A stretch of 45,918 nt of DNA from Candidatus Woesebacteria bacterium. GTDB lineage: Bacteria; Patescibacteriota; Microgenomatia; UBA8517. Position numbers and translations under genes: made by a program. The DNA lies in NCBI GenBank assembly GCA_020061305.1, contig JAGUYM010000001.1, positions 1-45,918 of the forward strand, read 5' to 3'. This document shows, piece after piece, positions 1 through 45,918 of the stretch. A model generated the notes under the pieces. That model did no database searches, had not been told where the DNA came from, and saw only the letters and a list, made by a program, of their open reading frames with translations. Within the stretch, counting starts at the first letter, position 1, and the number at the start of each line of letters is the position of its first letter.

Positions 1-2
1 CA

Positions 3-155
3 ATGATTTGTAAAGTTTGCAAATCACAGAACTATGTTACTGAAAGAAACAAGGTTAATATGGATGTAAAGGGCAATGCAAAACTTGAACTTAAAAAATG
101 GTGCCAAGTTTGTAAAAAACAAACACTTCACAAAGAAACAAGTAAATTAAAGTAA
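3..155 (+). CDS. rpmG: 50S ribosomal protein L33
   Basis: ATG at 3, stop TAA 153-155; translation MICKVCKSQNYVTERNKVN...KLELKKWCQVCKKQTLHKETSKLK matches L33 layout with CxxC pairs. Confidence 0.85.
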   Translation: MICKVCKSQNYVTERNKVNMDVKGNAKLELKKWCQVCKKQTLHKETSKLK

Positions 156-218
156 TTCGGTCAATTAATGATAGTTCGATTCTATCCAGCCTTGCAAAAA
201 AGTATATAATACAAAACC

Positions 219-1328
219 ATGAATATTATTATTGATGTTTTTGTACTGATTTCATCCTTTTATTTAATTGCCCGAGTAATTGACAAATACTTTGTAGAGG
301 CTCTTGAGATAATCTCCAAAAAATTAAAACTATCATCAGACATATCTGGAGCCACCTTTATGGCAGTTGGCAGTAGCGCCCCCGAACTTTTTATTGCTAT
401 ATTTGCACTTTTTAGAATTTCACAATCAGAACAAGCAATTGGCTCAGGCACAATTGTAGGTTCGGCCATATTTAATATTCTTGTGATAATTGGCTTTTCT
501 GCTCTAGTAAAACATGCAGTTTTAACATGGCAACCAGTAATCCGAGATATGATTTTTTACATTTCATCGATACTTATACTACTTTTTGTATTTATAGATG
601 GTCAAGTAACGCTAATGGAAACTACATTGTTTCTATTATTTTACTTATTCTATATTTCATCCTTCCCCACTTGGAAAAAACTTTTCCCATATAAAATAAA
701 CTCCGATGAACTAGAAGAATTTGTAGCAAATAACAACGAAATTAAAGGCTCTAAATTACAACAATTTGTGGATAAACTTCTTTCATACTGTTTTGTAGAT
801 CTTAACAAAAAATCAAATTTATATAATCTGAATTTTTTAATATCCATAATCTTTTTGGCAGGTTTAAGTCATATTATGGTTGAATCGTCTATTTCTATCG
901 CCCACTTCTTACACATACCGGAGGTGGTTATCGGGCTTACTATACTAGCGGCGGGAACATCAATCCCCGACCTTCTGTCATCAATCAATGTCGCCAAAAG
1001 AGGAAAAGGAGATATGGCAGTTGCCAATGCTGTTGGGTCAAACATTTTTGATATTAACATAGGGCTGGGACTTCCTTGGTTTGTAATGCTCCTATTTACC
1101 AAAACTCCAATTGCAGTGTCAACGGAAGGATTATACTCATCAATATTTTTACTTCTTGCAACAGTAATTGCACTGTTTTTTCTTTTAATATCCAGTAAAT
1201 GGAAAATGGGTAGACATGCGGGAATATTACTTGTAATGCTGTATATTTTCTATCTTTTAAACCAAGCCGGAATAATGAAAGCAACTTTTTGTTTTTACTT
1301 ACCAAAAGAGATTTGTTTTGGAATTTAA
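219..1328 (+). CDS. CaCA-family Na+/Ca2+ antiporter-like membrane protein
   Basis: Two inverted alpha-repeat signatures: GSSAPELFIAIFAL and AAGTSIPDLLSSINVA, with many TM segments. Confidence 0.85.
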   Translation: MNIIIDVFVLISSFYLIARVIDKYFVEALEIISKKLKLSSDISGATFMAVGSSAPELFIAIFALFRISQSEQAIGSGTIVGSAIFNILVIIGFSALVKHAVLTWQPVIRDMIFYISSILILLFVFIDGQVTLMETTLFLLFYLFYISSFPTWKKLFPYKINSDELEEFVANNNEIKGSKLQQFVDKLLSYCFVDLNKKSNLYNLNFLISIIFLAGLSHIMVESSISIAHFLHIPEVVIGLTILAAGTSIPDLLSSINVAKRGKGDMAVANAVGSNIFDINIGLGLPWFVMLLFTKTPIAVSTEGLYSSIFLLLATVIALFFLLISSKWKMGRHAGILLVMLYIFYLLNQAGIMKATFCFYLPKEICFGI

Positions 1329-1394
1329 GCCTTGTCCTCACCCATAGTTTTGGTATATAATCCCCCCGATCCTATTCGGCTCTACCTGTAGTAG

Positions 1395-2396
1395 TTACTT
1401 CAATCTTGCAATGTTTGCATCAACCATTATTTTTACCAAATCCTTAAATTTTGTTTTTGGAGTCCATTTTAAAATCTTTTTCGCCTTGGCTGGATTTCCT
1501 ACCAATGGCCCCGTTTCTGTGGGCCTGATAAATCTTTTATCAATTACCACAAAGTCCTCCCAATTTTTCCCTACATAACCAAAGGCTTCCTTACAAAGTT
1601 CCTTTATTGAATGCGTCTCCCCCGTTGCTATAACAAAATCATCGGGCTTGTCTTGCTGAAGCATTAACCACATTGCCTCAACAAAATCACCCGCAAAACC
1701 CCAATCTCTTTTTGCATCCAAGTTTCCCAAAGACACTTTTCCGTTTTTAAATAACGGCTCACCCTCTTCATTTAAATGCCTTGAAGTTCTAATTCCCAAC
1801 TTGGCACAGGCTGCTGCGTATGTAACTTTTTGTGTTACAAATCCCAGGTGTCTTCTTGGTGATTCATGGTTAAAAAGTATCCCATATGATGCGAAAAAAT
1901 TATAGCTTTTTCTGTAAATTTTAGTAATTGCATGAGCATATAATTTAGCTACAGCATATGGATTTGCTGGATTAAATGGAGTGTCTTCATTTTGTGGAAT
2001 CTCCTTGACCCAGCCAAACATTTCAGATGAAGAAGCCTGGTAAAACTTAGCCTTAGGATTTACATCCAGTGTTACATCCAATACTCGATGTGCCCCTAAC
2101 CCCGTAATCTCTGTCGTATAAATTGGCTGTTTAAAACTTTCTGAAGGGTGGCTTTGTGAGGCTAAATTATAGACTTCATCAGGTTTTACTTTTTGAATAA
2201 TTTCTCTAAGCGATACAGGGTCGAGTAAATCGCCTTGATACAAATTGAGATCATCTTGAATATGACCGATGTTGGCATAATTCTCATGTGAAGTCTTTCT
2301 GACAATCCCAACTACTTTGTACTTTTTCTTTAATAAAAGCTCAGCCAAATAAGAGCCATCTTGCCCCGTAATTCCGGTTATAAGCGCAGTTTTCAT
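1395..2396 (-). CDS. gmd: GDP-mannose 4,6-dehydratase
   Basis: GITGQDGSYLAELLL Rossmann motif, YAVAKLYAH active site, NHESPRRHLGFVTQKV. Confidence 0.9.
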   Translation of the reverse strand: MKTALITGITGQDGSYLAELLLKKKYKVVGIVRKTSHENYANIGHIQDDLNLYQGDLLDPVSLREIIQKVKPDEVYNLASQSHPSESFKQPIYTTEITGLGAHRVLDVTLDVNPKAKFYQASSSEMFGWVKEIPQNEDTPFNPANPYAVAKLYAHAITKIYRKSYNFFASYGILFNHESPRRHLGFVTQKVTYAAACAKLGIRTSRHLNEEGEPLFKNGKVSLGNLDAKRDWGFAGDFVEAMWLMLQQDKPDDFVIATGETHSIKELCKEAFGYVGKNWEDFVVIDKRFIRPTETGPLVGNPAKAKKILKWTPKTKFKDLVKIMVDANIARLK

Positions 2397-2441
2397 TTTT
2401 AACTTGACAAGATTATAGCATACACATACTATGAAAGTAGA

Positions 2442-2819
2442 GTGAAAAATATTCCTGCCCCAGCCAAAAGAATGGTTGCATTTGGGTTGGTTGTTGCATT
2501 AACCATCGCCCTTCCCCTTTTCATCTGGTCAGTTGTTAATATGAATTTTAATTTAAGGGAAAGAGCAAACACCACCTATACTGCAACGGTTACTACATCT
2601 CCAACAGAAACTTATTCTTCAACATCCACTTCAACAGGTTCGCCGACAAGTGTTCCCGGTGATGTAAATGGCGATGAAAAAGTAAATATGATTGATATTG
2701 GAATAGTAATAAGCAATTATAGTCAAGCCAATCCCAGTTCTGCGGATGGTGATTTAAATAATGATGGTAAAATTGATGTAGTTGACATTGGCATTGTAAT
2801 AGACAATTATCAATTATGA
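2442..2819 (+). CDS. Secreted/anchored protein with type I dockerin-like repeat pair
   Basis: N-terminal TM, Ser/Thr linker, then GDVNGDEKVNMIDIGIVISNY and GDLNNDGKIDVVDIGIVIDNY (two Ca-binding dockerin repeats); GTG start. Confidence 0.8.
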   Translation: MKNIPAPAKRMVAFGLVVALTIALPLFIWSVVNMNFNLRERANTTYTATVTTSPTETYSSTSTSTGSPTSVPGDVNGDEKVNMIDIGIVISNYSQANPSSADGDLNNDGKIDVVDIGIVIDNYQL

Positions 2820-3853
2820 ATAGATTTTCAAAGTCGCTGTTTTTTAGCTTTCTGGGCATATTAATTTTATTGGTGGGTGTTGCCGCAGGTGCCATATTGG
2901 TCAAGCAAAATCAAAATCTGGATGAAAAAGCTGCCCCATCATCAAGTGTCTCCATTTCTCCCGTTTTGCAAGAAGTTGGACAGGGAAATTCTTTTAGTTA
3001 TTTTGTAATTTCGTCAACAACCGATAATTTAATTACAGGTATTGATTTGAGACTAAAATATGACAAAGATATAATTGAGGTAACTTCAATCGAAAGGGGT
3101 GCGAGTTTGGGTGATTTTAACAACATAGTTAACTCAACATATGATAACAACAACGGAACAATTACCTACATTGCTTTTACATTGGATAAATCAAAAGCTA
3201 TAAGTGGGCAAAACTTAAATTTACTTAGAATAAATGCCAAGGTCAAGCCAAATTCTCCAAAAGCTACTTATACACTGTTATTTGATGAAACAAAAACAGT
3301 AGCATCAGCAGTTGAAGAAACAGAGAATGTTTTGATAACATTTAATCCAGGAAGTATCACGGTAATAGATCATCAAGACGAACCCCCCACTTATGGCGAA
3401 CCAAACTCATGTGGTGGAACATGTGGCAGTAATGGAAACTGTAGAGCAAACCTATATTGTTACAATGGTTTTTGTAGAAATCCAATTTGTGCCAACGAAA
3501 CAGATTGCACTTGTAGTGCGCCCACCACAACGGCAACGGCCAAAGCTACTATCAAATCAATTGCCAAAACAAAATCAACTGCCACACCAACTTCTCAGCC
3601 TAAAGGTGGTTTAGAAAATCAAATAAATAGCTCTCCTTTACCTGGTTTTATCTACTCGACTGACGAGCCAGATTATAATTTGCCAACTGATGCATCTAGC
3701 GTCTCTAAATCTCCCCAAAATGAATTTTTAGAAGATCTGTTAAACTTTTTGCCTTATATTTTGGCAGTGGGGGCAGGTGTTGTAATAATTTTAGTAATAT
3801 TGAAGAAAAGAAAGGATAAAATTCCACACATTGTTCCCCCGCAAAATATTTGA
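2816..3853 (+). CDS. Membrane-anchored cohesin-domain-like protein
   Basis: N-terminal TM; VGQGNSFSYFVISSTTDNLITGIDLRLKYDKDIIEVTSIE...AKVKPNSPKATYTLLFDETKT resembles cohesin; Cys-rich linker; C-terminal TM plus KKRKDK tail; start overlaps upstream stop (ATGA). Confidence 0.7.
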   Translation: MNRFSKSLFFSFLGILILLVGVAAGAILVKQNQNLDEKAAPSSSVSISPVLQEVGQGNSFSYFVISSTTDNLITGIDLRLKYDKDIIEVTSIERGASLGDFNNIVNSTYDNNNGTITYIAFTLDKSKAISGQNLNLLRINAKVKPNSPKATYTLLFDETKTVASAVEETENVLITFNPGSITVIDHQDEPPTYGEPNSCGGTCGSNGNCRANLYCYNGFCRNPICANETDCTCSAPTTTATAKATIKSIAKTKSTATPTSQPKGGLENQINSSPLPGFIYSTDEPDYNLPTDASSVSKSPQNEFLEDLLNFLPYILAVGAGVVIILVILKKRKDKIPHIVPPQNI

Positions 3854-3894
3854 TATAATTTCATCCTGATTGGGATGAGAGGTGTTATATTTTT

Positions 3895-4092
3895 ATGTTT
3901 GTCGTTAAGAAAAAACAAGGTGAATCTGATGATGCATTGTTATCAAGATTTAGAAAAAAAGTAGTCCTTTCTGGCCTGCTTCTTGAAATGCGTGATAGAG
4001 ATAGGTACAAAAAACCTTCCGAAAAAAAGAAGGAGAAAAAGTACAGAATAGAATTCCAAAAATATTTAGAAAAGAAACGAAATAATTACTAA
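3895..4092 (+). CDS. rpsU: 30S ribosomal protein S21
   Basis: MFVVKKKQGESDDALLSRFRKKVVLSGLLLEMRDRDRYKKPSEKKKEKK. Confidence 0.8.
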   Translation: MFVVKKKQGESDDALLSRFRKKVVLSGLLLEMRDRDRYKKPSEKKKEKKYRIEFQKYLEKKRNNY

Positions 4093-4093
4093 T

Positions 4094-4279
4094 ATGCAAA
4101 AGGTCATTTCTTTTTCAAGAGAAGTTGTCATTGAACTTAAAAAGGTTACTTGGCCAAAAAGAAATGAAGTGATAAACTATCTGGGCTTAGTAATTGCAAT
4201 CTCTGCAATAATCGCAAGTTTTGTTGGTATAATTGATTTTTCTTTAACCAAGGGATTTGAAAAATTATTAATTAACTAA
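4094..4279 (+). CDS. secE: Preprotein translocase subunit SecE
   Basis: 61 aa, ELKKVTWPKRNEVINY motif and single TM; directly upstream of nusG. Confidence 0.92.
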   Translation: MQKVISFSREVVIELKKVTWPKRNEVINYLGLVIAISAIIASFVGIIDFSLTKGFEKLLIN

Positions 4280-4280
4280 T

Positions 4281-4886
4281 ATGGACAATAATCACATTAA
4301 TGAAAAGGGCACAGGAAACAAAAAAATTCCGGGCCACATTGTAATTTCTCAGACTTCTGACCCAAAGGCAAAGTGGTTTGTAGTCCACACCGCCTCAGGC
4401 CACGAGGTGAGGGTTATGGAAACTCTAAGGCAAAGGGTTGAAACAATGAACCTTAAAGACAGTGTTTTTGAGATGCTTGTCCCCACACAGGATAAAATTG
4501 TCATAAGGGGTGGTAAGAAACAGCAAATCAAAGAAAAAATATTTCCCGGTTATCTTTTGGTCAAAATGATTCTTGATGATAACACATGGCTTTCAGTCAG
4601 AACAACAGCTGGTATCACAGGATTTGTAGGAACAGGAAATAAACCAACTCCCCTTTCTGAAAAAGAGGTTGAAAATATACAAAAATTCGTAAGCTCCCCA
4701 GCTCCAAGATTTAAAACTAAATTTTCTGTTGGTGAAGCAGTTAAAATTACTGATGGTCCATTCAGTGACTTTTTGGGAACAATTCATGAACTTGATGAGG
4801 AAAAGGGCAAAGTTAAAGTATTGGTTAGTATCTTTGGAAGAGAAACGCCGGTAGAACTAGACTTCTTACAAATTACTAAAATATAA
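4281..4886 (+). CDS. nusG: Transcription termination/antitermination protein NusG
   Basis: KWFVVHTASGHEVRVMETL..., FPGYLLVKM, KOW-like VGEAVKITDGPFSDFLGTI. Confidence 0.95.
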   Translation: MDNNHINEKGTGNKKIPGHIVISQTSDPKAKWFVVHTASGHEVRVMETLRQRVETMNLKDSVFEMLVPTQDKIVIRGGKKQQIKEKIFPGYLLVKMILDDNTWLSVRTTAGITGFVGTGNKPTPLSEKEVENIQKFVSSPAPRFKTKFSVGEAVKITDGPFSDFLGTIHELDEEKGKVKVLVSIFGRETPVELDFLQITKI

Positions 4887-4890
4887 AGAT

Positions 4891-5313
4891 ATGGCAAAAA
4901 AAGTAAAAACAATTGTAAAAATTAATTTAAAAGGAGGAGAAGCTACTCCAGCTCCACCTGTTGGAACTGCACTTGGTCAGCACGGTGTTTCTTTAATGGA
5001 TTTTGTTAAGGAATATAATGACAGGACAAAAGATTTTAAGGGTCAGGTCTGTCCTGCTGTTATTACAATTTTTGAAGATAGAAGCTTTGAGTTCATAATT
5101 AAAAAGGCCCCTGTTTCTGAAATGATTAAGAAAAGGCTAGGTTTAGAAAAAGGTTCAGGAACTGCAGGAAGAGAAACTATTGCAACTCTCTCAAAACAGC
5201 AGGCAGAGGAAATTGCAAAAGACAAAATGGATGATTTAAATACTAAAGATGTGGGCAGGGCAGCTAGAATTGTAGCTGGAACTGCCAGGAGTATGGGAAT
5301 TAAAACAGAATGA
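4891..5313 (+). CDS. rplK: 50S ribosomal protein L11
   Basis: [40 protein letters not shown]. Confidence 0.95.
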
Positions 5314-5858
5314 AAAATCCAACCTTTTACCAATTAGCCGAAGCTGTCGAACTTGTTAAAAAGTCCGATCACTCAAAATTTGATGGAACCATGGAATTAC
5401 ATTTGGTAACCAAAAAAAGTGGTTTAAGTTTTAATCTGACACTACCCCATCCATTTGGAAAACAGAAAAAGGTTGAAGTGGCCAATGATTCTACACTTAA
5501 AAAATTGGCAGAAGGTAAAATTGATTTTGATGTTTTGTTGGCAACTCCTGATATGATGCCAAAGTTAGCTGTGTTTGCAAAAGTTTTAGGGCCAAAAGGC
5601 TTAATGCCAAATCCTAAAAATGGAACTATTATAAAAAATGAGAAAGACGCAAACAAATTTAATGCCAACAGTATGTCTATAAAAACAGAAAAAACTCAAC
5701 CGCTTATTCACACAAGTTTTGGCAAAGTGTCACAAAAAACAGAAGAATTGGTCAAAAACGCAGAAACAATAATTGAAACAATTGGAGGATCAAAACAAAT
5801 AGTCAAAGCCTTTATGAAGTCCACAATGAGCCCTTCAGTTAAACTGCAGTTGAATTAA
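5310..5858 (+). CDS. rplA: 50S ribosomal protein L1, short form
   Basis: [34 protein letters not shown] is L1 signature; 182 aa, shorter than canonical L1. Confidence 0.9.
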
Positions 5859-5937
5859 GTTACCTAAGTAACACTTAATAGTTATAACATAACAAAATAA
5901 CTATTTACTTTTATTATTAAATAGTTTATAAATAATC

Positions 5938-6228
5938 ATGAGTTTCTTTGGTAATTTATTTGGCAGTGGAGGAGGAACAGAAGGTGGATCTGGAGCTTCA
6001 CAAGAAAAAGCACAAAAGCCAATTATTAATCCCAATGAAGAACGAAGTAGAATTAATGCAGCCAAAAATCGTATGCAAGATTATATGGAAAATTCTGGCG
6101 GTTCGCAAGGAAGTACAGAAGCTGTACCAGGTGCAAGTGGGGATGGTAATGTAAGACCCATTTTAACTCTCAATCCAACAGAAAAAAGGCAACCCAAATT
6201 TACAAGAAGGAGTGATACTGGAGCTTGA
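5938..6228 (+). CDS. Hypothetical 96-aa low-complexity protein in the ribosomal operon
   Basis: Open frame MSFFGNLFGSGGGTEGGSG...FTRRSDTGA co-oriented between rplA and rplJ. Confidence 0.55.
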   Translation: MSFFGNLFGSGGGTEGGSGASQEKAQKPIINPNEERSRINAAKNRMQDYMENSGGSQGSTEAVPGASGDGNVRPILTLNPTEKRQPKFTRRSDTGA

Positions 6229-6253
6229 TTTAAAATTCATCTTACTTTATAAT
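6225..6253 (+). promoter_or_regulatory. Candidate sigma-70 promoter for rplJ-rplL
   Basis: TTGATT (6225-6230), 17 bp spacer, TATAAT (6248-6253), overlapping the stop of the upstream ORF. Confidence 0.65.
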
Positions 6254-6303
6254 ACGATTTGTCCATAGAAAGTGTGCACAAAAGTAAGTCGCACTGAGGA
6301 ATT

Positions 6304-6837
6304 ATGAATAAAGTATCAGATAAAAAACAAAAGAAAATTGAGTTGGTTACTAAACTAACTCCTACACTCAGAACAGCTTCATCTGTGGTTTTAGTAAATT
6401 ACACAGGTCTTTCAGTTAAATTACAACAGGAATTAAAATCCAAACTTAAAGAAGTTGATTCAGATATTGTTGTTGTCAAAAATACTTTAATCAAAAGAGC
6501 ATTAGAGTCAGCAAATTTAAAAAATGAATCCATAAATGAAAATGTACTTTCTGGCCAAACAGCCTTAGTAGTTTCAAAAGGTGATAGTATTTCAGCAATC
6601 CAAGTTTTAGGTAATTTTGCCAAAACCAATAACATCCCTCAATTTAAAGTAGGTTTTGTGGATGGAAATTTCTATCAAACTGAAGGGCTAATTAAAATCT
6701 CAACACTTCCAAACAAAGAGGTATTGTATGCCCAAGTTATTGGATCGTTAATGTCTCCAATGTCCGGGTTGGTCGGAACTTTAAATGGAAATATGCAGAA
6801 ATTATTGTATATATTAGATCAAAAAAGCCACAGTTAG
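6304..6837 (+). CDS. rplJ: 50S ribosomal protein L10
   Basis: VLVNYTGLSVKLQQELKSKLKEVDSDIVVVKNTLIKRAL. Confidence 0.9.
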   Translation: MNKVSDKKQKKIELVTKLTPTLRTASSVVLVNYTGLSVKLQQELKSKLKEVDSDIVVVKNTLIKRALESANLKNESINENVLSGQTALVVSKGDSISAIQVLGNFAKTNNIPQFKVGFVDGNFYQTEGLIKISTLPNKEVLYAQVIGSLMSPMSGLVGTLNGNMQKLLYILDQKSHS

Positions 6838-6912
6838 ATAAGCCTTAGGCTATCGAATGTGGCCTCATGAGGTATGTTAAAACATTATCTCATTGAGGGA
6901 GGTGAGTACAAT

Positions 6913-7317
6913 ATGGCAGAAGAAAAAAAATTATCTAAAAAAGTTGAAGAATTAGTTGAGGAAATAAGTAAACTTACAGTACTCGACCTTTCTGAATTAG
7001 TAACCGCACTTCAAGATAAACTTGGAGTGTCAGCCGTTGCACCAGTTGCAGCAGCACCAGCAGCAGCACCAGCTGGCGAGGCAAGCACAGCCGCAGAAGC
7101 AGATGGTGGTGGAACCGTTGTTATGACAGCTTCAGGTGACAATAAGATTGCAGTTATTAAAGCGCTTCGTGAAATTAACCAAAATCTTGGTCTTCAAGAA
7201 GCAAAAGCAGCAACTGAAAACTTACCATTTACAGTAATTGAAAATGGAAAACCAGAAGATGCAAAGGCGGCCGCCGATAAGCTTAAGGCCGCAGGCGCCA
7301 CGGTAGAAGTTAAATAA
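6913..7317 (+). CDS. rplL: 50S ribosomal protein L7/L12
   Basis: Start chosen at ATG 6913 after GGGAGGTGAG; Ala-rich hinge and DNKIAVIKALREINQNLGLQEAKAATENLP. Confidence 0.93.
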   Translation: MAEEKKLSKKVEELVEEISKLTVLDLSELVTALQDKLGVSAVAPVAAAPAAAPAGEASTAAEADGGGTVVMTASGDNKIAVIKALREINQNLGLQEAKAATENLPFTVIENGKPEDAKAAADKLKAAGATVEVK

Positions 7318-7318
7318 T

Positions 7319-7825
7319 TTAATTTCTAATGAGTTCCATTAAATAGGCATTGTGATAAACAGTGCCTATTTTAAACTCATTTCTCATTTCTCCAACAATA
7401 TTAAAACCACAGGATTTATATAAATTAATTGCATTTGTTTGATTTATATTTACAATTAACTTTAATTTAATAACTTTAGAATTCAAAAAGGCTTCTTCAA
7501 CCCTTTTTTCAAACAATATTCTGCCTATTCCCTGTCCCCTATGACTTGGCTTTACATATATACCACTCAAATGAGCTATGTGGGTAAAAACTCTCTTTTT
7601 AGCATATTTGATTGAGCCAATTCCAACTAAATTAGTTTCATCAAAAACCCCATACCACACTTGTTTTTTGTTGGTTAATTGTTTCCTCCAATAATTTTCT
7701 TTTTTATTTTTTAGATTTTCATAATCATCACCAAAAGCCTGAGGTTCTTTTTGAAGCGCCTCAAGTCTTATTTTTTTAAATTCCTCCAAATTATCAAGAT
7801 TTAATTTTTGTAAATTTTTCTGCAT
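7319..7825 (-). CDS. GNAT-family N-acetyltransferase
   Basis: LSGIYVKPSHRGQGIGRILFEKRVEEA...LYKSCGFNIVGEMRNEF. Confidence 0.85.
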   Translation of the reverse strand: MQKNLQKLNLDNLEEFKKIRLEALQKEPQAFGDDYENLKNKKENYWRKQLTNKKQVWYGVFDETNLVGIGSIKYAKKRVFTHIAHLSGIYVKPSHRGQGIGRILFEKRVEEAFLNSKVIKLKLIVNINQTNAINLYKSCGFNIVGEMRNEFKIGTVYHNAYLMELIRN

Positions 7826-10127
7826 TATTTTTAATCTCCTCGTTCATATCAATTACTTCCAAATTAATTCCATTTGGTAAATAGCTAGTATAATCTTTTG
7901 TTGTATCACTGGTTATTACAAAAAGCGTATCCAAATTATTATCTCTATTTTTACTTCCAAAAAACATAATTTCACCTGAATTTTGAGATTTTTGATTTTT
8001 TGAGTTTTTTATGTATGTACTTACCCAATATGTTTTATTGGCAACTACTGGATAAAAACCAAGTTTCTTTTTATAGACAATTAACCCATCACTCAAATCT
8101 CCTCCATATAAATTAGTATCTTGTCCAAACGATACTTTTGCATATCCTTTACCCTTTGCGTGTTCTAAAAATTTAAAATCCATCAAAAGCATATGTTCAC
8201 CCCACCCATAACCAATTCCCAAAATTTTCCCAGTTTCAAAAAACAATTCTCCCCCAACTAATTTTTCATCTTTATACACAAACACGCCTCCAACTTTTTT
8301 ACCTTTATTCACTTTTTCGTCAAACCAATTTTCATTAATCTTTGATTTAGAGTCAAACTTATTACTTAAATATTTCTTATAACCATTTAACCATTTGACA
8401 AAAGTTTGATTGTCAATTTCATCAACTAATTTAATTTCAACACCAAGCTTTAAAGCCTTGTTTACTTGATATCTAATTTTTTTAGAAAAATTAAGACCAT
8501 TACTTATATCTTTTCTCCAGGCAATTTTTGCAGGTCTTCTCATACCCATCCCTTGATCAATGAAAGTATTGACAATACTAACTTTATCTATGTCCTTATG
8601 TTTGACTGCATTTTTTATCCTTTTTACATTCAAAATGTCTATATCTCCGTCTTTTTCTGTACCAGTTTCAACCTCAATTAGACCTAGTTTTTTGTAAATT
8701 AAATCAATTGCTTTGGCATTAGTTGGTAAAACTTTTCCATCCCTATCTACCATTTGTCCCTTCCAAATAAGCCTCAATATTCGCTCATGGGGGTCATACA
8801 CATTACCAGTATTTTTATTTACATCCTCAGTAATTAAAAATTCCCCTTCATTTTTCAAATGCCAGCTTGCATAACCCTCTCTTACAAATTCCAACTTATC
8901 AGCGATTAATTTGTAGACGCCAGCCTTAATTACAAACCTATCAACTGCCGTTTTGGTAAATTTGTTATAAAGCAAAAGTTGACTGGCAACATATTTATTT
9001 TTGTAGGTTTTGTCCATCTTTTCAAAGTCAATTTGATAATCAATACCTAGGTGTTCTAGATTATGAAAAACTTGAAAAGGAATTGCACCCTTTTCCATTT
9101 GAAGCATTAAAATTAATGGGAAAGCGTCAGTTTCTCTTGGGTTACATTCAACTGGCCAAACATCTCCATTTTTGTCAGTAATCAAATCTATTCCAAATAT
9201 TCCTTTATAACCTTCTTTATAAATAAAATCTCCAAACTTTTTAGCAATTTCATCTGCTTGCTTTTGACTATTCTGGCTAAACTCATTTACCACCCAATCA
9301 TGACCGGAGTAAACACCACTCCTAGTTTCAAGCTTTGCTCCAACTTCTGGAATATCTACAAGTTGAGTTTGTATTGACCCCACAAAAGTGCCATATTTAG
9401 TTACACAGCATGGGACACTTGAGGAAATTCCAGTTATAAAAGGTGCCACATTCACGGACTTAATTTCTTTTTCTGTGTCTTTTAGTTTTTCAAATAATTC
9501 AAGTGTTCTTATTTCGTACTTCTTATAATCTTCTTCATTTTCTATAAAAAAGGTTCCCGTCCCACCACCCCAAGTTGCTTCTGCAATTTGGAGAACCACC
9601 TTTTTAACAGCATATTTTTGTTTGTATTCTTCAATTATTTTAAAGTTTAAATCCTTAATTTCATAGTTTTCTCCAGGAATTGTTTTTACTCCAATTTTTC
9701 TTAAAACCTCTTTGAAATATTTTTTGTTTTCAAATTTATCTCTAATTTCTCTTGAATTTCCTACAAATTCATATCCATTTTCCTGACATATTTTTTCAAA
9801 TTTTCCCATTGACTTATAAACCACAAACTTAAATGGTTCTTTAATTTTTTCTAAAAATTCTTTCCCCTTTTTTGAGGTAATAATATTTCCTGGGGTTATA
9901 GGTGTAATTTGTGCATATTTATCAACCTGCTTTACGGAATAAACACTAAAACCGTCTTTTCGGATATATTCATTGTCTTGGCAATTATTAGAAACTAAAT
10001 TAATAAACTTTGGAAAATAAAAATTATTAATAATTCTTGGCCATGCTGATGGCCCAAGGCCCACAAGAAGTGGGGCTTTGGCAATTGCCTTTTCAATCGA
10101 TTCTGGTAGTTTTGGAACTTTTACCAT
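7794..10127 (-). CDS. ATP-grasp domain protein fused to C-terminal FemAB/GNAT-like acyltransferase domain
   Basis: ATP-grasp-type core YKGIFGIDLITDKNGDVWPVECNPRETDAFPL; C-terminal LVGGELFFETGKILGIGYGWGE...GKGYAKVSFGQDTNLYGGDLSDGLIVYKKKLGFYPV. Confidence 0.65.
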   Translation of the reverse strand: MVKVPKLPESIEKAIAKAPLLVGLGPSAWPRIINNFYFPKFINLVSNNCQDNEYIRKDGFSVYSVKQVDKYAQITPITPGNIITSKKGKEFLEKIKEPFKFVVYKSMGKFEKICQENGYEFVGNSREIRDKFENKKYFKEVLRKIGVKTIPGENYEIKDLNFKIIEEYKQKYAVKKVVLQIAEATWGGGTGTFFIENEEDYKKYEIRTLELFEKLKDTEKEIKSVNVAPFITGISSSVPCCVTKYGTFVGSIQTQLVDIPEVGAKLETRSGVYSGHDWVVNEFSQNSQKQADEIAKKFGDFIYKEGYKGIFGIDLITDKNGDVWPVECNPRETDAFPLILMLQMEKGAIPFQVFHNLEHLGIDYQIDFEKMDKTYKNKYVASQLLLYNKFTKTAVDRFVIKAGVYKLIADKLEFVREGYASWHLKNEGEFLITEDVNKNTGNVYDPHERILRLIWKGQMVDRDGKVLPTNAKAIDLIYKKLGLIEVETGTEKDGDIDILNVKRIKNAVKHKDIDKVSIVNTFIDQGMGMRRPAKIAWRKDISNGLNFSKKIRYQVNKALKLGVEIKLVDEIDNQTFVKWLNGYKKYLSNKFDSKSKINENWFDEKVNKGKKVGGVFVYKDEKLVGGELFFETGKILGIGYGWGEHMLLMDFKFLEHAKGKGYAKVSFGQDTNLYGGDLSDGLIVYKKKLGFYPVVANKTYWVSTYIKNSKNQKSQNSGEIMFFGSKNRDNNLDTLFVITSDTTKDYTSYLPNGINLEVIDMNEEIKNNAEKFTKIKS

Positions 10128-11449
10128 TTTGCTTTTACTCTATTTTCCTTTTCAATTTCAGGGCTTATTAAAAATCCTTGTAAATCAGTTCTCCCTATTA
10201 ATATTTGATATCTTAGTAATTTTCTGTCTGCTACAGTTACTTTTGTATCGAGTCTTTTTCCTGCCAATTTTAAACTAGCAAAAATTACTGGTCTTTCCTC
10301 TTCTCCCAAACTACTTAGTTTTTTTCTAGTAGTTATAATTTTATTTTTTCGAAGTAACCCAAGTTTTCTGGCAAGAGCAATATCAATTGCTGACGACCAT
10401 GCTCCAGTGTCTATTTTAGCTAAAAATTTATACCATTTACCATCACCATTTTTAATTTTTACTTCCTCAACAGCTTTAACAATTGGATTCTCCTCTTTAA
10501 ATCTTACCCTATCAACAAATTTTCCAGCAAAAAGTGCTTTTGCAATTTTAATCCCATGCTCTGCATCAATTACTACTAAATCATCCACCCTCTCAAGCCT
10601 TCTTTTAAGTCCTTCCATATTTGCAAGTTGGATTGATAATCCGGGTTGTGCATTTAGTTCAATTACCATAGGTCCTTTTTCAGGATGAATTACCACATCA
10701 ACGCCACAATATCCAAGAGTTGATGCAATTTGAGCCCTAACAGCAGTTTCCAAAATCAAATTCCACTGCGGTATCTTTATCCCGTTTAATTTGCGAAAAG
10801 TACCGGGTTTGAACACAATTTGTCTATTATTTTGTATGGCTTTGGTAGTTATTCCTGTAGCCAAATCAATCCCTAATCCCAATGCTCCCTGATGAAGATT
10901 GGCCCTTCCCTTACTTTCTTTTGTTGGAAGTCTTAGCATTGCCATCATTGGAATTTTATTAAAAATAATAATTCTAATATCTGGTGTCCCCCTATATGCT
11001 AATTTTCTAAAAACTTTATGTCTGCCTACATATTCTTGAATAAAGGCGATATCGGGGTCACTTCCTATTGAATATGCCCCCTCCAAAATATCTAATACAT
11101 GTAACTTCAAATCATCGACTCCAATTTTTTGTTTCTGTGTAGTAATCCACTTTATGTTTTGATTTTTTGGGTTTCGGAGTTTTTTCTTAATTACTATTAT
11201 TCCTTCCCCCCCCAAACCCCTCGATGGTTTAACAGCAAAACTATTTGGTAATTTTTCCCACTTAAAGTTTTCCAGATCGGAGATAGATTTAAATTTAGCT
11301 AAAATTTCCGGATGAAGGATGTTATTCTTTTTAAGGATCTTTGCGGTTTTAAGTTTGGAATTGGCTATCTTTTTACCATCCTTAGTGTTGTACTTTGAAG
11401 TAAAAAGTACATACCTCGAATTTAAACCCAAAATTGAAGATGCTTTCAT
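10121..11449 (-). CDS. RimK-related ATP-grasp ligase fused to retropepsin-like (RimK-associated putative protease, PF05618-type) domain
   Basis: FAVKPSRGLGGEGIIVIKKK, DVVIHPEKGPMVIELNAQPGLSIQLAN (ATP-grasp); C-terminal FLAKIDTGAWSSAIDIALARKLGLL...QILIGRTDLQGFLI (aspartyl-protease-like). Confidence 0.8.
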   Translation of the reverse strand: MKASSILGLNSRYVLFTSKYNTKDGKKIANSKLKTAKILKKNNILHPEILAKFKSISDLENFKWEKLPNSFAVKPSRGLGGEGIIVIKKKLRNPKNQNIKWITTQKQKIGVDDLKLHVLDILEGAYSIGSDPDIAFIQEYVGRHKVFRKLAYRGTPDIRIIIFNKIPMMAMLRLPTKESKGRANLHQGALGLGIDLATGITTKAIQNNRQIVFKPGTFRKLNGIKIPQWNLILETAVRAQIASTLGYCGVDVVIHPEKGPMVIELNAQPGLSIQLANMEGLKRRLERVDDLVVIDAEHGIKIAKALFAGKFVDRVRFKEENPIVKAVEEVKIKNGDGKWYKFLAKIDTGAWSSAIDIALARKLGLLRKNKIITTRKKLSSLGEEERPVIFASLKLAGKRLDTKVTVADRKLLRYQILIGRTDLQGFLISPEIEKENRVKAKW

Positions 11450-12096
11450 TTAGAATTTAATAACTTCCTAAACCTTAGATATTCTGTAAATCTTAAACCT
11501 ATAAATCTTGCTAAAAGGATATTTATAGATAGTGTAACTAAAAGAGTGATTTCAGGATTCATCCAAACTAGGTTTTGGAAAAAAGTGTTTGTAATTAATA
11601 GATATGATAATGTTGCAAGGACAATGGTTTGAAATGATAACGTAAAGGCAGTTTTAAACGATTTACCAAGCTGAATTCTTGTAAAATCTTCAGTCAAAAG
11701 TGCAATCACGAGTACCGGAAAAATTGAAACATCATGAGGTCTTATAAATAATATTGTAAGTACTCCCATTGCTACAAACCACAAAATGGTTGCCATTCTG
11801 GGAAGATATTGAAGTCTTAGTTTTAATTTTCTAGTTATAAACCTGACCAAGGTTGAGATTGAAACGGTTACAACAAATAAAAATACTCCAAGAACTGGGC
11901 CAATTGCCACAAATGAAAAGGCAAGAGCAGCAGGAAGAAAAATACCAAACCCCCTAACTCCAACAATCTGTCTAACGGCAGCAATTAAGGTTGCAACAAT
12001 CGGTAAAAACAAAAGAAGCAATATGGTGTTAACGGAAACACCCCCTGAAACGGCGTAACCAATAGCATTTTGCAAAAAATTAAGTTGAAAATTCAT
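11446..12096 (-). CDS. 7TM domain protein of the type usually fused to an inactive transglutaminase
   Basis: 216-aa polytopic protein, RQIVGVRGFGIFLPAALAFSFVAIGPVLGVFLF...; next to the RimK-like ligase as in known neighbourhoods. Confidence 0.7.
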   Translation of the reverse strand: MNFQLNFLQNAIGYAVSGGVSVNTILLLLFLPIVATLIAAVRQIVGVRGFGIFLPAALAFSFVAIGPVLGVFLFVVTVSISTLVRFITRKLKLRLQYLPRMATILWFVAMGVLTILFIRPHDVSIFPVLVIALLTEDFTRIQLGKSFKTAFTLSFQTIVLATLSYLLITNTFFQNLVWMNPEITLLVTLSINILLARFIGLRFTEYLRFRKLLNSK

Positions 12097-12186
12097 GGAA
12101 GCAAAAACCTTTCTGCAAAAAGTATTATACCAAATTACTATTTACTTATTCCACACCTTTTTGTTCTATTGTCAGGTATAGTTATC

Positions 12187-12217
12187 ATTGCGAACCCGCT
12201 TGGCGGGTGTGGCAATC
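12187..12217. repeat. REP-like palindromic element
   Basis: ATTGCgaACCCGCttgGCGGGTgtgGCAATC: inverted repeat in intergenic DNA. Confidence 0.6.
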
Positions 12218-12265
12218 TCTGTATCTATGTTTTACCCAAACTTCAAAAATTTAAAATCTCAGTAA

Positions 12266-12322
12266 AACCCAACAAACACATTTTTCTCTTTTCTCCCCTG
12301 AGAAAAAGTGTGTTTGTTGGTT
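12266..12322. repeat. Long near-perfect inverted repeat (possible terminator of the 12356-12757 gene)
   Basis: AACCCAACAAACACATTTTTCTC / GAGAAAAAGTGTGTTTGTTGGTT, about 22 bp stem, 11-nt loop. Confidence 0.7.
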
Positions 12323-12355
12323 AAACCTTGTAGGTTTAGGTATATTTATATTATT

Positions 12356-12757
12356 TTATCTCTTCAAATAGAGGAAAACCCCCATGGCAACCATGGCCAA
12401 GATGAATACGAGGGCGGGGGTAACCACCCAGTTAAATGCCCTGGCATTTATTGTATTCGCCTCGGCGTTTGTCCTGTTCACCTGTGCAAAGCCCATATCC
12501 GTTTCTGGATTTTCCCCCTCGGGCTGCACCACGCCAATGATCTGTGTGTCGGGAGCCCCATCTCCGTTTTTATCCGCCGGTAAATTACCGACGAATGAAC
12601 CAGCCAGCCCAACCACCACAATGCATGCTACCGCAAGCATCATCATTACGATTCCATACTTGCTCCGAAAAATCAGAGCAAGCAACCTAATAAGTAGGTA
12701 CAGGGAAATGATTACCAAAAGTAAAGTTGGTATGGTACCGAGATCTACGCTCCTCAT
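12356..12757 (-). CDS. Hypothetical small membrane protein
   Basis: 133 aa with about three TM helices; AGGAGG Shine-Dalgarno just upstream. Confidence 0.7.
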   Translation of the reverse strand: MRSVDLGTIPTLLLVIISLYLLIRLLALIFRSKYGIVMMMLAVACIVVVGLAGSFVGNLPADKNGDGAPDTQIIGVVQPEGENPETDMGFAQVNRTNAEANTINARAFNWVVTPALVFILAMVAMGVFLYLKR

Positions 12758-12826
12758 GTCATCCTCCTTTTTGTGAAAACTGTCATAAATTTTTATCCCT
12801 CAAGTGACCACCACTTGGGGGTTTAG

Positions 12827-13573
12827 CTAAAATCCATCTTCTCTGAGCCAAAATGCCCAAAAAAGATAAATTGTGGTTACAAAGGACAGATAGACCGCCC
12901 CAACCTGCCACCAAGTATTTGTAAAGCTGTTAAGCTTTACCACCAGAATCGGTAGTAAAACTGTCAATATTGTTAAACGGACAGCCTGCTTCCCAGCAAA
13001 TCTGATAGTGGTCATGACCCCTTTTTGTCTCATTCTTGCCCATGTGGCAATTTTGAACTTTTTAAAGGTTATCAACCACCACCAGCAACCAATTGTCCCC
13101 ACCGCGACTCCAACAATCCAAAGGTTGAAGTCGATCAACAAAGAATATCCCGCCGCATAAACAATTAGGAATAGCGAAGACTGGCGATGACTAAATTCCG
13201 CCGAAAACAATCGGACTGAAAATGGTGCAGCGCCAATCACCAAGACGGCAAAAACAGTTGGCGACACGGGTGTCCGATCCAAAAAAATAATGTTCAGTAA
13301 TTTTCCCCCCAGAATAAATAAATACAACAAGAGAGAAATCAAACCAACTACAACAGTAAAAGTCTTGATATTTTGGAAATTTGAAAAAACAAAAATCCAA
13401 AAGCGCCGAGTAGCAAAAATCACCACCCCCAAAATTATTGGGATTGTCACCCATTTTACAACATTTTCATAACCCCACTGTATAGACATGGCAAAAGTTG
13501 CTAATGCCACGATTGCCATACCAACACCAATCAATGCTGATAAGGTTTTGCTCTTTTGGTTTTCTTCAGACAT
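12827..13573 (-). CDS. Hypothetical polytopic membrane protein
   Basis: 248 aa, multiple TM helices; AGGAGGATGAA upstream of ATG. Confidence 0.75.
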   Translation of the reverse strand: MSEENQKSKTLSALIGVGMAIVALATFAMSIQWGYENVVKWVTIPIILGVVIFATRRFWIFVFSNFQNIKTFTVVVGLISLLLYLFILGGKLLNIIFLDRTPVSPTVFAVLVIGAAPFSVRLFSAEFSHRQSSLFLIVYAAGYSLLIDFNLWIVGVAVGTIGCWWWLITFKKFKIATWARMRQKGVMTTIRFAGKQAVRLTILTVLLPILVVKLNSFTNTWWQVGAVYLSFVTTIYLFWAFWLREDGF

Positions 13574-13773
13574 TTCATCCTCCTTTGGATGAGTTTAGTT
13601 TGACATTTTTTGAACAACAAGGGTTGGCCCCTCCCCTGAAAAAAGAAGTTATAAATATACCCATGTCAAGGTACTTGACAGTATTTTACACCTTTATCTC
13701 ATAGTAAACAAGTTTTGACAAAAATCGTTGACCCATCTTAGGCCTAGCACTAAATTATTATTTTGAAGTATTT

Positions 13774-13992
13774 TTAATCATTTGCTTGCATCCCCAGAAG
13801 CCACAAGACCGCTTCCTTTTTGTATCTTCTATCTCCCCTTGAATTAATTCTAATTGCAGGAAGCTTCCCTCTTTTACCCCACCTTTTAATAGTTAATGGG
13901 GAGACTCTCAATATTTCACTCACTTCTCTAACAGTTAAAAGATCCGGTAAATCTTCAAGCCTTACTCTCTTTTTTGCCTTTTTATCATCCAT
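13774..13992 (-). CDS. Excisionase/MerR-type helix-turn-helix DNA-binding protein
   Basis: DLLTVREVSEILRVSPLTIKRWGKRGKLPAIRINSRGDRRYKKEAVLWLL. Confidence 0.85.
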   Translation of the reverse strand: MDDKKAKKRVRLEDLPDLLTVREVSEILRVSPLTIKRWGKRGKLPAIRINSRGDRRYKKEAVLWLLGMQAND

Positions 13993-14018
13993 GTCTTTTG
14001 CGTACCTTAACTATCCAC

Positions 14019-14047
14019 ACTATAACTAACTGATACATCAGTGTCAA
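14019..14047 (-). promoter_or_regulatory. Promoter of the excisionase-like gene with palindrome in the spacer
   Basis: Minus strand TTGACA-17-TATAGT; spacer carries ACTGATgtATCAGT (14029-14042). Confidence 0.65.
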
Positions 14048-14055
14048 CTGGTAAA

Positions 14056-15537
14056 TTAGTAAGTGTATTTATTCTCTAAATATTTAATATTCACGCTTGG
14101 GTCAAATTTCATTTTATTTTTCCTTAACAAATCTTTTAATGTATATGTACTTCCATATCTATGAATTTTGTTTTTTAACCACTTTTCTACTTCTTGATAC
14201 CGATTATTACCAATTCCTTCACTGCTTATTTTTTCTTCCCACTGACTACCCAAGAATGTTCCCATTGAATAAGTAGGAAAGTAACCAACACTACCGTGTG
14301 CCCAATGAATATCTTGCAATACCCCTTCTTTATCCGTTTTAGGAGTTATTCCCAAATAATCTTTCATTTTAGTATTCCAAATTTCTTGTATGTCATTAAC
14401 TTTTAACTTTCCTTCAATCAATCCTTTTTCAATTTCAAACCTTAGCGCTATATGCATGTGGTATGTAACTTCATCTGCCTCTATCCTCAGTAAACTTGGT
14501 TTTACAAGATTTAAGTAAGAATAGACATCATCAACACTTAAATCGTTTTTATTTACCAAACTTCTAATATCTTTAATATACTTTTTGATAAACTCCTTAC
14601 TTCTGCCTATATGGTTTTCCCAAAATCTACTTTGGCTCTCATGTATTACAAGGCCACTTCCTCCTGCAATTGGAGTCATGTTTAGTTTGTCATCATATTG
14701 CATATCATATAGACCATGGCCAAATTCGTGGACAGTTGCCATTAGACTTCTCGCAAAATCTGTTTCGTTATACCAAGTAGTTATTCTAGTATCTTGGCTA
14801 TTAAATGAAATCGTAAATGGATGACTACTAACATCAAGCCTGAAATTACCCTCTCTTCCATAACCACTCCATAAATCTTTTAATACTTTTTCATTTAAGG
14901 CAATCATTTTATTTTTATCATATTTTTTACTCTCAAGAAAATGTGTTGGTTTGTAGTTTGGTGAAGTAACAATTTTATTTAGTAGCGTCTTTAAAGGTGG
15001 TAATGCTACATCAAAAAATTTAGTTACATCTTTTGAAGTTAATTCTTCTTCATATAAATCAAGAAGTGCATCGTATGGGCTTTCCTCGTAACCTAAAAGG
15101 TCTGCTAACTCTTTATTTTTTTGAAAAATTTTTTCTAAATATGGTTTAAACGAGTTAAAATCATTTTTTAACTTAGCATCAGCCCAAACAACAGTCGCTT
15201 TGTTTGTTAGTATTTCAAATTCTTCTAAAAATTTACTTGGTACTTTTTGATATAACTTTAAAGACTGAAGCATTATTCTAACAACTCCCTTTTCATAGTC
15301 ATTTAAGTCTTTTTCCTTGTCAGCTTTATTTATTAAAGAAACAAATTCCTTGTCTAAAAACTTTTTTTGACGGATTGTAGATACGCGGGCAAGAGCTTCC
15401 CCTCTAAAGTTAGCTGCCATTTTAGGCATATATGTTTCTAAATCCCAACTTGCAAGTCCTGATAAATAAGATAAACTCCATAAATCTTTGTAGTAATCTA
15501 AAATTTTTAAAATTGTGGAGTTTTTAAAATACAACAT
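14056..15537 (-). CDS. M32-family carboxypeptidase (carboxypeptidase Taq-like)
   Basis: TVHEFGHGLYDMQ HExxH motif and overall M32 pattern (GGSGLVIHESQSRFWENHIGRS; HWAHGSVGYFPTYSMG). Confidence 0.9.
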   Translation of the reverse strand: MLYFKNSTILKILDYYKDLWSLSYLSGLASWDLETYMPKMAANFRGEALARVSTIRQKKFLDKEFVSLINKADKEKDLNDYEKGVVRIMLQSLKLYQKVPSKFLEEFEILTNKATVVWADAKLKNDFNSFKPYLEKIFQKNKELADLLGYEESPYDALLDLYEEELTSKDVTKFFDVALPPLKTLLNKIVTSPNYKPTHFLESKKYDKNKMIALNEKVLKDLWSGYGREGNFRLDVSSHPFTISFNSQDTRITTWYNETDFARSLMATVHEFGHGLYDMQYDDKLNMTPIAGGSGLVIHESQSRFWENHIGRSKEFIKKYIKDIRSLVNKNDLSVDDVYSYLNLVKPSLLRIEADEVTYHMHIALRFEIEKGLIEGKLKVNDIQEIWNTKMKDYLGITPKTDKEGVLQDIHWAHGSVGYFPTYSMGTFLGSQWEEKISSEGIGNNRYQEVEKWLKNKIHRYGSTYTLKDLLRKNKMKFDPSVNIKYLENKYTY

Positions 15538-15557
15538 GAAGCTATTGTAACACAGAA

Positions 15558-15842
15558 TTAGTTTGAGCTCTGATCATCAACTACTTCAATCTCTATATAT
15601 GTATGAGGTGTTGGAGAACCTGCCTTTATTTTTGAATCCTTAGGTAAATTGACTATTGTATCTGAATCATAACCATCCCCTACCCTCATAAATACCCCTC
15701 CACTCTGTTCATATATTATCGGACCTCCGACTTCACTGTGTTTACTTCCCAAAACAATAAACCTATCCTTTCCGTCACTCAAAACAGGAGGTGGCACCTC
15801 TACTAATCCCATCCATTTTCTTACACGCATTCGTTCACCCAT
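15558..15842 (-). CDS. Hypothetical protein, 94 aa
   Basis: ORF only; true start may be internal. Confidence 0.45.
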   Translation of the reverse strand: MGERMRVRKWMGLVEVPPPVLSDGKDRFIVLGSKHSEVGGPIIYEQSGGVFMRVGDGYDSDTIVNLPKDSKIKAGSPTPHTYIEIEVVDDQSSN

Positions 15843-15854
15843 ATTTTATATTTT

Positions 15855-15899
15855 ATTTTAATTTAATTTATTTTAATTTAATTTATTTTAATTTAATTT
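15855..15899. repeat. 15-bp tandem repeat, three copies
   Basis: (ATTTTAATTTAATTT)x3. Confidence 0.9.
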
Positions 15900-15924
15900 T
15901 TATCTTGACTCATTTTGACAACTA

Positions 15925-15962
15925 ATGGGCTATGTCTTTGTGTTGGCATAGCCCATTTTTTT
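15925..15962 (+). terminator. Intrinsic terminator-like hairpin, plus strand
   Basis: ATGGGCTATG (15925-15934) / CATAGCCCAT (15947-15956) followed by T run. Confidence 0.7.
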
Positions 15963-16185
15963 AATCGGTGTTGAATGAAAATATAATAGGAAGGGATAAT
16001 CCCATTCCAATGAAAATCAATCCAACACCACCAATGTCATCAAAGATCAATTCTATTGAGCTCAAAAATACAACCATCCCAAAAAAAATGATCATTATCA
16101 TGACAACAACAAACGGGCCCATCTCTTCAATCCCTCGAACATACTTTTTGGCCAACAGCTTCAGCACTTGAATTAAAAAACTCAT
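15961..16185 (-). CDS. Hypothetical two-TM small membrane protein
   Basis: 74 aa, GGAGTG ribosome-binding site before ATG. Confidence 0.6.
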   Translation of the reverse strand: MSFLIQVLKLLAKKYVRGIEEMGPFVVVMIMIIFFGMVVFLSSIELIFDDIGGVGLIFIGMGLSLPIIFSFNTD

Positions 16186-16266
16186 TTTACACTCCTTTGT
16201 TTTATTTCAAAATGTCTTGGCTATATCTTGTATACTACTAAATAAAGTACTAACATATAAGACATT

Positions 16267-17253
16267 ATGAGGACATTTAACATACCATTTAGCTTTGTAT
16301 CAAGTCCTGAAACTGAAAAGGAAAGACTTTTATACACTTCTGGGATGGTTGCTGACGGTTTTTATTCCCGTCATGAATATTTGATTACCCCGTCTCCAAT
16401 AGATCGTTTTAAAGAAAAATGCATTGTTTTACCTGAATTAATTAAAAATGTTAGTCAAGAATTTTGGAGGGAGGCAACTTGGGGAGGTCAATTTATGCCA
16501 AAAAAAATAACTGAAAGGATGTGGAACGAGACAAAAGATATTAACCTATCACCAGTTAACCTGAAAATTATTAATAAATTTAAAGATGAATGGCGAAAAA
16601 TTGAAAGTGAAACTTGGAAAGCAATTGCACCTTACTTCCCTAACGAAATTAAGTGGGTTAAAAGCTTGGAAGTAAGGATTACTAAAATTGGCTCACTGGG
16701 GTCACATTATTTGTTGGATAAAAAAGGGGGTCAAAATCTAATTATCAACATACGGGAAGATTCTAATGCAAAAGAGATAGTAAATTTATTAATATTGGCT
16801 TTGACATATCCTCAAGCTGATGATTTGAACCTTTCTTTTACAAAACGCCTGGCAGTTAGAAATTTCATTCTTTCAAGACCTGCCTTTAAAAAAATTTATC
16901 CTGATTTCAAAATATTTGACAAAAAAATTCCTGTGAGTTTAAAAAGAAAAAGTGATGAATATATAAAGTATATGGGAATCCCCAATTTGATAGATCCAAT
17001 TACCCAAATAAATAAAAATTTGGCAATTTTTGGAATTAAAGAGGGAAAATTGTTAAAAGAGATGATAGACAAGAGAGGTGAAATTGTAACCTATGATGAC
17101 ATTGCAGATCTTATTTGGGGCGAAGGAAGATTTAAAAGCTACTGGGCAATAAACAAGCTCGTTCAAAGGATTCAAAAAAAGATTGACTCTTTAAATATTT
17201 TATTAAAAATTGATGGGGTTAGAGGGATAGGTTATATTTTAAACGATTTTTAA
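16267..17253 (+). CDS. Protein with C-terminal OmpR/PhoB-like winged-helix domain
   Basis: C-terminus LLKEMIDKRGEIVTYDDIADLIWGEGRFKSYWAINKLVQRIQKKIDSLNILLKIDGVRGIGYIL matches Trans_reg_C pattern; about 240-aa N-terminus unrecognised. Confidence 0.65.
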   Translation: MRTFNIPFSFVSSPETEKERLLYTSGMVADGFYSRHEYLITPSPIDRFKEKCIVLPELIKNVSQEFWREATWGGQFMPKKITERMWNETKDINLSPVNLKIINKFKDEWRKIESETWKAIAPYFPNEIKWVKSLEVRITKIGSLGSHYLLDKKGGQNLIINIREDSNAKEIVNLLILALTYPQADDLNLSFTKRLAVRNFILSRPAFKKIYPDFKIFDKKIPVSLKRKSDEYIKYMGIPNLIDPITQINKNLAIFGIKEGKLLKEMIDKRGEIVTYDDIADLIWGEGRFKSYWAINKLVQRIQKKIDSLNILLKIDGVRGIGYILNDF

Positions 17254-19711
17254 TTTGCCCTAAGAGTCTGGCCGCAAGAAAAGCGATGAAGGAATATATG
17301 AGTACTTCAACCAAACCTATGGGTGAAATGTGTACCAATCCAAAGGCTTTTTGAAGCAAGGGGTTATAAATTATTAATGGATGCAATATTAAAGGAAAAA
17401 TAAAGGCGACAACAAAAACAGGACTTAACAAATACTTTATACTTTTTGAAAATTTTCTCCTACCAATAAAAAGATCAAGAAGTATAAAATGCTGAAAAAA
17501 AACAACGATTGTAAAAATGTAAGAGATGTTTTTCCCCAACAAACCCATTATTCCCGCCAAGGCCATGCCAATTATTCCAATTGCAAAAAGATAGAAACCA
17601 TCGGCTTTATTTAAAAAACTACCCCCCCTTTCTATTTTATCGCCCTTCCCAAGCCCTGGAGAAAAAGCAAATGAGATGGCAGGAAGTCCATCAGTTACCA
17701 CATTTATATACAAAAGTTGAATTGGAGTTAAAAGAGGAAGATTAAAGGAAAGAGACAAAATTACATAAAACACTTCCCCAATATTACAAGAGAGCAAATA
17801 TTTAATGGCGTGTTTGATGCGTATAAATATGTTTCGCCCCTCCAAAACAGCATCTACTAAAGTCGCAAAGTTGTCATCTGTTAATACAATATGGGACACA
17901 TCCTTAGCGACATCTGTTCCAGTTAAACCCATGGAAAGCCCAACATCTGCCTTTTTCAAAGCCAAACAATCATTCACCCCATCCCCTGTTACAGCAACAA
18001 CTTTGCCCATTTTTTGAAAAAGAGAAACAATTCTTAATTTATCTTCGGGGAAAACTCTGGCAAAAACTTTTACTCTAGGTAAAACTCTTAACAAATCTTC
18101 ATCAGAATAATTTCTAATCTCATCGCCACTTAAGATCTCATCTCCCTTTTTTAAAATTCCAGCTTCCCTAGCTATCACTTCGGCAGTTATGGGCCCATCA
18201 CCGGTTATCATAACCACATCGACACCCATTTTGTGAGACATGGAAACAGCCGAGGGAATTTCTTTTCTTAATGGATCAGCAATTCCTACAAAACCCAAAA
18301 AGCACTGGTTTTTTTCCAAATTACCGCTTTTATGCTCCTTATTTGAAAAGGCAATTACTCTTAAACCTTTCTTGGCAAAATTGTTTAACTGTTTTTGTAT
18401 TAATTGCTTCATTTTTTCGTTTAATGGTTTTTTTGTATTTCCTACCAGGATATGAGTGCATATAGATAGTATTGATTCTGGGGAACCTTTTGACAAAACC
18501 AGCTTCTCTTGGCCGTGAACTGCGACGACGGTCATTCTTTTGGTCAGAGGACTAAAACTTATTTCTTCAACTTTTTGCCATTCGGATCTTTTTTGTTCAT
18601 AGGACATTTTTCCATATTTTTCATTCATTATTAAAAGTGCTCCTTCTGTTGTATCCCCTAAAACATCAAAATCATTGTTTTCTTTTTTGACTAAGGATGC
18701 TGTAGAACATAAACTTGAAGTCAGCAAAATCTTGTCAAGGGCTAATTTCCCTCGATGCCAAATTTCTTTAACTCGCATTTGATTTGTAGTTAAAGTCCCC
18801 GTTTTATCGGTTGCAATTAAGTTTAAAGAGCCCATTGCTTCTATTGAATCAAGTTTTCTGACAATTGCCTTCTTTTTAGACATCTGTAGAACCCCAATTG
18901 AAAGTATAACCGTCATAACAGCCGGCAAACCTTCAGGAATGGCAGCAACAGCAACGCTGACAGACATTAAAAAACTTTCAAATAAATTTGATGTTTTTAA
19001 ATAAGACAACCAAAAAACAACAAGAGAGATAATAATCCCTAAAACACCCAAAACCTTGGCAAATTGTTCAAGTTTTTTCTGAAGCGGGGTTTTTGCTTGT
19101 TTTATTTCCTTTAATCCTGTTGAAATCTTGCCAAAATATGTATCTTTTCCTGTTTTTTGTATTAATACATAAGCACTTCCAGCCGAGACAACTGTTCCAG
19201 TTAAAACTTTTTCAGTTTTTTTATCTCCCTCCCTTTTGGGTACAGGCAGGGATTCCCCTGTAATTGAAGCCTCATTTACTTCGAAATGATTTGACTTAAT
19301 AATTTTTCCATCGGCAGGAATTTTTGACCCTTCTTCCAAAAAAATTAAATCACCGGGAACTAAAAATTTTGCCTCAATTTCAATCTCACTACCGTCTCTT
19401 TTCACCCTAACCATACTTTTTAACCAACTTTTAAGTAAAGAGAGTGATTTTTCAGCTTTAAACTCTTGATAAAAACCAAAAAAGGCATTCATTAAAACAA
19501 TTGAAAAAATCAAAATCGAATCAAGCTGTTCTCCAAGCAGTAGGGATATGATAGAAGCAATAATTAAAATAACTATCAAAAAATTGTTAAACTGGGATAG
19601 AAAAACTTTTAGGATGTTAAATTTGCTTTCTCCCTCAAGTTGATTTAGACCATACTGATTAAGAAGTTTTTCTGCATCTTTAGAATTTAAACCTAAATTT
19701 TGAATATTCAT
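17219..19711 (-). CDS. P-type (Ca2+-type) cation-transporting ATPase
   Basis: DKTGTLTTNQM, TGESLPVPK, VAVTGDGVNDCLALKKADVGLSMG. Confidence 0.93.
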   Translation of the reverse strand: MNIQNLGLNSKDAEKLLNQYGLNQLEGESKFNILKVFLSQFNNFLIVILIIASIISLLLGEQLDSILIFSIVLMNAFFGFYQEFKAEKSLSLLKSWLKSMVRVKRDGSEIEIEAKFLVPGDLIFLEEGSKIPADGKIIKSNHFEVNEASITGESLPVPKREGDKKTEKVLTGTVVSAGSAYVLIQKTGKDTYFGKISTGLKEIKQAKTPLQKKLEQFAKVLGVLGIIISLVVFWLSYLKTSNLFESFLMSVSVAVAAIPEGLPAVMTVILSIGVLQMSKKKAIVRKLDSIEAMGSLNLIATDKTGTLTTNQMRVKEIWHRGKLALDKILLTSSLCSTASLVKKENNDFDVLGDTTEGALLIMNEKYGKMSYEQKRSEWQKVEEISFSPLTKRMTVVAVHGQEKLVLSKGSPESILSICTHILVGNTKKPLNEKMKQLIQKQLNNFAKKGLRVIAFSNKEHKSGNLEKNQCFLGFVGIADPLRKEIPSAVSMSHKMGVDVVMITGDGPITAEVIAREAGILKKGDEILSGDEIRNYSDEDLLRVLPRVKVFARVFPEDKLRIVSLFQKMGKVVAVTGDGVNDCLALKKADVGLSMGLTGTDVAKDVSHIVLTDDNFATLVDAVLEGRNIFIRIKHAIKYLLSCNIGEVFYVILSLSFNLPLLTPIQLLYINVVTDGLPAISFAFSPGLGKGDKIERGGSFLNKADGFYLFAIGIIGMALAGIMGLLGKNISYIFTIVVFFQHFILLDLFIGRRKFSKSIKYLLSPVFVVAFIFPLILHPLIIYNPLLQKAFGLVHISPIGLVEVLIYSFIAFLAARLLGQIKNRLKYNLSL

Positions 19712-20934
19712 GCCACACGTTCTTTAAGTGCCGAGTAATATTTCTCCAGATAATCCTCTGCAGATTTCCAGTCTCCTTTATTTTTAGCAACATTTGCCAA
19801 GACTCTAAGGTGAGCTGCTTTTGCAGCTTGAAAAAGACTTATTCTATAAACTTCTGCCAAGTGTTCCTGTGTTAGTTCTTCGCTTTCTCCTTTTTTCTTT
19901 CTTAATTCAACTTCTAATGAAGCAACAATTTCAGGTTCAAATGCAAGTTTTAATTCAGATTTCAAAAGTTTATAAAACTTTTTAAGTGAATTTTTAGCTT
20001 TATCAAATTTGTTTTTATCCTGATACTTTAAAGCATAAAGCATATAGCCTGCCGCACTAACAGCTAGTTTTCTAGAAAGTCCAAACTGCTCTTTTATGTG
20101 TCTTACAGCGTAAGTCATAAATCCTACATCTTCCGGGATCTTTCCCAGACGCCACCATTTAAGTTCTAAATTGGCGACAAGTTTAGGGTCAAATGTAAAA
20201 TGTTCAACTGCATCGTTGCCCCCAAATCTTCTTCGTCTTCTACTATAATCTAAAATAGCCTCTTTTAACTTTTCGGGGGTAAAATCTGGAAGGTGAACAT
20301 CACTATATAAATACTCTGCATATACCATCTGCCAAGGCAACAAACCGGATGTTCTTTGTTCGCCTGATGTCCTAATAAACAAATCTGGGTTTGGATATGG
20401 TTGGTTGTGGGTATCAAGGTATTTTTCAAATGTAACTTCATCAATATTTTTTAGTCCATCATCAATGACTTTTTGGATTGCTCTGACAATTTCGCTTCTA
20501 CCTCCGTAATCAACAGCTAAATTATAGATATGATTCTTTTTATATTTTGCAGTCTCAGATTCAATTTTAACCAGCATTTTTCTAATATCTTCTGGGAGCC
20601 TATCTTTGCGGCCAAGATGCACCAAAGCAACTTTATCTTTGTGAAATTCTTTTTCTTTTTCTTTTAGCGCTTTACGAAATAGATCCATAATTGCATCAAT
20701 TTCTTCTTTTGGTCTGTCCCAATTTTCAGTTGACCATGCCCAAACTGTAAAGGTATGTACTCCCAAATCTCTTACAGATTTTGCCAATTTCTCAATTGCC
20801 AAATAGCCATTGTAGTGGCCCTCCCAAGGTTTTAACCCCCTAGCCCTTGCCCATCTCCTGTTACCATCCAAAATCATTGCAACATGATTTGGAATTACAG
20901 TGTCTTTTGGAAGTTTAATGGTAGTTTCAGACAT
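19708..20934 (-). CDS. uppS: Isoprenyl transferase (undecaprenyl diphosphate synthase) with long helical C-terminal extension
   Basis: MILDGNRRWARARGL, FTVWAWSTENWDRPKEE, DYGGRSEI, FIRTSGEQRTSGLLPWQMVYAEYLY; 408 aa vs about 250 typical. Confidence 0.88.
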   Translation of the reverse strand: MSETTIKLPKDTVIPNHVAMILDGNRRWARARGLKPWEGHYNGYLAIEKLAKSVRDLGVHTFTVWAWSTENWDRPKEEIDAIMDLFRKALKEKEKEFHKDKVALVHLGRKDRLPEDIRKMLVKIESETAKYKKNHIYNLAVDYGGRSEIVRAIQKVIDDGLKNIDEVTFEKYLDTHNQPYPNPDLFIRTSGEQRTSGLLPWQMVYAEYLYSDVHLPDFTPEKLKEAILDYSRRRRRFGGNDAVEHFTFDPKLVANLELKWWRLGKIPEDVGFMTYAVRHIKEQFGLSRKLAVSAAGYMLYALKYQDKNKFDKAKNSLKKFYKLLKSELKLAFEPEIVASLEVELRKKKGESEELTQEHLAEVYRISLFQAAKAAHLRVLANVAKNKGDWKSAEDYLEKYYSALKERVA

Positions 20935-20943
20935 GTGAGAATA

Positions 20944-20970
20944 ATTATACCACTTTTACAAATTTGACAA
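20944..20970 (-). promoter_or_regulatory. uppS promoter (extended -10)
   Basis: Minus strand TTGTCA, 15 bp, TGGTATAAT; overlaps the -35 of the divergent AbiE-like promoter. Confidence 0.5.
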
Positions 20971-20992
20971 CTAATATTATCTATTATAAACT
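20964..20992 (+). promoter_or_regulatory. Promoter of AbiE-like operon
   Basis: TTGACA (20964-20969), 17 bp, TAAACT (20987-20992), 7 nt before ATG 21000. Confidence 0.6.
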
Positions 20993-20999
20993 GCAGGTA

Positions 21000-21566
21000 A
21001 TGAAAAATCTTACCTACAGTATAAATAAACTACCCCAAACAATATTTACTACTAGAGAAATAGCCATAATTTTATCTGAAACAAATCCTGATATTGTTAA
21101 ATCTAAAATTAATTACTATGTTAAAAGGGGTGAATTGTTTTCAATCAAGCGTGGAATTTATAGCAAAGATGAAACTTTTAACGAATGTGAGTTAGCAACT
21201 AAACTTTATACCCCATCATACGTAAGTTTTGAGACAATTTTGGCTAGACACGGAATAGTATTTCAATATGATAGCCGTGTCCACTGCGCCAGCTATGTAA
21301 CAAGAGAATTGAAAGTTAAAGATGTAAAAATTTATTATAAAAGTATAAAACGAGAAATTTTATCTAACCCAATGGGAATTATATATACAAACTACTACCC
21401 CGAGGCAACCGCAGAAAGAGCATTTTTAGATACGATATATGTTTTTGGCAAAAGACATTTTGATAATTTAAGTCCAATAGATTTTGAAAAATGTCAAAAC
21501 ATGCTTTCTGTCTATGAAGGTACTATAACTAAAAAGGATTTAAAAAAATATGCTAGATATTACTAA
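21000..21566 (+). CDS. AbiEi-family antitoxin-like protein (type IV TA)
   Basis: N-terminal wHTH-like FTTREIAIILSETNPDIVKSKINYYVKRGELFSIKRGIYSKD; followed by overlapping nucleotidyltransferase gene. Confidence 0.75.
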   Translation: MKNLTYSINKLPQTIFTTREIAIILSETNPDIVKSKINYYVKRGELFSIKRGIYSKDETFNECELATKLYTPSYVSFETILARHGIVFQYDSRVHCASYVTRELKVKDVKIYYKSIKREILSNPMGIIYTNYYPEATAERAFLDTIYVFGKRHFDNLSPIDFEKCQNMLSVYEGTITKKDLKKYARYY

Positions 21567-22239
21567 ACACAGAGAAATAATGCTTGACGCCCTTAAAACA
21601 ATTTTTAAAGACAGTTTGCTGGGTCCAATTTTAGGATTTAAAGGCGGAACATTACTTTATATTCAATACAATTTAAATCGTTTTAGCGTTGACCTTGATT
21701 TTGACCTTCTTGATCCTAAAAAAGAAGATTTAGTTTTACCCCGTCTTAAGAAAGTACTTAAAAATATAGGCACATTAGTAGAACAATCAAACAAAAGATT
21801 TACATTATTTACACTACTTAATTATGGCAAGGGTCAAAGAAATTTAAAAATTGAAATTAGTAAAAGAAACTTGGGAAACAAATATAAAGTATCAAATTAT
21901 TTAGGTATACCTATCCAAACCATGCTTGAGGAGGATATTTTTGCAAATAAACTGGTTGCACTAACTACACGAAAAGAACCAGTCAACAGAGATGTCTTTG
22001 ATACTTGGTTTTTACTTAAAAATCATTGGGATATAAATTGGAATATTGTTAAAAATAGAACTGGACTAGAGAAAAAAGAATATGTAGAAAAGTGTATTAA
22101 CTATCTTGAAAATTGGCCACTTAAAAATGATGTTCTTAATGGTTTGGGAGAACTTGTTGATAATAAAACCAAATTTTTTATAAAAAAAGATTTAATAAAA
22201 GACACCATTTTCTACCTCAAGGCAAATTTTTTAAGTTAA
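21550..22239 (+). CDS. AbiEii-family nucleotidyltransferase toxin-like protein
   Basis: FKGGTLLYIQYNLNRFSVDLDFDLLD, EDIFANKLVALTTRKEPVNRDVFDTWFLL. Confidence 0.85.
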   Translation: MLDITKHREIMLDALKTIFKDSLLGPILGFKGGTLLYIQYNLNRFSVDLDFDLLDPKKEDLVLPRLKKVLKNIGTLVEQSNKRFTLFTLLNYGKGQRNLKIEISKRNLGNKYKVSNYLGIPIQTMLEEDIFANKLVALTTRKEPVNRDVFDTWFLLKNHWDINWNIVKNRTGLEKKEYVEKCINYLENWPLKNDVLNGLGELVDNKTKFFIKKDLIKDTIFYLKANFLS

Positions 22240-22252
22240 GAAAACTTACTTG

Positions 22253-22335
22253 GAGTTGAGAACTGTTTTTTTTGATGTTTAAACATTTGCGCGCGCATTT
22301 GCATGCTATGTTTAAACCTCACCAGTCCTCAACTC
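22253..22335. repeat. Nested inverted repeats
   Basis: GAGTTGAGAACTG/CAGTCCTCAACTC outside; GTTTAAACAT/ATGTTTAAAC inside; GC-rich palindromic core TGCGCGCGCA. Confidence 0.8.
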
Positions 22336-22345
22336 TTTTGAACAA

Positions 22346-22606
22346 TTATCTCACTTTTTTCATTGCCCCCTTTGTAGAGTGTGCCAACGGCTTCGGCATA
22401 GTGGTACTGACGAGAACCCAGCCCGGGAAACGTAGAGGTTTGATTGATCCTCTCTGCCATTGATAGGTACGATTGTTCGAATCGTAACCAAATTCACCCA
22501 CCAGCTTGATCATCCGCCCATTCAATGCACGGGTGTTGAACAGCTTGGCTTCTTCAACCGCGAGCTCAACATCTACTTTCTGTTTCGTACTCAAAGCAGC
22601 TTTCAT
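22346..22606 (-). CDS. Hypothetical protein, 86 aa
   Basis: AAGGAG ribosome-binding site 6-7 nt before ATG; no recognised family. Confidence 0.55.
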   Translation of the reverse strand: MKAALSTKQKVDVELAVEEAKLFNTRALNGRMIKLVGEFGYDSNNRTYQWQRGSIKPLRFPGWVLVSTTMPKPLAHSTKGAMKKVR

Positions 22607-22721
22607 TACAAACTCCTTATTTTAATTTCCGCTTCAATGTGCGATTCCGTTGCTTTACGGTACAGGTATTATAGGTTATTAGATTATTGCATTGCAAGTT
22701 TAGTTAATATATACTACCGAT

Positions 22722-22937
22722 GTGATAGGGAAAGAAACAGAACACCGAGGATTTAGCGTAAATTATGGTGCAAATCCTAAAGATGCCAACTTTTCAAAAA
22801 TTGGTGAATTTGAGTTGATTGGAACAGATAGATATCAATGGCAAGTAAGTGATAATGGTAAAATTATGCGAGTATTAATTATTAAAGGTGAAACCTTAGC
22901 TCCAAAACCTTTATTCAGACACAGGGGTGCACAATAA
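22722..22937 (+). CDS. Hypothetical short ORF
   Basis: 71 aa, GTG start, no clear RBS. Confidence 0.3.
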   Translation: MIGKETEHRGFSVNYGANPKDANFSKIGEFELIGTDRYQWQVSDNGKIMRVLIIKGETLAPKPLFRHRGAQ

Positions 22938-22939
22938 AA

Positions 22940-23173
22940 TTAACCCGGTTTATATTTCGCGAGTGTTTCTCTGTATTTTTTTTCACTTACCACCTTTCCG
23001 CCAATATAATATATTCCTCCTTCATTCCACATCTCAGGCATCTGACCTTCTGCTTTAACTAATGAATTCTCCCCCCCCCGAGAATGCAGTCCCCGTTTGT
23101 GATTTGGATTAATTATTGTATTTGGTAAAGCTGCCTTATTTACTTCTGCCGATTCTACTTTATTATCTGCCAT
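22940..23173 (-). CDS. Hypothetical protein, 77 aa, with internal poly-G tract
   Basis: MADNKVESAEVNK...; nine consecutive C on plus strand at 23071-23079. Confidence 0.5.
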   Translation of the reverse strand: MADNKVESAEVNKAALPNTIINPNHKRGLHSRGGENSLVKAEGQMPEMWNEGGIYYIGGKVVSEKKYRETLAKYKPG

Positions 23174-23203
23174 GCCCGGTATTTTATAAAAACAATTATT
23201 TAT

Positions 23204-23233
23204 TTGTCAAGAGTTGTGTCATAACTATATAAT
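23204..23233 (+). promoter_or_regulatory. Promoter of polyprenyl synthetase gene
   Basis: TTGTCA (23204-23209), 18 bp, TATAAT (23228-23233). Confidence 0.6.
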
Positions 23234-23240
23234 ACCCCTT

Positions 23241-24119
23241 GTGGTTACTAAAACTTTAGAAAAAACTAAAAAACTTGTTTGGCCTGTTATTGATTCTTAT
23301 TTAAAAGACCCCGTTTATCCTAAACAATTTTCTTTAAAGAAAAAATATCATAAAGAGACAGATTTTTTTTGGAAAATCAACAGAATTTACCCTGAAAGAA
23401 AAGGCAAATATTTAAGACCAAGCCTTGTACTTTTAACAAGTAATGCATTGGGTCATAATTCTAAAAAGGCTATCTTAACCGCAGCTACCATGCAAATGTC
23501 GCAAGAATGGATTTTAATTCACGATGATGTGGAAGATAAATCCGATTATCGACGCGATAAACCAACACTTCAAAAATTATACGGCAATGAATTAGCCATC
23601 AACGCTGGCGATGCGCTTCATATAATCATGTGGAAAATGATTTCAGACATAAATAATCCCAAAATAGCTCAAGAATTTTATACCATGATATTGAGGACAG
23701 CTCTTGGTCAGGCTGTTGAACAAATATGGACAAATTCAAAAAAGAAACAGGATCAAGATAATTTTATTTATATAATTGACAGTAAAGCTGGCTACTATAC
23801 CATTGCAGGGCCCATGAGGTTAGGTGCTGTATTGGCAGGTGCTACCACAAAACAAATTGAATTAATAACAAATTTTGGTCTTCACTTGGGTCGATGTTTT
23901 CAATTAGTTGACGATATATTAGATTACAAGCAAGATATAAAAGAAGGCAAGGCAACAATTGCCAACACAAAAGGCCTTAAATTTGCAAAGGAATTGGCAA
24001 AAAAAGAAAAGGAAATTGCCAGAGAAATTTTTGAAAGAGACTTAAAATTTCTCTCCCAAAATCCGGCACGAAAACAGCTTGCCGAGCTTATTGATTTTAT
24101 TTTGGAAAGAGAATATTAA
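23241..24119 (+). CDS. Polyprenyl (geranylgeranyl-type) diphosphate synthase
   Basis: HDDVEDKSDYRRDKPT and LVDDILDYKQD Asp-rich motifs; start set to GTG 23241 because ATG 23214 lies inside the predicted promoter. Confidence 0.88.
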   Translation: MVTKTLEKTKKLVWPVIDSYLKDPVYPKQFSLKKKYHKETDFFWKINRIYPERKGKYLRPSLVLLTSNALGHNSKKAILTAATMQMSQEWILIHDDVEDKSDYRRDKPTLQKLYGNELAINAGDALHIIMWKMISDINNPKIAQEFYTMILRTALGQAVEQIWTNSKKKQDQDNFIYIIDSKAGYYTIAGPMRLGAVLAGATTKQIELITNFGLHLGRCFQLVDDILDYKQDIKEGKATIANTKGLKFAKELAKKEKEIAREIFERDLKFLSQNPARKQLAELIDFILEREY

Positions 24120-24254
24120 AATGACGGCCAGAAAACGAGGTTTGATATAACCACAAAATGTATAGTATAAAGATGTACATATAAATTAGGTGTATAATAA
24201 TTTACATGTTTACATGAAAGGTTTTGATTGGGATGATGGAAATAGAAGAATTCA

Positions 24255-24782
24255 ATGCCAAAAGACCAACTCTTTAAATTTAACTCACTTTACAAAAAAT
24301 ATTTTTCTCCCCTTACCCGCTTTGTGTTTAAAAAAATTGGCAGTAATCCTGATATTGCTGAAGTGGTAATTGCAGAAACTTTTGAGGCTGCCTGGGTTGG
24401 TTATAAAACTTTTAAGCACAAATCATCATTTTTTACATGGCTTTGTAGAATTGCCCTCAATAAAATTGCAGACTATTACAAAGATCAAATAAACAGGCGT
24501 TCACATATTGTTGTTCCAACACTTAAACAACTCTCTCAAATAGAATCAAAAGATGTCGCAATAGATGAAAAAATGGCACTTGATGAATTAAGACAAAATG
24601 TAAACAAAACATTAGGATTATTACCCCAAAATATCAGACAACTTCTCTGGCTTAAATATTGGAGGGATTTATCACACAAAGAAATCTCGATAATTTTGAA
24701 GATCACTCCTCGTGCGGTTGAAGGAAGGCTTTATAGAGCCAAAAAGATGTTTTCTCTATTTTTCAATAACACTAAAGGTTGA
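24255..24782 (+). CDS. ECF-type RNA polymerase sigma factor
   Basis: Sigma2 FEAAWVGYKTFKHKSSFFTWLCRIALNKIADYYK; sigma4 LLPQNIRQLLWLKYWRDLSHKEISIILKITPRAVEGRLYRAKKMF. Confidence 0.9.
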   Translation: MPKDQLFKFNSLYKKYFSPLTRFVFKKIGSNPDIAEVVIAETFEAAWVGYKTFKHKSSFFTWLCRIALNKIADYYKDQINRRSHIVVPTLKQLSQIESKDVAIDEKMALDELRQNVNKTLGLLPQNIRQLLWLKYWRDLSHKEISIILKITPRAVEGRLYRAKKMFSLFFNNTKG

Positions 24783-25682
24783 ATCATACTTTTTTCTTTT
24801 TATCTTTGATATAAAAACTATCCAAGGAAATTTTGGGAATGCATTAAATACTCTTTTTACTCTTATCCAAAAATTAAACGGCTCGGATATTATTCTCCAA
24901 ACCCATTCAAGCCCAAATTTTTCCATCCATTTTGGCGGAAGTTTTGCGTTTCCTGATATAAAATTAAAAGTGCCCCCTACTGCCATTGCACCCCTTGCCC
25001 TAAGGTAAAAAAAGTTTCTTAAAATCCATTTTTCCTGTTTAGGTGGGACCAAGGCTACAAAAACCAAATCGGGCTCAAATAATTTAATATCTCCTAATAT
25101 CTTTTTATGTAACAATCTATCTCTTTCTGTAACAGGTCTGCAGTTTTTATCGTAAATTGGAAATTCTTTATTTGTCTTAAAAAAAATATTTTTGTATTTT
25201 TGCTTTAGCACCTCAATCGCTTTAACTTGTTCGCCATGCTCTCCTCCAAAAAAATAAACTTTTAATTTTTTCTCATTGGCGATTTTTATAATGTCCAAAA
25301 ATAATTCACGGCCCTTTATGACAGGAAGTTCTTTTGTAAGCCATTCCTTATTATTAAATATTGACATTCCAACTTTTAATCCTTGCAAAAATAGTTTTGG
25401 GATTCTTAAAATTCCGTCTTCAAAATCTGGTAAAACATCAAGATATTTATGTGCCATCGAAAGACCAATGCCGTCAGCAATTGAAACATCGGACTTAAAA
25501 ATTGCTTTTTTCAAAAGCCAATCTCTCATCGCCATCAAAACAATTTCAGGATTTGGAGTAACGATATAGAATCTTTCTTTAGTCTTTAGCCTCATACGCA
25601 CAAAATTTAGCACTTCCTGCCTTGAAGTGCTATTCACCTTGATTCCCATGATATGTCCGTGTTTTGGGCCTCTTTTTGCCAT
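24756..25682 (-). CDS. WecG/TagA/CpsF-family glycosyltransferase
   Basis: KVYFFGGEHGEQ, LVFVALVPPKQEKWI, GAMAVGGTFNFISGNAKLPPKWMEKFGLEWVWRIISEP. Confidence 0.92.
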   Translation of the reverse strand: MAKRGPKHGHIMGIKVNSTSRQEVLNFVRMRLKTKERFYIVTPNPEIVLMAMRDWLLKKAIFKSDVSIADGIGLSMAHKYLDVLPDFEDGILRIPKLFLQGLKVGMSIFNNKEWLTKELPVIKGRELFLDIIKIANEKKLKVYFFGGEHGEQVKAIEVLKQKYKNIFFKTNKEFPIYDKNCRPVTERDRLLHKKILGDIKLFEPDLVFVALVPPKQEKWILRNFFYLRARGAMAVGGTFNFISGNAKLPPKWMEKFGLEWVWRIISEPFNFWIRVKRVFNAFPKFPWIVFISKIKRKKYDSTFSVIEK

Positions 25683-25783
25683 ATTTTTAGTGATTTTTAA
25701 CTAAAAATTTTACTTTAAGTTCATACTTTCAATGTTAAATTGATCAAATTTTATAAAAATTTTCTCCGCAATTGACTTAATTT

Positions 25784-25853
25784 TGTAACTCACGACTTAT
25801 GACTTATGACTAAATTACTATATACCAAGTCACCAGTCCACAATCCAAAGTAA
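25784..25853. repeat. Heptamer tandem repeats (GACTTAT; AAGTCAC-like)
   Basis: gtaactcac GACTTAT GACTTAT GACTAAA and CAAGTCA CCAGTCC ACAATCC AAAGTAA. Confidence 0.75.
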
Positions 25854-26029
25854 TTAGCTACTTCTGTACAATTTATGTCATCAATTCCTGAACTTAATTT
25901 TTATGACTTATCCTCAAATTATTCACACTTAATTTTAAAATTCTATTTAAAATTATAGGCTTTATGTTTTATAATTTATTATTTAAAATTGATTTAAAAT
26001 TTGTAATTTAAGATTTAAAATTAACCGCA

Positions 26030-27040
26030 TCACCCTTTAGTTGTAACTGCCCTTTTCCATAGTTCTATGTTTTCTAAAACTAATCCTGTACCCCGCACCA
26101 CACATAAAAGTGGTTCATCGGCTAAATGTGCCGGAACACCGGTTTCTTCAGTTAATAATATATTTAGATTTCTAAGCGATGCTGTTCCCCCACTCATTAC
26201 AATCCCTTTATCTATTATATCAGCCGCAAGTTCCGGTGGAGTATCCTCTAAAACTGCCTTAACAACGCCAACAATTTGTAGAAGCACTGGTTTTATCGCC
26301 TCGGTAACTTCAGATGAAATAACCGTAACGCTTCTGGGAAGACCAAAAACCAAGTCTCTGCCCGATATCTCAAGTTTTTCTTCTTTTGCAAGTTTTGTCG
26401 CTGAGCCTATTTTTAATTTGATATCTTCTGCAGTGGTATCACCTATTACAAGGTTATGCTTTTTTTTGAGGTGATTTATAATTGCCTCATCAATTTTTGT
26501 TCCTGCAACGCGCACTGATTTGTGAATAACCACGCCACCAAGTGAAAGTACAGCGGCCTCAGTTGATCCCCCACCACTATCTACTATCATGTGTCCAGAA
26601 GGTGCTGAAACAGGAATACCTGCTCCAATTGCTGCAGCCAATGGCTCGTCAATCAAATAGGCATGTGCGGCTCCTGCTGATATAGCAGCATCAAGCGCCG
26701 CCCTTCTTTCAACCTGCGTGCATCCTGCAGGAACGCATATCATTACATTTGGCTTTAAAAAAGACCCCCTTTTTAGAGCTCTACCTATAAAATATCTAAG
26801 CATGGTCTCTGTCGCCGAATAATCGGCAATTACCCCATCTCTCATTGGTCTTGTGGCAATTAAGGTTTCAGGTGTCCTGCCTAGCATTTTTTTGGCTTCA
26901 TCTCCAACAGCCACAATTTTATTGTCATCAACTGAAGCGGCAACAACGGTGGGCTCATTGGCAACTATGCCTTCGCCAGCAACCCAAACAAGGGTATTGG
27001 CTGTGCCTAAATCTATTGCAATATTTTTTCTTTGAAACAT
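26030..27040 (-). CDS. mreB: Rod shape-determining protein MreB
   Basis: NIAIDLGTANTLVWVAGEGIVANEPTVVA, MIVDSGGGSTEAAVLSLGGVV. Confidence 0.95.
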   Translation of the reverse strand: MFQRKNIAIDLGTANTLVWVAGEGIVANEPTVVAASVDDNKIVAVGDEAKKMLGRTPETLIATRPMRDGVIADYSATETMLRYFIGRALKRGSFLKPNVMICVPAGCTQVERRAALDAAISAGAAHAYLIDEPLAAAIGAGIPVSAPSGHMIVDSGGGSTEAAVLSLGGVVIHKSVRVAGTKIDEAIINHLKKKHNLVIGDTTAEDIKLKIGSATKLAKEEKLEISGRDLVFGLPRSVTVISSEVTEAIKPVLLQIVGVVKAVLEDTPPELAADIIDKGIVMSGGTASLRNLNILLTEETGVPAHLADEPLLCVVRGTGLVLENIELWKRAVTTKG

Positions 27041-27051
27041 AATATCCTCGT

Positions 27052-27064
27052 ATTATAGTATAAT
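27052..27064. promoter_or_regulatory. Back-to-back -10 boxes of mreB (-) and PEGA gene (+)
   Basis: ATTATA (27052-27057, minus-strand TATAAT), then TATAAT (27059-27064), separated by 1 bp. Confidence 0.6.
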
Positions 27065-27071
27065 ATAACTT

Positions 27072-28214
27072 ATGACTAAACTAAGAGTTTTTGTTTTGTT
27101 TTTAACTTTTTTGATTGTTGGTGTTGGCGGTTATTTTGTATCACTTTTAGCTAGGGGGTATCGTTTTGACAAGGCTAATTACAAATTTAGCCCAAATGGA
27201 ATTTTAGTTGCCAAATCAAATCCTGATGGTGCTTCAGTTTATATTGATGGAAAATTAGAAGGAGCAACTAACTCAAATCTCAGACTTGCACCCAAATTTT
27301 ATGATATAGAAATTAAAAAAGATGGACATCTGCCATGGAATAAAAGAATTTCAATTAAGAAAGAGGAAGTAACTCAAATCACTGCAGAACTATTTAAAAC
27401 TGCGCCATCTCTATCGCCCGTAACATTTGATGGTGCTATTAATCCAGTGATTTCTCCTGATATGACAAAAATTGCCTACATTAGTGATAAAAGTTTATGG
27501 GTTCTTTCAGTGTCCAGTCTTCCAATTGGTTTTCCAAATGAACCCAAAAAAATAACTGATAATGTCGATGAACAATCAACTTATTCATTCTCTCCAAATT
27601 CAAGGCAGATTCTCCTTGAGACAAAGACTGCAAGTTATTTACTAGATGCGTCGAACTTTACTCACCAATCAGAAAAAGTTAATGTAGAAAACACCAAAGT
27701 TAAACTTCTAAAATTATGGAATGATGAGCAAGTTGCATTAAATGAACCCAAATTTAGACTTGTTCCCTCTGAAATTTCGGATGTTCTAAAAAGAAAGTCC
27801 TCCAAATTCATATTTTCTCCTGATGAAAATATGGTTTTATATACCGCAAGCTCTTCAGCTAGAATAAGCGAAGGGCTAATTCCTCCACTTCCAGGATCAT
27901 CAACCCAAAAGGAAGAAAGAGAAATTAAGGAGGGAAAAACTTATGTTTATGATATAAAAGAAGATAAAAACTTTTTGATTTCAGACAATAACACACCAAT
28001 TTATTGGTTACCTTCATCTAGGCATTTATTAAACCCAACTGAGGAAAAGATCATAATTATGGATTATGATGGAACAAATAAACAAACAGTTTTCTCAGGA
28101 GGTTATATTTTCCCCTTTGCCTTTCCGTATGTTAATGTAAGCAAACTCTTGATACTTACAAATCTAGGCTCCAATTCTTCGATTACCAATTTATATTCAC
28201 TCTCGATTAAATAA
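27072..28214 (+). CDS. PEGA domain protein with beta-propeller-like C-terminal part
   Basis: N-terminal TM; GILVAKSNPDGASVYIDGKLEGATNSNLRLAPKFYDIEIKKDGH (PEGA). Confidence 0.8.
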   Translation: MTKLRVFVLFLTFLIVGVGGYFVSLLARGYRFDKANYKFSPNGILVAKSNPDGASVYIDGKLEGATNSNLRLAPKFYDIEIKKDGHLPWNKRISIKKEEVTQITAELFKTAPSLSPVTFDGAINPVISPDMTKIAYISDKSLWVLSVSSLPIGFPNEPKKITDNVDEQSTYSFSPNSRQILLETKTASYLLDASNFTHQSEKVNVENTKVKLLKLWNDEQVALNEPKFRLVPSEISDVLKRKSSKFIFSPDENMVLYTASSSARISEGLIPPLPGSSTQKEEREIKEGKTYVYDIKEDKNFLISDNNTPIYWLPSSRHLLNPTEEKIIIMDYDGTNKQTVFSGGYIFPFAFPYVNVSKLLILTNLGSNSSITNLYSLSIK

Positions 28215-28230
28215 TGGTAAAATAAAGCCA

Positions 28231-28302
28231 TGTCCCAATAGTTCAACGGATAGAACGAAGGAATCCTAATCCTTTGATCTAGGTTCAATTCCTAGTTGGG
28301 AC
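28231..28302 (+). tRNA. tRNA-Arg(CCT)
   Basis: Cloverleaf: GTCCCAA/TTGGGAC acceptor, GTTC/GAAC D-stem, AAGGA-ATCCTAA-TCCTT anticodon arm, CTAGG/CCTAG T-stem; CCA not encoded. Confidence 0.9.
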
Positions 28303-28310
28303 ACAACAAG

Positions 28311-28387
28311 ACGGGAATTAGCGCAGTTGGTAGCGCGCAGCGTTCGGGACGCTGAGGCCAGAGGTTCGAATCCTCTATTCCCGACCA
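28311..28387 (+). tRNA. tRNA-Pro(CGG)
   Basis: CGGGAAT/ATTCCCG acceptor, CAGCG-TTCGGGA-CGCTG anticodon arm, AGAGG/CCTCT T-stem; encoded CCA. Confidence 0.93.
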
Positions 28388-28414
28388 TATCGAATTTCTC
28401 AAATTAAATCTTTT

Positions 28415-28900
28415 TTACTCATTATTTGCGCAAACTATACTATCTGGGTCAACTCCTGGTGCATCTGACCATACTGGCAATTTAGACCGATCAAAATAAC
28501 CAATTATGGTCCCATCCGACGAGTGAATCGTTCCACCACCTATGTCCACATAGATATCACTATCCGGCCCAACTACAGTTGACGCACCAACTAATGTGTG
28601 AGGTGCTTCATCAGAATACTCACCTATCCTAACACATTCTCTTCCACCATTCGTAGGATCAGGAACAACCTCATATAAAACAACTTTCTTGGGAATACGC
28701 GTATAGGCCTTATAACCGCTCTCAAATTCCGAACTCAAAGCCGATGTTGGGTTTAAAATCTCTTTTTGCACCTCTTCACCGGTTACGGCCGTAATTGTGC
28801 TCTCAACACCTTGCCATAACATTAAACCCACAAAGGTAAATATTCCCGCTCCAGCCATCCATGTTCCTCTATCTACCATTTGCCGATAGTTTAAACCCAA
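28415..28900 (-). CDS. Hypothetical membrane-anchored protein, 161 aa
   Basis: ORF with one N-terminal TM. Confidence 0.55.
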   Translation of the reverse strand: MGLNYRQMVDRGTWMAGAGIFTFVGLMLWQGVESTITAVTGEEVQKEILNPTSALSSEFESGYKAYTRIPKKVVLYEVVPDPTNGGRECVRIGEYSDEAPHTLVGASTVVGPDSDIYVDIGGGTIHSSDGTIIGYFDRSKLPVWSDAPGVDPDSIVCANNE

Positions 28901-28912
28901 TAGATTAAAATT

Positions 28913-29383
28913 TCAATTTTTTACTTCATCATCACTATATATGAGGCACTCTGTGGCACTTTGATATTCAAAAATTTCATCTACATTAAAAATAAGCCCC
29001 ATTTCTTTTTGGGCCGATTCTTCCGAATCTGAAGCATGGATAATATTTTGTGAACCACTCATTCCAAAATCACCTCTAATTGAACCGGCTTCTGCCTCTC
29101 TTGCTTTTGTAATACCTACAATTTTTCTAACAGCAGTAATTGCATCAAGACCCTCCCAAACCATTGCAACAACAGGAGTCCATTCCATAAAACTCTTTAA
29201 ATCTTTAAAAAAATCTTTATCTTTGTGATGAACATACCAATTTTCAAGAATTTCATCCGTTAAACGAATCATTTTAATACCAATTAATTTTAATCCCTTT
29301 CTTTCAAACCTATGCATTATCTCTCCAACCAAACCCCTCTGAAGCCCATCTGGTTTGATTAAAACAATTGTTCTTTGCATCAT
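28913..29383 (-). CDS. ndk: Nucleoside diphosphate kinase
   Basis: RTIVLIKPDGLQRGLVGEI, IRGDFGMSGSQNIIHASDS. Confidence 0.95.
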   Translation of the reverse strand: MMQRTIVLIKPDGLQRGLVGEIMHRFERKGLKLIGIKMIRLTDEILENWYVHHKDKDFFKDLKSFMEWTPVVAMVWEGLDAITAVRKIVGITKAREAEAGSIRGDFGMSGSQNIIHASDSEESAQKEMGLIFNVDEIFEYQSATECLIYSDDEVKN

Positions 29384-29384
29384 G

Positions 29385-30662
29385 TTATTTTATAATTTTA
29401 CTAAACTCCTCATCATTATCACAAGGGCCGATTATGGCAAGGTTTAATCTTTCGGGTACAAATAGCCTTTTTGCCTCAAACATAACATCTTCCATTTTCA
29501 CTTGATCAATTTTTTTAAACACTTCATCTGGGGTCTTAATTTCGGGACTAAATAGGGCCTGATCTGTGAAAAAAGATGTTACATCTCTTGTATCTTCTAA
29601 GGCTAGTGCTAAATGGCCCTTCAAAAACTCTTTTGCCTTTGCCAATTCTCGACTTGTGACTTGTGACTTTTGACTTGCTATTTTATAATGTTGTTCTAGT
29701 ATTATTTTTACAGCCTCTGACGCTTTTTTAACATCAAGCCCCGCATATGTACCCATGTAACCAACGTCTTCATATCTATCCATTGAAGTTCTAACGGAAT
29801 AAGCCAAACCCCTTCTCTCCCTTACTTCCAAGAAAAGTCTTGATGACATTCCACCACCCAAAATTGTAGCCAAAAGTGTTTGGGCATATTTTTTCTCATA
29901 ATTTTTACCATCGGCCATAAAACCCAGTATCACATGTGTTTGTTCTTTCCTTTTGTCGTGTAATTTTATTTGGGGTTTCGCTTGACTCGTCAAAAACAGT
30001 TTGTTGGTTACGAGTGATAAACCACGAGTTGATAGGTCTGAAAAATATTTTTTTGTTAGTTTTCCAATAGCTTTTTCATCGAAACTTCCTACAATTGATA
30101 TAATAATATTTTCAGTATAGTAATAGTTCTTTCTATAACTTAAGAGGTCATTTTTTGACATATTCTGGACTGTTTTTTCCGTCCCAGCTATATCCATCCC
30201 CAATGTGCTACCGGAGTAAATAAGTTCTTCAAATATATCTCCAATTTTCATCATTGGAGTATCTTCATACATTCTAATTTCCTCAATTATTGTCCCCTTT
30301 TCTCTTTCGATTTCTTCTTTATCTAAAATTGGATTTATAACCATGTCCGACAAAACATCAAGGGCTGTTTCTATATCTTGACCTCTACATTTAATATAGA
30401 AATTTGTATATTCCTTTGAAGTTCTTGCATTAAGTTCTCCTCCAATTGAGTCGATTGTCTCACTAATTGACTTAGCGGTTGGCCTTTTTTTACTTCCTTT
30501 AAAAAGCATGTGTTCCAAAAAATGGCTTATTCCATTATTTTGAGTGGTTTCATTTCTGCTTCCAGTTTTAACCCACACGGTTACAGTCACGGAAGACAAA
30601 CTTTCCATCGGAACAGTTAAAAGCCTTAATCCCCCCTTGAGTTTTTGAATATTATAGTTCAT
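29385..30662 (-). CDS. M16-family zinc peptidase (insulinase-like)
   Basis: GISHFLEHMLFKGSKKR HxxEH motif, RRGLAYSVRT. Confidence 0.93.
   Translation of the reverse strand: MNYNIQKLKGGLRLLTVPMESLSSVTVTVWVKTGSRNETTQNNGISHFLEHMLFKGSKKRPTAKSISETIDSIGGELNARTSKEYTNFYIKCRGQDIETALDVLSDMVINPILDKEEIEREKGTIIEEIRMYEDTPMMKIGDIFEELIYSGSTLGMDIAGTEKTVQNMSKNDLLSYRKNYYYTENIIISIVGSFDEKAIGKLTKKYFSDLSTRGLSLVTNKLFLTSQAKPQIKLHDKRKEQTHVILGFMADGKNYEKKYAQTLLATILGGGMSSRLFLEVRERRGLAYSVRTSMDRYEDVGYMGTYAGLDVKKASEAVKIILEQHYKIASQKSQVTSRELAKAKEFLKGHLALALEDTRDVTSFFTDQALFSPEIKTPDEVFKKIDQVKMEDVMFEAKRLFVPERLNLAIIGPCDNDEEFSKIIK
29651..29678. repeat. Heptamer tandem repeat inside M16 peptidase gene
   Basis: GACTTGT GACTTGT GACTTTT GACTTGC. 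Confidence 0.85.
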
Positions 30663-30671
30663 ATTTTACTT

Positions 30672-31118
30672 ATGAATATTAATGCAATCTTTAGGTCAAT
30701 TGCAACACGAATTTCCTATCTTGCAGGTAGTCCTTATACTTTTATTACTGCAATTGTTTTAATTATTCTCTGGGCGACTACGGGCAAATACTTTGGATAT
30801 TCAAATACTTGGCAACTAGCCATAAACACACTAACCACAATTGTTACTTTTTTAATGGTCTTTTTGATTCAAAATACGCAAAATAGAGATTCAAAAGCTA
30901 TTCACTTAAAATTAGATGAACTAATCAAGGGTGTCAAAGGTGCAAGAGATAAAATTATTAACATAGAAGACCTGCCTGATGAGGTAATAGATGAGATACA
31001 TAATGAATTTCAAAAACTTCAAATGAAATATGAGATCAAAATCAAAGAAAAATCAGCTGATACCAGCCAAATCAGGAACTTATTTTCCCATTTTTTCAAA
31101 ACATTAGGCAAAAATTAA
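30672..31118 (+). CDS. Low-affinity iron permease-family membrane protein
   Basis: GSPYTFITAIVLIILWATTGKYFGYSNTWQLAINTLTTIVTFLMVFLIQNTQNRDSKAIHLKLDELI; ATG 30672 chosen over upstream TTG. Confidence 0.8.
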   Translation: MNINAIFRSIATRISYLAGSPYTFITAIVLIILWATTGKYFGYSNTWQLAINTLTTIVTFLMVFLIQNTQNRDSKAIHLKLDELIKGVKGARDKIINIEDLPDEVIDEIHNEFQKLQMKYEIKIKEKSADTSQIRNLFSHFFKTLGKN

Positions 31119-31121
31119 AAA

Positions 31122-32741
31122 TCACATTTTTAGGGGAGATTCGATACCAAGCAGTTTAAAGCCTGATTTTAAAACCATACCCACTTTTTCGGTTAGCATA
31201 ATTCTAAAATCTAATCCTAATATCCTATTTTTGGCATAAAAAGTATTAAACTTACTGGCCAAATCATATAAATAATTGCAAAGTAAATTAGGAGAATAAT
31301 TTAGCGCAGAATTTTCCACAATTTCAGGAAATTTAACCAAACTTCTCAAAATTGCAGTTTCTTCGTTATTTAATTTCAAATTTTTTGATAATTGATAATT
31401 GACAACTGATAATTTAGCCAAGATGCTGTTGCATCTGGCTATTGCATATTGTATGTATGGTCCACTGTTCCCTTCTAAAGATATGCTTTCCTGCAAATCA
31501 AATGCAATCTCTTGCGTAAGTCCATGCTTTAAAAATGAATATTTAACTGCCCCAACTGCAACCTGTTCTGCTATTTTTTCATCAATTTTGTACTTTTCAA
31601 GTATTTCTTGCTTTGCTTGATCCAAGACATCTTCTCCCAAAATAACATTTCCTGTTCTCGAGCTCATTTTACCCTTTTTGAGTTTCACCCAACCGTAAGG
31701 CACATGCACTTCTCTCCCTTTTGTGTCGGGTTGTATATACTCTAAAGCCTTAAATACTACCTTGAAATATTCTGTCTGTTCTGGTCCAACTGTATGAATT
31801 ATTTTTTCTGGCTGATATTCTTTAAATTGCAGTTCAGCTAAACCTAAATCTTTAGCTTCGTATGTAGGAACCCCCTTCCCAGATATAAAAACTCTATCAT
31901 GAAGTCCATATTTTGAACCCTCAAAAATAATAGCCCCATCACTTTCTACTAAAATACCCTTATTTACAGCTTCAAGAGCAATCTCCTTACCTCTATCTGC
32001 CGTTTCACTTTCAAAATATAGTCTATCAAATTTTGTATATACTCTTTTATATATTGAATCAAAATAATCTAAACTCCATTTTCTTGTTGTTTCATATAAC
32101 TTGTTAATTTCTGCATCGCTCTTGTCATATATTTTTTTGTTAATATTCCCAACCACTTCTTTCGCCTCATTACTCTCTTCAAATTTTGTGGCACCAATTG
32201 CATATACCTTGCCTAAATATTCTGCTCTTTTTTTAACATCTTTAGGATCTTCAAATCCGCTTAATTGTATCCCATATACCGCCTTAGCAATATGAAGCCC
32301 CACATCACCCTGATAATTGGCCCTAATTACCATAGCCCCTATTGCTTCATGGAGCCTTGATAAACATTCTCCAGTTGTTATGTTTCTTAAATGTCCTATA
32401 TGGAATGCTTTGTGAGTATTAGGGTGAGCAAACTCAAACATTATTTTTTTACTACTGGCTTTGTTTGTTTTTCCAAATTCACCATCAATCTGTATCAAAT
32501 TATCAATCAATACATCATTTTTAACATAAAAGTTGATAAATTTTCCAACAACTTTTGCTGTAATAGGTAAACTAGTATTAGAATTTATTTTTTCAGTAAT
32601 TTTATTAGGATCTATTTTTTTATCTTTTAAAGCAAGATTAGTTGAATAATCACCATAATCAAGGTTTGTGGGAGTTTCAAGAGAAAGATCCTCAATCCCA
32701 GTTATCTCTTTCAGAGCTTTAATTATATTATTTTTAATCAT
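31122..32741 (-). CDS. argS: Arginyl-tRNA synthetase
   Basis: EFAHPNTHKAFHIGHLRNITTGE; VPYGWVKLKKGKMSSRTGNVI; start moved to ATG 32741 (6 nt after a TATAAT). Confidence 0.95.
   Translation of the reverse strand: MIKNNIIKALKEITGIEDLSLETPTNLDYGDYSTNLALKDKKIDPNKITEKINSNTSLPITAKVVGKFINFYVKNDVLIDNLIQIDGEFGKTNKASSKKIMFEFAHPNTHKAFHIGHLRNITTGECLSRLHEAIGAMVIRANYQGDVGLHIAKAVYGIQLSGFEDPKDVKKRAEYLGKVYAIGATKFEESNEAKEVVGNINKKIYDKSDAEINKLYETTRKWSLDYFDSIYKRVYTKFDRLYFESETADRGKEIALEAVNKGILVESDGAIIFEGSKYGLHDRVFISGKGVPTYEAKDLGLAELQFKEYQPEKIIHTVGPEQTEYFKVVFKALEYIQPDTKGREVHVPYGWVKLKKGKMSSRTGNVILGEDVLDQAKQEILEKYKIDEKIAEQVAVGAVKYSFLKHGLTQEIAFDLQESISLEGNSGPYIQYAIARCNSILAKLSVVNYQLSKNLKLNNEETAILRSLVKFPEIVENSALNYSPNLLCNYLYDLASKFNTFYAKNRILGLDFRIMLTEKVGMVLKSGFKLLGIESPLKM
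31385..31412. repeat. Heptamer tandem repeat inside argS
   Basis: TTGATAA TTGATAA TTGACAA CTGATAA. Confidence 0.85.
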
Positions 32742-32869
32742 AACTTGATTATATCTCAACTTCAAACCAAAATCCCGTTGTAATTATTATTATTAATTAG
32801 ACTTGGCTATGGATCGTCTACAAGCGGATATAAAAATCTATTACTTCAATTCTCAAAATATCCTATAAC

Positions 32870-32898
32870 TTGCAAATGTCTATATTATCTTATAAAAT
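32870..32898 (+). promoter_or_regulatory. Promoter of 32907 gene
   Basis: TTGCAA (32870-32875), 17 bp, TAAAAT (32893-32898), 8 nt before ATG. Confidence 0.6.
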
Positions 32899-32906
32899 AT
32901 GCCTAT

Positions 32907-33134
32907 ATGAAAAATGAAAATGGTTTTTTTGCAGCAATAGTAGTAAGTAAAAGATTTAGAGATGGAGTACTAAACCCACAAACAAGACTACAAACTGCTC
33001 AGGGGGGGTACTTAGATGAAGACTTTGGGGTTGAGCAAGTAGATAAAGAAATTTTTGAGGAGATTGAGATTGTTGAAAACATGACAGAATTTGCTCAAAA
33101 ATACAGGAAAATAAAGTCTTCTAAGCAAAAATAA
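32907..33134 (+). CDS. Hypothetical protein, 75 aa
   Basis: ORF with own promoter. Confidence 0.55.
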   Translation: MKNENGFFAAIVVSKRFRDGVLNPQTRLQTAQGGYLDEDFGVEQVDKEIFEEIEIVENMTEFAQKYRKIKSSKQK

Positions 33135-33141
33135 TTTTAAT

Positions 33142-33405
33142 ATGCCAGACAGACAACTTTGCTTCAGATGTATTGAAAAAGATAAATGTGAACTATTTCA
33201 AAAATGGCAGGAACTACTTGAACTAACTGAAGCGGCTCGTCAAGAATTGAGGAATAGAGCTGACAAATCAAAAACTGAAACTGAAGAAGTTGAGGCAATT
33301 GAAGAACGGGACAACATCAGTCAAGAATACTGGAAGGTAAGAAATATATTACGCCAGGAAGCAATTATTAGAGGTTGCCAAACTGTTTTAGAAAAAATGC
33401 AATAA
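33142..33405 (+). CDS. Hypothetical protein with N-terminal Cys motif
   Basis: MPDRQLCFRCIEKDKCELF..., 87 aa, co-oriented with preceding ORF. Confidence 0.5.
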   Translation: MPDRQLCFRCIEKDKCELFQKWQELLELTEAARQELRNRADKSKTETEEVEAIEERDNISQEYWKVRNILRQEAIIRGCQTVLEKMQ

Positions 33406-33409
33406 TTTT

Positions 33410-34231
33410 TTACCAAATTTTTTCTCCATCGGTTGTCACAATCACATCCCCCACTTGATCAGTTCTTAAAATTTTAGCATTTACTGTTTTTAGCATTTGT
33501 AATATTTCATCATGTGGGTGTCCATATCTATTATTTTTACCAACACTAATGACTGCAATTTTAGGTTCAAGTACTTTTAACAACTTTTCGCTTAAACCAT
33601 TCTTACTTCCATGGTGATTTACTTTGATATAGTTTACTTTTCCTATTTTTCGATTACTAGAGATATTATCACTAACTTTGTTTTCTACATCCCCAACAAA
33701 TATAGCTTTGAAATTAAGATAATTCAAAACTGCAACTATTGAATAATCATTTGTTTTGTTTGCAACAAAGTCCTCTGTTGGATGAACTATGTCTAAATAC
33801 ATCATTCCTACCCTAATTTGAGTGTTAATGGTTGGGTGAATAATCTGTACCCCGCCACCCCCCACCATATTTTTTAGCACTTCGACATATTGATTGCTAA
33901 ATTTGGGATTGTCTAAATCGTTCGTCAAAAAGTTTTCTATTTTATAGTTTTTAAAGACATCGACTACTCCAGCCACATGATCTTTATCTGAATGAGTCAA
34001 TATAACCAGTTCAATTGTCCTATCAAAAAATGGCATATACTTCCCTAAACAATATAAAACGTTTCCATCAGGTCCACCATCAATCAAAATTTGTCTAGTA
34101 TTTTTTTGAATTAAAATTGCGTCTCCTTGTCCCACATCACAGGCAATAATCTGCAATTTATTATCAATTGAAAAAACACTAATCCAAATTGAGATGGCTA
34201 TCAAAAATAAAAACATTATTATTTTTTGCAT
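33410..34231 (-). CDS. ComEC C-terminal-like metallo-beta-lactamase-fold hydrolase
   Basis: IIACDVGQGDAILIQ, LVILTHSDKDHVAGVVDV, KVNHHGSKNGLSEKLL. Confidence 0.88.
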   Translation of the reverse strand: MQKIIMFLFLIAISIWISVFSIDNKLQIIACDVGQGDAILIQKNTRQILIDGGPDGNVLYCLGKYMPFFDRTIELVILTHSDKDHVAGVVDVFKNYKIENFLTNDLDNPKFSNQYVEVLKNMVGGGGVQIIHPTINTQIRVGMMYLDIVHPTEDFVANKTNDYSIVAVLNYLNFKAIFVGDVENKVSDNISSNRKIGKVNYIKVNHHGSKNGLSEKLLKVLEPKIAVISVGKNNRYGHPHDEILQMLKTVNAKILRTDQVGDVIVTTDGEKIW

Positions 34232-34283
34232 AAATTTCTAACTACTCTAATTATTCTAATTTCTAATTTCTAAAAATTTTAGG

Positions 34284-35357
34284 TTAATTAGAACTTAGGT
34301 TAATTATTTGCACGAACCAATATGTTAATGGATATAGTGCAAACAGTATCAATCTACCTACTAATGGTACAACTAGCCCAACAATTCCTGCCATCATTCC
34401 AAGGCTCATTATATATGGGATGGTCCATAATATAAGCGCGTTTATGACTGGAGATAATATATTAAACTGTCCAAATGTGGCAAAAATTATCGGAGCCACA
34501 CCAATTTGAGCAGCAATCGATGTCGTCAATCCTTCCTTAAGTAACTTCGGTAACCTAGGTAACTTAAGTAACCTATCTATTTTTGTCTGAAACAACATCA
34601 ATGATGTCGTTGCCACAAATGAAAGTATAAAGCCTAGATCAGTAATCCACATTGGTTTTATGATTAACATTAATGTAGATGTATACAGTAAGATACGCCA
34701 TGTATCAATTAATCTACCTCTGATTTGACCAAACATTACAATAACACCCATTATGCTTGCCCGAACTATCGGCGCATCAAACCCCGAAAGGAATACATAT
34801 ACCACAATTCCCGCAATTGTTATGAAAATTGCAATTTTACGCCTAAAATAATATGTGAATGTACCTATTAAAAATGAGGCCAACATTGTTACATTTGTTC
34901 CTGAAGCGACAACTACATGAGCCGTACCTGTTTTGCGTAAAGCATCCCAAAAACTCTCTGGCATTTGCTTTGACCCGATCGTTATTCCTGCAATTAAAGA
35001 TGAATAAGGTTCTGGAATAGATGACTTATAAAAACTTATTATTTTTTCTCTTAAGAGATATATTAGTTTTTGATTCGTTTCGAGTTTTTGAATTTTTGGA
35101 TTTTTGAGTTTTTTATTATCGACTATACCAACAATTTCTACCCTATCACCATATATTATCTCGGGATATCTTGGTAAATAAATTTTAAGACCATAAAGCT
35201 TAATATATTGTGAATTGGAATATCTTATCGGTTCTGTTAAAAGTGTTGTTGTGATTTTTATTGTATCGCCGTTTTGAAATTTAGGAAGTGACAAAACATA
35301 TCGAAGAAATAACAGTCCAATAAATATAAATAAAATTACATAGTTAATAAGTTTCAT
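34284..35357 (-). CDS. ComEC/Rec2 competence-domain membrane protein
   Basis: SSLIAGITIGSKQMPESFWDALRKTGTAHVVVASGTNVTMLA; ATG at 35357 preferred over TTG 35414. Confidence 0.88.
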   Translation of the reverse strand: MKLINYVILFIFIGLLFLRYVLSLPKFQNGDTIKITTTLLTEPIRYSNSQYIKLYGLKIYLPRYPEIIYGDRVEIVGIVDNKKLKNPKIQKLETNQKLIYLLREKIISFYKSSIPEPYSSLIAGITIGSKQMPESFWDALRKTGTAHVVVASGTNVTMLASFLIGTFTYYFRRKIAIFITIAGIVVYVFLSGFDAPIVRASIMGVIVMFGQIRGRLIDTWRILLYTSTLMLIIKPMWITDLGFILSFVATTSLMLFQTKIDRLLKLPRLPKLLKEGLTTSIAAQIGVAPIIFATFGQFNILSPVINALILWTIPYIMSLGMMAGIVGLVVPLVGRLILFALYPLTYWFVQIINLSSN

Positions 35358-35363
35358 TAGTTG

Positions 35364-35412
35364 CGAGTGACGAGTTACGAGTTTTAAAACCCGACACCCG
35401 TAACCCGTAACC
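35364..35412. repeat. Heptamer tandem repeat filling the comEA-comEC spacer
   Basis: CGAGTGA CGAGTTA CGAGTTT TAAAACC CGACACC CGTAACC CGTAACC. Confidence 0.85.
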
Positions 35413-35424
35413 AACTAACTTGTT

Positions 35425-36072
35425 TTAATAAACTGAAATTTCATTTTTGATTTTGTCAAAAGTTTTTTGGGGAATTATTTTTCTATTTACCAATTCCTCT
35501 AAACTTGAGTAATTTCTTCCTTCAATTATCTTTTGGGCGTAAACAGGGCCAATTCCTACTAGGCTTTCCAACTCTTCTTGGCTTGCAGTGTTAATATTTA
35601 TAAGCTCAGAATCATTTGCCAAAACGGAAGAAGACACCCCTTTTATTTCCTGACTACCTCCATTTTTCTTGGCACTCTCTACTTCTGATTGCGAATAGAT
35701 ATATATCTTTTGACCATCTGACAACTTACTTGCCCTATTAATATTTTTTGTTACCCATTCCCTGTCTGCATCTCCTGAAAGACCACCGCAAGCCACAAGC
35801 AAGTCATCAACTCTTGATAAATTTGGGAGTTTGTAAACACCGGGTTTTTCAACACTGCCTGCAATTTCAACTGTTATCTCTTCATTTTTCTGATCTTGAT
35901 CGGTATTTATTATTTCTATGCTGTTTTGGCTCTCAAACACTCCACTTTTAAATAAAAAAACACCAATCCCAATTAAAATAAGTCCTAAAAGCATAAAGGC
36001 AACAAATTTTTGACTAGACAACGAAGTTAATAAGTTTATTGGGGACGAATATTTCTTTTTTAATTCTTCCAC
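35425..36072 (-). CDS. ComEA-like protein (SLBB + helix-hairpin-helix)
   Basis: VEIAGSVEKPGVYKLPNLSRVDDLLVACGGL; ININTASQEELESLVGIGPVYAQKIIEGR. Confidence 0.9.
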   Translation of the reverse strand: MEELKKKYSSPINLLTSLSSQKFVAFMLLGLILIGIGVFLFKSGVFESQNSIEIINTDQDQKNEEITVEIAGSVEKPGVYKLPNLSRVDDLLVACGGLSGDADREWVTKNINRASKLSDGQKIYIYSQSEVESAKKNGGSQEIKGVSSSVLANDSELININTASQEELESLVGIGPVYAQKIIEGRNYSSLEELVNRKIIPQKTFDKIKNEISVY

Positions 36073-38197
36073 TTTCTATCCATTTTGCTACTTTTTTGTT
36101 CTTTTTTGCAAGTGTCTTAACTCGTAACTCATCACTCGCAATCTGAGTTGGAACTGTAATCTGTCCTCTCAATTTCCCGTTTACTTGTACTGCGATATTC
36201 ATTTCATTCGAAACTAAATATTTTTCATCATATTCTGGCCACTCGGAAGCATGTACAGATCCCTTTTGCTTCAATACATTTTGCCACAATTCTTCTGCTA
36301 TATGTGGCGCAAATGGAGCTAGTAATTGAGCAAGTATGCCCAATTTGTGAACAGTGATCTGTGAACTATGAACAGTTAGCACATTCACGAATTCCATAAT
36401 TTTGGCAATGGCAGTATTAAATTTGTAATTTTCAATATCTTCTGTCACAGACTTAACGGTTTTATGTAATTTATAATTTATCTCATTATTTGATAATTGA
36501 GAATTCCTGCCTGCACAAGCAGGATTAATTGGTAATTGAAAAAGCCGCCAGACTTTTTTTAAGAATCTATTAGCACCTTCAACGCCCGTCAAATTCCACA
36601 CCTTAACTACATCAAATGGCCCCATAAACATCTCGTAGACCCTTAAAGTATCAGCTCCAAACTTTGGAATAATGTCATCAGGAGTAACCACATTACCCCA
36701 CCTTTTACTCATCTTTCTTGAGTCTGGCCCCAAAATCCAGCCCGGAGCGCGAAGTTTTAAAAACGGTTCATCTCCCAAGGATTTATCAACAAGCCCCTCA
36801 TCATGCATAAATTTCCAGAAAAATCTTGCAAACAAAAGGTGCTGAACTACATGGCCACCACCCACATATTCATCAACTGGCAACCATTTTTTTGATGCTT
36901 CGACAGAAACAATTTTATTATTATTTTTTGGGTCAACAAATCTTACAAAATACCATGACGAATCAACATAAGTATCCATTGTATCAACTTCTCTTTTTGC
37001 CTTTTTGCCACAAATTGGGCATTTTGCACCTTCCTGAAATGTTTTTGAGCTTGCATTAGGACTTTTTCCTCTTGGATTATAGTCAACATCGTTAGGAAGT
37101 GTTACGGGAAGCTCCTCAAATTTCACTGCCTGCCAATCATGATCTTTACAGTAAACCATAGGAATAGGACAGCCCCAATATCTTTGCCTAGAAACAAGCC
37201 AGTCTCTAAGATGATAATTAACTTTAGGCTCGCCTATTAATTTTTTAGTGTAGGGTTTTTTGACGATTTTAATTTTGTTTTTCTTGGCAAAAACTAAATC
37301 TCTCTCATCATATGCCGGAACGCCCATTATTGCGCCTGTTCCGTAATCCAGCATTACATAACTAGCCTCCCAGACTGGAATTTTTTCATCTGTAGCTGGA
37401 TTTGTGACATATCTACCTGTAAATTTGTCACTCTCCCCCGCAACCGCTATAAAAGTAGCACTATTTACTGTTTCAGGCCTTGTTGTAAAAACCTCAATGT
37501 CATCAAATTTTATTATTCTGCCTTCAGACCTACCTATCCAATTTTTTTGCTGCAGTTTAACCTCCTCTGGCCAATTAATTCCATCAAGGCCTGATATTAA
37601 TCTATCTGCATAATCAGTAATTTTTAGAAACCATTGATTTAATTCTTTTTGAATTACTGGGGTATCACATCTTTCGCATTTACCATCAACAACTTGTTCA
37701 TTTGCTAAAACTGTTTCGTCTTTAGGACACCAATTGACAGGGGCCTTTTTCTTATAGGCCAAACCTTTTTGCCACATTTTTATAAAGATTGTCTGTGTCC
37801 ATTTATAAAATTCTGGACTTGAAGTATCAATTTCATAATCCCAGTCATATGAAAGACCTGATACATCAAGTTGTTTTTTAAATATTTTTATATTGTCATG
37901 GGTTGATTTGTCAGGGTGAATTCCTGTTTTTATAGCATAGTTTTCTGCAGGTAAACCAAAGGCGTCCCACCCCATCGGATGAAGCACATCATAACCCCTC
38001 ATCCTATAAAATCTTGATAATATGTCTGTTGCGACATAACCTTCTAGATGGCCAACATGCATGGTAGCCCCAGATGGATATGGAAACATGTCAAGAATAT
38101 ACTTTTTCTTTTTGGGATTTTTTGAAGTTTTATATATCTCCTCTTTTTCCCAAACTTCCCGCCACTTCGCTTCTATTTTTTTATGGTCATATATCAT
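36014..38197 (-). CDS. leuS: Leucyl-tRNA synthetase
   Basis: FPYPSGATMHVGHLEGYVATD, DSRKMSKRWGNVV; 727 aa. Confidence 0.95.
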   Translation of the reverse strand: MIYDHKKIEAKWREVWEKEEIYKTSKNPKKKKYILDMFPYPSGATMHVGHLEGYVATDILSRFYRMRGYDVLHPMGWDAFGLPAENYAIKTGIHPDKSTHDNIKIFKKQLDVSGLSYDWDYEIDTSSPEFYKWTQTIFIKMWQKGLAYKKKAPVNWCPKDETVLANEQVVDGKCERCDTPVIQKELNQWFLKITDYADRLISGLDGINWPEEVKLQQKNWIGRSEGRIIKFDDIEVFTTRPETVNSATFIAVAGESDKFTGRYVTNPATDEKIPVWEASYVMLDYGTGAIMGVPAYDERDLVFAKKNKIKIVKKPYTKKLIGEPKVNYHLRDWLVSRQRYWGCPIPMVYCKDHDWQAVKFEELPVTLPNDVDYNPRGKSPNASSKTFQEGAKCPICGKKAKREVDTMDTYVDSSWYFVRFVDPKNNNKIVSVEASKKWLPVDEYVGGGHVVQHLLFARFFWKFMHDEGLVDKSLGDEPFLKLRAPGWILGPDSRKMSKRWGNVVTPDDIIPKFGADTLRVYEMFMGPFDVVKVWNLTGVEGANRFLKKVWRLFQLPINPACAGRNSQLSNNEINYKLHKTVKSVTEDIENYKFNTAIAKIMEFVNVLTVHSSQITVHKLGILAQLLAPFAPHIAEELWQNVLKQKGSVHASEWPEYDEKYLVSNEMNIAVQVNGKLRGQITVPTQIASDELRVKTLAKKNKKVAKWIESGRIKKEIFVPNKLINFVV
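36347..36381. repeat. Heptamer tandem repeat inside leuS
   Basis: GTGAACA GTGATCT GTGAACT ATGAACA GTTAGCA. Confidence 0.8.
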
Positions 38198-38202
38198 CTT
38201 AT

Positions 38203-38231
38203 TTGATATTCTACTCCATTTTAATTAAACT
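38203..38231 (+). promoter_or_regulatory. Promoter of 38238 gene
   Basis: TTGATA, 17 bp, TAAACT; 6 nt before ATG. Confidence 0.55.
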
Positions 38232-38237
38232 GAAAAC

Positions 38238-38573
38238 ATGCTCTACATCTTAGCTTTAATCATTATTTTATACACAGCTTCACATTTTCTTTTCAAGAAA
38301 AATGAAGTTTTTTTAAAAGTTCGTAAATATGTTGATATTGCAACAATTCTAGTTACTACAATTTTAGCTATCGCTTGGATTGAAATTTTTAATTATTCTT
38401 TTTTATTTTTTATTTACTTTTTGATTTCTCTTTTAATAATTATTTATCTAGTCACCCGTATAAGAACACTTGAAACAAAAAAACAAAAGGCAGAGGAAGT
38501 AATCAAAGAATTAAAGACAGAAGAAAAAGTTTTGGAAAACGAAATAACTATACTGAAAGATGAGAAAAATTAA
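38238..38573 (+). CDS. Small membrane protein with C-terminal coiled coil
   Basis: 111 aa, TM helices then ETKKQKAEEVIKELKTEEKVLENEITILKDEKN. Confidence 0.65.
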   Translation: MLYILALIIILYTASHFLFKKNEVFLKVRKYVDIATILVTTILAIAWIEIFNYSFLFFIYFLISLLIIIYLVTRIRTLETKKQKAEEVIKELKTEEKVLENEITILKDEKN

Positions 38574-39297
38574 GTGCTTTGTTTTTTATCTTACTGCATT
38601 AACACTGTTCATCGTTCACTGTTCATCGTTCACTGTTTCTGCCCAAGAACGCATTGAATCCCCCAATTACCGCATAATTTTTCCCAATTTAAATTCAGGG
38701 GCAGGAATCCCGTCATCAAGTAGTTATATTTTGGATTCCACATTGGGTCAGACCGCTCCCGGTCCTTATTCTTCAAGTGGTTACAGAGTAAAAGCAGGTT
38801 TTCAATATGTACACTCAATAATTCCTTTTTCATTTTCAATTTCAGATGTTGCAATAAATTTTGGAACACTTGCTCCAAATACCCCCATCACCGATTCCTC
38901 AACCATTACAATTTCAGCAGGGGGTGCAGGTGGATATCAAGTTAAAGCATCAGAAAATAATCCCTTAAAAACTTTTGACGGAGCAAATACAATTCCCGAC
39001 ACACTTTGTGACACAACCTGTTCAGAAATTCTGGCTGCATCTTGGACATCCAGCACAAAATATGGTTTTGGATTTAATATGAGTGGAGATGATATTCCTG
39101 CCGACTTTACATCCACAGATTATTTTCGTCAGTTTGCAGACAGAAGCCTTGGCGAATCACCATCTATCATCATGAGCTCAAACAATATAGGTAGAAGTAG
39201 AACGGCAACTATTACCTACAAGGTAAATACCTCTAATTTACAGCCTGCGGGAACATATCGGAATATAATAACTTTCAGTGCTATTCCTAGTTACTGA
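38560..39297 (+). CDS. Secreted beta-rich surface protein (WxL-like C-terminal domain)
   Basis: Signal peptide; C-terminus LQPAGTYRNIITFSAIPSY resembles the end of the 40310-41785 product. Confidence 0.6.
   Translation: MRKIKCFVFYLTALTLFIVHCSSFTVSAQERIESPNYRIIFPNLNSGAGIPSSSSYILDSTLGQTAPGPYSSSGYRVKAGFQYVHSIIPFSFSISDVAINFGTLAPNTPITDSSTITISAGGAGGYQVKASENNPLKTFDGANTIPDTLCDTTCSEILAASWTSSTKYGFGFNMSGDDIPADFTSTDYFRQFADRSLGESPSIIMSSNNIGRSRTATITYKVNTSNLQPAGTYRNIITFSAIPSY
38604..38638. repeat. Heptamer tandem repeat in signal-peptide coding region
   Basis: ACTGTTC ATCGTTC ACTGTTC ATCGTTC ACTGTTT. Confidence 0.9.
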
Positions 39298-39332
39298 AAA
39301 TGAATTCTATATTCTAACTAAATTTTAAATCA

Positions 39333-40328
39333 ATGAATAAATTACAAATAACAAATTTACAAAACAAAACAAAGCTGATTTTTGTCCTATTATTATCTTC
39401 AATATTCGCCACCCCAAAGGGGCAAGCTTTGCTTACTAGCTATTCGCTATTAGCTAAACAAATTTACGCTCAAGAAGCGATAAATTTGTCTGTTACCCCC
39501 CCTCTCTTTGAATTAACAATTGCTCCCGACAAAGAAGTTAGGCAGATTTTTTCACTAATCAATTCAGGATCAGATGTCTATATCACTCCCAAAATTGTTT
39601 ATTTTGTTCCTAGTGATGAATTTGGAAATGTAGAAATTACTGATACAAAGTCTCCCGATTGGATAAAATATGACAATTCAAAAGTATTCTTAAAACAAGA
39701 TGCAAAATTAGATTTAAATGTTGTATTTTTTCCACCTCCAGACCTTCCCGAAACAGATCATTTTTTAACTATTGTTTTTGAGGCTGAAAATGATAATTTG
39801 GATACAAATGACAATTTAGACGAATTAGACGAAAATAAAAATTCGTCAGAATACACAACCCAAATTGCATCAAATATACTAGTTACTGTATCAAAAGATG
39901 GCAATCCTAAAAAGGCAGCTGAGATTATTAAGTTTTCTACAGTTAAAATAGCCGACTCATTGCTCACCCCCGTTTCCTATGAACTCGTTATTAAAAATGT
40001 TGGCAATTCATTTTGGAAACCAAATGGAAAAATTGTAACAAACAATCAGACCCTAAAACTTGCTCCTCAAAACATACTCTCAAATTATTCAAGAAAAATA
40101 TCCTGCATTGAGGCCGAAACACTTGTCCCCTGCAAGTTAGATGGCAAACCATTCATTGGTTTAGTCAAGGCAAATTTAGAATTTACAACTGACGAAGACC
40201 CAAAATTATACAGGGCTGAGGTTAAAACTTTCGTATTTCCTTTTTCAGTTTTGGTCATATTCTCCGCTTCATTATTGACATTATTACGCTACAAGTTCAT
40301 ATTTAAATTATGGAGAAGAAGAGACTAG
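39333..40328 (+). CDS. Exported membrane-anchored Ig-like (DUF916-like) protein
   Basis: Signal peptide, SVTPPLFELTIAPDKEVRQIFSLINSGSDVYI, C-terminal TM and RRRD tail. Confidence 0.55.
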   Translation: MNKLQITNLQNKTKLIFVLLLSSIFATPKGQALLTSYSLLAKQIYAQEAINLSVTPPLFELTIAPDKEVRQIFSLINSGSDVYITPKIVYFVPSDEFGNVEITDTKSPDWIKYDNSKVFLKQDAKLDLNVVFFPPPDLPETDHFLTIVFEAENDNLDTNDNLDELDENKNSSEYTTQIASNILVTVSKDGNPKKAAEIIKFSTVKIADSLLTPVSYELVIKNVGNSFWKPNGKIVTNNQTLKLAPQNILSNYSRKISCIEAETLVPCKLDGKPFIGLVKANLEFTTDEDPKLYRAEVKTFVFPFSVLVIFSASLLTLLRYKFIFKLWRRRD

Positions 40329-41785
40329 TTTTATTGTGTGCCGCAATTTTGTTGTTGTCTTTAGCATACAATCTTCATGTTAAAAAATTAAAAGTTAAAT
40401 CGGCAAACTTTACATCAGCATCGGCAACTCTTTCAAACGCAAGGCTCTCTTATAAAGCCAGTGTTTCTTCTGGCACATCGGGAACATCTGTGGTTAATAT
40501 CGACAGTGATTCCGCAGACGATGATACAAACCACCTTTTTCCCAAAGATACCGTTTGTTTTGTGAACTCAGCTGAATCTGGTTGTATTGGAAATACTACT
40601 TATACCGTAGCCAACATTGTTGATACAGACACTTTTAATACAACAGGGGCTTTGGCAGATACTCTGGCCACAACCGACTTTGTAGTAGCCACCCAATCAG
40701 GAACACTTACGATTGCATTTACAACTGTAACAGAAATTCCAATCGGAGGAGATATTTTGGTCACAATACCGGCAGTGGATACAACAGGAAAAACAAATGA
40801 TGGAATACCGGATACAGCTGCTTCAATAGCCACAAATGGATTTGATATCGGGGCCATGGCAAGTGGAGACATATCAATTACCGGTTGCACACCCGCAGAC
40901 TGGGGATCAGCCACGCTAACGGCAGGAACAGCGTCAACTGACCACACAATTCAATTTACCAGAGCAACAACAGCATGCGCCGCGGGAACGGCAATTACCA
41001 TAACAATTGATTCAAGTCCAGGCTTAATAAATCCGGCTCCCTATACCTCTCATACAAGGGGTCAGGCAGATGCGTACAATATCAATATTAAATCAAGAGA
41101 TGGTGGGGATAACACCTTGGATCAATCTGATGTAGCTGTGGCACCTGTTGAGGGTGTTTTGATCTCTGCTACCGTTGATGAAACCCTCTCATTTACTGTT
41201 GCAGGTATCACAGCAGATACAGGAACATATTGCGGCATAACAAGAACGGCATCAACACCTGATACCACTGCAACATCAGTTCCTTGGGGTACACTTTCTT
41301 CAACTTATGCAGCTGCAACACACAATACTCAGCAGACATTAACAGTATCGACAAATGCTGATGGAGGCTACAGTATCTATTTTGAAGAAAATGACCAAAT
41401 GGGTAAAGATGGCGTTGCTTGTGCTGGAAATGGCGGAGAATCCGTAAACTGTATTCAAGATACAGTTTGTGACGGTACAGGATGCACAGAGTCCACTTTA
41501 AGGGATTGGGGTGCAGACCCATCGAGCTATGTGGGATTAGGTTATTCAATGGATGACCAATCGGGAACAGATGCGGTGTTTGAATATAATGATTCAAGTG
41601 CCACATTTAATGCAAAGCAAATTGCGGATACAGCGGCAGGTGAAACAAGGCAAGCGATAATGACAAATACGGGGCCGGTTGATAGTAGTAGTAGCGCAGT
41701 TTGTTTCAGAATTGATATCACAGGTACACAACCAGCAGGATATTATTATAATAAAGTGAAATATACGGCTGTTCCCATTTTCTAA
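40310..41785 (+). CDS. Large secreted surface protein (WxL-like C-terminal domain)
   Basis: N-terminal TM/signal; C-terminal QPAGYYYNKVKYTAVPIF paralogous to 38560 product; overlaps preceding gene. Confidence 0.6.
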   Translation: MEKKRLVLLCAAILLLSLAYNLHVKKLKVKSANFTSASATLSNARLSYKASVSSGTSGTSVVNIDSDSADDDTNHLFPKDTVCFVNSAESGCIGNTTYTVANIVDTDTFNTTGALADTLATTDFVVATQSGTLTIAFTTVTEIPIGGDILVTIPAVDTTGKTNDGIPDTAASIATNGFDIGAMASGDISITGCTPADWGSATLTAGTASTDHTIQFTRATTACAAGTAITITIDSSPGLINPAPYTSHTRGQADAYNINIKSRDGGDNTLDQSDVAVAPVEGVLISATVDETLSFTVAGITADTGTYCGITRTASTPDTTATSVPWGTLSSTYAAATHNTQQTLTVSTNADGGYSIYFEENDQMGKDGVACAGNGGESVNCIQDTVCDGTGCTESTLRDWGADPSSYVGLGYSMDDQSGTDAVFEYNDSSATFNAKQIADTAAGETRQAIMTNTGPVDSSSSAVCFRIDITGTQPAGYYYNKVKYTAVPIF

Positions 41786-41818
41786 AGAAAGTAAATCTAA
41801 ATTATAAGTTTTAAAACA

Positions 41819-42835
41819 ATGATAAAATTAAAACAAATTTTAAAATCACAAAAAGTCTTTGTTTTTGTTGCTTTATTGTTTTCACTATTCACTGTTCACT
41901 ATTCACTGTTCACTTGGAATATCTTTGCCCAGCAAAGTATCCCATTAGTTGTTGCTCCTGCCCGTCAAACTGTAGCAATTGACCCAGGAAAAACCGAGAA
42001 TCTTTTGATTAAGTTTTTCAATGAATCAAATACTCCAATGTCGGGTACAATTAAAGCGGTCAATTTTTATGTTGCAGGTAAAAATGGTGCTCCAATTTTA
42101 ATGGAAGACAGTCCCAATTCTTTAGTTAAACTCCCCTACGACAGAGTAGTAATCCCTGCAGGAGAAGTTTTAAGAGTTAATTTCAAAGTCGAAGTCCCAG
42201 AAAATGCCACCCCGGGAGGTAGTTATGCCGCAATAATTTTTGAGCAGACTGGCCAGCTTCCTACTCCACAGACTGAGGATGAAGCCGCCTCATCAGTTTC
42301 ACCCAGAGTTGTTGGACTTGTCTCAATTAGGATAAACGGGCCTGTTTTTGAATCGGCCTTTGCTGATGTTTTTAGATTGCCTAAATTTATGGAATTCGGC
42401 CCAATTCCCCTTTATATTGAAATATTAAACAAAGGGGGTTATCACATAACACCCAAGGGTCAGATAACTTTAACCGATTGGTTTGGAAGAGAAGTTGAAA
42501 GAAAAACACTTAAGGACAAAAATATTTTTCCCGGAGCTAAGAGGGTTTATGAAGAAAAATTGGGAACAACCTGGATGTTTGGAAAGTATAAGTTAGATTT
42601 GGTGGCAGCTTATGGCGAATCAGGTAAAGCCATCACCGCGTCACAATATATTTGGGTTGTACCTGTCACTGCAATTATTGCAACCATTCTTTCAATACTA
42701 ATCATCATTCTCGTAATTTATCTAATAAACACAAGGATAAAGGCCAAACAGGTTGCACTTGAGACAAAACTTGAACAAGAAATCACAGAATTGGAAGCCC
42801 TAAAAAATAAATTTAAGGATAAACTACCAAAGTAA
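41819..42835 (+). CDS. Exported membrane-anchored DUF916-like protein
   Basis: Signal peptide, PLVVAPARQTVAIDPGKTENLLIKFFNESNTPMSGTIKAVNF, C-terminal TM plus coiled coil. Confidence 0.6.
   Translation: MIKLKQILKSQKVFVFVALLFSLFTVHYSLFTWNIFAQQSIPLVVAPARQTVAIDPGKTENLLIKFFNESNTPMSGTIKAVNFYVAGKNGAPILMEDSPNSLVKLPYDRVVIPAGEVLRVNFKVEVPENATPGGSYAAIIFEQTGQLPTPQTEDEAASSVSPRVVGLVSIRINGPVFESAFADVFRLPKFMEFGPIPLYIEILNKGGYHITPKGQITLTDWFGREVERKTLKDKNIFPGAKRVYEEKLGTTWMFGKYKLDLVAAYGESGKAITASQYIWVVPVTAIIATILSILIIILVIYLINTRIKAKQVALETKLEQEITELEALKNKFKDKLPK
41881..41915. repeat. Heptamer tandem repeat in signal-peptide coding region
   Basis: TTCACTA TTCACTG TTCACTA TTCACTG TTCACTT. Confidence 0.9.
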
Positions 42836-42852
42836 ATTGTAGACTGATAAGA

Positions 42853-43692
42853 CTAGGATTTATTAATTCTTTTAATTCTGACTGTAGTGCGTTTTAGGGC
42901 TAGCATTAATAAAATTATGACTAATATCAGCTCTAAAAATATAACTGTCAGAATTTTATTTTGTGAGATTAAATTACCCAGATCTTGATAGAAGTCTTTT
43001 ATTGCCCCCACTACTGAAAACTGGAGCGTTGTACTTTTGGCAGATAAGTCTTCGCCATATTTTCCAAAAGCATAAATTCTATAGTCAGATTGATTTGATG
43101 TTGGAAGCCCTATTGTAAACTCTCCCTTTTGATCTGACTTAGTTTTAATGACAGGAAATGTGTATGCGCTTACCTCTTTAATTAAAGACAAATTATTACT
43201 TGTGGTTTTTGAAACATATATTGAAACTTCTATATTGGGACTTGTTTTACCTACTGCAAAGCCATTATTACCCACAACAATTCTATTTGAATTAAGTGAA
43301 ATTGTTGGCGAAAGTAAAATTGGGCCAACCTCCAATGGTATCGTCCTGTCAACAGGAAGGGCAGGAATACATGATGGCTGAGTAATCCTATTTTCTTGGT
43401 CTTGGGCATAAACACAAAGCTCAGGATATTTTGATGTGTGAGAATAAATTCCTTCAAATCTAAAATATCCACTTTGATTGGATTTGATGCTTTCAGATAC
43501 ACCAATTCCCTTCAAATTAATCACAGAATCAGGCGGACCAAACCCATAAATTGATAGTGCCCTTTCAGAAAATTTTCTTGGAAGAGTCGGGCTTGGCTTA
43601 GGTATAACCGATGGAAGTGCGCTTGCAGTTACTACCTGTCCAATAGTTGCATCAATAGTTACATCTGGGGCAGTTGTTTCCATATTAGTCAA
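42853..43692 (-). CDS. Surface protein with Ig/CNA-like repeats and C-terminal TM
   Basis: YGFGPPDSVINLKGIGVSESIKSNQSGYFRFEGI...; C-terminal ILTVIFLELILVIILLMLALKRTTVRIKR. Confidence 0.55.
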   Translation of the reverse strand: MTNMETTAPDVTIDATIGQVVTASALPSVIPKPSPTLPRKFSERALSIYGFGPPDSVINLKGIGVSESIKSNQSGYFRFEGIYSHTSKYPELCVYAQDQENRITQPSCIPALPVDRTIPLEVGPILLSPTISLNSNRIVVGNNGFAVGKTSPNIEVSIYVSKTTSNNLSLIKEVSAYTFPVIKTKSDQKGEFTIGLPTSNQSDYRIYAFGKYGEDLSAKSTTLQFSVVGAIKDFYQDLGNLISQNKILTVIFLELILVIILLMLALKRTTVRIKRINKS

Positions 43693-44122
43693 AAACCACT
43701 TTTACTTTGCCCAATGGAAGGTCATCTAAATAACTATCCAAATTATACGTTCCCACCACTTCAGAACTAATATCAAAAATTGCTTTACCTGTTTCATCTG
43801 TTGTGTCTTGTATCGGATTAATGTAAACATTATCTAAACTTTTTAGTATAATCTTCTTGCCAAAAACTCCCCTTCCCGAATCATCAAGCAAAAAGACTGT
43901 TACCCTTATGAGGTCACCTCCGGCTTTTGCTCTTACAGGCGAAGCAAAAAGATAGGAATTGTTAATTGACACCAACCTATCAACTACAGGGGCGTCAGCT
44001 CTTGGTGTTATTGAGGTTCTATATCTTATGTAGTAGACTAGGAGTACAAGCACTATTAAAAGCAGTACTACTACAGCACTCAAAAGGAAATAATTAGGTT
44101 TTTCAACAATCCTTTCTTCCAT
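43685..44122 (-). CDS. Membrane-anchored Big_1/invasin-like Ig domain protein
   Basis: N-terminal TM; LIRVTVFLLDDSGRGVFGKKIILKS...DETGKAIFDISSEVVGTYNL. Confidence 0.65.
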   Translation of the reverse strand: MEERIVEKPNYFLLSAVVVLLLIVLVLLVYYIRYRTSITPRADAPVVDRLVSINNSYLFASPVRAKAGGDLIRVTVFLLDDSGRGVFGKKIILKSLDNVYINPIQDTTDETGKAIFDISSEVVGTYNLDSYLDDLPLGKVKVVFD

Positions 44123-44300
44123 AATAAAATATTATTCATATTTTCGGCAAAAAACAATAGCAAAAAGCGACTAGCAAACAATAACGATAAGTGATAATTA
44201 TAAACCCATAATATCAGCTCCAAATTCAAAATTCTAAACTATAAATTCTAAAAAATTACTTAAAAAATAAATTCAAAATACTAAATTAGATAACATTAAA

Positions 44301-44477
44301 CGCAGAAAACTGCGGAGTTAATACAGCTAAAAATATCTCCGCATATTACCGCATTCTGCTCTATTTTGTTGTTCTAGGCTCAAAAAATTCGAGCCTATAT
44401 ATGTTAATATAATAATTATAACTGCTACAAATGTTATAAATTGTTATATTAACGCAACTAAATTTTCATGCGGTAAT
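44301..44477. other. Candidate structured RNA / multi-stem element
   Basis: ATTACCGCAT (44345-44354)/ATGCGGTAAT (44468-44477) enclosing TAGGCTC/GAGCCTA and a 20-bp hairpin (44403-44453); upstream alternative hairpins. Confidence 0.55.
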
Positions 44478-44540
44478 TATTCTATAAGATATATGAAATA
44501 TCTGACTGATGTCTTTAGACTTTGGACTATTTTTAGGCTC

Positions 44541-44568
44541 TTGACAAGCCTGTGCGGTATATTACTAT
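44541..44568 (+). promoter_or_regulatory. Promoter upstream of the 44623 ORF
   Basis: TTGACA (44541-44546), 16 bp, TACTAT (44563-44568); a second TATAAT at 44582-44587. Confidence 0.5.
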
Positions 44569-44622
44569 TAGTATATATCGGTATAATGTGTATAACTTGA
44601 AGCTAATATAAATTTGCGGAAA

Positions 44623-45918
44623 ATGAACAAACTCAAACTAATACAAAACTTTTTAAGATATTTGTCACAAAAAGGAATCTCTCCTAAGTCCTTAAAATTT
44701 TATAAATCTGATATTGCAAGTTTTTTGGCTTGGGCCAAGAATGAAAAAATAAATAAGAACTTAATTAAAAGATATATTGAATCCCAAAAACTTATTACTC
44801 CTCCGGCTACCATAAACAGACGACTTTCAACTCTAAGGAGTTTTGCCAATTTTATCCAAAGTGATTTTATGAACGGCATCGAGAATGTTGGATTTGCACA
44901 AGCCACAAGTCAAAAGTTCCAAGTCACAAGAAATGCTCCGTACAGAGGATTCCAAGAATGGATATTACTTAAGACTTCTGACTTACGACTTCAGACTTTT
45001 TTTTCTAAGCTGTTCTTTTCTAGACCTAATTGGTACAAAAGGTATCACTCATACCCACTGGCCAATTATATCCATCTGGCCATTTTAGTTCTTTTTATGT
45101 CGATATCCGGTTATGGCCTTTATGACCAAGTTATAAAAACATCATCACAAACTTTTGCTTTTCCGTCTGCTCTTACCCGTCCAAATAGATATCTTTCTTT
45201 CCAAGGAAGGCTAACAGACAATCTAGGAAATCCTACAACCACTGCTACAAATATGGTCTTTAAGCTCTATGATGCAAGTACTGCTGGAAGTGAGCTTTGG
45301 ACATCTGGAACATGTTCCATAACTCCAGATCAAGATGGTATTTTTTCGATCATACTGGGTTCTGGTTGTGGAACTGAAATTACATCCACCGTTTTTAGTG
45401 AGAATGCAGGCGTTTGGTTGGGTGTTACAGTTGGTGCAGATGCAGAAGCAACACCAAGAATTCAAATCGCAACTGTTGCATACGCCCTAAATTCTGAGAC
45501 TTTGCAAGGTTTTCCGGCAGGAACCGGAGTGTCAACAATTCCCTATATTGACTCAACCGGAAAACTGGCAATCGCTGCGGCCTCTCCAACACTTGAATCA
45601 ACATCAGGAACTTTTGCAGTTAAAGGACAAGCATTAACCATCTCAACGGCAGACACTACAAATGGTTCAATCACTATCAATCCCGATGGAACTGGTACAC
45701 TTGATTTAACTTTTGAGGGCCCAGCAGCGGGTGGTGGAGCAAATGGATTTGTAAATGCAACCAATGCCAACATAACATCAGGTGCATTATATGGCGGAAC
45801 TGTAGCATCAGCCGCAACTGGTTATAATTTTATAGATTTTCAAAGTGGAGTCTCTCCTACTTCTAAATTTAGTGTTCAAGATGATGGAGATATTGTTACT
45901 GCAGGAGATCTAACATTA
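44623..45918 (+). CDS. Partial ORF: integrase SAM-like (core-binding) domain + TM + secreted surface region, open to window end
   Basis: Hand translation from ATG 44623: MNKLKLIQNFLRYLSQKGISPKSLKFYKSDIASFLAWAKNEKINKNLIKRYIESQ...TINRRLSTLRSFANFIQSDF, then LANYIHLAILVLFMSISGYGLY TM, then RYLSFQGRLTDNLGNPTTTATNMVFKLYDA...; no stop in 432 codons; absent from the ORF track because it runs off the end. Confidence 0.8.
   Translation, partial: MNKLKLIQNFLRYLSQKGISPKSLKFYKSDIASFLAWAKNEKINKNLIKRYIESQKLITPPATINRRLSTLRSFANFIQSDFMNGIENVGFAQATSQKFQVTRNAPYRGFQEWILLKTSDLRLQTFFSKLFFSRPNWYKRYHSYPLANYIHLAILVLFMSISGYGLYDQVIKTSSQTFAFPSALTRPNRYLSFQGRLTDNLGNPTTTATNMVFKLYDASTAGSELWTSGTCSITPDQDGIFSIILGSGCGTEITSTVFSENAGVWLGVTVGADAEATPRIQIATVAYALNSETLQGFPAGTGVSTIPYIDSTGKLAIAAASPTLESTSGTFAVKGQALTISTADTTNGSITINPDGTGTLDLTFEGPAAGGGANGFVNATNANITSGALYGGTVASAATGYNFIDFQSGVSPTSKFSVQDDGDIVTAGDLTL
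44898..44998. repeat. Two heptamer tandem repeats at a domain junction
   Basis: ACAAGCC ACAAGTC AAAAGTT CCAAGTC ACAAGAA (44898-44932) and AAGACTT CTGACTT ACGACTT CAGACTT (44971-44998). Confidence 0.8.

Follow-up and report, generated by a model that had tools for sequence, protein, structure and literature searches.

What four overlapping minus-strand genes encode, and whether their combination is an isolated invention, is the question raised by a 45,918-nt stretch of DNA from a Candidatus Woesebacteria bacterium, hereafter called the window. The initial annotation proposed an ATP-grasp amidoligase system that works at the membrane and contains its own protease, akin to a proteobacterial operon for a RimK-like ligase, a 7TM-transglutaminase protein and a retropepsin-like protease. 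Iyer et al. in 2009 are said to have placed 7TM-inactive transglutaminases, RimK-like ligases and putative proteases in one peptide-modification group, and reportedly considered acetyltransferase-like amidoligases too. The host belongs to the Candidate Phyla Radiation (CPR) and is tiny and uncultured. We computed which genes are present, how far neighbourhood and residues are conserved, the folds and the pattern of protease swapping. The locus represents the CPR branch of the amidoligase systems known from proteobacteria as Rlo/Rim; its core parts are homologous to rloABC, which bears out both the proposed type of system and its kinship.

All four proposed open reading frames were recovered (Table 1), with overlaps of 4, 7 and 32 nt between consecutive genes. 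An Rfam scan across the operon gave no match, and promoter and terminator scans across it found promoter-like sites at no more than chance level.

Table 1 Genes, domains and the predicted catalytic codon of the operon, in window coordinates
Feature	Position	Strand	Basis
7TM membrane protein gene, 216 aa	11446..12096	-	PF14402 and NF052267 matches
Ligase-retropepsin fusion gene, 442 aa	10121..11449	-	TIGR02291 and PF14397, then retropepsin-type matches
ATP-grasp ligase domain (RloC / TIGR02291 type), fusion residues 1-295	10565..11449	-	TIGR02291; conserved residues; AF2 model
Retropepsin-like protease domain, fusion residues 305-434	10148..10537	-	PF05618; 9g58/9g59 profile match; DTG
Codon of predicted catalytic aspartate D347 (DTG)	10409..10411	-	Alignment to the DTG aspartate of Legionella and Aeromonas RloA
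ATP-grasp + FemAB-like gene, 777 aa	7794..10127	-	NF005096 (N-terminal half)
Second ATP-grasp domain (PRK06524-like), residues 1-490 of 777-aa protein	8658..10127	-	NF005096; relatives in other loci
FemAB/GNAT-like acyltransferase-type domain, residues 500-777 of 777-aa protein	7797..8630	-	AF2 region; hhalign
Free GNAT gene, 168 aa	7319..7825	-	PF00583

The proteobacterial operon now bears the name rloABC and its mutant phenotypes are known: its proteases cleave polyglutamate, RloB and RloC act genetically in one pathway, and in P. aeruginosa these two influence antibiotic tolerance, biofilm and cell shape (PMC12239564). With rloABC of P. aeruginosa and other Gammaproteobacteria the CPR loci share a RloC-type ATP-grasp, a RloB-type 7TM protein, tight gene linkage and an RloA-like retropepsin whose polyglutamate-binding residues are the same. 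They differ in that additional ligases or a metallocarboxypeptidase follow on the 3' side and in that scores stay under the cut-offs curated for the Rlo models. The window fusion matched the rimK_rel_E_lig model TIGR02291 at 1.1e-75 (254.6 bits, NCBIfam), under the curated cut-off of 314.2 that none of the CPR matches in 87 genomes reached; it matched PF14397 at 1.8e-61 (Pfam) and fell below the rimK_fam cut-off of TIGR00768 (43.3 vs 143.4 bits). The ATP-grasp metal-binding residues E264 and N266 as well as K32 and K74 are kept in 82-83 of 83 fusions. The AlphaFold2 model was confident (pLDDT 89.7, pTM 0.69), and the closest PDB structures to it were RimK and ArgX.

The C-terminal part of the fusion scored above the PF05618 cut-off (2.8e-7), matched RloA3 (NF052264, 2.7e-5) and by profile resembled the solved proteins 9g58 and 9g59, deposited as 'putative ATP-dependent zinc protease'. 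The D[TS]G motif expected of a retropepsin is present as DTG at 347-349. By alignment and spacing, K345, R386, R409 and D347 correspond to K46, R114, R137 and D48 of P. aeruginosa RloA, and the +66/+89 spacing of basic residues in the P. aeruginosa protein is the same in Legionella RloA. RloA is secreted and carries a signal peptide, as described for Pseudomonas (PMC12239564), whereas the CPR protease sits on the C-terminus of the ligase without one: a simple hydropathy scan found no hydrophobic segment in the fusion that could serve as signal peptide or transmembrane segment before the protease domain. Judging from the sequence, the fused retropepsin must be cytosolic, so the topology of the rlo system is not transferable to the CPR one.

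Ligase and protease thus lie in one protein, as annotated, but the view that such a fusion is without precedent is ruled out by the RimBK hybrid. According to the study on that hybrid, RimB boosts the synthesis of poly-alpha-glutamate by RimK; RimBK, found mainly in Flavobacteriales and Rhodobacterales, was purified and proteolytically active and gave no RpsF glutamylation (PMC11957791). A glutamate-ligase fold and a cytosolic retropepsin with a polyglutamate pocket are common to the two fusions. They differ in order and type, since the RimB domain is N-terminal to a RimK-type ligase and the CPR retropepsin follows a RloC-type ligase; excerpts of that study describe no 7TM partner for RimBK.

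The 216-aa protein matched 7TM_transglut (PF14402) at 2.8e-22 (79.9 bits against a cut-off of 25) and RloB (NF052267) at 2.5e-12, the latter over its C-terminal part only, and showed six hydrophobic segments in a simple hydropathy scan. On these profile matches it is homologous to RloB's C-terminal half, RloB being an inactive transglutaminase fused to 7 TM helices. In Pfam scans the transglutaminase domain PF14400 was found neither in the window 7TM nor in any of five CPR 7TM proteins; a Legionella control matched at 1.1e-44. The annotated loss of the transglutaminase half therefore stands, but not as a peculiarity of this locus. The three long proteins among the five have a PKD ectodomain in place of that half, and Pfam excludes a transglutaminase N-terminus on them.

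The 7TM protein and the RloC-type ligase occurred in the identical 87 of 287 sampled CPR genomes (about 30%; Fisher p ~7e-76, kinship ignored), with a C-terminal retropepsin domain on nearly all of the ligases. The two genes are adjacent in 84/84 sampled loci uncut by a contig end, 81 of them within 150 bp, and the set is present in essentially one copy per genome across 39 family-level groups. This recurrence rules out a four-gene invention unique to the window.

The two remaining genes fare differently. On the 3' side of the fusion CPR loci have a variable slot, filled by RimK-like, cyanophycin-synthetase-like or PRK06524-like ligases or by a MATCAP/QEGLA metallocarboxypeptidase; in L056, a locus of the window's family, the RimK-like ligase exceeds the RimK-family cut-off. 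The 777-aa protein keeps the ATP-grasp metal-binding pair as E327/N329 and its model lies nearest, in Foldseek, to biotin carboxylase-type ATP-grasps. That search was dominated by the ATP-grasp half and is no test of the FemAB-like half, for which the AF2 model gave moderate confidence in an alpha/beta region (~550-665) and low confidence beyond. The FemAB-like domain had no Pfam match, hence none to PF02388; hhalign related it at Prob 96 to two free Fem-like proteins and at Prob 91 to CPR FemAB (PF02388) proteins when a four-sequence profile was used, against 19.5 with only the window pair, and a free Fem-like homologue lies 3' of 7TM, fusion and MATCAP in L163. The FemAB-like label thus holds as a distant relation and not as a family match. 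The free GNAT exceeds the PF00583 cut-off (2.9e-16) and is RimI-like at a distant level, no NCBIfam equivalog cut-off being reached among the matches listed; besides the window it was found only in L034 and L172, of the same genus. A second ligase with its own acyltransferase is present, as annotated, but together with the GNAT it is the slot variant of one genus (window, L034/L172) and no core part of the system.

In many CPR loci the MATCAP/QEGLA metallocarboxypeptidase (PF08014/TIGR02421), with its HExxxH and E/QEGLA motifs, is fused to the ligase or lies beside it. It occurred in 63 of the 287 genomes, 51 of the 87 with the 7TM-ligase set vs 12 of the other 200, and the search, at its sensitivity, gave none for the genome of the window itself. 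An M32 carboxypeptidase at 14056-15537 of the window was rejected as a substitute, being absent beside the operon in other loci. The catalytic Asp and three basic residues of the retropepsin are intact in all 39 loci without a nearby MATCAP, the window included, and in 5/8 with an adjacent, 2/14 with a convergent and 0/22 with a fused MATCAP. Decay took place on about four branches, every one in a MATCAP-bearing lineage, and some loci have MATCAP without decay; the some four independent losses all point one way, but the events are too few for significance (paired sign test, p ~0.25). The tendency of the retropepsin to decay when MATCAP joins suggests that both proteases do the same job. The human relatives TMCP1/2 strip polyglutamate from tubulin tails (PMC10499314).

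The gene set probably serves to attach chains of glutamate to some acceptor at the membrane. The reading we favour, and consider reasonably likely, is a CPR form of the Rlo/Rim systems in which a cytosolic ligase glutamylates an acceptor at the membrane, a fused eraser acts on the product, and MATCAP can replace that eraser. The soluble fusion would use ATP to add glutamate to an acceptor, either peptide or protein, which the 7TM protein holds, delivers or exports; by analogy with RimK the product would most likely be poly-alpha-glutamate chains. The retropepsin, as a homodimer, would trim the chain or take it off, and may in addition boost the ligase in the way that RimB acts on RimK. In the window genus the second ATP-grasp-FemAB-like enzyme and the GNAT probably extend or cap the product; elsewhere RimK-like or cyanophycin-synthetase-like ligases could do so, or MATCAP/QEGLA could take over as eraser. 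The glutamate substrate, the acceptor, the part played by the 7TM protein and the order of steps are what we infer. A bolder version, towards which we are divided and slightly sceptical, is a modular writer-eraser glutamylation machine with ligase and protease in one polypeptide at a membrane station, in which a metallocarboxypeptidase from the tubulin-deglutamylase family (MATCAP/TMCP) has repeatedly taken the retropepsin's place while dead retropepsins were kept as ligase partners.

It is rather unlikely, yet worth weighing, that the ligases and the FemAB-like enzyme instead assemble a short peptide or a bridge, carried by a precursor that is lipid-linked or of peptidoglycan, for the 7TM protein to export and the proteases to edit. 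The FemAB-like domain, cassettes with as many as six ATP-grasp genes, same-strand penicillin-binding protein genes beside the operon in the f22/f53 loci, and the cell-shape and beta-lactam phenotypes of P. aeruginosa rlo mutants (PMC12239564) agree with it; but the FemAB link is distant and lies beside the operon in two lineages only, and the conserved protease pocket is of the polyglutamate-protease type. The annotated peptidoglycan-bridge chemistry accordingly gained no specific support, polyglutamate handling being better backed by the conserved protease residues. We regard as unlikely a ligase that glutamylates the C-terminus of a cytosolic, for example ribosomal, protein in the manner of RimK, the 7TM protein being the sensor that switches ligase and protease. 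The RimK/RimB precedent (PMC11957791), the cytosolic location of both activities and the position of the operon next to rplL in the window, 19 of 20 further relatives fetched (one a genus mate) and 22 main-set loci speak for this, but inheritance or position may account for the adjacency, yebC-ruvC or no ribosomal gene being found there in many lineages, and the PKD ectodomains and penicillin-binding protein genes of some lineages point to the envelope. A small ATP-grasp-modified peptide (a RiPP/graspetide-like natural product) is very improbable: cassettes are rich in ATP-grasps and graspetide clusters have been reported from CPR bacteria (PMC8939145), but no ORF of at least 80 aa within or next to the four-gene run was recognised as a precursor, the ligase is of RloC type, and essentially one copy per genome over so many groups is unlike a typical biosynthetic cluster. 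That the second ATP-grasp is a metabolic enzyme, adjacent by accident, is hardly credible: its best NCBIfam name (NF005096/PRK06524, 3e-38) and best folds are biotin carboxylases, but 131.2 bits is well under the curated cut-off of 684, and L046 and probably L060 have a member of this family fused to the ligase-protease, while several other lineages have one as its neighbour.

With writer and eraser in one soluble CPR protein, a single purification is enough to assay both half-reactions, and the natural variants (live retropepsin; dead retropepsin plus MATCAP) predict which product is made and removed. If correct, the writer-eraser machine would give bacteria an equivalent of the TTLL/carboxypeptidase pair. 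The system is kept in about 30% of the sampled, heavily reduced CPR genomes and is not apparent in the published RloB survey, where 96% of matches were in Proteobacteria (PMC12239564). A scan of named genomes gave five close relatives of the fusion, all CPR, and a plasmid collection gave three matches, each limited to the ligase part.

The four minus-strand genes of the initial annotation are present in the window, their ends overlapping by 4, 7 and 32 nt, and the last gene adjoins the convergently oriented rplL. The first product matches the 7TM model PF14402 (2.8e-22), and the 442-aa second product joins an RloC-type ATP-grasp ligase (TIGR02291, 1.1e-75) to a C-terminal retropepsin domain (PF05618, 2.8e-7; RloA3 model, 2.7e-5). 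AlphaFold2 modelling of this fusion (mean pLDDT 89.7, pTM 0.69) gave a model with RimK and ArgX as the nearest solved folds; its sequence profile also matches the solved 'putative ATP-dependent zinc protease' proteins 9g58/9g59, from the family containing the RimB/RloA retropepsins. The first half of the 777-aa protein is a PRK06524-type ATP-grasp (3e-38), and only this half models well. The 168-aa protein is a GNAT by domain-model search. The two putative membrane proteins encoded upstream gave no significant Pfam match, and their genes are absent from the other loci examined, including that of the genus mate (L034); the M32 gene farther upstream was not seen beside the operon in other loci.

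Coordinates of the operon, its neighbours and related features in individual CPR loci (L-numbers)
Feature	Locus	Position	Strand
rplL	window	6874-7317	+
rplL beside operon	window; L032-L034, L172-L190	4891-7317 (window)	
GNAT	window	7319-7825	-
777-aa ATP-grasp/FemAB-like protein	window	7794-10127	-
Ligase-retropepsin fusion	window	10121-11449	-
7TM protein	window	11446-12096	-
Putative membrane protein	window	12356-12757	-
Putative membrane protein	window	12827-13573	-
Carboxypeptidase Taq (M32)	window	14056-15537	-
Ligase + retropepsin + PRK06524-like ATP-grasp	L046	6911-9673	
Ligase + retropepsin + PRK06524-like ATP-grasp	L060	3218-5779	
Larger protein, partial MATCAP-like stretch	L182	4521-6179	
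Larger protein, partial MATCAP-like stretch	L176	8789-10609	

The host genome (0.66 Mb, 97% complete) belongs to the Candidate Phyla Radiation (CPR), its closest named relatives being Microgenomates/Woesebacteria. In a sample of 287 genomes from the whole phylum, PF14402 was found in 87 and TIGR02291 (E below 1e-40) in 87, one identical set. The gene order recurs: the gene that immediately follows the 7TM gene encodes the ligase in 84/84 loci with a continuing contig, at a median gap of 3.5 nt (at most 150 nt in 81/84). A C-terminal retropepsin is recognisable on the ligase almost everywhere in these loci, the exceptions being two loci of family f51, whose domain the model no longer picks up, plus a few loci that are truncated or split. 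Around the window, 43 of the 56 genomes searched carry the fusion, the window's own counted.

The 7TM protein occurs in a short form (about 210-230 aa, as in the window), with a short N-terminal extension, or in a long form (about 500 aa) whose N-terminus comprises a PKD domain and an unknown region. A transglutaminase N-terminus on the long form was ruled out, as Pfam gives PKD and not PF14400, which Legionella RloB, the positive control, matches at 1e-44. Proteobacterial RloB of the counterpart operon rloABC has a transglutaminase half, whereas the five CPR 7TM proteins scanned are without it.

In RloA, D48 is catalytic and K46, R114 and R137 coordinate polyglutamate (PMC12239564); the corresponding residues of Legionella RloA are spaced identically (D, +66, +89) and align with D347, K345, R386 and R409 of the window fusion. 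In some CPR loci the retropepsin has apparently been replaced by a metallocarboxypeptidase, MATCAP/QEGLA (in L054, PF08014 9.8e-48 and TIGR02421 3.4e-54), found at the fusion C-terminus in about 25 loci and as a separate neighbour gene in about 20 others. It is commoner with the system (51/87 genomes) than without it (12/200), although the p value of 1e-21 overstates this enrichment, as the genomes are related. All four residues are intact in 39/39 fusions with no MATCAP nearby, some of whose genomes hold a more divergent MATCAP elsewhere, and in 5/8 with an adjacent, 2/14 with a convergent and 0/22 with a fused MATCAP. On a maximum-likelihood tree of the ligase domain, retropepsin decay falls on about four branches, all inside MATCAP-bearing lineages, and MATCAP presence changes about eleven times; the paired sign test (p about 0.25) is underpowered, so that the link, spotted and counted in the same loci, is a clear pattern and not statistical proof. 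As a partial check, relatives fetched later kept DTG or DSG in all readable fusions and the other three residues in all but L181 (W at the R386 position), as expected, nearly all of them coming from lineages whose locus has no MATCAP. In family f30 (L074-L089) the retropepsin retains DTG, most members have lost the K345/R409 equivalents, and the downstream MATCAP gene is convergent; these loci may represent a midway step in the swap. In humans, the MATCAP relatives TMCP1/2 trim polyglutamate side chains (PMC10499314), and therefore both peptidases suggest a common product. The retention of dead retropepsin domains fits a second role, such as that of RimB, which stimulates RimK in making polyglutamate (PMC11957791). 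Two larger proteins encoded close to the operon in members of the window's family have a partial MATCAP-like stretch, scoring 52 bits (L182; PF08014 1.2e-7) and 33 bits (L176) with a home-made model.

Further ATP-grasp genes, RimK-like, cyanophycin-synthetase-like or PRK06524-like, follow the fusion in CPR loci; the RimK-like ligase of L056, the only one tested, scored above the RimK-family cut-off. In L046 and probably L060 the PRK06524-like type forms a single chain with the ligase-protease (three-part proteins of 854-921 aa). The usual downstream slot in the window's family holds one to three RimK-like ligases, then convergent rplL. L163, from another lineage, encodes a free Fem-like protein after its 7TM, fusion and MATCAP genes; in profile-profile comparison this protein joins the window's FemAB-like domain (Prob 96), and the four Fem-like sequences together match CPR FemAB proteins (Prob 91).

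The membrane-linked ligase system with built-in protease proposed initially stands as the most likely mechanism, its second ligase-FemAB protein and GNAT being confined, within the family, to the window and its genus mate (L034/L172). The fusion ligase would add glutamate, the fused retropepsin would remove it, the 7TM protein would form a membrane station for both, and lineage-specific enzymes would tailor the product. Simple hydropathy found no membrane segments or signals in the fusion and other enzymes, hence writing and erasing should be cytosolic; RloA, in contrast, is secreted, and the RimK/RimB topology is closer to that predicted here. The effect of losing the proteases in P. aeruginosa is rescued when RloB or RloC is lost as well, and therefore ligase, 7TM protein and proteases share one pathway there.

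The core homologues are already known, and the fusion cannot be called unprecedented, as the opposite order, protease first, exists in RimBK. Our literature search found no paper describing the CPR system, with Iyer et al. 2009 outside the comparison. As far as could be checked, in a survey confined to CPR genomes, the new elements are the CPR branch with a C-terminal ligase-retropepsin fusion, the transglutaminase domain lost or replaced in the 7TM protein, the cassettes with several ligases and the apparent substitution of MATCAP for retropepsin.

The rplL gene is convergent with the operon in the window's family and on its strand in f30 and a few others; L7/L12 may be a target, or the location may merely be stable. 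In families f22/f53 the order yebC-ruvC-7TM-fusion-PBP1 (transglycosylase/transpeptidase) on one strand (L037-L049, L055, L059, L103, L105, L111, L117) hints at an envelope role.
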